Position numbers and translations under genes: made by a program. The notes under the pieces were generated by a model. It had not been told where the DNA came from. It saw only the letters and a list, made by a program, of their open reading frames with translations, and searched no databases. Below are positions 1 to 40,228 of a DNA stretch of 40,228 nucleotides, one piece after another; positions within the stretch are counted from its first letter, which is position 1; each line of letters begins with the position of its first letter. Source of the DNA: Chitinophagaceae bacterium (lineage in GTDB: Bacteria; Bacteroidota; Bacteroidia; Chitinophagales; Chitinophagaceae); contig JACSRW010000014.1 of assembly GCA_014879565.1 (NCBI GenBank), forward strand, positions 1 through 40,228, written 5' to 3'.

Positions 1-4
1 TCCG

Positions 5-37
5 TCGTCGGCAGCGTCAGATGTGTATAAGAGACAG
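5..37 (+). other. Sequencing-library transposon adapter (artefact)
   Basis: These 33 bases match the Nextera/Tn5 read-1 adapter, ending in the 19-base mosaic end (starts AGATGTGTATAAG, ends AGACAG). It is leftover library sequence, not genomic DNA. Bases 1-4 are probably also artefact. Genomic sequence begins near base 38, and 38-84 holds nothing I recognise. Confidence 0.97.
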
Positions 38-84
38 GTTGGAAATATATTACAACAGTCATGTTTATAAACAGCAACTCCGTA

Positions 85-711
85 CTATTTTCTTACTAAA
101 AAAATTCCGCCCAGCAGCACCAGGCCAAATATAATAAGGATGGCCCCATTTATCCGGTTCATGATATGGATATTATGGGGCGTGAGTTTATTCCGGATTT
201 TACCGGCGAGAAAAACTTTCAGCAGGTCGGCCAGCAGCACCAGGATCAGGGCCGTGGTATAGATGATAATCTTATGCCGGGTGGAGAAACGCAGCAGGGT
301 ACCGGAAATGGTAAACCAGAGAATGATCATTCCGGGATTCATCAGGTTCATAAAATAACCGGACAGGGAAATTTTCAGGAGATCTCTTTTCCGGTGTTTG
401 AAGACCAGTTTCCCGTCTTCATTCAGTTTGAGTTTTTTAAAATACAGAAAGTAAACGCCGAAGAGCATCAGCAATACACTGCCCGCGATACCAATCGGTT
501 TTTCAAAGGCAGTGAGCTGGAGAAAGGTTTCGGTGAAAACGGTGGAAAGCAGTACCAGGGTAATATCGCTGGCCGATACACCAAATGCGAAGGCCAGGCC
601 TCCCTTATGCCCGTTACTCAGGCTTTGTTTGATAACGGAAAAAAAGATCGGGCCGACGGAAAGACTCAGCAGCAGACCGAGGGTCAGACCTTTTAAAACG
701 GCTTCAGGCAT
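85..711 (-). CDS. LysE/RhtB-family amino-acid exporter
   Basis: A 208-residue polytopic inner-membrane protein of the LysE/RhtB translocator superfamily, which exports amino acids or related small metabolites. The N-terminus has the family pattern (hydrophobic helix, then SVGPIFFSVIKQSL), about six membrane segments, and a charged cytoplasmic loop near residues 92-112. Length is normal (about 205-220). An exact TAnnTTTG promoter element lies five bases before the ATG, so the mRNA is probably leaderless. The promoter overlaps the first heptamer of the neighbouring repeat array. The substrate cannot be told from sequence. Confidence 0.88.
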   Translation of the reverse strand: MPEAVLKGLTLGLLLSLSVGPIFFSVIKQSLSNGHKGGLAFAFGVSASDITLVLLSTVFTETFLQLTAFEKPIGIAGSVLLMLFGVYFLYFKKLKLNEDGKLVFKHRKRDLLKISLSGYFMNLMNPGMIILWFTISGTLLRFSTRHKIIIYTTALILVLLADLLKVFLAGKIRNKLTPHNIHIMNRINGAILIIFGLVLLGGIFLVRK

Positions 712-716
712 GAAAA

Positions 717-724
717 CAAAAGTA
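717..724 (-). promoter_or_regulatory. -7 promoter element of the LysE-type gene
   Basis: Reads TACTTTTG on the minus strand, an exact match to the Bacteroidota -7 consensus TAnnTTTG. It ends five bases before the ATG at 711, so transcription would begin at or next to the start codon. It overlaps the heptamer array beginning at 722. Confidence 0.6.
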
Positions 725-749
725 CGAAGTACGAACTACGAAGTACGAA
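722..749. repeat. Heptamer array A-left (4 x GTACGAA type)
   Basis: Four exact-length tandem 7-mers: GTACGAA, GTACGAA, CTACGAA, GTACGAA. The array lies 14 bases past the stop codon of the four-helix-bundle gene (764-1120) and is the inverted partner of 1181-1208. The two arrays enclose that gene. Confidence 0.95.
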
Positions 750-763
750 ATGAAAGCCGTCTG

Positions 764-1120
764 TTAAGAATTTTTTATTCTTGACCTGGTGCTGGTAATG
801 GAAGCAACTAGTATTTTTAAAATGGCTGTTCCTTCATCAATAAGCAGATTTATTCTTACTGAAAATTTTTCATTAAACCGATTTAACAGCTCCAGAAAAT
901 ACAGTGTTTCATCTGCTTCTTCCTCAGCAATTTTGAGTTTATTGATAAAATCTGCGTCTGATTTAGCACGTTTTGCGGCCCTGTAATTGGCGCCTATCGA
1001 GGAAGATGACCTGATGAGTTGGCTGGTATAAGCTTTGTTAAGTTGATTTTCGGGGAGATCGCGTATTAGCGTTGCTACTTCAACTGCAAAGTTGAAAGTT
1101 CTTTGTTTTAAATCATTCAT
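764..1120 (-). CDS. Four-helix-bundle protein (23S rRNA intervening-sequence protein family)
   Basis: A 118-residue, almost fully helical protein. It matches the four-helix-bundle/IVP family (often annotated S23 ribosomal protein): an N-terminal helix with VATLIRDLPENQ, then SQLIRSSSSIGANYRAA, then an acidic helix (KLKIAEEEADETLYFLELL). The family is named from ORFs inside spirochaete 23S rRNA intervening sequences and is structurally related to the Avd accessory protein of diversity-generating retroelements. Its function as a stand-alone gene is unknown. No rRNA gene or reverse transcriptase is nearby. Inverted heptamer arrays at 722-749 and 1181-1208 flank it symmetrically, 14 bases after the stop and 60 bases before the start, so it may be the cargo or driver of a small repetitive element. 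Confidence 0.88.
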   Translation of the reverse strand: MNDLKQRTFNFAVEVATLIRDLPENQLNKAYTSQLIRSSSSIGANYRAAKRAKSDADFINKLKIAEEEADETLYFLELLNRFNEKFSVRINLLIDEGTAILKILVASITSTRSRIKNS

Positions 1121-1180
1121 AGAAGGTTCAGGTTTATAGCGGTAATCTTTCAGGCAGAGCGTATCAAACTTGCCGGACGT

Positions 1181-1208
1181 TTCGTACTTCGTATTTCGTA
1201 GTTCGTAC
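1181..1208. repeat. Heptamer array A-right (4 x TTCGTAC type)
   Basis: Four tandem 7-mers: TTCGTAC, TTCGTAT, TTCGTAG, TTCGTAC. Read in reverse complement this is the same unit as array 722-749, so the pair forms inverted arms around the four-helix-bundle gene. It lies 15 bases past the stop codon of the GH3-family gene. Confidence 0.95.
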
Positions 1209-1223
1209 TTCTTAATTGCTCCC

Positions 1224-2756
1224 TCAAACCTCTCCTGTATTCAAATACCTCTCCCATTCCTCCAGCATCTTTCCTTTCATCACCCGGGGAAATTTGTGCT
1301 GGCTGCCGAGTTTGCCCTTGAGTTCCATAAAGTGCAGGAACTTTTCTTCGGGAAGAATTTCGAGGAAGACCTCTTTCAGGGCGCTGTCTCTCTCTGTGGC
1401 ATAATCGTCATTTAAGGCGCGCAGGTGGAAATCAATCCGCTGGCGGACTGCTTCGGGATCGAGGGTATCATTGGTGCCGATATACCAGCGGTGTGCGAAA
1501 AAGTTCTGGTAAGGGAAACCTACTACGGTGTATTCCGGAATACAGGCATTGAATTCGTCACTGACCATTTCAATCGCCTTGTTCATATTGTCTACACTCA
1601 AGTGTTCGCCGGTAAGACTGAGGAAGTGTTTGGTGCGGCCGGTGATCACCACTTCATTCCGTTCCAGGTCGGTGAATTTCACAGTATCGCCAATCAGGTA
1701 ACGCCAGGAACCTGCATTGGTACTCATCAGCAGGGCATACTCTTTTCCTTCCTCCACCTCATGGATCATTTTAGCATCGGGATTGGCCACTATATGCCCG
1801 TCGTGATCAAAATTCTTATCATCAAAGGGTACAAATTCAAAGAAGATATTATTGTTCAGGATCAGTTGCATGCCTTTGGCATGCTCCCGGGTTTTGTAGC
1901 CGATAAAACCCTCGCTGGAGAGATAATTTTCAATATAGACGATGGGTTTGCCCAGCAGCCGCTCAAAGCCTTTTTTATAGGGCTCAAACGCCACCCCGCC
2001 ATGGACAAAAAAGCTGAAGTTGGGCCAGATATCATGAATATTTTTCACCTTGTAATGCTCAATCACCATTTCCATACACATCTGGCACCAGGCCGGTACC
2101 CCGACAATATAACCGATATCCCATTCTTTCGCGTGCTCAACGATTTCGTGGAGTTTTTGGTTCCAGTCGCTCATCGCCGCAATCCGCCCGCCGGGTTTGT
2201 AAAAGGTCTGGAACCAGAACGGTCTTTTTTTCGCGAGAATACCACTGAGGTCACCGGCGTACCAGCCGGCTTTGCCTTTTTTCAGATCCGTAGCTCCGCC
2301 CAGCATCAGGAAACCCTTGGTCATGGCTTTTTTATTGGCCTCTTCGTATTTGATCAGGCTTATAAGCTGGCGGATATAATTGATCGTATTGCTGCGCAGC
2401 AATTCGCTGGTAACGGGAATGTATTTACTGGCGGCTTCGGAAGTACCGGAGCTGAGCGCGTAATACTTGATCTTTCCCGGCCAGGTTACATCAGGTACGC
2501 CGTCGAGGGTTTTTTTCCACCACTCTTCATAGATCTTATTGTAATCATGTACGGGTACCAGTTCCTGGAATTTTTTGCCGGGATGTTTGCTCAGCAGGGC
2601 CTCGTCAAAATGATAGCGCTGGCCGAATTCGGTAAAGCGGGCTTTCTTCAGCAATTTCTTCAGCACCCGCAACTGCTGCCGGCGTGCGTCGTTGGGAGGC
2701 AGACGCAGGGCAGCGGCAATCGCTTTCGGAATCCTGATATCAATAATCGTGGCCAT
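1224..2756 (-). CDS. GH3 auxin-responsive-promoter family protein (acyl-adenylating)
   Basis: A 510-residue cytosolic protein of the GH3 family, part of the acyl-adenylate-forming superfamily. Plant members join amino acids to acidic hormones; the role of the common Bacteroidota members is not established. The ATP-binding motif I is visible as YYALSSGTSEAASKYIP (SSGTS at residues 102-106). A later motif is YLSSEGFIGY, and the region with LIGDTVKFTDLE and ITGRTKHFLSLTGEHLS is the typical C-terminal hinge. Length is normal for bacterial members. It begins with ATG at 2756, about 20 bases past a promoter-like element. It is probably monocistronic, because the next gene downstream is separated by a repeat array. 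Confidence 0.9.
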   Translation of the reverse strand: MATIIDIRIPKAIAAALRLPPNDARRQQLRVLKKLLKKARFTEFGQRYHFDEALLSKHPGKKFQELVPVHDYNKIYEEWWKKTLDGVPDVTWPGKIKYYALSSGTSEAASKYIPVTSELLRSNTINYIRQLISLIKYEEANKKAMTKGFLMLGGATDLKKGKAGWYAGDLSGILAKKRPFWFQTFYKPGGRIAAMSDWNQKLHEIVEHAKEWDIGYIVGVPAWCQMCMEMVIEHYKVKNIHDIWPNFSFFVHGGVAFEPYKKGFERLLGKPIVYIENYLSSEGFIGYKTREHAKGMQLILNNNIFFEFVPFDDKNFDHDGHIVANPDAKMIHEVEEGKEYALLMSTNAGSWRYLIGDTVKFTDLERNEVVITGRTKHFLSLTGEHLSVDNMNKAIEMVSDEFNACIPEYTVVGFPYQNFFAHRWYIGTNDTLDPEAVRQRIDFHLRALNDDYATERDSALKEVFLEILPEEKFLHFMELKGKLGSQHKFPRVMKGKMLEEWERYLNTGEV

Positions 2757-2776
2757 TCGTTACACAGTGTTAAACT

Positions 2777-2805
2777 TAAAGTTACGGATTGTTCATTGTT
2801 AGCAA
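2777..2805 (-). promoter_or_regulatory. Promoter of the GH3-family gene
   Basis: On the minus strand a TTG (2805-2803) is followed after 18 bases by TAACTTTA (2784-2777). This is one mismatch from the Bacteroidota TTG-N17-23-TAnnTTTG promoter. It would give a 5' leader of about 15 bases before the ATG at 2756. Confidence 0.5.
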
Positions 2806-2837
2806 CTGCGAATATACAGCAGCGGCCCGCCATTTGA

Positions 2838-4754
2838 TCAATCTCCCAGGTGCCGGTACAGCCGGCCGATGAGCTCCAGGTCTTTTTGCACGGTATAATC
2901 CCGGGCATACCAGAAATCAGTCATCTGCAGGCTCTCTGCCGAGATCACCTGCGGTTGTGAGAGGGGCAGTCCGTTACAGGCAATTATTCCCGGCCGCAGG
3001 GGAGGCAATCCCGCTGCTTTACCGGCATAACCTACCCAGGAATTTTTTCCGCTTATCACCCGGAAACAACGGCCCAGAAAAACAAAAGGCTTTTTCACCA
3101 GCCAGATATGCAGGGGAAAAAGAAGAATACCGGCGATAGCGATCCCGGTTTCAGCAAGTCTTCGCAGGCGTCTGTTATAGGGATCACTGATGCGGTATTG
3201 TTCTCTGGAAACTGATTCACCTGAACTGTCCTTCGAGTCACTCCCGATGATACTGTGACTTCCGTTGCTGTGTATTTTTGCGCTGATTCCTTCGGGCAAT
3301 TGCTCCAGCCGGGAGATAATCTCCTTATACGTTAATTGTCCCTGACAAAAAATGATTTCGCGGAAGGGCAGCATGGTGGCCAGGGAAGGCAGACTGCTTA
3401 TTTGCCCGGCTCCGCCGGTATCAGCTTCCGTTACAGCAATCCGGCCCAGAAAGGGCTGCCGGTAACCGGCTTCATTCAGTAATTGCTGAACCTGTTTTGT
3501 TTCCTGCTCCGAACCGGCCACCACATATACCTGGTGCTCTTCCTTTTCCCGTGCGCTGCTGAGTACCCCTGTTTTTACCAGCAAATACCGCAGGAGACTG
3601 ATCAGTACAAAGGCCGATATGGCTCCAAAAAGCACAATACCCCGGGAGAAACGGTACTGTTCGGGTAAAAGGGAATAAGCTGCCAGCAGGGTAATCACCG
3701 CGATGGCGGAAGCATGCAGTACTTCGTTCCGGCGGTACCATTTATCGTAGAGCCCGGCATAATAGGCGGTCAGTAGGAAAAAAACAGAATAGGCCGGAAA
3801 AGCGATCCATAAAAGCCGGTTTTCATACTCCATCTCGGGCCTCACCCATCCGGTCCAGGCCAGTTTTACCAGCCAGAATGATAAGAGGATCAATCCGGCA
3901 TCTATCAGGGGCAACCCGATCTTTTGTACAAAACGGCCGATTGCACTCAGACCCGCCCGCAGCCAGATCGCCAGGTGAATAAGTCCGTTGAAGATACCGG
4001 CTCTTTTACCTCCGTAATGTTTACGTACAAACAGGCTCATGGCCTGGTAAAACATCCGCACATAATTTATACTCGACTTCCGGGTACTTTCTCCTTTGAA
4101 ATGGATGATGGGGGTGTCGGCGAAATAATAATTCTTCCAGCCTGCTTTCTGTATCCGGTAACTCAGGTCCACATCCTCCCCGTACATAAAAAAACGTTCA
4201 TCAAAACCCCCGACCTGGTCCAGCACTTTCCGGGGGATCAGCATAAAGGCCCCGGCCAGCACATCCACTTCATTGTTTTTTTTCTCCTCCAGGTGACCCA
4301 GATGATAACGGGAAAAAACCGGGGAATGCGGAAACAGTTTGGAAAGACCAGTAAGCTTGTACAGGGAAGTCATGGGCGATGGGAAGGCCCGCTTGGATTC
4401 CCGGAGAAAACGCCCCGAGCCATCCAGCATCCGGCAGCCCAGTCCCCCGGCTTCCGGATGACTGCGGAAAAAAGCAAGGCATTGAGTAAAACAGTCTTCC
4501 GGTACCAGGGTATCCGGATTCAGGAAAAGCACATAGGTTCCCCGGCTGGCGGCCAGTCCCTGGTTACAGGCCCTGGCAAAACCCAGGTTTTCGCTGTTGC
4601 GGATGAATTTCACCGCAGGAAAAAGAGGCTGCAGGTAGGCCAGGCTGTTGTCGGAAGAGCAGTTATCCACTACAATGATTTCCCCGTCGGTTTTCAGGGC
4701 CGCCTGTACGGAAAAAAGACACTGCTCCAGGAAGTGCTTCACATTATAATTCAC
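2838..4754 (-). CDS. GT2 glycosyltransferase fused to a degenerate phosphoglycosyl-transferase-like membrane domain
   Basis: The N-terminal 250 residues are a family-2 glycosyltransferase of the rhamnosyltransferase/WbbL type. Visible motifs are IIVVDNCSSDNS (nucleotide-binding), FLNPDTLVPED (DxD-like, about residue 77) and FFMYGEDVDLSYRIQKAGW (about 187-205). Then come about four membrane segments (270-395), a Rossmann-like stretch with YVVAGSEQETKQVQ, and a C-terminal part resembling the membrane hairpin and tail of WbaP/WcaJ-type sugar-phosphate transferases (RRLRRLAETGIAIAG, then KNSWVGYAGKAAGLPPLRPG). I do not see the family's acidic active-site pair, so this half may be inactive. It probably acts in surface polysaccharide assembly. 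The listed start is a GTG, but the conserved first strand SVIIVNYN begins upstream. The frame stays open to a stop at 4809-4811 without ATG, GTG or TTG. A CTG at 4775 giving (M)ELSVIIVNYN is the likely true start. Confidence 0.8.
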   Translation of the reverse strand: MNYNVKHFLEQCLFSVQAALKTDGEIIVVDNCSSDNSLAYLQPLFPAVKFIRNSENLGFARACNQGLAASRGTYVLFLNPDTLVPEDCFTQCLAFFRSHPEAGGLGCRMLDGSGRFLRESKRAFPSPMTSLYKLTGLSKLFPHSPVFSRYHLGHLEEKKNNEVDVLAGAFMLIPRKVLDQVGGFDERFFMYGEDVDLSYRIQKAGWKNYYFADTPIIHFKGESTRKSSINYVRMFYQAMSLFVRKHYGGKRAGIFNGLIHLAIWLRAGLSAIGRFVQKIGLPLIDAGLILLSFWLVKLAWTGWVRPEMEYENRLLWIAFPAYSVFFLLTAYYAGLYDKWYRRNEVLHASAIAVITLLAAYSLLPEQYRFSRGIVLFGAISAFVLISLLRYLLVKTGVLSSAREKEEHQVYVVAGSEQETKQVQQLLNEAGYRQPFLGRIAVTEADTGGAGQISSLPSLATMLPFREIIFCQGQLTYKEIISRLEQLPEGISAKIHSNGSHSIIGSDSKDSSGESVSREQYRISDPYNRRLRRLAETGIAIAGILLFPLHIWLVKKPFVFLGRCFRVISGKNSWVGYAGKAAGLPPLRPGIIACNGLPLSQPQVISAESLQMTDFWYARDYTVQKDLELIGRLYRHLGD

Positions 4755-4872
4755 TATGATAACCGAGAGCTCCAGGGAATTAATCTTATGGCACGAAGTA
4801 AGCCGATTTTACCAAGAGTGCAAAATAGCCGGAACCGGCAGGATTTGATTTCCGATAAAGCCTGCCCGGGTC

Positions 4873-4880
4873 TATCTTTG
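4873..4880 (+). promoter_or_regulatory. -7 promoter element of the inositol-monophosphatase/thiL operon
   Basis: TATCTTTG, an exact match to TAnnTTTG, ends only three bases before the ATG at 4884. This favours a leaderless transcript and supports that ATG over any upstream extension. Confidence 0.65.
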
Positions 4881-4883
4881 CCC

Positions 4884-5663
4884 ATGCTTAAAACCGCACT
4901 ACTGGAGGCCGCCCGGGCCGGCGCCGCTGAAATCATGCGCTTTTTCAACGGGGAATTTGTGATCAGCAACAAGGAAGGAGTGAATAACCTGGTAACCGAG
5001 GCTGATCATGCATCGGAAAAAGCGATTCTGGCTGCCATCCGGCAATATTTTCCCGATCACCAGGTGCTGGCTGAAGAAACCGGTGAAATCATTCAGGAGT
5101 CCGATTACAAGTGGATCATTGACCCCATTGACGGAACGGTGAATTTTGCCCATGGCATTCCGCTGAACTGTGTATCCATTGCCATTGAACACAAAGGAGC
5201 AATTATCATGGGCGCCGTCTATAATCCCCATCTCAACGAGTTTTTCTTTGCGGAAAAAGGAAAGGGGGCTTTTCTCAACGATAAACCCATCCGGGTAAGC
5301 GAGGAAAGTTCAGCGGTGAAAGCCTGCCTTGTAACCGGGTTTCCTTACACATATATAAATATGCCCAATGGTCCGCTGGAAGTTTTTGACCGCTTTATCC
5401 GCAAAGGGGTGCCGGTCCGCAGACTGGGCTCGGCCGCGATTGATTTATGCTGGGTGGCAGCCGGCCGCTTTGATGGATTTTATGAACATAAACTGGAGGC
5501 CTGGGACAGTGCCGCGGGCAGTCTGATGGTAACGGAAGCCGGGGGACGCATCACTGATTTTACCGGCGCCGCCTATTCCGTTTACCAGCACCGGGTGCTG
5601 GCCACCAACGGGAAAATACATGATGAAATGCTGGCGGTTATCAATAATGAAAAAGAACTATGA
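4884..5663 (+). CDS. Inositol monophosphatase family protein
   Basis: A 259-residue Mg-dependent sugar-phosphate phosphatase of the IMPase/SuhB/CysQ superfamily. The metal-binding motifs are complete: AEETGE (Glu at about 65), WIIDPIDGTVNF (Asp80 and Asp83) and LEAWDSAAG near the C-terminus. The substrate could be inositol-1-phosphate or another small phosphate; sequence alone does not decide. The frame is open far upstream (from 3924), but that stretch lies antisense to the glycosyltransferase gene. The promoter at 4873-4880 and the normal family length fix the start at 4884. The stop overlaps the next ATG by ATGA, so it is translationally coupled to thiL. Confidence 0.93.
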   Translation: MLKTALLEAARAGAAEIMRFFNGEFVISNKEGVNNLVTEADHASEKAILAAIRQYFPDHQVLAEETGEIIQESDYKWIIDPIDGTVNFAHGIPLNCVSIAIEHKGAIIMGAVYNPHLNEFFFAEKGKGAFLNDKPIRVSEESSAVKACLVTGFPYTYINMPNGPLEVFDRFIRKGVPVRRLGSAAIDLCWVAAGRFDGFYEHKLEAWDSAAGSLMVTEAGGRITDFTGAAYSVYQHRVLATNGKIHDEMLAVINNEKEL

Positions 5664-6694
5664 GTAAAGAAAGAACTGAAATCAGCAGCCTGGGTGAATT
5701 TGGTCTGATAGAACACCTCACCCGGAATATTGAATTGCAAAACGCCTCTTCTGTATTGGGTGTGGGAGATGACGCGGCTGTGGTGGATCATTTTGGCCGG
5801 CAAACAGTACTCACTACAGATCTCCTGCTGGAAGGCGTACACTTTGACCTGATTTATACCCCCCTGAAGCACCTGGGATATAAAAGTGTCATTGCCAACC
5901 TGAGTGATATTTATGCCATGAACGCGGTGCCCACCCAGATCCTGCTCAGTATCGGCATCAGCAACCGCTTCAGCGTGGAGGCTTTGGATGAATTCTATGA
6001 AGGGGTGTATGCGGCCTGTGAAAAGTATGGAGTAGACCTGGTGGGAGGTGATACCACGTCTTCCCAGAAGGGACTCGTGATTTCCGTTACAGCTATTGGC
6101 GAAGTGGCTCCCGGTAATTTTGTGAAGAGAAGTACGGCCCGGCCCGGCGACCTGCTCTGTGTAAGCGGCGATCTCGGGGCTGCCTATGTGGGACTGCTCT
6201 TCCTGGAGCGGGAAAAAAAGATATTCCTGGAAAGTCCCGGTGTTCAGCCCGACCTGGAGGGAGAGTCCTATGTAATTGGTCGTCTCCTGAAACCGGAGGC
6301 CCGGAAAGACATCATCGCCTTTTTTGCGGAGAATAAGATCCTGCCCACGTCCATGATGGATATCAGCGACGGGCTCAGTTCCGAAATCCTGCATATCTGT
6401 AAGGAAAGCAACTGCGGCTGCGTATTATACGAGGATAAAATCCCTGTTTCTGAGGAAATGCGGAATGCGGCCTTTAAATTTGAAATAGATCCGACCGCCT
6501 GCGCGTTAAGCGGGGGAGAGGATTATGAACTGCTTTTTACCGTGGCCCAGTCAGACTATGAAAAACTGGTGCTGAATGAGCAGATCAGCGTGGTGGGGTA
6601 TATTACAGAAGCGGAACAGGGAGCCCATATCCAGACCCGCGGAGGTAATAAACACGCTATCACAGCCCAGGGATGGAATCATCTCCGGGGATAA
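5660..6694 (+). CDS. thiL: Thiamine-monophosphate kinase
   Basis: ThiL phosphorylates thiamine monophosphate to thiamine diphosphate, the last step of cofactor synthesis. The 344 residues carry the PurM/ThiL-type ATP-binding features: LGVGDDAAVV (residues 33-42), TTDLLLEGVHFDL, SDIYAMNAVP, LVGGDTTSS and MMDISDGLSSEI, with LSGGEDYELLFTV near the C-terminus. Length is normal (320-350). It overlaps the upstream phosphatase gene by four bases (ATGA). No other thiamine genes are in the window, so the pairing does not indicate a thiamine locus. Confidence 0.95.
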   Translation: MSKERTEISSLGEFGLIEHLTRNIELQNASSVLGVGDDAAVVDHFGRQTVLTTDLLLEGVHFDLIYTPLKHLGYKSVIANLSDIYAMNAVPTQILLSIGISNRFSVEALDEFYEGVYAACEKYGVDLVGGDTTSSQKGLVISVTAIGEVAPGNFVKRSTARPGDLLCVSGDLGAAYVGLLFLEREKKIFLESPGVQPDLEGESYVIGRLLKPEARKDIIAFFAENKILPTSMMDISDGLSSEILHICKESNCGCVLYEDKIPVSEEMRNAAFKFEIDPTACALSGGEDYELLFTVAQSDYEKLVLNEQISVVGYITEAEQGAHIQTRGGNKHAITAQGWNHLRG

Positions 6695-6719
6695 AAACTG
6701 TTAAACCTTTCTGTGTTCA

Positions 6720-8237
6720 ATGAGGAATATCCGTACGGTTTTCCTGTGTACAGTATTGTTCGCCTCCTGCAGCGTGAACAAATCTTCCTTTTCACCGCAG
6801 CGTAAATACGCCCCGGAACAACTGCAGCGGGATTTTCATATTTACCGGACGATCCTGGAAGAATACCATCCTTCTCTTTACTGGTATATCAGCCGTGACA
6901 GCCTGAACAGTTATTTTGAAAAAGGGAAAGCCGCGCTGAAGGATTCGCTCACCGAACCGGAATTCCGCAAAATACTGGCCTATATCACCGCAAAAATCAG
7001 TTGCGGACACACCAGTATACGGAATTCCAAAGCCTGGAACCGGTATTATGATACGGCCCGTCTCACCGGGATGTTTCCGCTGAGTATGAAAGTGTGGAAT
7101 GATACTATGGTGGTGACGGCCAATCTGAATCGCCGGGACAGTGTGCTGCGGAGAGGCACTCCGGTTATAAAAATCAACGGCAAACCAATCGCTCAAATTA
7201 CGGATACCCTTTTCCGTTATATATCCACCGACGGGTATAATCTGACCCATAAATATCAGTCACTCAGCAACCGTGGCTATTTCGGATCGCTGTACCAGCA
7301 GGTTTTCGGGTCTTCACCGGTTTATACGATAGAATACCTTGACAGTACCGGCTCGGCCCGCGGGCTGAATGTGCCCCTGTATAATCCGCAGGCAGATACA
7401 GCGGGCAGAATGGCTATCCGGCCCCCGGCCAGGATTCCGCGTCCTACCAAAAAAGAGCGGAAAAGACAACAGATCAGCACAATCCGCCTGCTGCGGATAG
7501 ATACCGCCGGCCGTTCCGCAATGATGACCCTTTCCACTTTCGGGAAGGGCTATGGCCTCCGCAAATTTTTCCGGCAGTCATTCCGGGCAATGGAAAAACA
7601 CGGGATCGCTCACCTGATCATTGATGTGCGGGGGAATGGTGGCGGTAATGTAAACAACTCTACCCTGCTGACCCGGTACCTGGCCGACAAGCCCTTCCGG
7701 ATAGCGGATTCCCTTTATGCCATACGGAAAAGAGGCACTTATGACCGGTATATAAAAAACCAGTTCTGGAACCGTTTATTTATTTCGGTATTCACCCGCC
7801 GGAAAAGAGACGGGCTCTATCATTTCGGGTATTTTGAGAAGAAGAATTTTCAGCCCAAATCCCGGAATCATTTTGCGGGTAAAACCTATATCGTAACCGG
7901 GGGTAATTCTTTTTCAGCCACAACACTGTTTGCATCCGCGCTGATCCGGCAGGAAAATGTGCTGGTAGTAGGTGAAGAAACGGGCGGCGGGGCCTATGGA
8001 AATTCCGCCTGGCTGATACCTGATGTAAAACTGCCGGAAACCGGAGTTCGTTTCCGGCTGCCGCTTTTCCGGCTCGTCATTGACAAATCACTGCCGAAAG
8101 ATGGCCGGGGTGTAAGGCCTGAAGTATATTCATTACCCAGTATTGAAGCCATCCGGCGCAATGCTGATTTTAAAATAGAAAAGGTAATGGAACTGATCCG
8201 GGCCGATCAGGCACAAAAAAACGACCCCGGACTGTAG
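6720..8237 (+). CDS. S41-family peptidase lipoprotein
   Basis: A 505-residue exported protein with a lipoprotein signal peptide (lipobox LFASC, Cys17). The TSPc/S41 protease domain fills the C-terminal half: LIIDVRGNGGGN, then TGGNSFSATTLFAS with the probable nucleophile Ser397, then VVGEETGGGAYGNS. The position where CtpA-type enzymes have a catalytic lysine is a glycine-rich loop, as in the tricorn-like S41B branch. The N-terminal half is helical, with SCGHTSIRNSKAW, and a PDZ-like segment (GTPVIKINGKPI) precedes the protease domain. It begins 25 bases after thiL and may be read from the same operon. Its last codons lie inside a hairpin that ends the opposing nfu transcript. Confidence 0.88.
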   Translation: MRNIRTVFLCTVLFASCSVNKSSFSPQRKYAPEQLQRDFHIYRTILEEYHPSLYWYISRDSLNSYFEKGKAALKDSLTEPEFRKILAYITAKISCGHTSIRNSKAWNRYYDTARLTGMFPLSMKVWNDTMVVTANLNRRDSVLRRGTPVIKINGKPIAQITDTLFRYISTDGYNLTHKYQSLSNRGYFGSLYQQVFGSSPVYTIEYLDSTGSARGLNVPLYNPQADTAGRMAIRPPARIPRPTKKERKRQQISTIRLLRIDTAGRSAMMTLSTFGKGYGLRKFFRQSFRAMEKHGIAHLIIDVRGNGGGNVNNSTLLTRYLADKPFRIADSLYAIRKRGTYDRYIKNQFWNRLFISVFTRRKRDGLYHFGYFEKKNFQPKSRNHFAGKTYIVTGGNSFSATTLFASALIRQENVLVVGEETGGGAYGNSAWLIPDVKLPETGVRFRLPLFRLVIDKSLPKDGRGVRPEVYSLPSIEAIRRNADFKIEKVMELIRADQAQKNDPGL

Positions 8238-8246
8238 CCCGGGGTC
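8215..8246 (-). terminator. Intrinsic terminator of the nfu-type gene
   Basis: A perfect 8-bp stem (GACCCCGG, 8223-8230, with CCGGGGTC, 8239-8246) and an 8-base loop is followed on the minus strand by seven U residues (8221-8215). It lies within the last codons and stop of the convergent S41 gene. On the plus strand there is no T tract after the hairpin. Confidence 0.75.
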
Positions 8247-8273
8247 TGTATCGCTGGTATCTGCTCAATGTAC

Positions 8274-8870
8274 TTATTCTGCTTCCGCCACTACTTCCTT
8301 AACCTCCGGAATCATTCTTTTCATCATACCCTCAATTCCCGCCTTCAGGGTGATCATGGAAGAGGGACACCCGCTGCAGGAGCCCTGCATAGCCAGGTTC
8401 ACCGTGCCGGCTTCGTAACTGCGGAACTGGATGGCGCCCCCGTCCATTTCAACAGCCGGGCGTACATAATTGTCCAGTAATTCTTTAATGCGTTTAACCA
8501 CATCATCATCATCGGCCGCCACTTCATTGCTGCTTACCGGTTTTACAGTGGCCAGTTCTTCCTCATTGATCACCGGCTTGCCTTCTTCCAGGTAATCTTT
8601 CAGGAACTGACGGATGGACGGAATTACATCATTCCAGTCCGTTTCCGGGGTTTTGGTAAGGGTCACAAAATTGCTGGCGATAAATACCGCCCGGATAAAG
8701 GGAAATCCGAACAACTCAGTGGCCAGGGGAGAGGGTTTGGCACTCTCGGCATCCGGGAAATCAATGCTCTTGCCAGGATATAACAGCTTGTTAGCCACAA
8801 ACTTCATCGTCTCCGGGTTGGGCGTCATTTCGGTATAAATACTGATAATGGGATTGCCTGTTTTGATCAT
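8274..8870 (-). CDS. Nfu-type Fe-S cluster carrier (NifU-like)
   Basis: A 198-residue cytosolic Fe-S carrier that delivers preassembled clusters to apo-enzymes. Residues 8-95 match the Nfu N-terminal domain (IYTEMTPNPETMKFVANK, LFGFPFIRAVFI). Residues 125-195 match the NifU C-terminal domain with the cluster-binding pair Cys165 and Cys168 in GSCSGCPSS. An acidic linker (AADDDDV) joins them. The domain order is that of eukaryotic NFU1 and of Bacteroidota Nfu proteins. Exact -7 promoter at 8889-8896; intrinsic terminator at 8215-8246; therefore a monocistronic unit. Confidence 0.93.
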   Translation of the reverse strand: MIKTGNPIISIYTEMTPNPETMKFVANKLLYPGKSIDFPDAESAKPSPLATELFGFPFIRAVFIASNFVTLTKTPETDWNDVIPSIRQFLKDYLEEGKPVINEEELATVKPVSSNEVAADDDDVVKRIKELLDNYVRPAVEMDGGAIQFRSYEAGTVNLAMQGSCSGCPSSMITLKAGIEGMMKRMIPEVKEVVAEAE

Positions 8871-8888
8871 AGCTCACTAATTAATACG

Positions 8889-8896
8889 CAAAAATA
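8889..8896 (-). promoter_or_regulatory. -7 promoter element of the nfu-type gene
   Basis: TATTTTTG on the minus strand matches TAnnTTTG exactly. Its 3' end is 18 bases before the ATG at 8870. Confidence 0.6.
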
Positions 8897-8932
8897 ACAA
8901 GATTCCGGAGAGCTTGTTTACGAACTTGGGAA

Positions 8933-9037
8933 GGAACTTCCTCCTTCGCTAAAGCTACGGAGGACGAAGTTCCTCCTTCGCCGGAGGCTGGGTACGGAAA
9001 GCATCATTGTCATGTTGAGCGTGCCGAAGCATGGAGG
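8933..9037. repeat. Intergenic imperfect repeats and hairpin
   Basis: TTCCTCCTTCGC occurs at 8938-8949 and again at 8970-8981, 32 bases apart. Between them CTCCTTCGCTAAAGCTACGG (8941-8960 and onward to AGG at 8963) can fold back imperfectly. Further on, 9009-9034 (TGTCATGTTGAGCGTGCCGA and onward) resembles a dispersed repeat that I recall as common in Bacteroidota genomes. No gene is visible between 8871 and 9062. Confidence 0.6.
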
Positions 9038-9048
9038 ACAAAATTTAG

Positions 9049-9072
9049 AACCTCTCAACCTCTCAACCTCCC
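9049..9072. repeat. Tandem 8-mer array across the ICMT-like gene's stop codon
   Basis: Three tandem 8-base units, AACCTCTC, AACCTCTC and AACCTCCC. On the sense strand of the methyltransferase gene they read as GAGGTTGA-type units. The array encodes the last two glycine codons and contains the TGA stop at 9063-9065. Confidence 0.85.
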
Positions 9073-9791
9073 TCTGTAAATCTTCCTGTTTTCTTCAAAA
9101 ACCGGATCAGCGCATAAATAAGTGTCAATCCGCCCAGTACCCCGATCAGCCAGGTATTCCGGCAGGATTCGCTATGGCCGGTAAGTTCGGGGTAATTGAG
9201 TAACAGGATCAGCGTGATACCAATCAGCCAGATAAACTGGGTGGTATGTTCTTTCAGGATCCAGCGTTTCCAGTTAAAAGCCATACTGCCAAAGGTCTTA
9301 CCAATACCCCTCAGGTTAGGGAACCAGCGGTTTACTTTTTTACAGTATTCATCGAAACCGGGACCGAATTTGCCCCGGAGGAAATTCTCCTCAGCCAGCA
9401 CAATGGCCTGGTATATAAAAAGGAATACCGGGATCATGATACCCACATAAAAAAGGGAATTGGCCAGGATGCCCACACCCAGTAACATCAGGATATTACC
9501 CACATACAACGGGTTCCGGCAATGGGTGAAGATCCCTTCCGTAACCAGTCCTTCGGCATAGGGCTTGCCTTCCTTGCCACCCCGAACAATATACGCCAGT
9601 CCGATCGTGAGACCCCGGATCAGCTGTCCGAGACAGGTTACAAACAGACCCAGGATTATGGGGAACAAATAATAGCTATCCCCGAAAGTCTCTTTGGGAA
9701 AAAGAGGCCAGGAGGGAATGAATAAAGCGGCGTAAAAAAGGATGAAAATCCAGTTACGATACCTGAAGAAGAAGTTGCCGATGTTGACCAT
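9063..9791 (-). CDS. Isoprenylcysteine carboxyl-methyltransferase (ICMT)/PEMT-like membrane methyltransferase
   Basis: A 242-residue inner-membrane protein with about six hydrophobic segments and the SAM-binding signature of the ICMT/phospholipid-methyltransferase fold: HCRNPLYVGNILMLLGVG, and about 45 residues later AEENFLRGKFGPGFDEYCKKVNRWFP. The substrate in bacteria is generally unknown; lipid or small-molecule methylation is possible. The frame extends to a TTG at 9842, but that would run translation into the heptamer array, so I take the ATG at 9791. The 3' end lies in an 8-mer repeat. Confidence 0.82.
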   Translation of the reverse strand: MVNIGNFFFRYRNWIFILFYAALFIPSWPLFPKETFGDSYYLFPIILGLFVTCLGQLIRGLTIGLAYIVRGGKEGKPYAEGLVTEGIFTHCRNPLYVGNILMLLGVGILANSLFYVGIMIPVFLFIYQAIVLAEENFLRGKFGPGFDEYCKKVNRWFPNLRGIGKTFGSMAFNWKRWILKEHTTQFIWLIGITLILLLNYPELTGHSESCRNTWLIGVLGGLTLIYALIRFLKKTGRFTEGG

Positions 9792-9812
9792 ACTAATTAT
9801 GATAAAAAAATT

Positions 9813-9840
9813 AAGAACCAAAATACAAGATCCAAGAACC
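9813..9840. repeat. Heptamer array B-left (AAGAACC/AAGATCC type)
   Basis: Four tandem 7-mers: AAGAACC, AAAATAC, AAGATCC, AAGAACC. It lies 22 bases upstream of the ATG at 9791 and forms an inverted pair with 9882-9956 across a 41-base spacer. Confidence 0.85.
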
Positions 9841-9881
9841 AACTTTCTTACTCCGTAATAAATTCTGAATGGAGGGTCATT

Positions 9882-9956
9882 GGATCTTGGCTCTTCGGTT
9901 CTTGGCTCTTTGGTTCTTTGGTTCTTGGATCTTGGATCTTTGTTTCATTGGTTCTT
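9882..9956. repeat. Heptamer array B-right (GGTTCTT/GGATCTT type)
   Basis: About ten tandem units of 7 bases with occasional 8- and 9-base units, for example GGATCTT, GGCTCTT, TGGTTCTT and GGATCTT. Its reverse complement gives AAGAACC/AAGATCC, the unit of array 9813-9840. It lies seven bases past the cmoA stop codon (9964). Confidence 0.85.
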
Positions 9957-9963
9957 TTCGTAC

Positions 9964-10692
9964 TTATTTTTTTACTGCTACAAGTCCTGCAAAATTGAAC
10001 CACTTGAAAAACACTTCACAGTGATCAAAACCCTGGTCGCGCAGCAGGGTAATATTTTCACTCAGTTTATAGGGCACCAGCACATTTTCAAGGGCCTCTC
10101 TTTTCTGGGAGATTTCCAGTTCGCTGTAATTATTGCGGCGCTTATAATTGTAATAGTATTTAATGAAGTCGCGGTTGAAGTTGCTTTCTTCTGCCAGGAT
10201 CTTTTCCACCAGGATCAGTACGCCGCCGGGATTCAGTCCGTTGTAAATATCCCGCAGCAGGCGTTCGCGGTAGATCGGGCGTACAAATTGCAGGGTCAGG
10301 CAGAGGACCACTACAGAGGCGTTTTCCACCTTCACCCCCTGTCCCAGGTCGGCACAGCGCAGTTCATAGGGCCGGGAGAAACCGATTTCCATCAGTTTGG
10401 ATTTGCATTTGTCAAGCATCTCCTGGGAATCATCCACTCCGATAAAACGGATATTCTGGTCCACCATGGTGTCCATACCGATCATCGTAGTGCCGGTGGA
10501 GCAACCCAGGTCATACACAAAAGTTTCCTCACGGGCATGATCAGCCGCCAGTTCGGCCATCATCCGCTGTATCTCGCCGTAAAAAGGGACAGAGCGGTTG
10601 ACCATATCATCAAAAACCTTGGCCACATTGGCCCCGAATTTGAAATCACTGGCCTTTTCAATTTCGTCTTTAAAAACCTCATCTTTGCCCAT
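9964..10692 (-). CDS. cmoA: Carboxy-S-adenosyl-L-methionine synthase
   Basis: CmoA converts SAM and prephenate to carboxy-SAM, which CmoB uses to make the wobble modification cmo5U34 of tRNA. The 242 residues match the family in length (247 in E. coli) and motifs: KASDFKFGANVAKVFDDMVNRSVPFYGEI at the start (given here as KASDFKFG, then VFDDMVNRSVPFY), SAM motif VYDLGCSTGTT, IGVDDSQEMLDKC, and CLTLQFV. The frame continues upstream to 10869, but MGKDEVFKDEIEKASDF is the family N-terminus. An exact promoter element at 10713-10720 also requires the start at 10692. No cmoB is in the window. Confidence 0.92.
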   Translation of the reverse strand: MGKDEVFKDEIEKASDFKFGANVAKVFDDMVNRSVPFYGEIQRMMAELAADHAREETFVYDLGCSTGTTMIGMDTMVDQNIRFIGVDDSQEMLDKCKSKLMEIGFSRPYELRCADLGQGVKVENASVVVLCLTLQFVRPIYRERLLRDIYNGLNPGGVLILVEKILAEESNFNRDFIKYYYNYKRRNNYSELEISQKREALENVLVPYKLSENITLLRDQGFDHCEVFFKWFNFAGLVAVKK

Positions 10693-10712
10693 AAGAGTCT
10701 GAAATTTAGGCC

Positions 10713-10720
10713 CAAATGTA
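10713..10720 (-). promoter_or_regulatory. -7 promoter element of cmoA
   Basis: TACATTTG on the minus strand, an exact TAnnTTTG match, ends 20 bases before the chosen cmoA ATG at 10692. The gene would have a leader of about 15 bases. Confidence 0.6.
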
Positions 10721-10771
10721 ATAATTTTTATCAGGGTCCGAACCAAGCGGCCCGGAACTTGTAAAGGAAGT

Positions 10772-11128
10772 ATGAAAAAAGTATACCACCTGGCCAACTG
10801 CACCACCTGCCAGGCCATCCTGGCGGAAACGGCCCTGGCAAAAAAGGGATTTCTGCTACAGGATATCAAAACGGAGAAGATTACACCCGCCCAGCTCGAT
10901 GAAATGAAAAAACTGGCAGGCTCCTATGAAGTTTTATTCAGCCGCAGGGCCCTGAAATACAAAGCACTCGGCCTGAAGGATAAACAATTAAGTGAAAAAG
11001 ACTACCGGAACTATATCCTGGAAGAGTACACGTTCCTCAAACGCCCCGTTGTTATCAGCGGCAACCGCATTTTTATCGGCAGTGAGAAGAAAACCGTGGC
11101 GGAGCTGAAAGCGGGGAGTGGGGAGTAG
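10772..11128 (+). CDS. ArsC/Spx-family thioredoxin-fold protein
   Basis: A 118-residue cytosolic protein of the ArsC/Spx/YffB family. It has the N-terminal strand YHLANC and a CXXC pair (Cys10 and Cys13 in ANCTTCQAI), as in Spx rather than the single-Cys ArsC site. The later KRPVVISGNRIFIGS is the conserved cis-proline region. True arsenate reductase activity is doubtful because no ars genes are nearby and the family is mixed; redox or regulatory roles are as likely. It has a purine-rich AAAGGAAG ribosome-binding site before the ATG. The last four codons (Gly-Ser-Gly-Glu) and the TAG stop are encoded by the heptamer array that follows. Confidence 0.82.
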   Translation: MKKVYHLANCTTCQAILAETALAKKGFLLQDIKTEKITPAQLDEMKKLAGSYEVLFSRRALKYKALGLKDKQLSEKDYRNYILEEYTFLKRPVVISGNRIFIGSEKKTVAELKAGSGE

Positions 11129-11168
11129 TGAATGGAAAGTAGTGAATGGAAAGTAGGGAGGGGGAAAG
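11113..11168. repeat. Heptamer array C-left (GGGGAGT/GGAAAGT/AGTGAAT type)
   Basis: Eight consecutive 7-base units beginning GGGGAGT, GGGGAGT, AGTGAAT, GGAAAGT, AGTGAAT, GGAAAGT; the last two are degenerate. The array supplies the final codons and the stop of the ArsC/Spx-like gene. It is the inverted partner of 11229-11256 across about 60 bases. Confidence 0.93.
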
Positions 11169-11228
11169 AGAACTATATTTCAAAAGTCGGGGGACTCATT
11201 GTATAAAGTTCATTTCTGCTTTCGGCCC

Positions 11229-11256
11229 ACTTTCCATTCACTACTCTCCACTTACC
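11229..11256. repeat. Heptamer array C-right (ACTTTCC/ATTCACT type)
   Basis: Four 7-mers: ACTTTCC, ATTCACT, ACTCTCC, ACTTACC. They are the reverse complement of array 11113-11168. The array lies two bases past the stop of the convergent transporter gene. The two arrays could fold into a long imperfect hairpin acting as a bidirectional terminator. Confidence 0.93.
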
Positions 11257-11258
11257 TC

Positions 11259-12929
11259 TTACATAAGTAATAAAATCAGCAGCTGCGCCGCCACAATCCG
11301 TAAAATCATGGTCAGCGGATATACGGTGGCATAAGTAACGGAGGGAATATCGCTTCCGGCCATCCGGGTGGCGAAGGCCAGGGCGGGCGGGTCGGTGGAG
11401 GCACCGGCCAGCAGTCCGCAGATTTCGAAATAGGTTTTTTTGAAATACTTATGCGCGATAAAGCCTACAATCAGCAGGGGCACCGTTGTAATAATCACCC
11501 CCATGCCTATCCAGCCCCAGCCACTTCCGTCTGCAAATGCAATGGAAAGGTTTTTACCGCTGCTCAGTCCCACACTGGCGAGGAAAAGACTGATACCGAT
11601 TTCCCTTACCATCAGGTTGGCGCTATGCGTGGTATAATTGTTCAGGTAAAACAGGTTGCCGAAACGGCTCAGGGTAAGCGCGATGATCAGCGGACCACCA
11701 GCCATACCGATCTTCACGGCAACCGGCATATTCGGAAAATGGATCGGAACACTGCCAAGAATCACGCCCAGTACAATTCCCATAAAGATGGGTGCCAGGT
11801 CGGGTACTTCCAGTTTTTTCAGGGAATTACCCAACGCTTCTGTTACCACCTGTACCCCTTCTTCCGTACCTACTACTTTTACTGTATCACCCAATTGCAG
11901 GAAGATATCTCCGTGCGGCACCATTTCTATACCGGCGCGCTGCAGACGGGTGAGGGTGAACTCCTGTTGTTGTAATTCGGGAATATCTCCGATACGGCGA
12001 TGGGTCACTGCCGACCGGGTTACCACGATATGCCGGGAGATCAGATCACTGCCCTTGGCGTTTTTCAGGTTCATATTGCTGGGCGGTCCGATCAGGAGTT
12101 TGAGTTGTTCCATTTCCTGTTTGGATGCGACAACCAGCAATACATCATTTTCAGAGAGCACCAGGTCGGGGGTGGGGGTAATGATTTCCCCGTTGTGAAA
12201 CATCCGCGATACCACCACCGGTTCTTTCAGCATGTCAAACAGTTTCCGCAGGGGCTGTCCCACCAGCTGTTTGTTTTCCAGGCTCAGGTGCAGCGATACC
12301 GGTTTTTTGGCCCGTATTACATCGAGTTTGCGGTGCAGTTCCTGTTCGGATTCAATATTGACCCGGAAAATTTTCCGCAGAATGATCAGCGATCCGATAA
12401 TGCCGAATACACCGAGCGGATATGCGCAGGCATAGGCCAGGGTGATCAGGGATTTATCCGCTCCGCTGGCATGCATATCACTGACCGCAGCCTGGGCAGC
12501 AGCCAGACCGGGTGTATTGGTAACAGCACCGCTCATCACACCGGCCATCACGGAAATACTGTTATGGCTGAGCAGGTAGAGAATAACGGTTATGATAACA
12601 CCGATAGCTACGATGGCCAGGGCCAGCAGGTTATTGGCCATCGCATTTTTTTTCAGGGAAGCCCAGAAACCGGGTCCTACCTGTAAACCGATGGAATAAA
12701 CAAACAGGATCAACCCGAACTCCCGTAGAAAATGTTCGGTATTGGCATCTGTTTCCACCCCGAAATAAGAGAAGATAAGGCCGGCAAACAAGACCCAGGT
12801 GATCCCCAGTGAAATCCCCGCAACCCGGATACGTCCCATCCAGATACCGATAGCGATCACCAGTCCATACACAATTACTGACTGGGCAATGGAGGTCTTG
12901 GTGAAAAGATCATATAACCAGGCTGGCAT
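11259..12929 (-). CDS. AAE-family transporter (AspT/YidE-type, with two RCK_C domains)
   Basis: A 556-residue inner-membrane transporter of the aspartate:alanine exchanger/YidE-YbjL family. The order is an N-terminal membrane half (residues 15-190, with LFVYSIGLQVGPGFW and GAVTNTPGLAAAQ), two cytoplasmic TrkA-C/RCK_C regulatory domains (about 215-290 and 295-375), and a second membrane half (385-555, with LFLASVGLSSG and GASTDPPALAFA). The internally repeated halves and normal length indicate an intact gene. Substrates of YidE-type members are mostly unknown, probably dicarboxylates or amino acids. It follows pckG on the same strand but is separated from it by a strong hairpin. Confidence 0.9.
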   Translation of the reverse strand: MPAWLYDLFTKTSIAQSVIVYGLVIAIGIWMGRIRVAGISLGITWVLFAGLIFSYFGVETDANTEHFLREFGLILFVYSIGLQVGPGFWASLKKNAMANNLLALAIVAIGVIITVILYLLSHNSISVMAGVMSGAVTNTPGLAAAQAAVSDMHASGADKSLITLAYACAYPLGVFGIIGSLIILRKIFRVNIESEQELHRKLDVIRAKKPVSLHLSLENKQLVGQPLRKLFDMLKEPVVVSRMFHNGEIITPTPDLVLSENDVLLVVASKQEMEQLKLLIGPPSNMNLKNAKGSDLISRHIVVTRSAVTHRRIGDIPELQQQEFTLTRLQRAGIEMVPHGDIFLQLGDTVKVVGTEEGVQVVTEALGNSLKKLEVPDLAPIFMGIVLGVILGSVPIHFPNMPVAVKIGMAGGPLIIALTLSRFGNLFYLNNYTTHSANLMVREIGISLFLASVGLSSGKNLSIAFADGSGWGWIGMGVIITTVPLLIVGFIAHKYFKKTYFEICGLLAGASTDPPALAFATRMAGSDIPSVTYATVYPLTMILRIVAAQLLILLLM

Positions 12930-12955
12930 AATAAATGAATTAAATGGAAGAATAA

Positions 12956-12995
12956 CCCTGGACGCACCGGTCGGTGAAGAGGCGGTGGTCCAGGG
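12956..12995 (-). terminator. Strong hairpin between pckG and the AAE transporter
   Basis: CCCTGGAC (12956-12963) pairs with GTCCAGGG (12988-12995), and CACCG (12965-12969) with CGGTG (12983-12987). This gives a 13-bp stem with one bulged G and a 13-base loop. The minus-strand sequence after it (TTATTCTTCC) is only moderately U-rich, so it may be an attenuator or mRNA stabiliser rather than a full terminator. A 20-codon ATG frame (13002 to 12940) runs through the hairpin and is probably fortuitous. Confidence 0.5.
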
Positions 12996-13023
12996 CGTTC
13001 ATTAGCAGGCAATCAGCCAGAGG

Positions 13024-14880
13024 TCATCCTCTTTCCGGCTGCAGGCCCCAATGTTCAGGGGAGCGCCACAGGGCAGAAAGAAGCAGTTCGCGCATAAAGA
13101 GAAACTCTTTAGGCAGTTTATCATACATCCTTTCAAACAGTTCTTCATGGGAAAGGAGTTCCTGTTTTCCGGGTTCCCGGTCAACCGTCATAATTCTCGC
13201 AAATTCTTCTTTGCTGAAATCCAGACCTGTCCAGTCAATATCCTCATAACGGGGCATCCAGCCGATCGGGCTTTCTACTGAGGAGGCTTTACCGTGAATA
13301 CGGTCAATAATCCATTTCAGCGGACGGATATTTTCACCAAATCCCGGCCATATAAATTGTCCGTTCTCATCTTTACGGAACCAGTTTACCCCAAAGATAC
13401 GCGGAGCATTCGGCAGGTCACGGCCAAATTGCAGCCAGTGATTCACATAATCCCCGATATGGTATCCCATAAAGGGCAGCATGGCAAAAGGATCGCGGCG
13501 AACTTTGCCGAGCTCTCCGAATGCGGCAGCTGTCATTTCACTGCCCATGGTTGTGGCCAGGTAAACGCCAAAGTTCCAGTTAAACGACTGGTATACCAGG
13601 GGTACACCGGTACTTCTGCGTCCGCCGAAAATGAACCCTTCAATATGTACACCATTGGGATTATCCCATTCGGCATCAATGGCGGGGTTCTGGTAGGCCG
13701 GTGCGGTGAAGCGGGAGTTGGGGTGTGCAGCCGGTTTGCCACTGGCCGGGTCGTAGGGTTTTCCGTGCCAGTCGGTAAGGCCTTCCGGAATTTCCTTGGT
13801 CAGCCCTTCCCACCATACATCTCCGTCTTTAGTAACGGCCACGTTGGTAAAGATGGTATTGGCCTTGATGCTCTCCATCGCATTCGGGTTGGTCTTGTAG
13901 TTGGTACCGGGGGCAACACCAAAATAGCCGGCTTCCGGGTTGATCGCATACAAACCGCCATCTGTTCCTTTGTGAATCCAGGCAATATCATCGCCAACGG
14001 TAGTTACTTTCCAGCCATCAAATTCTTTTGGCGGGATCAGCATCGCAAAGTTGGTTTTACCGCAGGCACTGGGGAAGGCAGCGGCTACATAGGTTTTTCT
14101 TTTATCAGGACTTTCCACGCCCATGATCAGCATGTGTTCAGCCAGCCATCCTTCTTCGCGGCCCATTACAGAAGCGATTCGCAGGGCAAAACATTTTTTA
14201 CCCATCAGGGCATTACCGCCATAACCGCTTCCGTAAGAAATAATCAGTCTTTCTTCCGGGAAGTGGGAGATATATTTTACATCGGGATTGCAGGGCCAGG
14301 TGCTGTCCTGCTGGTTGCCTTCCAGCGGGGCACCCACAGAGTGTACACATTTTACATAACTCTTCTTCTGGAGATAAGGCATTACCTCACTGCCCATACG
14401 GGTCATGATACGGGTATTTACCACTACATACTCAGAGTCGGTTAACTGCACGCCATAACGGGAAAGCGGCGAACCAACAGGACCCATACAGAAAGGAATT
14501 ACATACAGTGTGCGGCCTTTCATACAACCCTGCATCAGGTCCTGGAGTTTTTTCTTCATCACCACCGGTTCCATCCAGTTATTGGTGGGGCCGGCGTCTT
14601 CCTTCCGGAGACTGCAGATAAAGGTTTTGTCTTCCACGCGGGCCACATCACTGGGATCGCTGAAGCAGGCAAAACTGTTTGGTCTTTTTTCGGGATTCAG
14701 GCGGATAAAGGTTCCTTTGTCCACCAGCTGCTGACAAAGACTGTCGTATTCTTCTTTAGAACCATCGCACCAGTGTACTTTACTGGCTTCAAAAAAAGAA
14801 GCCATTTGTTTTACCCATGTTTCGAGTTCAGCCCTCGCCGGAGCTGTTTCCATCGCAAAAAAATTGGATTGTTGTGACAT
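13024..14880 (-). CDS. pckG: Phosphoenolpyruvate carboxykinase (GTP)
   Basis: It interconverts oxaloacetate plus GTP and phosphoenolpyruvate plus CO2 plus GDP, the entry step of gluconeogenesis, in the cytosol. The 618 residues match the GTP-dependent class in length and motifs: substrate loop near [32 protein letters not shown] carrying the kinase-1 P-loop and catalytic Cys273, VGDDIAWI (metal site), and [14 protein letters not shown]. It begins with ATG at 14880 (MSQQSNFF). The spacing of about 140 bases from the MFS gene and the hairpin downstream suggest its own transcript. An antisense frame of 383 codons over the same DNA is a shadow. Confidence 0.97.
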
Positions 14881-15021
14881 AAACAGTAAGATTTAAATAA
14901 GGAATCTGTATAAAGGCTGGCAATCGCGACGCTGAAAAGAAGATAGTATTTCAGCACCGTAAAAGTCAAAATAAGTGTTTCTATTTGTGATGCGCTTCAT
15001 CATAAACCCGTATGAGTTTAA

Positions 15022-16263
15022 TTAGGTGACTGGCTGTTTTTGCATTTTTGGTCCCCCGTTGCTGTGTAATACCATCCACGCAATCAACGCACTGCATAAC
15101 ATAAATACCGCGCCGAGCAAAAAAGCGATACCCGGAAAATAAACCGGTGCTGCCGGGGAGGTAAAATAACGGAACAGGTTATTCATGATCAGCGGACCTA
15201 TAATGGTGGTCAGGCTCATCAGGCTGGTCAGCGTACCCTGCAGCGCTCCCTGTTCATTGGGCGGTACCCGGCCTGCAAGGATGGATTGTAAAGCCGGTCC
15301 CGCTATACCTCCCAGGCAATAGGGTACCAGGAAAAGGAACATCATCCAGCCCTGAGTGGCGAATGCAAAAAGCAGTAAACCGGCGCTATAAAGTAACAGT
15401 CCCGTATAAACGGATTTTTCATTCCCGATACGGGGATTGATCACCCGGGTTAATCCTGCCTGTACGGCGCCAACAAGGATTCCGACAACCGCCAGGGAGA
15501 GACCCACCATTCCTTCTGTCCAGTGAAAACGGTACATCGTAAAGAAATTCCAGTTACCCTGTACCGACTGCGCGGCCAGGTAGATCAGGAAAAAACAAAA
15601 AGCCAGGCCATCAATACCCGGGTATTGTTTCAGCAGACGAAGCGCCCCCAGCGGGTTGGCTCTTTTCCATTCAAAGGGCCGCCTGTTTTCCTTAGCCAGT
15701 GATTCAGGTAATACAAAATACCCATACAGCGCATTTACGAGGCAAAGACCGGCGGCTGCATAAAAAGGAGCGCGCAGCCCCCAGCCGGCCAGCAAACCGC
15801 CCAGGGCCGGGCCGATCACAAAGCCGATGCCGAAAGCCGCCCCGATCAGGCCGAAGTTTTTGGCCCGGGTTTCAGCAGTACTGATATCTGCGATATACGC
15901 CGAGGCTGTGGTGAAACTGGCCCCTGTAATGCCTGCAATGATCCGGCCCGCAAAGAGCCAGCCATAAGAAGGGGCGAGGGCGAGAATGATATAATCAATA
16001 CCAAAACCGGTCAGAGAGGCCAGTAAAACCGGACGGCGGCCATAACGGTCACTCAGATTCCCGATTACCGGGGCGAATATAAACTGGGTAACAGCGTAAA
16101 CGGAAATCAGCCAGGCGCCATAAGAACTGGCTTCATTAAAACCGATTCCTTTCAGTTCTGCGATGAGTTTGGGCATAACGGGAATGATCAGTCCCCAGCC
16201 CATTACATCAATTATTAATGTAATGAAAATAAATCCGACGGCCGCCTGTCGCTTATCCCGCAT
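15022..16263 (-). CDS. TetA-type (TCR/Tet) MFS transporter
   Basis: A 413-residue, 12-helix major-facilitator protein of the DHA1/TCR-Tet group. Markers are IDVMGWGLIIPVMPKLIAEL in helix 1, motif A GNLSDRYGRRPVLLASL in the 2-3 loop, and motif C-like GAAFGIGFVIGPALGG in helix 5. Proton-driven efflux of drug-like compounds is the family role; tetracycline export cannot be claimed from sequence. No TetR-type regulator is adjacent, but a 17-base perfect palindrome lies in the spacer to the divergent ompA-like gene and may be an operator. Confidence 0.88.
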   Translation of the reverse strand: MRDKRQAAVGFIFITLIIDVMGWGLIIPVMPKLIAELKGIGFNEASSYGAWLISVYAVTQFIFAPVIGNLSDRYGRRPVLLASLTGFGIDYIILALAPSYGWLFAGRIIAGITGASFTTASAYIADISTAETRAKNFGLIGAAFGIGFVIGPALGGLLAGWGLRAPFYAAAGLCLVNALYGYFVLPESLAKENRRPFEWKRANPLGALRLLKQYPGIDGLAFCFFLIYLAAQSVQGNWNFFTMYRFHWTEGMVGLSLAVVGILVGAVQAGLTRVINPRIGNEKSVYTGLLLYSAGLLLFAFATQGWMMFLFLVPYCLGGIAGPALQSILAGRVPPNEQGALQGTLTSLMSLTTIIGPLIMNNLFRYFTSPAAPVYFPGIAFLLGAVFMLCSALIAWMVLHSNGGPKMQKQPVT

Positions 16264-16332
16264 AGCAGAGTTTCAATGTATTGCTAAGATCAGGCATTGT
16301 TTTCACCTGATGAAATTTTACCATCATTCCTG

Positions 16333-16349
16333 TGTTAAGAATCTTAACA
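16333..16349. promoter_or_regulatory. Palindromic operator-like site between MFS and OmpA-like genes
   Basis: TGTTAAGAATCTTAACA is a perfect odd-length palindrome (8-base arms around one A). It lies 70 bases upstream of the MFS start and 32 bases upstream of the -7 box of the OmpA-like gene. The position fits a repressor or activator of either gene. The cognate regulator is not in the window. Confidence 0.5.
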
Positions 16350-16380
16350 TTTTGCGGTATGTATAGCAGGAATACCGGAT

Positions 16381-16388
16381 TATCTTTG
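16381..16388 (+). promoter_or_regulatory. -7 promoter element of the OmpA-like gene
   Basis: TATCTTTG, exact TAnnTTTG match. It gives a 5' leader of about 60 bases before the ATG at 16453 and argues against the upstream in-frame start at 16402. Confidence 0.6.
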
Positions 16389-16452
16389 CGCCGTTAAGGC
16401 ATTGGGACCGCTTGCCAGCCCGATCATTGTTTCATTTTTTAATTTCTATCTT

Positions 16453-17346
16453 ATGCGACTGACATCCCTGGTCATGGCGACCACATTATCCGTTTTTCTT
16501 TTTTCCTGTGTGAGCAGCAAAAAATTCAAGACTGCGCAGGCAGATTACGCCAAACTGGAAGAAAGATTTAAGACAACAGAAAAAGACCTGAATGAATGTG
16601 GCGAGGAAAAAGCGATTCTCGCCCGGCAGAAAGAAGCCCTGGAAAGGGAAAAGGCCCTGCTGAATACCCGGGTGAATGACCTGACCGCCCAGGTGGATTT
16701 TCTGAAGGAAAATAATAACCAGGCGCTCAAACAACTGGAAAGCCTTTCAGTGATTTCCAGTCAGCAGGCGGAAAGCATCAAAAAATCAATGGAAAATATC
16801 GGCGCTAAAGATGCCTATATCCAAACCCTGCAGCAGCAGATGGCGCATAAAGACTCCCTGAATATGGCCCTGGTGATGAACCTCAAGGGGGCTATCGGCA
16901 ACCTGGATGATGAGGATATCAATATCAAGGTGGATAAGGGAGTGGTATATATAGATATATCAGACAAACTGCTTTTCAAAAGCGGCAGTTACGAAATCAC
17001 CAAAAACGCAAAGACAGTACTGGGTAAAGTGGCCCAGGTGCTGAAAAACCAGCCCGATATGGAGTTTATGGTGGAAGGCCATACCGATAACGTACCTTAC
17101 CGGGGTGGCGTGCTGCAGGATAACTGGGATCTCAGTGTGAAAAGAGCCACTGCCGTGGTACGGATGCTGCAAAAGGAATATGGCCTCGATCCTTCCCGGA
17201 TAGCTGCCGCCGGCCGCGGGGAATACAAGCCCCTTGCAGAAAACAGCAGCAAAGAAGGCCGTGCTGCCAACCGCCGCACACGGATCGTGGTGCTGCCCCA
17301 GCTGGATCAGTTCTTCAAACTGCTGGAGCCCAACCAGGGCAAATAA
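16453..17346 (+). CDS. OmpA-family peptidoglycan-binding lipoprotein with coiled coil
   Basis: A 297-residue cell-envelope protein. A lipoprotein signal peptide ends at Cys19 (LFSC). Residues 25-140 form a long coiled coil (LEERFKTTEKDLNEC, QKEALEREKALL). The C-terminal OmpA domain carries DKLLFKSGSYEI, MEFMVEGHTDNVPY, NWDLSVKRATAVVRML and the arginine-rich end RAANRRTRIVVLP. It probably tethers the outer membrane to peptidoglycan across the periplasm. I chose MRLTSL at 16453, which starts the signal peptide; the frame is open from 16402. It is followed by a strong terminator. Confidence 0.92.
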   Translation: MRLTSLVMATTLSVFLFSCVSSKKFKTAQADYAKLEERFKTTEKDLNECGEEKAILARQKEALEREKALLNTRVNDLTAQVDFLKENNNQALKQLESLSVISSQQAESIKKSMENIGAKDAYIQTLQQQMAHKDSLNMALVMNLKGAIGNLDDEDINIKVDKGVVYIDISDKLLFKSGSYEITKNAKTVLGKVAQVLKNQPDMEFMVEGHTDNVPYRGGVLQDNWDLSVKRATAVVRMLQKEYGLDPSRIAAAGRGEYKPLAENSSKEGRAANRRTRIVVLPQLDQFFKLLEPNQGK

Positions 17347-17367
17347 AAAGAACAGAACGAAAATAAA

Positions 17368-17395
17368 AAAGGGGCTTCCGTCAGGAAGCCCCTTT
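17368..17395. terminator. Bidirectional intrinsic terminator
   Basis: A 12-bp perfect stem (AAAGGGGCTTCC with GGAAGCCCCTTT) closes a GTCA loop, with A-rich sequence before and T-rich after. It can serve both the OmpA-like gene and the convergent cytochrome operon. Confidence 0.9.
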
Positions 17396-17399
17396 ACTT

Positions 17400-17448
17400 A
17401 TTATTCATTATTCATTACTCATTACTCATTATTCATTACTCATCACTC
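17400..17448. repeat. Heptamer array D (ATTACTC/ATTATTC type)
   Basis: Seven exact-length tandem 7-mers: ATTATTC twice, ATTACTC twice, ATTATTC, ATTACTC, ATCACTC, followed by a partial unit. It runs to the stop codon of the cytochrome c gene at 17453. On that gene's sense strand the unit is GAGTAAT, the same family as the array after pcrA. Confidence 0.95.
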
Positions 17449-17452
17449 ATTC

Positions 17453-17857
17453 TCACTTGAACGTCCGCATATAGTTTACGATCGCCCAGATATCATTGGC
17501 ATCAGGAATTTTTTTCTTGTAAGCGGGCATATCTTTTCTTCCTTCAAATGTTTTATAGAAAAGAGCACCGTCTGTCTGGTTGTGGAAAGCGGGTTTAGTG
17601 AAATCGCCGCAATCCGTATCCAGCTGGGCAGCTTTCGGACCATCTCCTTTTCCTTTGGTGCCATGGCAGGATTTGCAATGCTGGTTGTAAAGGGCCTTAC
17701 CATTTGTCAGGGAGGCGGCATCACCTTTCAGGGGATTGACTTTGTTCTTATAGGAATCCGGCACAGGCCAGGGCTCCTGTGTGTTGTTTTTGGGTACAAA
17801 AGCCATCAGGCCGATGACCAGCGCAGTACCGAGAAAGAAACTGAGATTTTTTTTCAT
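17453..17857 (-). CDS. Monoheme cytochrome c (electron-transfer operon)
   Basis: A 134-residue exported class-I cytochrome c. A signal peptide covers residues 1-22; the heme site is CKSCHG (Cys61, Cys64, His65) and the probable sixth ligand is Met110 in KDMPAYKK. It is the last gene of the minus-strand operon with the exported single-span protein, NrfD subunit and Fe-S subunit. Its likely role is to carry electrons in the periplasm to or from that complex. Two starts are possible, 17863 (MNMKK) and 17857 (MKKNL); both give the same mature protein. Confidence 0.9.
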   Translation of the reverse strand: MKKNLSFFLGTALVIGLMAFVPKNNTQEPWPVPDSYKNKVNPLKGDAASLTNGKALYNQHCKSCHGTKGKGDGPKAAQLDTDCGDFTKPAFHNQTDGALFYKTFEGRKDMPAYKKKIPDANDIWAIVNYMRTFK

Positions 17858-17888
17858 GTTCATTGTTTTGCTATTTAGATGTGAAAAA

Positions 17889-18848
17889 TTACGGTTGCGT
17901 TGCATGGGGCTGCTCCTTCCGGAGGCGGAATAGCTCGTATACGATTACCGCGTAGTGACCCCAGACCGCGGTCATTAAAATAATAAATGTGATCAACATC
18001 CACAAGGGGGGATTGGAACTCCACAATGCCCGGGGCTGATCCTCAATGCGGTTGGACACCGGAACGCCCCATTTCTGTACACTGGCTGTTTCCAGGAAAC
18101 CATAGGTCTCATGTTCATCCAGCCGGCCCAGCAGGGTGATATTTCCCAGCGGGTCTCCCGGCAGACCGGCCGGCACTTCCACGCTGGCATCCCCGTTTTC
18201 ATCGGTGGTACCTTCCCCGATTTTGAGGGGATTAAAACTTCTTTTTACAAAAAGGCCCAGGGTAGCTTCGGGAACCGGTTTTTCCTCACCGGTTGACAGA
18301 TCCAGAAGGCGGAACTGTACACTGTAAAGCTCACCTTCTTTCACGGGTGTCATGATGAGCAGGGCTCTTTTCACGATCACTTCCCCGCTGCCTTCTTCCA
18401 TATTCTTCGGTCCGGCCACCACTACTTTATAACTCAGGCTGCCATCAGCCAAAGCCTTTACGCGGTCAGCTTTTACGTTAAAGACGGCGATACCGTTCAG
18501 GTCGGTGCGGAGGGTGCCCAGTTCGGTTTCAGCAGAATCCGTAAGCTGGTAAAACACCGCTTTCAGGCCATAGAGCTTGCGCATTTTTCCGTCTACCTTG
18601 GCTTTTACCGTGGCTTTCAGGTCCACCGAGCTGTCTCCTTTCTGTATGCAGAGCAGTTCAATAGAGGGAGAGATCAATTCAACGGCTTCTTCTTCTTCTG
18701 CCGGAGCTGCCGTGGTGGTATCGGCAGCCGGTGCGGCTCCGGTATCTGTCTGCGCATATACCTGATTGACAGAAAGAGCCAGGATAAGCCCCCCGGTCAG
18801 TAACCCCGCGGAGCACCTCTTTATCATGGTCAGGAATCTTTGTTTCAT
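17889..18848 (-). CDS. Exported single-span protein of unknown function in the NrfD operon
   Basis: A 319-residue protein that I do not recognise. Residues 1-32 are a signal peptide ending in VYAQ, followed by a low-complexity Ala/Thr/Glu linker. The middle is beta-rich and looks like two or three Ig/carboxypeptidase-regulatory-like modules: GTLRTDLNGIAVFNV and IGEGTTDENGDASVEVPAGLPGDP are typical loops. A C-terminal membrane helix (about 283-303, LWMLITFIILMTAVW) leaves a short basic cytoplasmic tail. It lies 22 bases downstream of the NrfD gene and 31 upstream of cytochrome c, so it probably anchors or scaffolds the periplasmic side of that complex. The ATG at 18848 begins the signal peptide; the upstream open frame overlaps the NrfD gene. 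Confidence 0.75.
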   Translation of the reverse strand: MKQRFLTMIKRCSAGLLTGGLILALSVNQVYAQTDTGAAPAADTTTAAPAEEEEAVELISPSIELLCIQKGDSSVDLKATVKAKVDGKMRKLYGLKAVFYQLTDSAETELGTLRTDLNGIAVFNVKADRVKALADGSLSYKVVVAGPKNMEEGSGEVIVKRALLIMTPVKEGELYSVQFRLLDLSTGEEKPVPEATLGLFVKRSFNPLKIGEGTTDENGDASVEVPAGLPGDPLGNITLLGRLDEHETYGFLETASVQKWGVPVSNRIEDQPRALWSSNPPLWMLITFIILMTAVWGHYAVIVYELFRLRKEQPHATQP

Positions 18849-18870
18849 ATAATTTCTTTTAAAGGGGTTC

Positions 18871-20211
18871 TTAATGCTGTTCGTGCTGCAACTGGTGCTT
18901 CTCATGTTCGGTATGCGTGTCTTCCAGACCAGATACCGGTACTACCGTTACAAATTTTGACATCACGGTAAAGAACAGCAGGAAGGTGGCAATACCCGCG
19001 ATGGTCAGTGCCCATTCGGGCCAGGTGGCGCTGTACTTCACATATTCCGCCCGGGTATCCTGCATCGGCAGCAGGGTAGCTTCCAGGGTGGGTACAATGA
19101 TCAGGTAGCGTTTCACCCACATTGCCATAACCATAATAAAAGCACCGGCAGCAATATAACCCGGCTTACGGGTGGCGGGGATAGCCACAATCAGCATCGG
19201 CAGGGCGATACCGGCCACATTGGCAAAAAGGGTCCAGCCGCCGTATTCAGACATGCTGAATAATTTATGGATCAGCTCACTGTCCCATTTTTCGGAACCA
19301 AACCAGGCGGTAAAATATTCAGAGAAAGTAAAGTAACCATAACCGGCTGCCAGCACAAGCATGATATAACCGAGATAGGTAAAATGCCGGTCGGTGAAGT
19401 AATAATCCAGTTTATACAGTTTGCGGTAAAACCACATGGCCACAATCAGTACTCCGCAACCGGAATATACGGCACCGAGTACAAAATAGGGTCCGAAGAT
19501 AGTACTGTGCCAGCCCGGCCGCAGGGTCATACCAAAGATCCAGGAGAGGATTGAAGCCACCACAATGGAAAGCGGGATCATGATGATCGCCATCAGGTTC
19601 TGTGAGAGCAGCAGGTGCCTTTTCTGGCTGGCTGCTCCCCGGTAACCCAGGGCCAGCATTTTATAAATTTTTTGTTTCCATTTCGGCACATTCAGGTTGG
19701 CATCGCGGTACACGGCCAGGTCCTTGATCAGGGCCAGCCAGAGAAAGAGTACCGCACCGGTGAAGAAAGTCACCACCGCCATCACATCCCAGGTAAGCGG
19801 TGACTGGATACGCGGATAAATAAAGAGATGGTGCATCCGGTCAAAGCGCCCCACACAAAGCAGGATAAAAATGGGCCCCACTATTACTGAAATCAGGGTC
19901 ATGAACTGGGCCAGCCGGATAATCGGTTTGCCCCATTTCACTTTGAAAAGATGCAGTAAACCGGCAATAATAGCCCCGGCATAACTGAGTCCGATAAAAA
20001 AGATGAAGTTCACGATAAAGAGACCCCATACCACATTATCCCGCATACCGGTAATACCGTGGCCTTTGGTGATCTGCAGGAAGAGGGCATAGAGACCTGC
20101 CAGGATACAAAGCACATAAAAGACGGTCCAGCCCCAGGCTCTTTTCCCGTAGGTTTCAATATTCTTCCGCTGGTATTCGAAAGCCTGTTGTTGATATGTA
20201 TTGAGTTCCAT
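18871..20211 (-). CDS. NrfD/PsrC-family quinone-interacting membrane subunit
   Basis: A 446-residue integral membrane protein of the NrfD/PsrC/ActC family with about ten helices. Features include NVVWGLFIVNFIFFIGLSYAG in the first helices, SYAGAIIAGLLHLF, FDRMHHLFIYPRIQSPLTWDV, and YFTAWFGSEKWDSEL. Relatives oxidise or reduce quinone for periplasmic Fe-S/molybdopterin partners, and ActC/ActF of alternative complex III belong here. The cytoplasmic or periplasmic tail is rich in His and Glu (HTEHEKHQLQHEQH). It follows the Fe-S subunit by 38 bases. The usual catalytic molybdoprotein is missing, and there is no second NrfD as in alternative complex III. Confidence 0.9.
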   Translation of the reverse strand: MELNTYQQQAFEYQRKNIETYGKRAWGWTVFYVLCILAGLYALFLQITKGHGITGMRDNVVWGLFIVNFIFFIGLSYAGAIIAGLLHLFKVKWGKPIIRLAQFMTLISVIVGPIFILLCVGRFDRMHHLFIYPRIQSPLTWDVMAVVTFFTGAVLFLWLALIKDLAVYRDANLNVPKWKQKIYKMLALGYRGAASQKRHLLLSQNLMAIIMIPLSIVVASILSWIFGMTLRPGWHSTIFGPYFVLGAVYSGCGVLIVAMWFYRKLYKLDYYFTDRHFTYLGYIMLVLAAGYGYFTFSEYFTAWFGSEKWDSELIHKLFSMSEYGGWTLFANVAGIALPMLIVAIPATRKPGYIAAGAFIMVMAMWVKRYLIIVPTLEATLLPMQDTRAEYVKYSATWPEWALTIAGIATFLLFFTVMSKFVTVVPVSGLEDTHTEHEKHQLQHEQH

Positions 20212-20249
20212 AATGAAGAATGCATTAAATGATGAAAGAGGGTGTCGGC

Positions 20250-21230
20250 TTATTCCTCTGTTTCCGCTTTTTTACCCAGGAGATCCTTGTATTCCTTAAA
20301 GCGCTCCCGGATAGCGGAGTCCGCATCCTGGTAGCCTTTTTCCACCGGGAAGGAACGGTCTTTCGGCGGCAGGTAATAAACCCGGGGTTTGGTTCCCAGT
20401 TCTTCCTGATAGCGGTAGCCGCCCTTATCGGTAATCAGTTTGGTAAAGCTGACCGTTTCCAGTCCGTTACTGACGGTATCTTCATTCTCATCCCCGAAAT
20501 AAAATACACCGTTCGGGCAGGCTTCCACACAGGGCGGGAGCAGGCCTTCGCGGGCACGGTCGGGACAGAAATCACATTTTTCCACAGTGCCCACTTTGGC
20601 GGGAATGCCCGTTTCGGGAGAATAGGCCAGGTCGCGGATATCCAGCGGCAGTTCAGGCTCATCCCAGTTGAACACGCGGGTGGAATAGGGGCAGGCGGCC
20701 ATACAGAATTTACAGCCGATGCAGCGGTCGCCGTCAATCAGCACCAGTCCATCCTGTCTTTTAAAGGTGGCATCCACCGGACAAACCTTCACACAGGGAG
20801 GGTTGTCGCAATGGAAACATTGTTTGGGGAACCAGTAGGGGGCGGCTTTGTCACTGTCTTTAAGCAGTTTTACAGTCAGCCACTCCACGTCTTTGGGGCG
20901 ATAGTGCCATTTCTGACAGGCAGAAATACAGCTTCGCGCGTTTTTACAGTTGGCAAGGTCCACCACCATCACAAATTTTTTCCCGGCGATTCCCTCGCGG
21001 GCTTCCAGTTTGGATACGATGGACATATGTTCCTGATGATTGAGATAGGCGGAATCAATTTCCACAATCTCCCCTTCCGGCGACAGCAGTTTTACCGTTT
21101 CACCGGGGGCTGCTTTTTTGGAAGAGCAGGAACAGGCCAGGCTGCCGCAAGTGGCAGTGGCGGCAGTGGCGATGGCGGCGGTCTTGATAAAGTTCCGCCG
21201 GCCTTGGTCTTGGATTTCTTCCTGTTTCAT
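20250..21230 (-). CDS. Twin-arginine Fe-S subunit (NrfC/PsrB-like)
   Basis: A 326-residue periplasmic ferredoxin-type subunit. The Tat signal is GRRNFIKTAA (residues 10-19). The Cys motifs are: C95-x5-C101-x3-C105, where the usual second Cys of the first motif is Ala; C138, C141, C146, C150; C170, C173, C176, C180; C219, C222, C234, C238. That is 15 of the 16 usual ligands, so one cluster may be [3Fe-4S] or have another ligand. It should pass electrons between the NrfD subunit and cytochrome c. Residues 37-63 (SKKAAPGE, VKLLSPEGEIVEID) match the small protein encoded just upstream. Confidence 0.92.
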   Translation of the reverse strand: MKQEEIQDQGRRNFIKTAAIATAATATCGSLACSCSSKKAAPGETVKLLSPEGEIVEIDSAYLNHQEHMSIVSKLEAREGIAGKKFVMVVDLANCKNARSCISACQKWHYRPKDVEWLTVKLLKDSDKAAPYWFPKQCFHCDNPPCVKVCPVDATFKRQDGLVLIDGDRCIGCKFCMAACPYSTRVFNWDEPELPLDIRDLAYSPETGIPAKVGTVEKCDFCPDRAREGLLPPCVEACPNGVFYFGDENEDTVSNGLETVSFTKLITDKGGYRYQEELGTKPRVYYLPPKDRSFPVEKGYQDADSAIRERFKEYKDLLGKKAETEE

Positions 21231-21260
21231 TTGTTGGTATTATATATTAATTACAGGATT

Positions 21261-21479
21261 TTACTCTTGATCCTTGGAGGGATTTTTCATCCAGTCGTAG
21301 ATGTCTTTATTGCCGGCTTTTTTCCGGTTGACAGCCTGTTCGAGCACCGACTTGTCCACTTCCACCAGTTTCCCGTCCGGGGTCAGCATTTTTATCTTCT
21401 CAGCACTTGCTTTTTTTGAAAGCAGGGAGGAGAAAAAATCACGGCGGGAATGGCCTGTTTTTTTGTTTTCCTTATCCAT
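21261..21479 (-). CDS. Small twin-arginine protein, paralogous to the Fe-S subunit N-terminus
   Basis: A 72-residue first gene of the minus-strand operon. It has a twin-arginine motif (HSRRDFFSSLL) and then SKKASAEKIKMLTPDG with KLVEVD. This aligns with SKKAAPGE...VKLLSPEG and EIVEID near the N-terminus of the next gene's Fe-S protein. It has no cysteines and no clear hydrophobic signal core, so it may remain cytoplasmic as a chaperone or assembly factor, or it may be a small subunit. The frame opens at 21521, but the promoter-like box at 21508-21515 places transcription start inside that extension. I therefore use the ATG at 21479. Confidence 0.7.
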   Translation of the reverse strand: MDKENKKTGHSRRDFFSSLLSKKASAEKIKMLTPDGKLVEVDKSVLEQAVNRKKAGNKDIYDWMKNPSKDQE

Positions 21480-21507
21480 ATGAAAACTTTTTTTAATGCA
21501 GTGATTT

Positions 21508-21515
21508 AAAAAGTA
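21508..21515 (-). promoter_or_regulatory. -7-like element of the minus-strand redox operon
   Basis: TACTTTTT on the minus strand, one mismatch from TAnnTTTG, 28 bases before the ATG at 21479. The nearest TGAC-N4-GTCA site is centred about 50 bases upstream of the predicted start of transcription. Confidence 0.4.
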
Positions 21516-21548
21516 ATGCAACTTATCGAGGCCTGATTGACAATCTCA

Positions 21549-21631
21549 TGACAGATGTCAACAGGCTGCGTGAGAAACGTCACAATCTTACTGTTTTTGA
21601 TGGCTATTAGCAAGGGAAGTGACAAAAGTCA
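21549..21631. promoter_or_regulatory. Three CRP/FNR-like sites in the divergent redox promoter region
   Basis: TGACAGATGTCA (21549-21560), TGAGAAACGTCA (21571-21582, one mismatch) and TGACAAAAGTCA (21620-21631) each fit TGAC-N4-GTCA, the pattern of FNR/Dnr-type regulators. The first two are centred 22 bases apart, about two helical turns. The third is centred about 63 bases upstream of the predicted start of the plus-strand transcript, close to the classical -61.5 activation position. Confidence 0.6.
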
Positions 21632-21676
21632 TATAAGCGTCAGTTTCTTGTCATGGTACTGTCAGCCGGCCCTGGA

Positions 21677-21684
21677 TATTTTTG
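21677..21684 (+). promoter_or_regulatory. -7 promoter element of the plus-strand redox operon
   Basis: TATTTTTG, exact TAnnTTTG match. It overlaps the first in-frame ATG at 21682, which excludes that ATG and favours the start at 21751. Confidence 0.65.
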
Positions 21685-21750
21685 AAACTGCATTTCGTTA
21701 AGGATAGTTCTTTTATGACACATCCATTTTCAACAGCTAAACTCGCTTTT

Positions 21751-22986
21751 ATGAAAAAAGTATCTCTGATCAAGGCCGCCACCGGATTCTGTGCAGTGTT
21801 GCTGCTGTCGGCTTCTGTAATGCAGTGTACAAAAGATGGTACACTCGCCAGGCAGCTTGACCGTTCCTACACCGCACCTGCCGATTCCACGGTCTATGCA
21901 CCCTTCTATGACAACCACACCATCGCTACGGCCGACAATGTGCCTGATGTGAATGACATCATCAAATCACGCGGTGTGCAAACCATTATGTGGCAGTACT
22001 GCGGTACCTCCAACTGCCATGGCGGGGCAAAAGATGCAAACGGTAATGTGATCCCCGGTAAAGTGAAGCCGCAGTTTGGCACCTATATAGATATCATGAA
22101 GTATATCACCCCCGGAAGCCCCGAAACCAGTAAGTTCTGGGAATTTGTGGTTACCAATGATTTTGACAATGCAATGCCTCCGGTTAACACCGGTCTGGAA
22201 ATGACTGTTCGTGACAAGAGCATCCTGTATAACTGGATCGTCAACGGCGCCAAAGAAAATCCCGATCTGAAAGATTTCCGTCCCGCCGCGATCCGCCTGA
22301 TGGTGGATGGTTGCGGTTCTGCCAACTGCCATAACCAGGCTACCGCTACCGGCGGCTGGGCCCGTAAAGGCCTGATCCCCGGACTGGTTTCTTCCGATAC
22401 TACCCAGTACACCTATATTAATCCCACTACGGGTTCAATCACTAATTATTGCCAGCTGCTGAATACAACAGCCAACAATAACCTGATGACCCGTACCTGG
22501 CAGTCCTATAAAGACAGTGTATGGAAATTCTATTCTGATACCGCTGCCAATGCCAGTTTCCGCCCCTGGAAAACAGTGAGCACCCCGGTATCTGCCCTCA
22601 GCACCCGCGGTCCGCTGATGAACTACGACGATATCCTGATGGATATTCTTTATCCGAAATCAGTACGGACAGTTTCTTCTGTAGTTTATACTGACCCGGT
22701 AACCAGCAAGGGCTATTATGTAAGAGGTAACCCCCTCGTATCCACCGACTGTTTTGTGAGAAGGATGGACTCCACGCTGATCTACCGCAACCCGCTCACC
22801 CTGGTGGAAACCTCCAAAAACGGAAGCATGGCCTATGATGATGGTGGCTTCAATCCCAATGAAGTGGCCCTGTTCAAAGCCTGGTACTTCGCCGATCCGA
22901 ATATCCCGGATGTATGGAAATACGGTATCAACAATGTCGGCATCTTCAAATACCGCAAAACCGGTACCTGGATCACCAGACGCTAA
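21751..22986 (+). CDS. Lipoprotein with two CX4CH heme-type motifs
   Basis: A 411-residue exported protein, probably a lipoprotein (signal helix at residues 5-23, Cys26 in SVMQC). Two cytochrome-like sites have four residues between the cysteines: CGTSNCH (Cys84, Cys89, His90) and CGSANCH (Cys188, Cys193, His194). Spacings of this kind are known for c-type heme attachment and are frequent in Bacteroidota PSCyt-like lipoproteins. AMPP (141-144) in the first domain resembles a Met-ligand loop. The C-terminal 200 residues are not recognised. It is the first gene of an operon with a second such lipoprotein and an outer-membrane barrel; it probably takes part in electron transfer at the outer membrane. 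In-frame ATGs at 21682 and 21715 were rejected because of the promoter and signal-peptide position. Confidence 0.78.
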   Translation: MKKVSLIKAATGFCAVLLLSASVMQCTKDGTLARQLDRSYTAPADSTVYAPFYDNHTIATADNVPDVNDIIKSRGVQTIMWQYCGTSNCHGGAKDANGNVIPGKVKPQFGTYIDIMKYITPGSPETSKFWEFVVTNDFDNAMPPVNTGLEMTVRDKSILYNWIVNGAKENPDLKDFRPAAIRLMVDGCGSANCHNQATATGGWARKGLIPGLVSSDTTQYTYINPTTGSITNYCQLLNTTANNNLMTRTWQSYKDSVWKFYSDTAANASFRPWKTVSTPVSALSTRGPLMNYDDILMDILYPKSVRTVSSVVYTDPVTSKGYYVRGNPLVSTDCFVRRMDSTLIYRNPLTLVETSKNGSMAYDDGGFNPNEVALFKAWYFADPNIPDVWKYGINNVGIFKYRKTGTWITRR

Positions 22987-23029
22987 ACAGGCCTAACCTC
23001 ATTTGATCATGCTTATAAAAAGATTTAAT

Positions 23030-23662
23030 ATGAAAAAGAATATAATACTGGCAGCGCTGGCCGTTTCGATGCTCGCCTACCTGTTGCCTTCCTGTTATAA
23101 AAACAGAAACGATGTTCCCGAAATTCCCCGGGTTTCCTTCCGCAAAGACGTGGTTCCCATTATGACATCGGGCGCCTGCGGTTGCCACAATACCAGTGTA
23201 ACCGTGCGGGCGGTACTTTTCTCCGATCAGCGCCTGGCCCCCTATCCCTATATTTATTATGATGCCATCCTGGCCCGCCGCGGACAGTTTGAGTCATGGG
23301 TAAATGGCGGCACCCACCCCGGTGGCGGTGAGATTGATTTCTCCCCCAGTGAAAAGAATATTATCAAAAAATGGATTGATCAGGGTGAACCCTATGATGA
23401 TGGTTCCGGTTGCACCATCGCGGCCAACCTGACCTATACCACCGATATCGTTCCGATTTATACCTCCAGTTGTAAAGGCGGTACCTGTCACGGCGGTATT
23501 GCAGTAGCGCTGGATTATAATAAAATGGTGGCTTCCAAAACCTCCCTGCTCACTATCCTGAACAGCGGTGGTAACCAGGGTCACCCCGGCGGTACCCTCA
23601 GCCTGACTACCTGTACCGTTAACAAATTCAAAGAATGGATCAACCAGGGCATGCCCCAATAA
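23030..23662 (+). CDS. Duplicated-domain cytochrome-like lipoprotein
   Basis: A 210-residue lipoprotein (lipobox LLPSC, Cys22) made of two similar halves. Residues 38-121 contain KDVVPIMTSGACGCH, HPGGGEIDFSPS and KKWIDQGEP. Residues 138-210 contain TDIVPIYTSSCKGGTCH, HPGGTLSL and KEWINQGMP. The second half has a CX4CH site (Cys148, Cys153, His154). The first has Cys50-x-Cys52-His53, an unusual CXCH. It starts 44 bases after the first lipoprotein and ends 26 bases before the barrel gene. It probably binds one or two c-type hemes. The frame opens at 23003; I chose MKKNIILAAL, which starts the signal peptide. Confidence 0.78.
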   Translation: MKKNIILAALAVSMLAYLLPSCYKNRNDVPEIPRVSFRKDVVPIMTSGACGCHNTSVTVRAVLFSDQRLAPYPYIYYDAILARRGQFESWVNGGTHPGGGEIDFSPSEKNIIKKWIDQGEPYDDGSGCTIAANLTYTTDIVPIYTSSCKGGTCHGGIAVALDYNKMVASKTSLLTILNSGGNQGHPGGTLSLTTCTVNKFKEWINQGMPQ

Positions 23663-23687
23663 TTGAACACCCAAAAAAATTAAACAC

Positions 23688-24602
23688 ATGAAAAAGATAT
23701 TTGCACTTATACTCGGACTGGGTTTTGGGGTTGTGACCATGGCCCAGGATGCCCCGGCAGAAGAAACCAAGACGGCTGCCAAACCCAAATATGCCAGGGC
23801 TACCTTTAACTCCACCCGCATTATCAATATGCACAGTGTGGAAATCATCGCCCCGGGCAGCATGCAGTTTATGATCTCCCACCACTTCAGTCCCCTGTGG
23901 CCTGAAGGAGGTTCCAACCAGGATAACCTGGCCGGTCTGCTCGGTCTGAACTCCGGTCTGGCTTATACCTATCTCTCTTTTGATTATTCTCCCAAGGCCT
24001 GGATGAACCTGGGGCTGGCTGCAGCGGGCCGCAACCGCTATGAAGGCTGGGCCAGATTCCGCCTGCTGCGTCAGCAAACCGGACCCAAGAATATTCCGGT
24101 TACAGTAGGCTGGGTTTCCCTCTTTAACGCCAACGCAGCCAGCGATAAAAGTGTATCTCTTACCTGGAATAAATACTCTTTCATGCACCAGCTGCAGATT
24201 GCCCGGAAGTTTTCTGATAAACTCTCCCTCCAGCTGATGCCGACCATGATTTATTTCAACGAGATTCCCTATGGTATTAACAATACCAATTCGGTATGGT
24301 CACTGGGACTGGGAGGTAAATATAAAATCCACGCCAATAAGAATATCACGTTTGAATATGCCCGCCAGTTTAATATGTATGAAAACCTGATTGACAAAAA
24401 CGGGAACATCGTGAACTACAAACCCGACCTGCTTTCCCTGGGTATGGAATTCAATACCGGCGGTCACCTGTTCCAGTTCTATGTGGGCAATACCACCAAC
24501 TCATCAAATATTGATCAGCTGGCCCGGAACAACACCAACCTGAAGTTCCGCAACTGGTCATTCGGCTTTACCATCAACCGGAGTCTCAATCTGAAAAAAT
24601 AG
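23688..24602 (+). CDS. DUF5777-family outer-membrane beta-barrel protein
   Basis: A 304-residue exported protein with a signal peptide ending in VTMAQ (residue 20). The rest is beta-strand-rich with aromatic strand ends: FMISHHFSPLWPEGG, LGLAAAGRNRYEGWARFRLL, LQLMPTMIYF, and a C-terminal SFGFTINRSL. It matches the DUF5777 barrel family of Bacteroidota. It is the third gene of the operon with two heme-motif lipoproteins. The pairing suggests a porin-cytochrome arrangement or a partner barrel for the lipoproteins, which is inference. A strong terminator follows. Confidence 0.85.
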   Translation: MKKIFALILGLGFGVVTMAQDAPAEETKTAAKPKYARATFNSTRIINMHSVEIIAPGSMQFMISHHFSPLWPEGGSNQDNLAGLLGLNSGLAYTYLSFDYSPKAWMNLGLAAAGRNRYEGWARFRLLRQQTGPKNIPVTVGWVSLFNANAASDKSVSLTWNKYSFMHQLQIARKFSDKLSLQLMPTMIYFNEIPYGINNTNSVWSLGLGGKYKIHANKNITFEYARQFNMYENLIDKNGNIVNYKPDLLSLGMEFNTGGHLFQFYVGNTTNSSNIDQLARNNTNLKFRNWSFGFTINRSLNLKK

Positions 24603-24635
24603 GATAAAAGAATCCACTGTTCTGAAAAAAACCTG

Positions 24636-24668
24636 CAGGGGCTGTGTCAAAGATACAGCCCCTGTTTT
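24636..24668. terminator. Bidirectional intrinsic terminator
   Basis: A 10-bp perfect stem (CAGGGGCTGT, 24636-24645, with ACAGCCCCTG, 24655-24664) and a 9-base loop is followed by TTTT. On the minus strand it is followed within three bases by a run of seven T. It serves the DUF5777 operon and the convergent asparaginase-domain gene. Confidence 0.88.
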
Positions 24669-25155
24669 ATGCCACCTCCTCAAACATCCCCGTCTGTTTA
24701 TTCTTCCGCACATTATCCGCCCTAAAATACCGCCCGTTCATCGCCACATAGACACCGGGTGGCAGGGTCTGGGAAAATGCGAGGGCGCTGCCCAGGTTGA
24801 AGAGGCCGTCGGAACTGCCGAATTTGATGGGAATCATGGCACCGGTCAGCACCACGGTTTTATCTTTTACTTTTTGGGAAAGCATTAAAGCGGTTTCCGC
24901 CATGGTATCCGTACCATGGGTGATGACAATCTGATCCTCCTCGCAGTTATTGCACTGGTGGACGATCAGTTCCCGGTCCTCATCCGTCATTTCCAGGCTG
25001 TCAATCATCATCAGGGTGCGGATCTCCACGGGTACCTTGCAGCGACCCATTTCCAGCAGGTCATGCATATGGGTATCGTTAAAATAAAGCTGACCGGTGA
25101 TTTCATTGTATTCCTTGTCAAAAGTACCTCCGGTGATAAAGATGCGGATCGCCAT
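24667..25155 (-). CDS. Single-domain asparaginase-family protein
   Basis: A 162-residue protein equal to the N-terminal domain of L-asparaginase. It has the first active-site motif ITGGTFDKEYNEITG (Thr near residue 12) and the second, VITHGTDTMAETA, plus KTVVLTGAMIPI. The C-terminal domain of full-length enzymes (about 330 residues) is absent. The sequence ends cleanly at a terminator, so this looks like a genuine short family and not a recent truncation. Whether it hydrolyses asparagine is unknown. Confidence 0.85.
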   Translation of the reverse strand: MAIRIFITGGTFDKEYNEITGQLYFNDTHMHDLLEMGRCKVPVEIRTLMMIDSLEMTDEDRELIVHQCNNCEEDQIVITHGTDTMAETALMLSQKVKDKTVVLTGAMIPIKFGSSDGLFNLGSALAFSQTLPPGVYVAMNGRYFRADNVRKNKQTGMFEEVA

Positions 25156-25216
25156 TGTGTGCAGTTTCGCGTAAAGGTAAAAGAAAGGTCCGATTCAGGC
25201 TTGGCCGGCGAATCAG

Positions 25217-25224
25217 TAACTTTG
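25217..25224 (+). promoter_or_regulatory. -7 promoter element of the rhodanese/TlpA genes
   Basis: TAACTTTG, exact TAnnTTTG match, about 80 bases before the rhodanese ATG at 25304. Confidence 0.6.
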
Positions 25225-25303
25225 CAACGGAACGGGCGTTGGCATCGTCTGCTGAATTGGTTTAAAATCCGGCCCGCGCTTAAAACAGTCAAATGGTAAA
25301 CAC

Positions 25304-25747
25304 ATGAAATTATTTTCCCGAATTCTCCTTTTCTGTCTCCTGCAAACAGTCTTTTTACTGAACAGCAACGCACAGGGGGGTAATGCCGAACCCTGGAGCG
25401 CCAAACAATTACTGGATCCCGCTGAACTGGCAAAGACCATCAATGCCGGCAAAGCCCTGCCCTATATTTATTGTATCGGACCCAGTGCTGTCATAAAAGG
25501 TTCCGTGGATATCGGACCGGGAAATGAAAAATCCAGTATTGAAAAACTTAAAGCCGCTGTATCCAAACTGCCGAAAGACGCGCCGATCGTGCTTTATTGC
25601 GGCTGCTGCCCTTTCCGCAACTGTCCGAATATACGCCCGGCATTCAGCCTGCTCAATCAGCTGAAGTTCACCAACCACAAACTGCTTAACCTGGCCACCA
25701 ATATCCGGGTTGACTGGATCAGTAAGGGCTACCCGGTTGCTCAATAA
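25304..25747 (+). CDS. Exported rhodanese-like protein
   Basis: A 147-residue periplasmic protein. The signal peptide ends at NAQ (residue 24). The rhodanese-fold active loop is VLYCGCCPFRNCPN (Cys99, Cys101, Cys102, Cys107), more cysteine-rich than the usual single-Cys loop. This form recurs in Bacteroidota proteins and might handle sulfur transfer, metals or disulfides; the function is not established. It is followed after seven bases by a TlpA-type thioredoxin, so a joint periplasmic thiol role is plausible. Confidence 0.82.
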   Translation: MKLFSRILLFCLLQTVFLLNSNAQGGNAEPWSAKQLLDPAELAKTINAGKALPYIYCIGPSAVIKGSVDIGPGNEKSSIEKLKAAVSKLPKDAPIVLYCGCCPFRNCPNIRPAFSLLNQLKFTNHKLLNLATNIRVDWISKGYPVAQ

Positions 25748-25754
25748 TCAATGT

Positions 25755-26282
25755 ATGCGAATGAAACAGTTATTGTTTTTACCCGCCATACTGGCTTTTT
25801 TATTCAGCCTTTCAGTCAGCGCACAGGAGCAGGAACTGAAAACAGGGGATAAAGCTCCTGATATCCGCCTGCCCACCACAGCAGGTGATACCGTTACTCT
25901 TTCCTCCCTGAGCGGAAAAATCGTGCTGGTGGATTTCTGGGCCACCTGGTGCGCGCCCTGTATCACGGAACAACCTGAACTGGCCGCCCTCTATAAAAAA
26001 TTCAGAAATACCAGCTTTCAGGCCGGCACCGGTTTTGAGATTTACGGAGTATCACTGGATAACAAAAAGGAAAGCTGGCAGGAAATCGTAAATAAGCTGA
26101 AAATTGACTGGATCCAGGTGAGTGACCTGAAATTCTGGGCTTCCCCGGTAGCCGCCACCTACGCCATCCCGGAATTGCCTTATAATGTGCTGATTGATGG
26201 AAAAGGTATGGTGCTGGCCGTAAACCTGCATGGAGCAGAACTGGAAAAATTTCTGACATTGATTGCCGTAAGCAAAGAATAA
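25755..26282 (+). CDS. TlpA-type thioredoxin-family protein
   Basis: A 175-residue exported thioredoxin-like oxidoreductase of the AhpC/TSA-Redoxin TlpA group. Signal peptide at residues 1-24 (SVSAQ). The active site is FWATWCAPC (Cys66, Cys69), and the cis-proline segment is ELPYNVLIDGKG. Such proteins reduce disulfides during cytochrome c maturation or resist redox stress in the periplasm. The frame is open from 25710 inside the rhodanese gene. I chose MRMKQ at 25755, although MKQ at 25761 is equally good. Confidence 0.9.
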   Translation: MRMKQLLFLPAILAFLFSLSVSAQEQELKTGDKAPDIRLPTTAGDTVTLSSLSGKIVLVDFWATWCAPCITEQPELAALYKKFRNTSFQAGTGFEIYGVSLDNKKESWQEIVNKLKIDWIQVSDLKFWASPVAATYAIPELPYNVLIDGKGMVLAVNLHGAELEKFLTLIAVSKE

Positions 26283-26704
26283 ACAGGGTTTTTCCCTTGT
26301 ATAACAGCTTTGCAATCATTTAGATAAAGGTGGAAAACTAAACCCGTGATTTTTTTCGTTGATGTAAATTAATCCCTATTTTAGCGGGCCTGAAACAAAA
26401 AAGGTCCTTCCGTAGAAACGGATTGACCTCTAACGATTGCTTGCCATATGAAAATTCTTCGAGTAAGAGCTTTTAGGTGCTGATTTTGAATTAGTTACCA
26501 GCTTTTTTAGAAGATTTTCTCTTTACCTTTGACCTCTGACCGCTTGCTTCTCTGACGATTGCTGCCGTATGATTAATCTTCTGACACAAAAGTAAACAGC
26601 GGTACCTTGTCCGGCAAATCAACTATAGCCCGGTTTTATCATCGCTAAGGGGACCTGTGATCGCTGAAACCCTTGCTGGCAGCGGATTTCAGAAAAATAT
26701 CACC
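26283..26704 (+). other. 422-base leader/intergenic region with duplicated blocks
   Basis: No full gene is visible. Two blocks are repeated: TTGACCTCT (26423-26431 and 26529-26537), and ACGATTGCTTGCCATATGA (26433-26451) versus ACGATTGCTGCCGTATGA (26555-26572). In each copy the ATG opens a tiny frame: 11 codons (MKILRVRAFRC) and 8 codons (MINLLTQK). The exact -7 element lies between the copies. Confidence 0.5.
26524..26531 (+). promoter_or_regulatory. -7 promoter element upstream of the helical-repeat gene
   Basis: TACCTTTG, exact TAnnTTTG match, about 175 bases before the start at 26705. It would give a long leader containing the second duplicated block. Confidence 0.55.
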
Positions 26705-28261
26705 ATGATGCCCAACCGTTCCGCCGACATATTATTTCAGCTGATAAAATCCCTTGAAAAGGCCGAAAAAAGGCATTTCAAACTCTATATCAACCGCAGT
26801 TCCGGAAAGGAAGAGCTGAAAATCGTCCGTCTTTTTGATGTGCTGGACAAGATGAAGGAGTACGACGAGAAGATCCTGCTGAAACGGATGGAGGATGTGA
26901 CCAAGCCCCAGCTTTCCAACCTGAAAACACATTTATACAAACAGATCCTGGCCAGTCTGCGGCTCCTGAAAAGTGATGACAGCCTTGACCTGCAGCTGAA
27001 CGAGCAGTTTGACTATGCGCATATCCTGTACAAGAAAGGACTGTTTATGCAGAGCCTCCGGATCATTGAGCGGGCGAAGGAAACGGCGCGCGTAAACCAG
27101 AAATACAATTTTCTGCCCCAGCTCATCGCCCTGGAAAAAAGAATTGAGGGATTGCATATTACCCGGCATATTCATACCCGGGCGGATGCGCTTTCACTGG
27201 AGGCCAATGAGGTCAATAAACATATTGACAAAGTTGCCCGCCTGTCAAACCTGGCCCTGCAGCTTTTCAGCTGGTTTGTACAGCACGGCCATGCCCGGGA
27301 TGAATATGATGAAAAGGATATCCGCCGGTTTATGACTCAGAACCTGCCTTCCGGTGCCTGGAAGGAAACCGGTTTTTATGAGCGGATGTATTTATTCCAG
27401 AGTTATACCTGGTATGCGTTTATCCGGCAGGACTTTCTCCAGTATTACCGCTATACACAGAAATGGGTTGACCTTTTCCATGAACAACCGCTTATGATCC
27501 GGGTGGAAACCGGTCATTATATCAAGGGCATCCATAACCTGCTCAATGCGCATTTTGACCTGCGGAATCACCGGCAGTTTGAAAAAACCCTGAAGCAGAT
27601 GGTAGAATTCTCCCTGTCGGAACGGGTGAGGGAAAATGACAACTTCCGGGTGCAGCTCTTTATCTATATCAGCCAGGCAAGAATTAACCAGCATTTTATG
27701 CGCGGCACTTTCCGCGAAGGTTTGTCTCTGGTGCCTTCCATTGAAAAGGAACTCGCCGAGAACGAAATCTTCCTGGACAGTCACCGCATCCTGGTGCTGA
27801 ACTACAAATTTGCCATGCTGTATTTCGGCAGCGGGGATTACAATACCAGTATTGATTACCTGCAGCAGATCATCAACGATAAAACAAATCTCCGGTACGA
27901 TCTGCAGTGTTATGCCCGCCTCGTACATCTGCTGGCCCATTATGAACTGGGCAATGATATGCTGATGGAATCCCTCACCAAATCGGTATTCCGGTTTATG
28001 ACCAGGATGAAAAACCTCACCGCTATTGAAGAAGCAATGATCCGCTTCCTGCGGAACTCTATTACCATACCTGCCCGGCAACTCAAACCGGAGTTTGAAA
28101 AATTCCTGCAGCAGATCAAACACCTGGAGAATAACCGGTACCAGACCCGGGCCTTTGCTTACCTGGATATTATTTCCTGGGTGGAAAGTAAAGTGTACAA
28201 CAAGCCCATGGAGGCAATTATTCATGAAAAATACCTGGCCAGTAAGCGAAGGGCTGAGTAA
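26705..28261 (+). CDS. Helical-repeat (TPR-like) cytosolic protein, function unknown
   Basis: A 518-residue, almost entirely alpha-helical protein without signal peptide or membrane segments. The N-terminus (SADILFQLIKSLEKAEKRHF) is followed by repeated helix pairs with TPR-like spacing (AHILYKKGLFMQSLRIIERAKE; FAMLYFGSGDYNTSIDYLQQII). It resembles large uncharacterised proteins found widely in Chitinophagaceae. No catalytic motif is visible; a scaffold role is likely. The frame starts at a GTG at 26657, but MMPNRSADIL at 26705 is the better start. It ends six bases from the convergent WG-repeat gene. Confidence 0.7.
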   Translation: MMPNRSADILFQLIKSLEKAEKRHFKLYINRSSGKEELKIVRLFDVLDKMKEYDEKILLKRMEDVTKPQLSNLKTHLYKQILASLRLLKSDDSLDLQLNEQFDYAHILYKKGLFMQSLRIIERAKETARVNQKYNFLPQLIALEKRIEGLHITRHIHTRADALSLEANEVNKHIDKVARLSNLALQLFSWFVQHGHARDEYDEKDIRRFMTQNLPSGAWKETGFYERMYLFQSYTWYAFIRQDFLQYYRYTQKWVDLFHEQPLMIRVETGHYIKGIHNLLNAHFDLRNHRQFEKTLKQMVEFSLSERVRENDNFRVQLFIYISQARINQHFMRGTFREGLSLVPSIEKELAENEIFLDSHRILVLNYKFAMLYFGSGDYNTSIDYLQQIINDKTNLRYDLQCYARLVHLLAHYELGNDMLMESLTKSVFRFMTRMKNLTAIEEAMIRFLRNSITIPARQLKPEFEKFLQQIKHLENNRYQTRAFAYLDIISWVESKVYNKPMEAIIHEKYLASKRRAE

Positions 28262-28267
28262 ACAGCA

Positions 28268-30532
28268 TCAGTCCTGAAGCAGGCTCGCCACCATGCCGGT
28301 TCCTTCGTGAAATAGCAGGGCCAGATCAAACTGAAGCGGAATCAGCAGGATCCCTTTTGTATTGATAAATCCCCAGCGTTTATTCCGGCATACGGCTGCC
28401 AGTCCTTCCGAAAAAGGAATCGCGTCATCATACTCAAACCCGATAACCATCCTGCCTTCCCGGTTAATAAAGCCTTTTTTCCCTTTTTCATTTTCCACCA
28501 GGGCCAGTCCTTCAGGTGAAAAGGCGCTCCGGAATAACGCGGCAAAAAGCTCTTTCCCTTCCTGGTCAATCAACAGGATTTCGCCATCGGTATCTGCCAC
28601 CAGGGCCGTTCCTCCGGAAAAAGACCGGGCTGCCGGGTAACGGGCGGGAATCTGCCATTCGCCCCGGGTGTTAATATAGCCGTACCGGTCACCGGAGCGG
28701 ACAAGGGCCAGTCCCTCCCTGAACCCGTACACCTGTTCAAACCGGAAGGGGATCACCAGTTTGCCTTCTTTATTGATATAACCCCAGCGACCGCCCTGGC
28801 AAACCGGAGCCAGTCCTTCTGAAAAATCGGAAGCATCCTCAAACCGGAAGGGAATCAGCAGGGCCCCGCTTTTATCCAGGTAACCAAAAAGAGAATCCCG
28901 GCGAACGACTGCCCTGTCTTCTTTAAACGAATAAAGCATATCATAAACCGGGGGTGCCAGGAAACGCCCGCCTTTATCCAGGTATCCGTAACGGCCGTTT
29001 ATTTTCACAATGGCCAGTCCCTTACTGAAATTATACGCATAATCAAACCGGAAACCGGTAAGACTGTCCCCGTCCTGAAAAATAAATCCCCACTTATTTC
29101 CTTTTCGTACCGCGGCGACACCTTCACTGAAATGGCCCGCACTGTCGTAGATACAGGGAATGACCAGTTGCCCCTGCCGGTTCATAAAGCCCCATTTGCT
29201 GTTTTTCAGAACCGGACTCATGTTATTGGAGAAAATTCCGGTCAGCACCCCCTGCTCTCCTTTAATCAGTGTGGAACCCCAGGTACTGATATAATCAATC
29301 CTGATTTTTTCCCTCTCATTACCGGGTTGTATTGTCTCCGGCTCTTCTTCCCGGTCGGCTTTTACAAACTCCCCTTTTTTATTGATAAAATAGGCATCCC
29401 CGCTTTTCACCCGGGCCAGGCCATCATAAAAAGGCTCCGCTTCCTCAAAACGGCAGGAGATCACCTGAAAATAATTTTTACCATCTGTTTTATAATAGCC
29501 CCATTTTCCGGATTGCCGGACCGCAATCATACTGTCACTTATCTGGCCCAGTTCTTCGTACAGGCAGGGCAGGACTTCATTTCCTTTTTTGTCAATGAGT
29601 CCATGCAATTCACCTTTGCGGACTATATGCGCAAAACCCTCTGTAAAGGGAAAGGCCGTTATAATTCCTTCCCCGATATTGGTGATGACTCCTTCATTTT
29701 TCCGGTTGATATAGATATAGGATTCCACAGCCCCTTCCATCAGGGTCATGACGGCGGCCAAGCCTTCACTGAAACGTTCAGCTCTTTCATACTGGGGAAA
29801 GATGACCGGTTCTCCGGATGTATTGACAAAGCCATACAGATCTCCCTGGCGGATTACAGCCAGCCCTTCATAAAAAGCATCCACCCAGTCGTATTCCGGG
29901 TTGATCAGCAAAACACCTTCCCTGTTGACGATCCCCCATTTTTCCCCGATGGATACGGCGGCCCGCTCCTCGCGGAAGGGACTCACAAACGTAAAACGGG
30001 GGGCACTCAGCATTTTTCCGTCTCCCTGGTACAATCCGTAGTTGTCTCCTTTCTTTACCCAGTACAGTCCGCCTTCATCGGGTATCATATCATCAAACTG
30101 GCAGGGAATACCGGCTCCGCCGGTAACAGATACCGTACCCAGCTTACCGTTTTGCTTTACGATACAAACACCCCCTATAACATCTCCGGTAGAATCATAC
30201 ACAAAATGAGTCATTGTCTTTCCAAAGGGATTGATAAACCCCCATTTTTTTCCCAGTCTTACCGGGGCCAGTCCGCCTTCAAAATAACCGGCCGAATCAT
30301 ACCGGAACGGGATGAGCGTATCGCCTGTTTTATAATGGACAAAGCCATATTTTCCGTTTTTTTCTGCGGGATACAGGAAATATTCATCACTTACCCCTTC
30401 TTTCACCGGGGCACTGTTGAATAGTAGTTGAGCCGCGCTGAATTCTTCCGGTAACAGGACGGACTGAGCACGGCTTTCTTTGCTGATCAGCAGCCATACC
30501 AGCGATAGGGTCAGGAAATACCTTAGGTTCAT
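28268..30532 (-). CDS. Secreted WG-repeat protein
   Basis: A 754-residue exported protein with a signal peptide (residues 1-22, ESRAQ). The rest is about 19 WG beta-repeats of 30-45 residues, each with a GKWGFINxxG-like core (for example GKKWGFINPFGK, NSKWGFMNRQGQ, GGRWGYINKEGK, NKRWGFINTKGI) and a partner segment such as FSEGLAPV. WG repeats are thought to form beta structures for binding proteins or glycans; no enzyme motif is present. It starts three bases after the stop of the coiled-coil gene, so the two are co-transcribed and probably act together at the surface or in the periplasm. Confidence 0.88.
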   Translation of the reverse strand: MNLRYFLTLSLVWLLISKESRAQSVLLPEEFSAAQLLFNSAPVKEGVSDEYFLYPAEKNGKYGFVHYKTGDTLIPFRYDSAGYFEGGLAPVRLGKKWGFINPFGKTMTHFVYDSTGDVIGGVCIVKQNGKLGTVSVTGGAGIPCQFDDMIPDEGGLYWVKKGDNYGLYQGDGKMLSAPRFTFVSPFREERAAVSIGEKWGIVNREGVLLINPEYDWVDAFYEGLAVIRQGDLYGFVNTSGEPVIFPQYERAERFSEGLAAVMTLMEGAVESYIYINRKNEGVITNIGEGIITAFPFTEGFAHIVRKGELHGLIDKKGNEVLPCLYEELGQISDSMIAVRQSGKWGYYKTDGKNYFQVISCRFEEAEPFYDGLARVKSGDAYFINKKGEFVKADREEEPETIQPGNEREKIRIDYISTWGSTLIKGEQGVLTGIFSNNMSPVLKNSKWGFMNRQGQLVIPCIYDSAGHFSEGVAAVRKGNKWGFIFQDGDSLTGFRFDYAYNFSKGLAIVKINGRYGYLDKGGRFLAPPVYDMLYSFKEDRAVVRRDSLFGYLDKSGALLIPFRFEDASDFSEGLAPVCQGGRWGYINKEGKLVIPFRFEQVYGFREGLALVRSGDRYGYINTRGEWQIPARYPAARSFSGGTALVADTDGEILLIDQEGKELFAALFRSAFSPEGLALVENEKGKKGFINREGRMVIGFEYDDAIPFSEGLAAVCRNKRWGFINTKGILLIPLQFDLALLFHEGTGMVASLLQD

Positions 30533-30535
30533 ATA

Positions 30536-31891
30536 TTACCAGTTTCGGTTTTGAAATAAAAAAGGTGGCGGGGGCTTTGACCAGCGGGTTTTGCCGGTGC
30601 AGTTTTCATTACAGCCCTGGCTGTATCGCTTTAAGCATTTTTCCAGGCACTCAATTTCATTTTTGCGCTGTTCAATACCGGCGGAAAGCAACTGTACCTG
30701 GTTATAAAGATCTTCGCTGTTCGCGCTGGTTTTCCGGATAGTGTGCCAGCTGTAACCGGTCACGGCAAGATGCGTATAGGTTTCACCGATGATTTTGGCC
30801 AGTTCAAAATAATCACCCGGCATCCGGATGATTTTGCTGTCGCCGACAATTTTGGGGAAAGGCGCCAGTTTTTTAACCAGGTTTTCATACTTCGTGATAT
30901 GACAGGTTTCCAATAAGCCGTTCAGGAATAAAAGAGTTTCCAGGTCGGCCTTCACCATTTCTTTTTCGCCCTTCATTACCTCCTGCACATGCGCGCCCAG
31001 GTCAAGGCCCATGCCTATCCGGTCGGCCAGGTCCTGCAGTTTATTGAAATCAATATTGGCTGCCTTGCTTTCCGCGATCAGCCATTTCTGTAATTCCGGG
31101 CTGGATTCGCCAAAGAGTTTACTCCATTGCTGAAACAGGATGGGTTTTACTTCCGGGCTCATCATATCCACAAAACAGTACTTGATATAGATACCCCCGA
31201 TCCAGGGTACGGCATTGGCAATAATATTATTCATGGACTTGTCCATTTCCTCACTCCAGCGTTCCAGTTCGCCGGCATTATTTGCCAGGCTTTTTGACAG
31301 GGATTTGATCCGTGACTGGGCGGTTTTGATATCGGTCTTAAAAACCCGGATAGTATTTTCGGCTTCTTTGATTTTTTCCTTAAAAGCTTCCTGTTCTTTT
31401 CTTTCGGCTTCCTGGCGGGCGGCTTCTTTTTGTTTCCATCTTTCTATCTCTGCTTTGCGCAATTCCTCATTCTGTTTTTTTTGTTCCTGGGCGGCTTTGT
31501 TCTGTTGTTTTTCTTTGTCCAGGGCTGCTTCGGCTTCTCTCAGTTTACTGCTGTAGCTGGTATTCCAGGGCACTTTACGCTGGGCTTTCCGTAATAAACG
31601 CACGGCTTCATCCCAGTCACGCCTGTTCATGGCGCTCTGGGCTTTCTGGTAATGCTCCCGGGCCTCTTCCGCTTTTTGTTCCTCTGTTTTTACAAAAGGA
31701 AGGCGGTAGCTGCCGGAGTTACCGGAGGGCTGTGAAGGAGCCGGTACATGAACAGATTGGATGCTTCTGCCCGACCAGCTCTCCAGTTGCCGGAGAGCTG
31801 TCTGGGCCTGACCTTTGTTGGCAAAGCCGGAAAGCAGTATAAAAAGAATGAAAACGGAGTTGCCGGTCGGGTAAATGCTGACAGATTTCAT
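30536..31891 (-). CDS. Exported TPR/coiled-coil protein, function unknown
   Basis: A 451-residue protein with a signal peptide ending in GQAQ (residue 30). A TPR-like helix pair (EHYQKAQSAMNRRDWDEAVRL) lies at about 78-100. A long, highly charged coiled coil runs over about 115-220 (Lys/Glu/Gln-rich). A helical C-terminal domain without a recognised fold ends in a proline- and cysteine-containing tail (CLEKCLKRYSQGCNENC). It is the first gene of a two-gene unit with the WG-repeat protein. I do not recognise a family beyond the coiled coil. Confidence 0.72.
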   Translation of the reverse strand: MKSVSIYPTGNSVFILFILLSGFANKGQAQTALRQLESWSGRSIQSVHVPAPSQPSGNSGSYRLPFVKTEEQKAEEAREHYQKAQSAMNRRDWDEAVRLLRKAQRKVPWNTSYSSKLREAEAALDKEKQQNKAAQEQKKQNEELRKAEIERWKQKEAARQEAERKEQEAFKEKIKEAENTIRVFKTDIKTAQSRIKSLSKSLANNAGELERWSEEMDKSMNNIIANAVPWIGGIYIKYCFVDMMSPEVKPILFQQWSKLFGESSPELQKWLIAESKAANIDFNKLQDLADRIGMGLDLGAHVQEVMKGEKEMVKADLETLLFLNGLLETCHITKYENLVKKLAPFPKIVGDSKIIRMPGDYFELAKIIGETYTHLAVTGYSWHTIRKTSANSEDLYNQVQLLSAGIEQRKNEIECLEKCLKRYSQGCNENCTGKTRWSKPPPPFLFQNRNW

Positions 31892-32034
31892 ACGGATGTA
31901 GTTAAGCAGGGATGTCCCAATATATACTCCGTTTATGCCGGTTACAATGAGAAAAAGCAGCGGCAGCGCTGAGTTGGGTCATCCTGTACGGCTTTTTACG
32001 GGATTACCTTTTGTGAGGTCCAAAAACTCCCGGC

Positions 32035-33504
32035 ATGAAACCCTTTATACTCCTGTCGTCTTTTTTCCTTTTTTGTCAGACCACAGAGGCCCAGCAATTC
32101 CTGATCCGCTATGATCTGGCGGAGGAAGAAGTCCGGTATTTCAAAATCCGTAAAAGGGGAGATACGGTTTCTGTTCCGGTGATCTCCCTGGTTTCCGGGC
32201 AAACTGTCAGCCTGCAGTTGCTGAATGCCTCAGGTGGTTACCGCCAGCGGATTACCTATATCAGCAAACCGGAGCCGGCAGAATCCGTGCTGATTCCGGG
32301 TATCGGGAATGCGGGTTCCGGTCCCTTGTCAGCCCTGTTGCCGGCTGCGGAAAACAAGCTGCTGGAAACGGCTGATATTTTCAGGACCACAGGGGCAGAC
32401 CGGCCGGATAATAAGCGTGCCGATGCGTACCTGCAAAACAGGGCCCGGCAGTTATTTACGGCAAAATACAATGAATTCAGCGCTGCCTCCCGTTTATATG
32501 CGCAGGCGGCTTTATTTGATCAGCAGTGCCATTTTCTCTGGAAAGAACTGGCCCGACTGCGTTACAACACCGGCGATAAAGGAGAACAGATCCGGCAATC
32601 GGCCACTGAAAAAACCGAGGGACTCTTTCCGGGTGCCTCCCGTGATTTGTCCCTGATCCTGCAGGTAAAAGAGGAACAAAATACATCCGCCCTTGGCCAG
32701 CAGCTGGCCGGCAGCCTGCAGGCGCTTGAAACTGTTTACGGGAGTTTTGCTGACCTGGAAATATTTTCTCCCGCGGCCGATTCACTTCTCAGGCTGGCCA
32801 GGAACAGAACTAAGTACACCCTGCCGAACGGCACAGGTGCCGGCAGTTTAAGCGGAGACCGGTTAAGGGAACAGATTGCCTCCCTTTTCAGCAAAATCAG
32901 TCATGATCAGTACCGGCAACTGTCCCAGCTGGATATTAACCGGCAAACGGTTACAGCCGCGATAGATTTTTTACCTGCGGTTGATTCCATTACCTCCCTC
33001 GCTTTGGAAGATAACCGGCCGGATAGTTTCCGCCGGCTGATCCCCATCCTTAAAAAAGAACCGGTTCGCTTCCGGAATACTTTTGGTTTCAGTTTTGTGA
33101 GCTATGCGGAAAACCGCTGGCACTATTTTGTTCGCCCCGATGGCGTGATTGACCGGGAAGAAGCCGATTTGTTTCAGCCGGTGGCGGTGAGTTTCCTGCA
33201 TTTTTATGCCCCCCGTGACAAAGGATTCCGGTGGGGCGGATCATTTGGCGCCGGTTTACCGGTGGGAGGGGATAATACCAAACTGAATATCCTGCTGGGC
33301 CTGAGCACATTTTTCGGAAAGAATGATCCGGTCAGTCTGACTCTTGGTATTTCCGGCACACAGGTGAAAAAACTGTCCGGTTACAAGCTGGGCGATACCG
33401 TGAATTTTACGGAACTGGGTGCCGGCCATTTTGCTTCTGTATACCGGGCGGGTTACTTCTTTTCACTGAGTTTTAATCCGGCCAGTCTTACTTCAAATGA
33501 CTGA
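32035..33504 (+). CDS. Exported protein of unknown function
   Basis: A 489-residue protein with a signal peptide ending in TEAQ (residue 20). The first 75 residues are beta-rich (FLIRYDLAEEEVRYFKIRKR). The middle (about 100-330) is helical. The last 130 residues are strands with alternating aromatic and small residues, ending FFSLSFNPASL, which could be barrel or adhesion-like strands. I do not recognise the family. It is divergent from the coiled-coil/WG unit across 143 bases and overlaps or abuts the next lipoprotein gene, so the four genes probably form one functional group. Confidence 0.7.
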   Translation: MKPFILLSSFFLFCQTTEAQQFLIRYDLAEEEVRYFKIRKRGDTVSVPVISLVSGQTVSLQLLNASGGYRQRITYISKPEPAESVLIPGIGNAGSGPLSALLPAAENKLLETADIFRTTGADRPDNKRADAYLQNRARQLFTAKYNEFSAASRLYAQAALFDQQCHFLWKELARLRYNTGDKGEQIRQSATEKTEGLFPGASRDLSLILQVKEEQNTSALGQQLAGSLQALETVYGSFADLEIFSPAADSLLRLARNRTKYTLPNGTGAGSLSGDRLREQIASLFSKISHDQYRQLSQLDINRQTVTAAIDFLPAVDSITSLALEDNRPDSFRRLIPILKKEPVRFRNTFGFSFVSYAENRWHYFVRPDGVIDREEADLFQPVAVSFLHFYAPRDKGFRWGGSFGAGLPVGGDNTKLNILLGLSTFFGKNDPVSLTLGISGTQVKKLSGYKLGDTVNFTELGAGHFASVYRAGYFFSLSFNPASLTSND

Positions 33505-33505
33505 T

Positions 33506-33997
33506 ATGAAATCTATATGTTTCCTGCTGCTCCTTGCCGGACTGCCTGGCCTGTTTTCCTGCAGGCATCCGAAAAACACGGGGGTGCTGTCTGAAAAAAA
33601 TGTTAGCTGGACCGTAAAAGGCTGTGCGGAATCGGGTACCAAACCAACCCGGATAACAGAACCCGGGAAAGCCGGACCCGGTGATTTTATGGACGAATGG
33701 GGAAAAATAGTGGTAGCGGGAGATTCGCTGGTTTACAGCCGGACCATGCAGCATTTATGTTGCCGCCAGGTCAGGCTGAGCGCTGAAAGAGAGCCGGGAT
33801 TGATCACCGTACGGGAATACTGGTACGGGAAAGCCTGTAAATGTCATTGCAATTCCTCCCTGCGGCTTGTACTGCGGCAGCTACCTGCAGGCGCTTACCG
33901 GGTGCTGGTAACAGCAACCGGCACCGATCCGGTGACCGACAAAACGGCTTATGGCACCGATACCCTGCTGACTCAGGAAGTACGTATCATGGAATAA
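33506..33997 (+). CDS. Small cysteine-rich lipoprotein, function unknown
   Basis: A 163-residue lipoprotein with lipobox GLFSC (Cys19 from this start). It has a cysteine cluster (HLCCRQV and, 27 residues on, ACKCHCNSS) that could bind metal or form disulfides. The rest is beta-rich. No family recognised. It starts one base after the stop of the preceding gene; an alternative ATG at 33497 overlaps that gene by eight bases. Translational coupling is likely. Confidence 0.68.
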   Translation: MKSICFLLLLAGLPGLFSCRHPKNTGVLSEKNVSWTVKGCAESGTKPTRITEPGKAGPGDFMDEWGKIVVAGDSLVYSRTMQHLCCRQVRLSAEREPGLITVREYWYGKACKCHCNSSLRLVLRQLPAGAYRVLVTATGTDPVTDKTAYGTDTLLTQEVRIME

Positions 33998-34054
33998 TTA
34001 TTCACAGGCCTCCTGCTTTTTTACCCTCTCGGGCATTCCCCGTAATTTGCGGCC

Positions 34055-36427
34055 ATGAAGGATTATTTAAGCGGCCTGAACGAAAGGCAGAAAGAAGCCG
34101 TGTTGCATAAGGATGGGCCGATTATGATTGTGGCCGGGGCCGGCAGCGGAAAAACCAAGGTACTGACCACCCGTATCATTCACCTGATGGCAACTCACCG
34201 GGTGGATGCATTTAATATTCTCGCGCTCACATTTACCAACAAGGCGGCGAAGGAAATGAAGGAAAGGGTCGAAAAGATTTTAGGCGACGGCGAAGCCCGT
34301 AATCTGTATATCGGCACTTTCCACTCCGTATTTGCCCGTATCCTGCGGTTTGAGGCGGAAAAAATAGGCTATCCCCGCAACTTCACCATTTACGACACCG
34401 ATGACGCCAAAAGTGTGGTGAAGGCCGTGGTGAATGAGATGAACCTGGATGACAAACATTATAAGCCCAACCTGGTTTATAACCGTATTTCATCGGCGAA
34501 AAACGCCCTGGTGGGACCGGCCGAGTACCGGAATGATTATGCCATCCAGCAGGAAGATATGCGGGCCAACCGCCCGGCTATCGGGCAGATCTATGATGCC
34601 TATGTAAAGCGCTGCTTCCGTAACGGGGCGATGGATTTTGACGACCTGCTGCTTAAGTTTTATGAGCTCCTGAAAAATGTGCCGGAAAGCCTGGCCCGTT
34701 ACCAGCATAAGTTTAAGTATATCCTCATTGATGAGTACCAGGATACCAACCCGGCCCAGTATGAGATCATCAAACTCCTGGGTGCCATGCATGAAAACGT
34801 ATGTGTGGTGGGAGATGATGCCCAGAGTATTTATTCCTTCCGCGGGGCCACCATCCAGAATATCCTGCAGTTTCAGAAAGATTATGAGGAAGTGAAGATT
34901 GTAAAACTGGAACAGAATTACCGCAGTACCAAAAGTATCCTGCATGTGGCCAATGAGGTAATCAAAAAGAATAAAGGGCAGATAGAGAAAGTGCTGTTTA
35001 CCGATAACAGCCAGGGAGAAAAAATCCGCCTCGTGCGTACGATGACGGATAATGATGAGGGCAAGTTTGTGGCTGATACCATCCAGGAACAGCGGCTGCG
35101 CAATCATTACAGCAATAAGGATTTCGCGATTCTTTACCGCACCAATGCCCAGAGCCGTGCCTTTGAAGAATCGCTCCGCCGGATGGGAATACCCTATACC
35201 ATCTACGGGGGTATCAGTTTTTACCAGCGGAAAGAAATCAAAGACCTGGTGGCCTACCTGCGGCTGATCGTCAATCCCAATGATGAAGAAGCCCTGAAAA
35301 GGATAATCAATTATCCGGCGCGGGGTATTGGCAAAACCACCATTGATAAACTGATACTGGCTGCCAACCAGCAGAACGTATCCATGTGGCAGATCCTGGA
35401 AAAAGCTGCCGCCAACGGGTTCAGGGCCGGTACCCTTTCCGCCCTGGAGGATTTTGTGCTGATGATGAAAAGTTTTGCCAGTATGCTGCAGAAGCATAAT
35501 GCCTATGAAGTCGCTTTTCATGTGGGTAAGCAGACCAATCTGGTGAAGGAACTGTTCAACGATAAAAGTGCAGAAGGGGTGCAGCGGTATGAAAATATCC
35601 AGGAATTACTCAACTCCATCAAGGAGTGGACGGAGAGTCCGGATACCGATGAGGGAGAACTGGTGGATAAGAGCCTGGCTTCCTATCTGCAGCAGATTAC
35701 CCTGCTGACTGATGCGGATGAAAAAGATCCTGATGCAGATACGGTGAAACTGATGACCATTCATGCGGCCAAGGGACTGGAGTTTTCCTGTGTATTCGCG
35801 GCCGGACTGGAAGAAATGCTCTTCCCCAATGCCATGGCCATCAATACAAGGGAAGAACTGGAAGAGGAAAGAAGGCTGTTTTATGTGGTGATCACCCGGG
35901 CCAAGCAACGGCTCTGGATTACCTATGCCAATACCCGCTACCGTTTTGGGCAGCTGGTGCAGAACGATCCCAGCCGCTTTATTGAAGAAATACCCGAAGA
36001 TCATCTTGACCGCAGTTTTGCCGGCGGCGGCACCCGCAGCCAGGGGCTGAACAACTGGAGCGGCGGAAATGCTTTCAATCGCATGAAGGGCTGGGGCAAT
36101 GAGGATAAATACAATGATGTAAGGGAAGCGGAAAAGAAATACGGAGCGCCCCCTTCACAAAAGGGCACAAACACCCCTTCTTACCTGGCTCCCAAAACCA
36201 CTGCTCCGAAAGTGGTGGAACATACCCCTTCGGCAGATTTTGTGGCCAGTGATACATCCAATCTGCAGGTGGGGCAAAAAGTGGAACACCAGAAATTCGG
36301 TTTCGGGGAAGTGATGAAGATGGAAGGCGCCGCACATAACCCGATTGCCACAGTGAAATTTGAACATAACGGGGAGAAGAAGATAATGCTGAATTATGCG
36401 AAGCTGAGGATTGTGAATGACGAATAA
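34055..36427 (+). CDS. pcrA: UvrD/PcrA-type ATP-dependent DNA helicase
   Basis: A 790-residue superfamily-1A 3'-5' helicase for repair and replication restart. Visible motifs are the Q motif (LSGLNERQKEAV), Walker A GAGSGKT (28-34), Ia LTFTNKAAKEM, Walker B LIDEYQDTN, motif III GDDAQSIYSFRGA, motif IV QNYRS, motif V TIHAAKGLEF and motif VI VVITRAKQRLW. The C-terminal tail with GQKVEHQKFGFGEV is the Tudor-like RNA-polymerase-binding module of PcrA/UvrD. Length is slightly above PcrA (about 730), normal for Bacteroidota. The final Glu codon and the TAA stop are the first unit of a heptamer array. Confidence 0.95.
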   Translation: MKDYLSGLNERQKEAVLHKDGPIMIVAGAGSGKTKVLTTRIIHLMATHRVDAFNILALTFTNKAAKEMKERVEKILGDGEARNLYIGTFHSVFARILRFEAEKIGYPRNFTIYDTDDAKSVVKAVVNEMNLDDKHYKPNLVYNRISSAKNALVGPAEYRNDYAIQQEDMRANRPAIGQIYDAYVKRCFRNGAMDFDDLLLKFYELLKNVPESLARYQHKFKYILIDEYQDTNPAQYEIIKLLGAMHENVCVVGDDAQSIYSFRGATIQNILQFQKDYEEVKIVKLEQNYRSTKSILHVANEVIKKNKGQIEKVLFTDNSQGEKIRLVRTMTDNDEGKFVADTIQEQRLRNHYSNKDFAILYRTNAQSRAFEESLRRMGIPYTIYGGISFYQRKEIKDLVAYLRLIVNPNDEEALKRIINYPARGIGKTTIDKLILAANQQNVSMWQILEKAAANGFRAGTLSALEDFVLMMKSFASMLQKHNAYEVAFHVGKQTNLVKELFNDKSAEGVQRYENIQELLNSIKEWTESPDTDEGELVDKSLASYLQQITLLTDADEKDPDADTVKLMTIHAAKGLEFSCVFAAGLEEMLFPNAMAINTREELEEERRLFYVVITRAKQRLWITYANTRYRFGQLVQNDPSRFIEEIPEDHLDRSFAGGGTRSQGLNNWSGGNAFNRMKGWGNEDKYNDVREAEKKYGAPPSQKGTNTPSYLAPKTTAPKVVEHTPSADFVASDTSNLQVGQKVEHQKFGFGEVMKMEGAAHNPIATVKFEHNGEKKIMLNYAKLRIVNDE

Positions 36428-36456
36428 TGAGTAATCAATAATGAATAATGAGTGAT
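36422..36456. repeat. Heptamer array E-left (GAGTAAT/GAATAAT type)
   Basis: Five 7-mers: GAATAAT, GAGTAAT, CAATAAT, GAATAAT, GAGTGAT. The first contains the pcrA stop codon (36425-36427). It is the inverted partner of 36561-36595 and the same unit family as array 17400-17448. Confidence 0.93.
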
Positions 36457-36560
36457 GGCTGAGCAGTCATTAAAGGTTTGAAACAGTTTCTATAAGCAAG
36501 CAGTTAATAAAACATTTCAGCAATCAGCGTATTCAAATCTGTAAAAACGCTTCGGTGTTT

Positions 36561-36595
36561 ACTCATTACTGATTTCTCATCACTCATTACTGATC
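36561..36595. repeat. Heptamer array E-right (ACTCATT/ACTGATT type)
   Basis: Five 7-mers: ACTCATT, ACTGATT, TCTCATC, ACTCATT, ACTGATC. It is inverted relative to 36422-36456. The 104-base spacer (36457-36560) holds no gene and no obvious RNA. Confidence 0.92.
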
Positions 36596-36663
36596 ACTCC
36601 TTCCCCTTCTTATTTTAACAGCAAACAAACTTTTCCACCCCTATTTTCGTTTCCCTTTTCCAC

Positions 36664-37437
36664 ATGCCCACCGCCCGACAAAAAAGAAGAATCCGCCGTT
36701 TTATCCTGGGTCTTGTATTGCTGGCCCTGCTGGCGGCTGCCGGATACCGGGCCTGGGAATGGGCGCAGTTACGCCGGGCAAAAGCCGTGCATTATCCCGC
36801 TTTTGGCATTACGATCCCGGGGGGATATTCCATACATGGCATTGATGTATCCCGGTACCAGCACCGGATTGCCTGGGAAGAGGTGAAAAAAATGGAAGTG
36901 GAGACCATCCGGATGGGCTTTGCTTTTATTAAGGCCACGGAGGGAACCTCATTTACCGATCCGCAGTTCCGGCGCAACTGGTCAAAGGCAAAAGAGGCAG
37001 GCTTGGTCCGCGGGGCCTATCATTTTTTTATTCCTTCCCGGAGCGGGGCGGCCCAGGCGGAGCATTTCCTGAAAACAGTTCGTTGTGAAAGCGGGGATTT
37101 TCCCCCGGTACTGGATATTGAACAACTGAATGGAACAGCAGTTTCCCGGCTGCAGCAGGAAGCGCTGACCTGGCTGAAAATGGTGGAAGCCGAAACAGGG
37201 GTCCGGCCCTTCATTTATACCAATGTGGATTTTTATAACCGGTATCTGGGGGAGAAATTTGACCGCTATCCCCTCTGGGTGGCCCATTATTACCAGCCAC
37301 AGCAACCCCGTATAGAAAGAGGCTGGCACTTCTGGCAGCACAGCGATAAGGGCCGGGTAAACGGGATTGTTTCGCCGGTAGATTTCAATGTGTTTAACGG
37401 AGACTCGGCCGCTTTCCGGGAAATACTGATTCCCTGA
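36664..37437 (+). CDS. GH25-family lysozyme (muramidase), membrane-anchored
   Basis: A 257-residue protein with a basic N-terminus and one membrane helix (about 12-32), then a glycoside-hydrolase family-25 domain. GIDVSRYQ (first catalytic-site Asp), FIKATEGTSFTDPQF, GAYHFF and PVLDIEQ (Asp-x-Glu catalytic pair) are all present; HFWQHSDKG and VDFNVFNGD complete the barrel. It cleaves the MurNAc-GlcNAc bond of peptidoglycan, probably in cell-wall remodelling. A near-match promoter (TATTTTCG at 36642-36649) lies 15 bases before the ATG. Confidence 0.93.
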   Translation: MPTARQKRRIRRFILGLVLLALLAAAGYRAWEWAQLRRAKAVHYPAFGITIPGGYSIHGIDVSRYQHRIAWEEVKKMEVETIRMGFAFIKATEGTSFTDPQFRRNWSKAKEAGLVRGAYHFFIPSRSGAAQAEHFLKTVRCESGDFPPVLDIEQLNGTAVSRLQQEALTWLKMVEAETGVRPFIYTNVDFYNRYLGEKFDRYPLWVAHYYQPQQPRIERGWHFWQHSDKGRVNGIVSPVDFNVFNGDSAAFREILIP

Positions 37438-37577
37438 TTTTTTTGTTTATGACAAAGGGAAACGGGCACGAATGATCCGTAGCCGGTATTCAGCCAGACA
37501 TTTTGTACAATGAGCCCATTTTGGATACTGGATCTTGTTTCCTGCCACCGCCTCCGTATCTTTCCGGAAATCAGTTT

Positions 37578-37805
37578 ATGGAACAGGGCTGGGACCAGGA
37601 TGTAAAAGCTTTTTTTATCCGCATCATCAATGCGATCGCCCTGGTATTAAGCTGGGCTTTTTTCGCCCTCACAGCCGGGCTCTATTTTGAACTGGCCGAT
37701 TTTTCCCGGCAACCTCTCTGGCTTTCCCTTCTTTTTTACATGGTATTGGCTTTCACTTTCGGACTGCTGGTTCGTTATTTGCGGCGGGTATGGAAGAAGA
37801 AATAA
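37578..37805 (+). CDS. Small membrane protein, function unknown
   Basis: A 75-residue protein with two membrane helices (about 12-35 and 43-66) and a basic C-terminal tail (RRVWKKK). The frame is open from 37503, but a promoter-like TATCTTTC at 37557-37564 and the MEQGWDQD start favour 37578. No family recognised. Confidence 0.6.
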   Translation: MEQGWDQDVKAFFIRIINAIALVLSWAFFALTAGLYFELADFSRQPLWLSLLFYMVLAFTFGLLVRYLRRVWKKK

Positions 37806-37870
37806 ATACCGTCTCCACGGGATAGGCCGGCAGGGTTTCAGGGCCTATTTTGACGGATAATTTCACCTCC

Positions 37871-38275
37871 ATGGAACTGAAACAAATCAGTAAACGACTG
37901 GTCATATATGGTACCCTGGTCATCTGGACCATTAAGTTTTTTCTGCGCCCCTTTTTCAGTTTTGAAGCGCCCCTGCAGTTTTTCCTGGGTATTGCGCCCA
38001 ATTTCCTGGGCTCTTTCCTGATTCCCTTTGGAGCCTGCTGGTTTTTCAGCGGCCGGAATCACCGGCTCGCCAGACTATTCCGTACCGAAGATGCCGGAGA
38101 TCTCCGGCAGGTATGCCTGCTGGGCTTTGGCCTGCTGGTGCTGAATGAATACCTGCAACTGTTTCCGGTTTTCGGCCGGACCTTCGATTATTTTGATATT
38201 CTTTTTTCTTCGGTCGGATTGTTTTTTGCATGGATAACATTCGGCCGCCTGCAGCAGAAATGGCAGCTGGCCTGA
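37871..38275 (+). CDS. VanZ-like small membrane protein
   Basis: A 134-residue protein with four predicted membrane segments. LNEYLQLFPVFGRTFDYFDILFSS (about residues 95-118) resembles the VanZ-family signature (E-x2-Q, a conserved Arg, then D-x-L before the last helix). VanZ-like proteins are of uncertain function. The frame starts with TTG at 37850; I chose the ATG at 37871. It begins 65 bases after the preceding small membrane gene and may share its transcript. Confidence 0.6.
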   Translation: MELKQISKRLVIYGTLVIWTIKFFLRPFFSFEAPLQFFLGIAPNFLGSFLIPFGACWFFSGRNHRLARLFRTEDAGDLRQVCLLGFGLLVLNEYLQLFPVFGRTFDYFDILFSSVGLFFAWITFGRLQQKWQLA

Positions 38276-38304
38276 AAAAAGGAGCAGGCATGGTTACAGA
38301 AAAA

Positions 38305-38697
38305 TCAGTGATTGCAGTCGTCCGCATGGGCATGGTTATGCACCCTGCATGACCGGTAATTGTTTATATGCGCCACCACAATAAGTAAAACTGCCGGTAT
38401 CAGCAGCCAGTTGTGGTATTCAATGAAGAATTGCTTCAATACCAGGAACAGGAAACCGGTATAAAAAAGCGCCATCGGCAGCAGGCTATGGTGATGCCTC
38501 TTAAATCCGTGGTAGAGAGAATAAGTACCGATAACCAGCGCCAGCAGGATCATCCCCACTTCAAAGCCGGTATGGTGAATAATATTGATGCCAAAAAGGG
38601 GCAGGGTACTGAAAAACAGGGGTAACATGGCACAATGAATGGCGCAGGCCAGCGAAGCCCCGATTCCCCATGCGTCCCAGTTTATCCTTCTTTTCAT
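38305..38697 (-). CDS. MerC-domain membrane protein
   Basis: A 130-residue inner-membrane protein with four helices. It has the MerC-type helix-1 motif SLACAIHCAMLP (Cys18 and Cys22) and a histidine-rich C-terminus (VHNHAHADDCNH). Mercury transport is the founding function, but Bacteroidota members next to Fur and SCO genes more likely handle zinc or copper (inference). The start MKRRINWDAWG at 38697 fits family alignments; the upstream open frame to 38736 does not. It is divergent from the SCO gene. Confidence 0.85.
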   Translation of the reverse strand: MKRRINWDAWGIGASLACAIHCAMLPLFFSTLPLFGINIIHHTGFEVGMILLALVIGTYSLYHGFKRHHHSLLPMALFYTGFLFLVLKQFFIEYHNWLLIPAVLLIVVAHINNYRSCRVHNHAHADDCNH

Positions 38698-38774
38698 TTG
38701 AGCCGGTAAAGATAGCAAAAAGCAACATAGTTGCAAAATCTTGCCCGACCCGGCAATCTGAACCAGTCAGCCCG

Positions 38775-38782
38775 TACCTTTG
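38775..38782 (+). promoter_or_regulatory. -7 promoter element of the SCO/fur operon
   Basis: TACCTTTG, exact TAnnTTTG match, 17 bases before the ATG at 38800. It rules out the upstream in-frame start at 38731. Confidence 0.65.
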
Positions 38783-38799
38783 TTTTTCAATTACACACT

Positions 38800-39411
38800 A
38801 TGTCAAAGAAGGGCTGGCTATATCTCGCATTTTTTGTTACCCTGGCACTTGGTTTTTATTTTGCCCTGGCCCGGCTGATTCCCGGGTATACCAATCCCAA
38901 AGTGGCGCCCGTTAGTTTTATTCGCCCCTTTCAGTTTACCACCCAGGAAGGCAAACCCTTTACAGAAAAAGATGTCGCCGGAAAGGTTTTTGTAGCCGAA
39001 TATTTCTTCACCACCTGCAAAACCATCTGCCCGGTGATGAATAAATACATGAAAGGGGTTGCGGAGGAGATGAAAAATGAACCGGATTTCCTGATTCTTT
39101 CCCATACCTGCGACCCGGATAACGACTCAGTGCCGCAAATGAAAAAATACGCGGATTCTCTGGGGGCCGATCCCGCCCGCTGGATTTTCCTGACCGGCCG
39201 GAAAGACAGTCTCTACAATATGGCCCGGATCAGTTATACCATTGATGACCCCAATAATAACCTGCAGAAAATAGAAGACCAGTTCCTGCATACCCAGTTC
39301 TGGGCCCTGGTGGACCGTAACGGGGATGTGCGTAAAATTTATGATGGCATCAAAAAAAGCGAAGTGAAGCGTATGATCCAGGATGCCCGTAAATTGTTGC
39401 AGGAAAAATAA
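38800..39411 (+). CDS. SCO1/SenC-family copper/redox protein
   Basis: A 203-residue thioredoxin-fold protein anchored by one N-terminal helix (about 6-28), acting on the periplasmic side. The copper ligands are present: CKTIC (Cys73, Cys77) and His164 in FLHTQFW, together with HTCDPDNDS. SCO proteins deliver copper to the CuA site of cytochrome oxidase or act as thiol reductants. It is followed after 21 bases by a Fur-family regulator, and MerC is divergent. Confidence 0.92.
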   Translation: MSKKGWLYLAFFVTLALGFYFALARLIPGYTNPKVAPVSFIRPFQFTTQEGKPFTEKDVAGKVFVAEYFFTTCKTICPVMNKYMKGVAEEMKNEPDFLILSHTCDPDNDSVPQMKKYADSLGADPARWIFLTGRKDSLYNMARISYTIDDPNNNLQKIEDQFLHTQFWALVDRNGDVRKIYDGIKKSEVKRMIQDARKLLQEK

Positions 39412-39432
39412 CCGGACCCCAAATACCATCAC

Positions 39433-39876
39433 ATGCCAGCTAAAGACACGTTACCGGATTTTGAAGAAAAAATTGCTTCTCTCCTGAAGAAAAGTCACCT
39501 GAGCGTGACCGAAAGCCGCCGCAAAATTCTCCATCTCTTCCTGGAACATGCCGGCGCACTTTCCCACGGGGATATTGAGCGAAAGGCGGGTGAGAAATTT
39601 GACCGGGTTACGGTCTACCGCACCCTGCAGGCCTTCGTGGAAAAAGGGATCATTCACACCATCCCCACGGCGGATAATTCGATACGTTATGCGCTATGCA
39701 AGGATGACTGCTCGGCCGGTCATCATCATGACCATCATGTGCATTTTCTCTGCCATCGCTGTAACAATACCTATTGCCTGGATGATGTGGTTACACCCGA
39801 TATCAAACTGCCCAGGGGGTATGTGGCCGAACAGGTGGAAGTGCTGGTGGAGGGGGTTTGTAAGAACTGCCGGTGA
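39433..39876 (+). CDS. Fur-family metal-responsive repressor (Zur-like)
   Basis: A 147-residue regulator with a winged-helix DNA-binding half (residues 10-85; HGDIERKAGEKFDRVTVYRTL) and a dimerisation/metal half. The structural zinc site has Cys107, Cys110 (CHRC) and Cys143, Cys146 (CKNC). A histidine-rich loop HHHDHHVHF (97-105) precedes it. The sensing metal (Zn or Fe) is not certain; the short length and CxxC pairs are compatible with Zur. Its position after SCO and beside MerC suggests control of metal handling. A heptamer array begins three bases after its TGA. Confidence 0.9.
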   Translation: MPAKDTLPDFEEKIASLLKKSHLSVTESRRKILHLFLEHAGALSHGDIERKAGEKFDRVTVYRTLQAFVEKGIIHTIPTADNSIRYALCKDDCSAGHHHDHHVHFLCHRCNNTYCLDDVVTPDIKLPRGYVAEQVEVLVEGVCKNCR

Positions 39877-39879
39877 GGT

Positions 39880-39928
39880 GGGGAGTGGAGAGTGGAGAGT
39901 GGAAAGTGGGGAGTGGGGAGTGGAAAGT
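39880..39928. repeat. Heptamer array F (GGGGAGT/GGAGAGT/GGAAAGT type)
   Basis: Seven exact tandem 7-mers: GGGGAGT, GGAGAGT twice, GGAAAGT, GGGGAGT twice, GGAAAGT. It starts three bases after the fur stop codon and shares its unit with array 11113-11168. Confidence 0.95.
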
Positions 39929-39934
39929 GGGTTT

Positions 39935-40004
39935 CGCCCTGCAGGGGCGTATTGTGGGTAGAAAAGAATTGTTATTGATCTTATCTGGCACCCTGTAGGG
40001 GTGC
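39935..40004. repeat. Two palindromic REP-like units
   Basis: CGCCCTGCAGGGGCG (39935-39949) and GCACCCTGTAGGGGTGC (39988-40004) are near-perfect palindromes, each followed by an ATTGTG-like tail, 53 bases apart. They resemble dispersed REP-like hairpins and could also terminate the fur transcript. Confidence 0.7.
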
Positions 40005-40036
40005 ATTGTGGTGCATGGAGAGAAATGGGATGGGGT

Positions 40037-40074
40037 AAAAAAACAAAGCCCCGGTGTAGAAACAGCGGGACTTT
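40037..40074 (-). terminator. Intrinsic terminator of the predicted small transcript
   Basis: On the minus strand AAAGTCCCG (40074-40066) pairs with CGGGGCTTT (40053-40045; one G-U pair) around a 12-base loop, followed by GTTTTTTT. Confidence 0.8.
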
Positions 40075-40160
40075 AGGTTAAGGCTCTGATTAGTAGCTAT
40101 TTTATGCTGCTAAGCGTTCAGACAGCAATATGGTCATGTGCAATGGAGCACCTATTTTTC
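40037..40160 (-). ncRNA. Predicted small transcript with 11-codon ORF
   Basis: An exact -7 promoter (40166-40173) and a strong intrinsic terminator (40037-40074) delimit a transcript of about 124 bases on the minus strand. Inside, GTGC/GCAC and TGCTG/CAGCA (40105-40109 with 40123-40127) can form hairpins. An ATG frame (40137 to 40102) encodes MTILLSERLAA and a stop. It could be a regulatory RNA, a small-peptide mRNA, or a leader. No gene follows on that strand, so an attenuator role is unlikely. I cannot assign a known RNA family. Confidence 0.5.
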
Positions 40161-40165
40161 TGATT

Positions 40166-40173
40166 CAAAAGTA
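40166..40173 (-). promoter_or_regulatory. -7 promoter element of the predicted small transcript
   Basis: TACTTTTG on the minus strand matches TAnnTTTG exactly. Transcription would start near 40160. Upstream, at about the -33 position, there is a T-rich TTTTTTCGG. Confidence 0.6.
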
Positions 40174-40228
40174 ATATCCTGTTTTCATATTTCCGAAAAA
40201 ATGATATACCACTTTCAGGGTATTTTTT

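Follow-up and report, generated by a model that had tools for sequence, protein, structure and literature searches.

The described systems closest to the locus reported here are the intervening sequences (IVSs) of 23S rRNA, tandem heptamer arrays between genes, REPINs with their RAYT genes, and DGRs. Among the heptamer arrays, we take those of cyanobacteria to be what earlier authors called STRRs. RAYT is a tyrosine transposase; no catalytic site is known for IVP, the protein family of rRNA IVSs. IVP is described as a protein without known function, and that of Xanthomonas campestris is stated to be pentameric (excerpts of PMC4990558). The same excerpts place rRNA IVSs in helices that formerly had a small tetraloop, report tandem GACAGAT heptamers upstream of the S23p ORF in the Coxiella 23S IVS with an RNase III cut at the start of the first heptamer, and credit Ralph and McClelland with the idea that IVSs are mobile elements. 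IVP ORFs in rRNA insertions are also reported from CPR bacteria (excerpts of PMC11270868).

Heptamer arrays have a literature of their own. Excerpts of PMC4692102 list 186 GGGAATC arrays in X. campestris ATCC 33913, mostly of four units and with 70 convergent pairs. In Nostoc PCC 7120, according to the same excerpts, inverted pairs are scarce and the plasmids carry no arrays; no general link of heptamer repeats to mobile elements was seen there. TAACTGA arrays were proposed as translational regulatory sites (excerpts of PMC4679880). PF05635, the Pfam family of IVP, is the most common Pfam in one set of DGR neighbourhood data, where it is said to be Avd-like (excerpts of PMC10053308).

The locus described below shares with the rRNA IVSs of Leptospira and Coxiella the protein family, an ORF in a stem-closed loop and sporadic presence (excerpts of PMC4990558), and differs in that the unit lies between protein genes and has arms that are arrays with a locus-specific repeat. 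It resembles the arrays of cyanobacteria, Xanthomonas and Beggiatoaceae in its tandem 7-mers between genes, and those of Xanthomonas also in having mostly four units, often in convergent pairs (excerpts of PMC4692102 and PMC4679880); unlike here, no link to IVP is stated in those excerpts, and the terms 'S23' and 'four helix' are absent from PMC4692102. With REPIN/RAYT systems it has in common inverted short units that form hairpins, a tie to a gene and many gene-less copies (excerpts of PMC3116915), whereas the IVP gene has no tyrosine transposase match (PF05635 only) and its repeat drifts from locus to locus. The separate pieces are already in print; searches of openly licensed PMC papers found none that connects IVP genes to inverted heptamer arrays lying between genes for proteins.

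An IVP gene between inverted heptamer arrays

The window is the whole 40,228-nucleotide stretch that was analysed, from a Chitinophagaceae genome (G000) that holds six PF05635 genes. Four GTACGAA-type heptamers at 722..749 on the plus strand (GTACGAA, GTACGAA, CTACGAA, GTACGAA) and four at 1181..1208 on the minus strand that are their inverted copy (TTCGTAC, TTCGTAT, TTCGTAG, TTCGTAC) enclose an IVP gene of 118 aa at 764..1120 on the minus strand. Reading of the sequence and the inverted-pair and 14-mer searches bore out the initial annotation, which had described four heptamers before and four inverted copies after a single IVP gene, with margins of 14 and 60 bases. With at most three mismatches the 14-mer search returned 10 matches in the window, 7 of them inside the two arrays, as compared to a mean of 1.5 and a maximum of 8 in 100 window shuffles. 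The unit fills the complete spacer (712..1223, minus strand) between the stop of a GH3 family gene at 1224 and the start of lysE at 711. The GH3 gene (1224..2756, minus strand; PF03321, PF23571, PF23572) lies upstream of the IVP gene and is co-directional with it; lysE encodes a LysE-type translocator (85..711, minus strand; PF01810). When positions 712-1223 (minus strand) are folded as RNA, the arms form the closing stem (z −3.92, 0/100 shuffles equally stable), as they do in the RNA of a unit between argC and argD (z about −4), and, as in rRNA IVSs, an inverted stem encloses the IVP ORF. An rRNA location was rejected on two grounds: Rfam at gathering scores matched no family in the window or 11 other loci (12 sources), and the flanks are protein genes. 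At the contig start, positions 18-36 are adapter-like in sequence, presumably a Nextera adapter, and the first bases are therefore probably non-genomic.

The ORF matches PF05635 (23S_rRNA_IVP) at 60.6 bits (cut-off 33.8), its sole Pfam match, and TIGR02436 'four helix bundle protein' at 81.2 bits (cut-off 24). Its AlphaFold2 model has four helices (mean pLDDT 95.9) and best matches PDB entries 2rld (E 4e-6) and 2gsc (E 4e-3), IVP proteins each deposited with five chains, the former being BT_0352 of the commensal Bacteroides thetaiotaomicron and the latter from X. campestris. A weaker match is the DGR protein Avd (4dwl; E 0.17, probability 1.00, TM 0.70-0.76). The relation to DGR accessory proteins suggested at the outset stands as a similar four-helix fold, but a retroelement link beyond that fold is unsupported, since PF00078 reverse transcriptase (RT) was undetected in 34 of the 44 IVP-bearing genomes searched. 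RT was detected in 11 of 58 genomes, and not in the IVP-rich G001, G021, G031 and G015, and dependence on a DGR or another RT was rejected on these counts; the one RT detected in G000 is on contig C3, the window being C41, and no RT lies beside the IVP gene. In one genome (G049, contig C24, 2609-4155) about 0.6 kb separates an RT match and a PF05635 match, which together may be a genuine DGR and its Avd.

Of the 296 genomes that were sampled from the phylum of the window, 232 have PF05635 genes. Single genomes can carry as many as 16 IVP genes. The IVP gene is under purifying selection: among the four of five pairs for which dN/dS was computed (the members of the fifth are unequal in length), it was 0.066 for orthologues in the argC-argD spacer and 0.23 for one close pair, and two further pairs had saturated synonymous sites with pN of 0.05 and 0.095. 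The gene before IVP is co-directional in 66 of the 70 callable loci (of 80), as against 243/328 other genes, which suggests expression by read-through, as in rRNA IVSs. On cyanobacterial plasmids the IVP gene is opposite to both annotated neighbours in 3/6 loci.

Inverted repeat arrays at IVP loci of many phyla

Across the sampled loci, which come from many phyla, IVP genes typically have the arm-gene-arm layout. In G000, inverted short-repeat arrays flank, by eye, all six IVP genes, and the repeat differs from gene to gene: AAGTTAT, GGGGAATGGAAAGT, GAGCCGG/GAGTCGG, TTGAGG (period 6 to 8), GTACGAA and CCAAGAA; at L002, of the GGGGAATGGAAAGT type, the right arm is weak. Their inverted-repeat (IR) scores range from 18 to 32, five of them above the null 95th percentile of 18.2. 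When relatives are included, 24 of 35 IVP loci exceed the 95th percentile of a cross-locus null that contains related loci. The same percentile was exceeded by 57 of 80 IVP loci from named genome records, two of which (L168, L196) come from one genome. By record title, the source of all phylum labels for these records (many of them MAGs), the 80 loci are mostly Bacteroidota, together with KSB1, Poribacteria, several Proteobacteria, Acidobacteria, Akkermansia, Spirochaetales, Planctomycetaceae and Ignavibacteriae; the label of L217, titled Limnohabitans, is doubtful because of ∼78% DNA common to Flavobacterium-type records.

The initial annotation had proposed counting IVP genes between inverted 7-mer arrays in related genomes, and they are enriched there. 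IR scores of at least 17 were found for 65/80 IVP loci and 33/177 neighbouring ORFs (odds ratio 19), the controls being ORFs with an ATG start and about 80-300 aa, predicted by a simple greedy caller and limited to three per locus. Four of the 33 high-scoring controls are IVP genes themselves, which leaves 29/173. A lag-7 score of at least 10 was reached by 67.5% of the 80 IVP loci and 11.9% of control ORFs; at lags 4-6 and 9-13 the share was at most 3.4% in both groups, and lag 8 reached 10% in IVP loci. A replicate sample gave 19/30 loci with IR of at least 17 against 12.5% of cross-locus pairs, related loci again being part of the null; 14/30 had lag-7 scores of at least 10 and a few arms had period 8. 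Scores below 17 were obtained at 15 of the 80 named and 11 of the 30 replicate loci.

Viral IVP loci (24 of 34) reached IR 17 in 18/24 cases (null 95th percentile 16.2), some with arms that are not heptamer-like. Long inverted heptamer arrays are present at 4 of 6 cyanobacterial plasmid loci, drawn from 42 records (two Nostoc, Pseudanabaena, Geminocystis), and the other two have no clear arms; on the two Nostoc plasmids GGGAGTA and GGGAACA arrays flank the IVP genes. A plasmid of Pseudanabaena galeata carries, between cas6 and cas4, an IVP unit with long TTAGCTT-type arrays (L344, 1489-1848). Some IVP arms have, by eye, a period of 8 or 6 in place of 7 (L349, L357, L375; L004).

Each arm consists of about four to five imperfect short repeats, usually 7-mers. 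The repeat core has a median of 4.4 units (quartiles 3.6 and 5.0) in the 168 of 266 arms with clear periodicity, and both arms are periodic in 86 of 133 loci, a set that leaves out L029 and L069 because of stops inside the frame. Arm similarity is 0.750 within loci and 0.498 between loci, and the strand towards the gene is poor in C (8.7%) relative to G (30.5%; 86 loci). Arm mismatches at 117 loci comprise 186 G.U and 208 A.C pairs; without a G.U excess, selection for sense-RNA pairing is not supported, and we rejected it. IVP protein similarity and arm sequence are weakly coupled (non-syntenic rho 0.189, permutation maximum 0.179). Strict protein-repeat specificity was rejected on this weak correlation and on Poribacteria paralogues with 71-79% protein identity that differ in repeat.

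Comparable flanks were also seen at other genes. Inverted heptamer arrays lie on both sides of a SIS-domain gene (L215, 8145-8715) and of an ORF that is HAD-like by eye (L096, 1647-2602). An ORF at L163 (11178-11754) has near-perfect inverted palindromic REP-like flanks; by eye its motifs are RAYT-like, and a Pfam search returned no match at 0.001. At GxxExxY (PF13366) loci (L116-L145) flanking inverted repeats exceed the 95th percentile of a null that contains related loci in 16/30 cases, with repeats of different type (CACAGAGAA, or TGTCTGAACCATGATTTGG...GGATTA). Among 58 genomes searched, GxxExxY is missing from all 14 IVP-less genomes and 8 others. GxxExxY genes seem parallel in layout with other repeat types, and the principle may exceed one family.

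Presence and absence at shared spacers and gene-less arrays

At one spacer some relatives carry a whole arm-gene-arm block and others lack it. Of 30 GH3-lysE loci read, three (G000, G027, G012) have orthologous IVP genes flanked on each side by GTACGAA arms. In 13 the gap measures 1-147 bp and gave neither an IVP match nor a lag-7 score above 7, and 14 have another neighbour. The arrays are not kept at this spacer when the gene is absent; arrays conserved without the gene would, according to the initial annotation, have spoken for random association. The other refuting outcome named there, a general lack of flanking heptamers in the family, did not appear either.

Three further spacers were read, with argC, argD and dihydroorotase identified from Pfam domains and gene-less classes judged by eye. 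At the argC-argD spacer (L256-L285), argC lies upstream in 29 loci, and in 18 of these the gap is 1-9 bp. One IVP unit is common to G000 and G012, whereas the unit of G015 is unrelated to it, with 46% identity and different arms. Hairpins without a gene were read in G027 (79 bp) and, of CACAGAG type, in G021 and G030; five loci differ otherwise. Different relatives thus have at least three kinds of insert with a hairpin in this tight operon spacer. Between radC and DUF3467 (26 of 30 fetched loci used) five genomes carry orthologous IVP genes: the arms are AGTC-type in G000, G027 and G021, of TAGTAGT type on both sides in G012, and in G030 the contig ends after the first arm and part of the IVP gene. 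At this orthologous locus the repeat type has changed on both sides in G012. The spacer is occupied by an unrelated IVP unit in G031, by a gene-less hairpin in G001 and by a lone array in G026; one locus is without DUF3467 and 17 have a short gene-less spacer. Among these 17, the radC spacer of the IVP-less G016 is repetitive by eye.

Between the amidohydrolase (dihydroorotase-like) and MutS-like genes, 21 of 30 loci were used, the rest being distant or partial, and 18 have both genes. Four carry IVP units with CCAAGAA-like arms, six gene-less GTGAATAG-type hairpins, two other hairpin-like spacers, two degenerate spacers, and four have 4-39 bp. Seven of these spacers were then scored against shuffles: for the six called hairpins, 0/100 were as hairpin-like as those of G024, G026, G021 and G020 and 2/100 each for G032 and G015, and for G009, which had been called degenerate, the count was 8/100. 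Altogether, unrelated IVP units occur in 2/4 spacers and gene-less hairpins in 3/4. The bare spacers are too short or too divergent for placing insertion ends in a check for target-site duplication.

The inverted-pair search identified three gene-less pairs in the window. At 9816..9944 an array of CCAAGAA/TTGGTTC type, the type of the same-genome IVP unit L006, pairs 9816-9842 with 9918-9944 (89% complementary), and the array at 9880-9940 scores 43 against the genome's own IVP arms, a score equalled by 0/20 random sets in either control. An inverted repeat of GTGAATGGAAAGTA type at 11106..11263 (11106-11140 with 11229-11263, 86% complementary) was not registered as a strict 7-mer array in lag-7 scans of the window. 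A GAGTAAT-type array at 36416..36599 pairs 36441-36470 with 36565-36594 (73% complementary); GAGTAAT arrays of G000 match own-genome IVP arms no better than random sets do. Arm matching also located single lag-7 arrays at 17394..17450 (TTATTCA/ATTACTC type, no match to own IVP arms) and 39878..39930 (GGGGAGT/GGAGAGT type).

Gene-less hairpins with the repeat of an IVP arm occur elsewhere in G000, as for REPINs and RAYT (a GTACGAA pair at L051, 5320-5394, and the CCAAGAA pair at window 9819-9940), but a clear own-arm match was found for only 5 of 24 G000 arrays. Mean match to own-genome IVP arms, relative to equal-sized random sets, was 19.2 v 14.0 in G000, 16.7 v 13.3 in G027 and 16.1 v 12.0 in G021, the arm sets being incomplete for G027 (6 of 9) and G021 (8 of 13). 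At a level of 1/20 or better, both random controls were outscored by 11 of the 43 arrays without a gene (G000 5/24, G027 3/9, G021 3/10). The argC-argD hairpin of G027 matches that genome's IVP arms no better than random, and the MutS-spacer hairpin of G021 matches its own weakly. Other inverted pairs had been suggested to be versions of the unit without a gene; such pairs exist, and gene-less hairpins do occupy spacers that hold units in relatives, but clear repeat sharing is limited to the 11/43. The link between arrays and IVP is thus partial, which lowers the odds that IVP acts in trans.

Across genomes, lag-7 arrays numbered 0 in 552 kb from seven IVP-less genomes and 42 in 932 kb from nine IVP-bearing genomes, at least two of the 42 being IVP flanks (L042). 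Seven of the nine had at least one; none was found in G046 (one weak IVP match) or in the 18 kb sampled of G009. Most of the genomes without IVP are small; the correlation is therefore confounded with genome size, and reduction of the genome may be the shared cause; the larger IVP-less genomes are G019 (2.6 Mb) and G056 (2.5 Mb).

Proposed origin of the hairpin cassettes

The recurrent gene-in-hairpin layout, its gain or loss between the same neighbours in related genomes and its gene-less look-alikes point to an overlooked kind of tiny insertion element. On balance we read the feature as an intergenic relative of the 23S rRNA IVS, a hairpin cassette with an IVP gene between two inverted arrays. 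The IVP gene would be expressed through read-through from the preceding gene. The protein, a five-subunit ring in the solved relative XCC0516, would bind the arms by spacing and shape, not exact sequence; we give binding itself an even chance. Because the arms of paralogues differ, the repeat type changes at an orthologous locus and coupling to the protein is weak, we read the arms as renewed by slippage and kept matched to each other, perhaps by fold-back template switching, with spacing and inversion kept and sequence free. Gene-less hairpins may, at least in part, be non-autonomous derivatives aided by IVP in trans, like REPINs that depend on RAYT. An active role of IVP in spreading is a rather doubtful addition, and our estimate for it was lowered slightly after a recount of arm matching. 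The likeness to a cargo-bearing repetitive element noted in the initial annotation is strengthened by the family-wide inverted heptamers and by presence and absence at spacers, but no instance of transposition was observed.

In the main alternative, only the gene is mobile and settles in pre-existing hairpin loops, intergenic heptamer hairpins or rRNA helices, the arms being its targets. Paralogous IVP genes of Poribacteria lose DNA homology at or just outside the ORF and have different arms, and an IVP pair of G265 is 68.5% identical over little more than the ORF, also with different arms, as this explanation predicts; no recent transposition was caught in either set of paralogues, and a search of the G265 pair and six other regions for near-identical recent copies gave no clean insertion ends. 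The former tetraloop helices of rRNA IVSs (excerpts of PMC4990558) and the gene-less hairpins in 3/4 of the spacers that hold units elsewhere fit it as well. However, at the four spacers relatives without the gene are, by eye, also without a hairpin of the unit's repeat type, and Aequorivita antarctica has two IVP genes at different sites, both of AGTATTG type, with homology extending 68-70 bp past the match, so that part of the arm is shared as well. We consider mobility of the gene alone unlikely.

Less probable again is that IVP is a host regulator and the arrays are the sites it binds, in transcripts or DNA of many genes including its own, the sites having multiplied through slippage and ordinary recombination. 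The purifying selection, co-occurrence by genome, the repeat type that some gene-less arrays share with own-genome IVP arms and the proposed regulatory role of TAACTGA arrays (excerpts of PMC4679880) would all agree with a regulator, yet up to 16 IVP genes per genome, a patchy distribution and the finding of independent units in a single spacer are more element-like. As for chance, by which heptamer arrays would be common intergenic slippage products beside which IVP genes merely happen to lie, arrays without IVP do exist in the window and elsewhere in the genome, and arrays flank a few ordinary genes (the SIS-domain gene at L215); the matched controls, the complementarity within loci and the lack of arrays in the IVP-less samples speak against it, and with the controls and genome-level samples in hand we rejected it as very improbable.

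A broader version of the cassette reading is speculative and in our estimate no likelier than mobility of the gene alone: IVP cassettes would be distinct, phylum-crossing minimal mobile elements without an enzyme of their own, whose ring protein reads period-7 arrays by geometry, at about one repeat per subunit, and promotes copying of the hairpin by host replication. The protein would drive the cassettes and, with them, the long-known heptamer arrays found in cyanobacteria, Xanthomonas and Bacteroidota, and rRNA IVSs would be cassettes that landed in rRNA.

The tie between the IVP family and inverted 7-mer arrays gives a protein without known function a testable physical partner. It also offers an origin for rRNA intervening sequences and a cause for the heptamer arrays that have been described separately in cyanobacteria, Xanthomonas and Beggiatoaceae.
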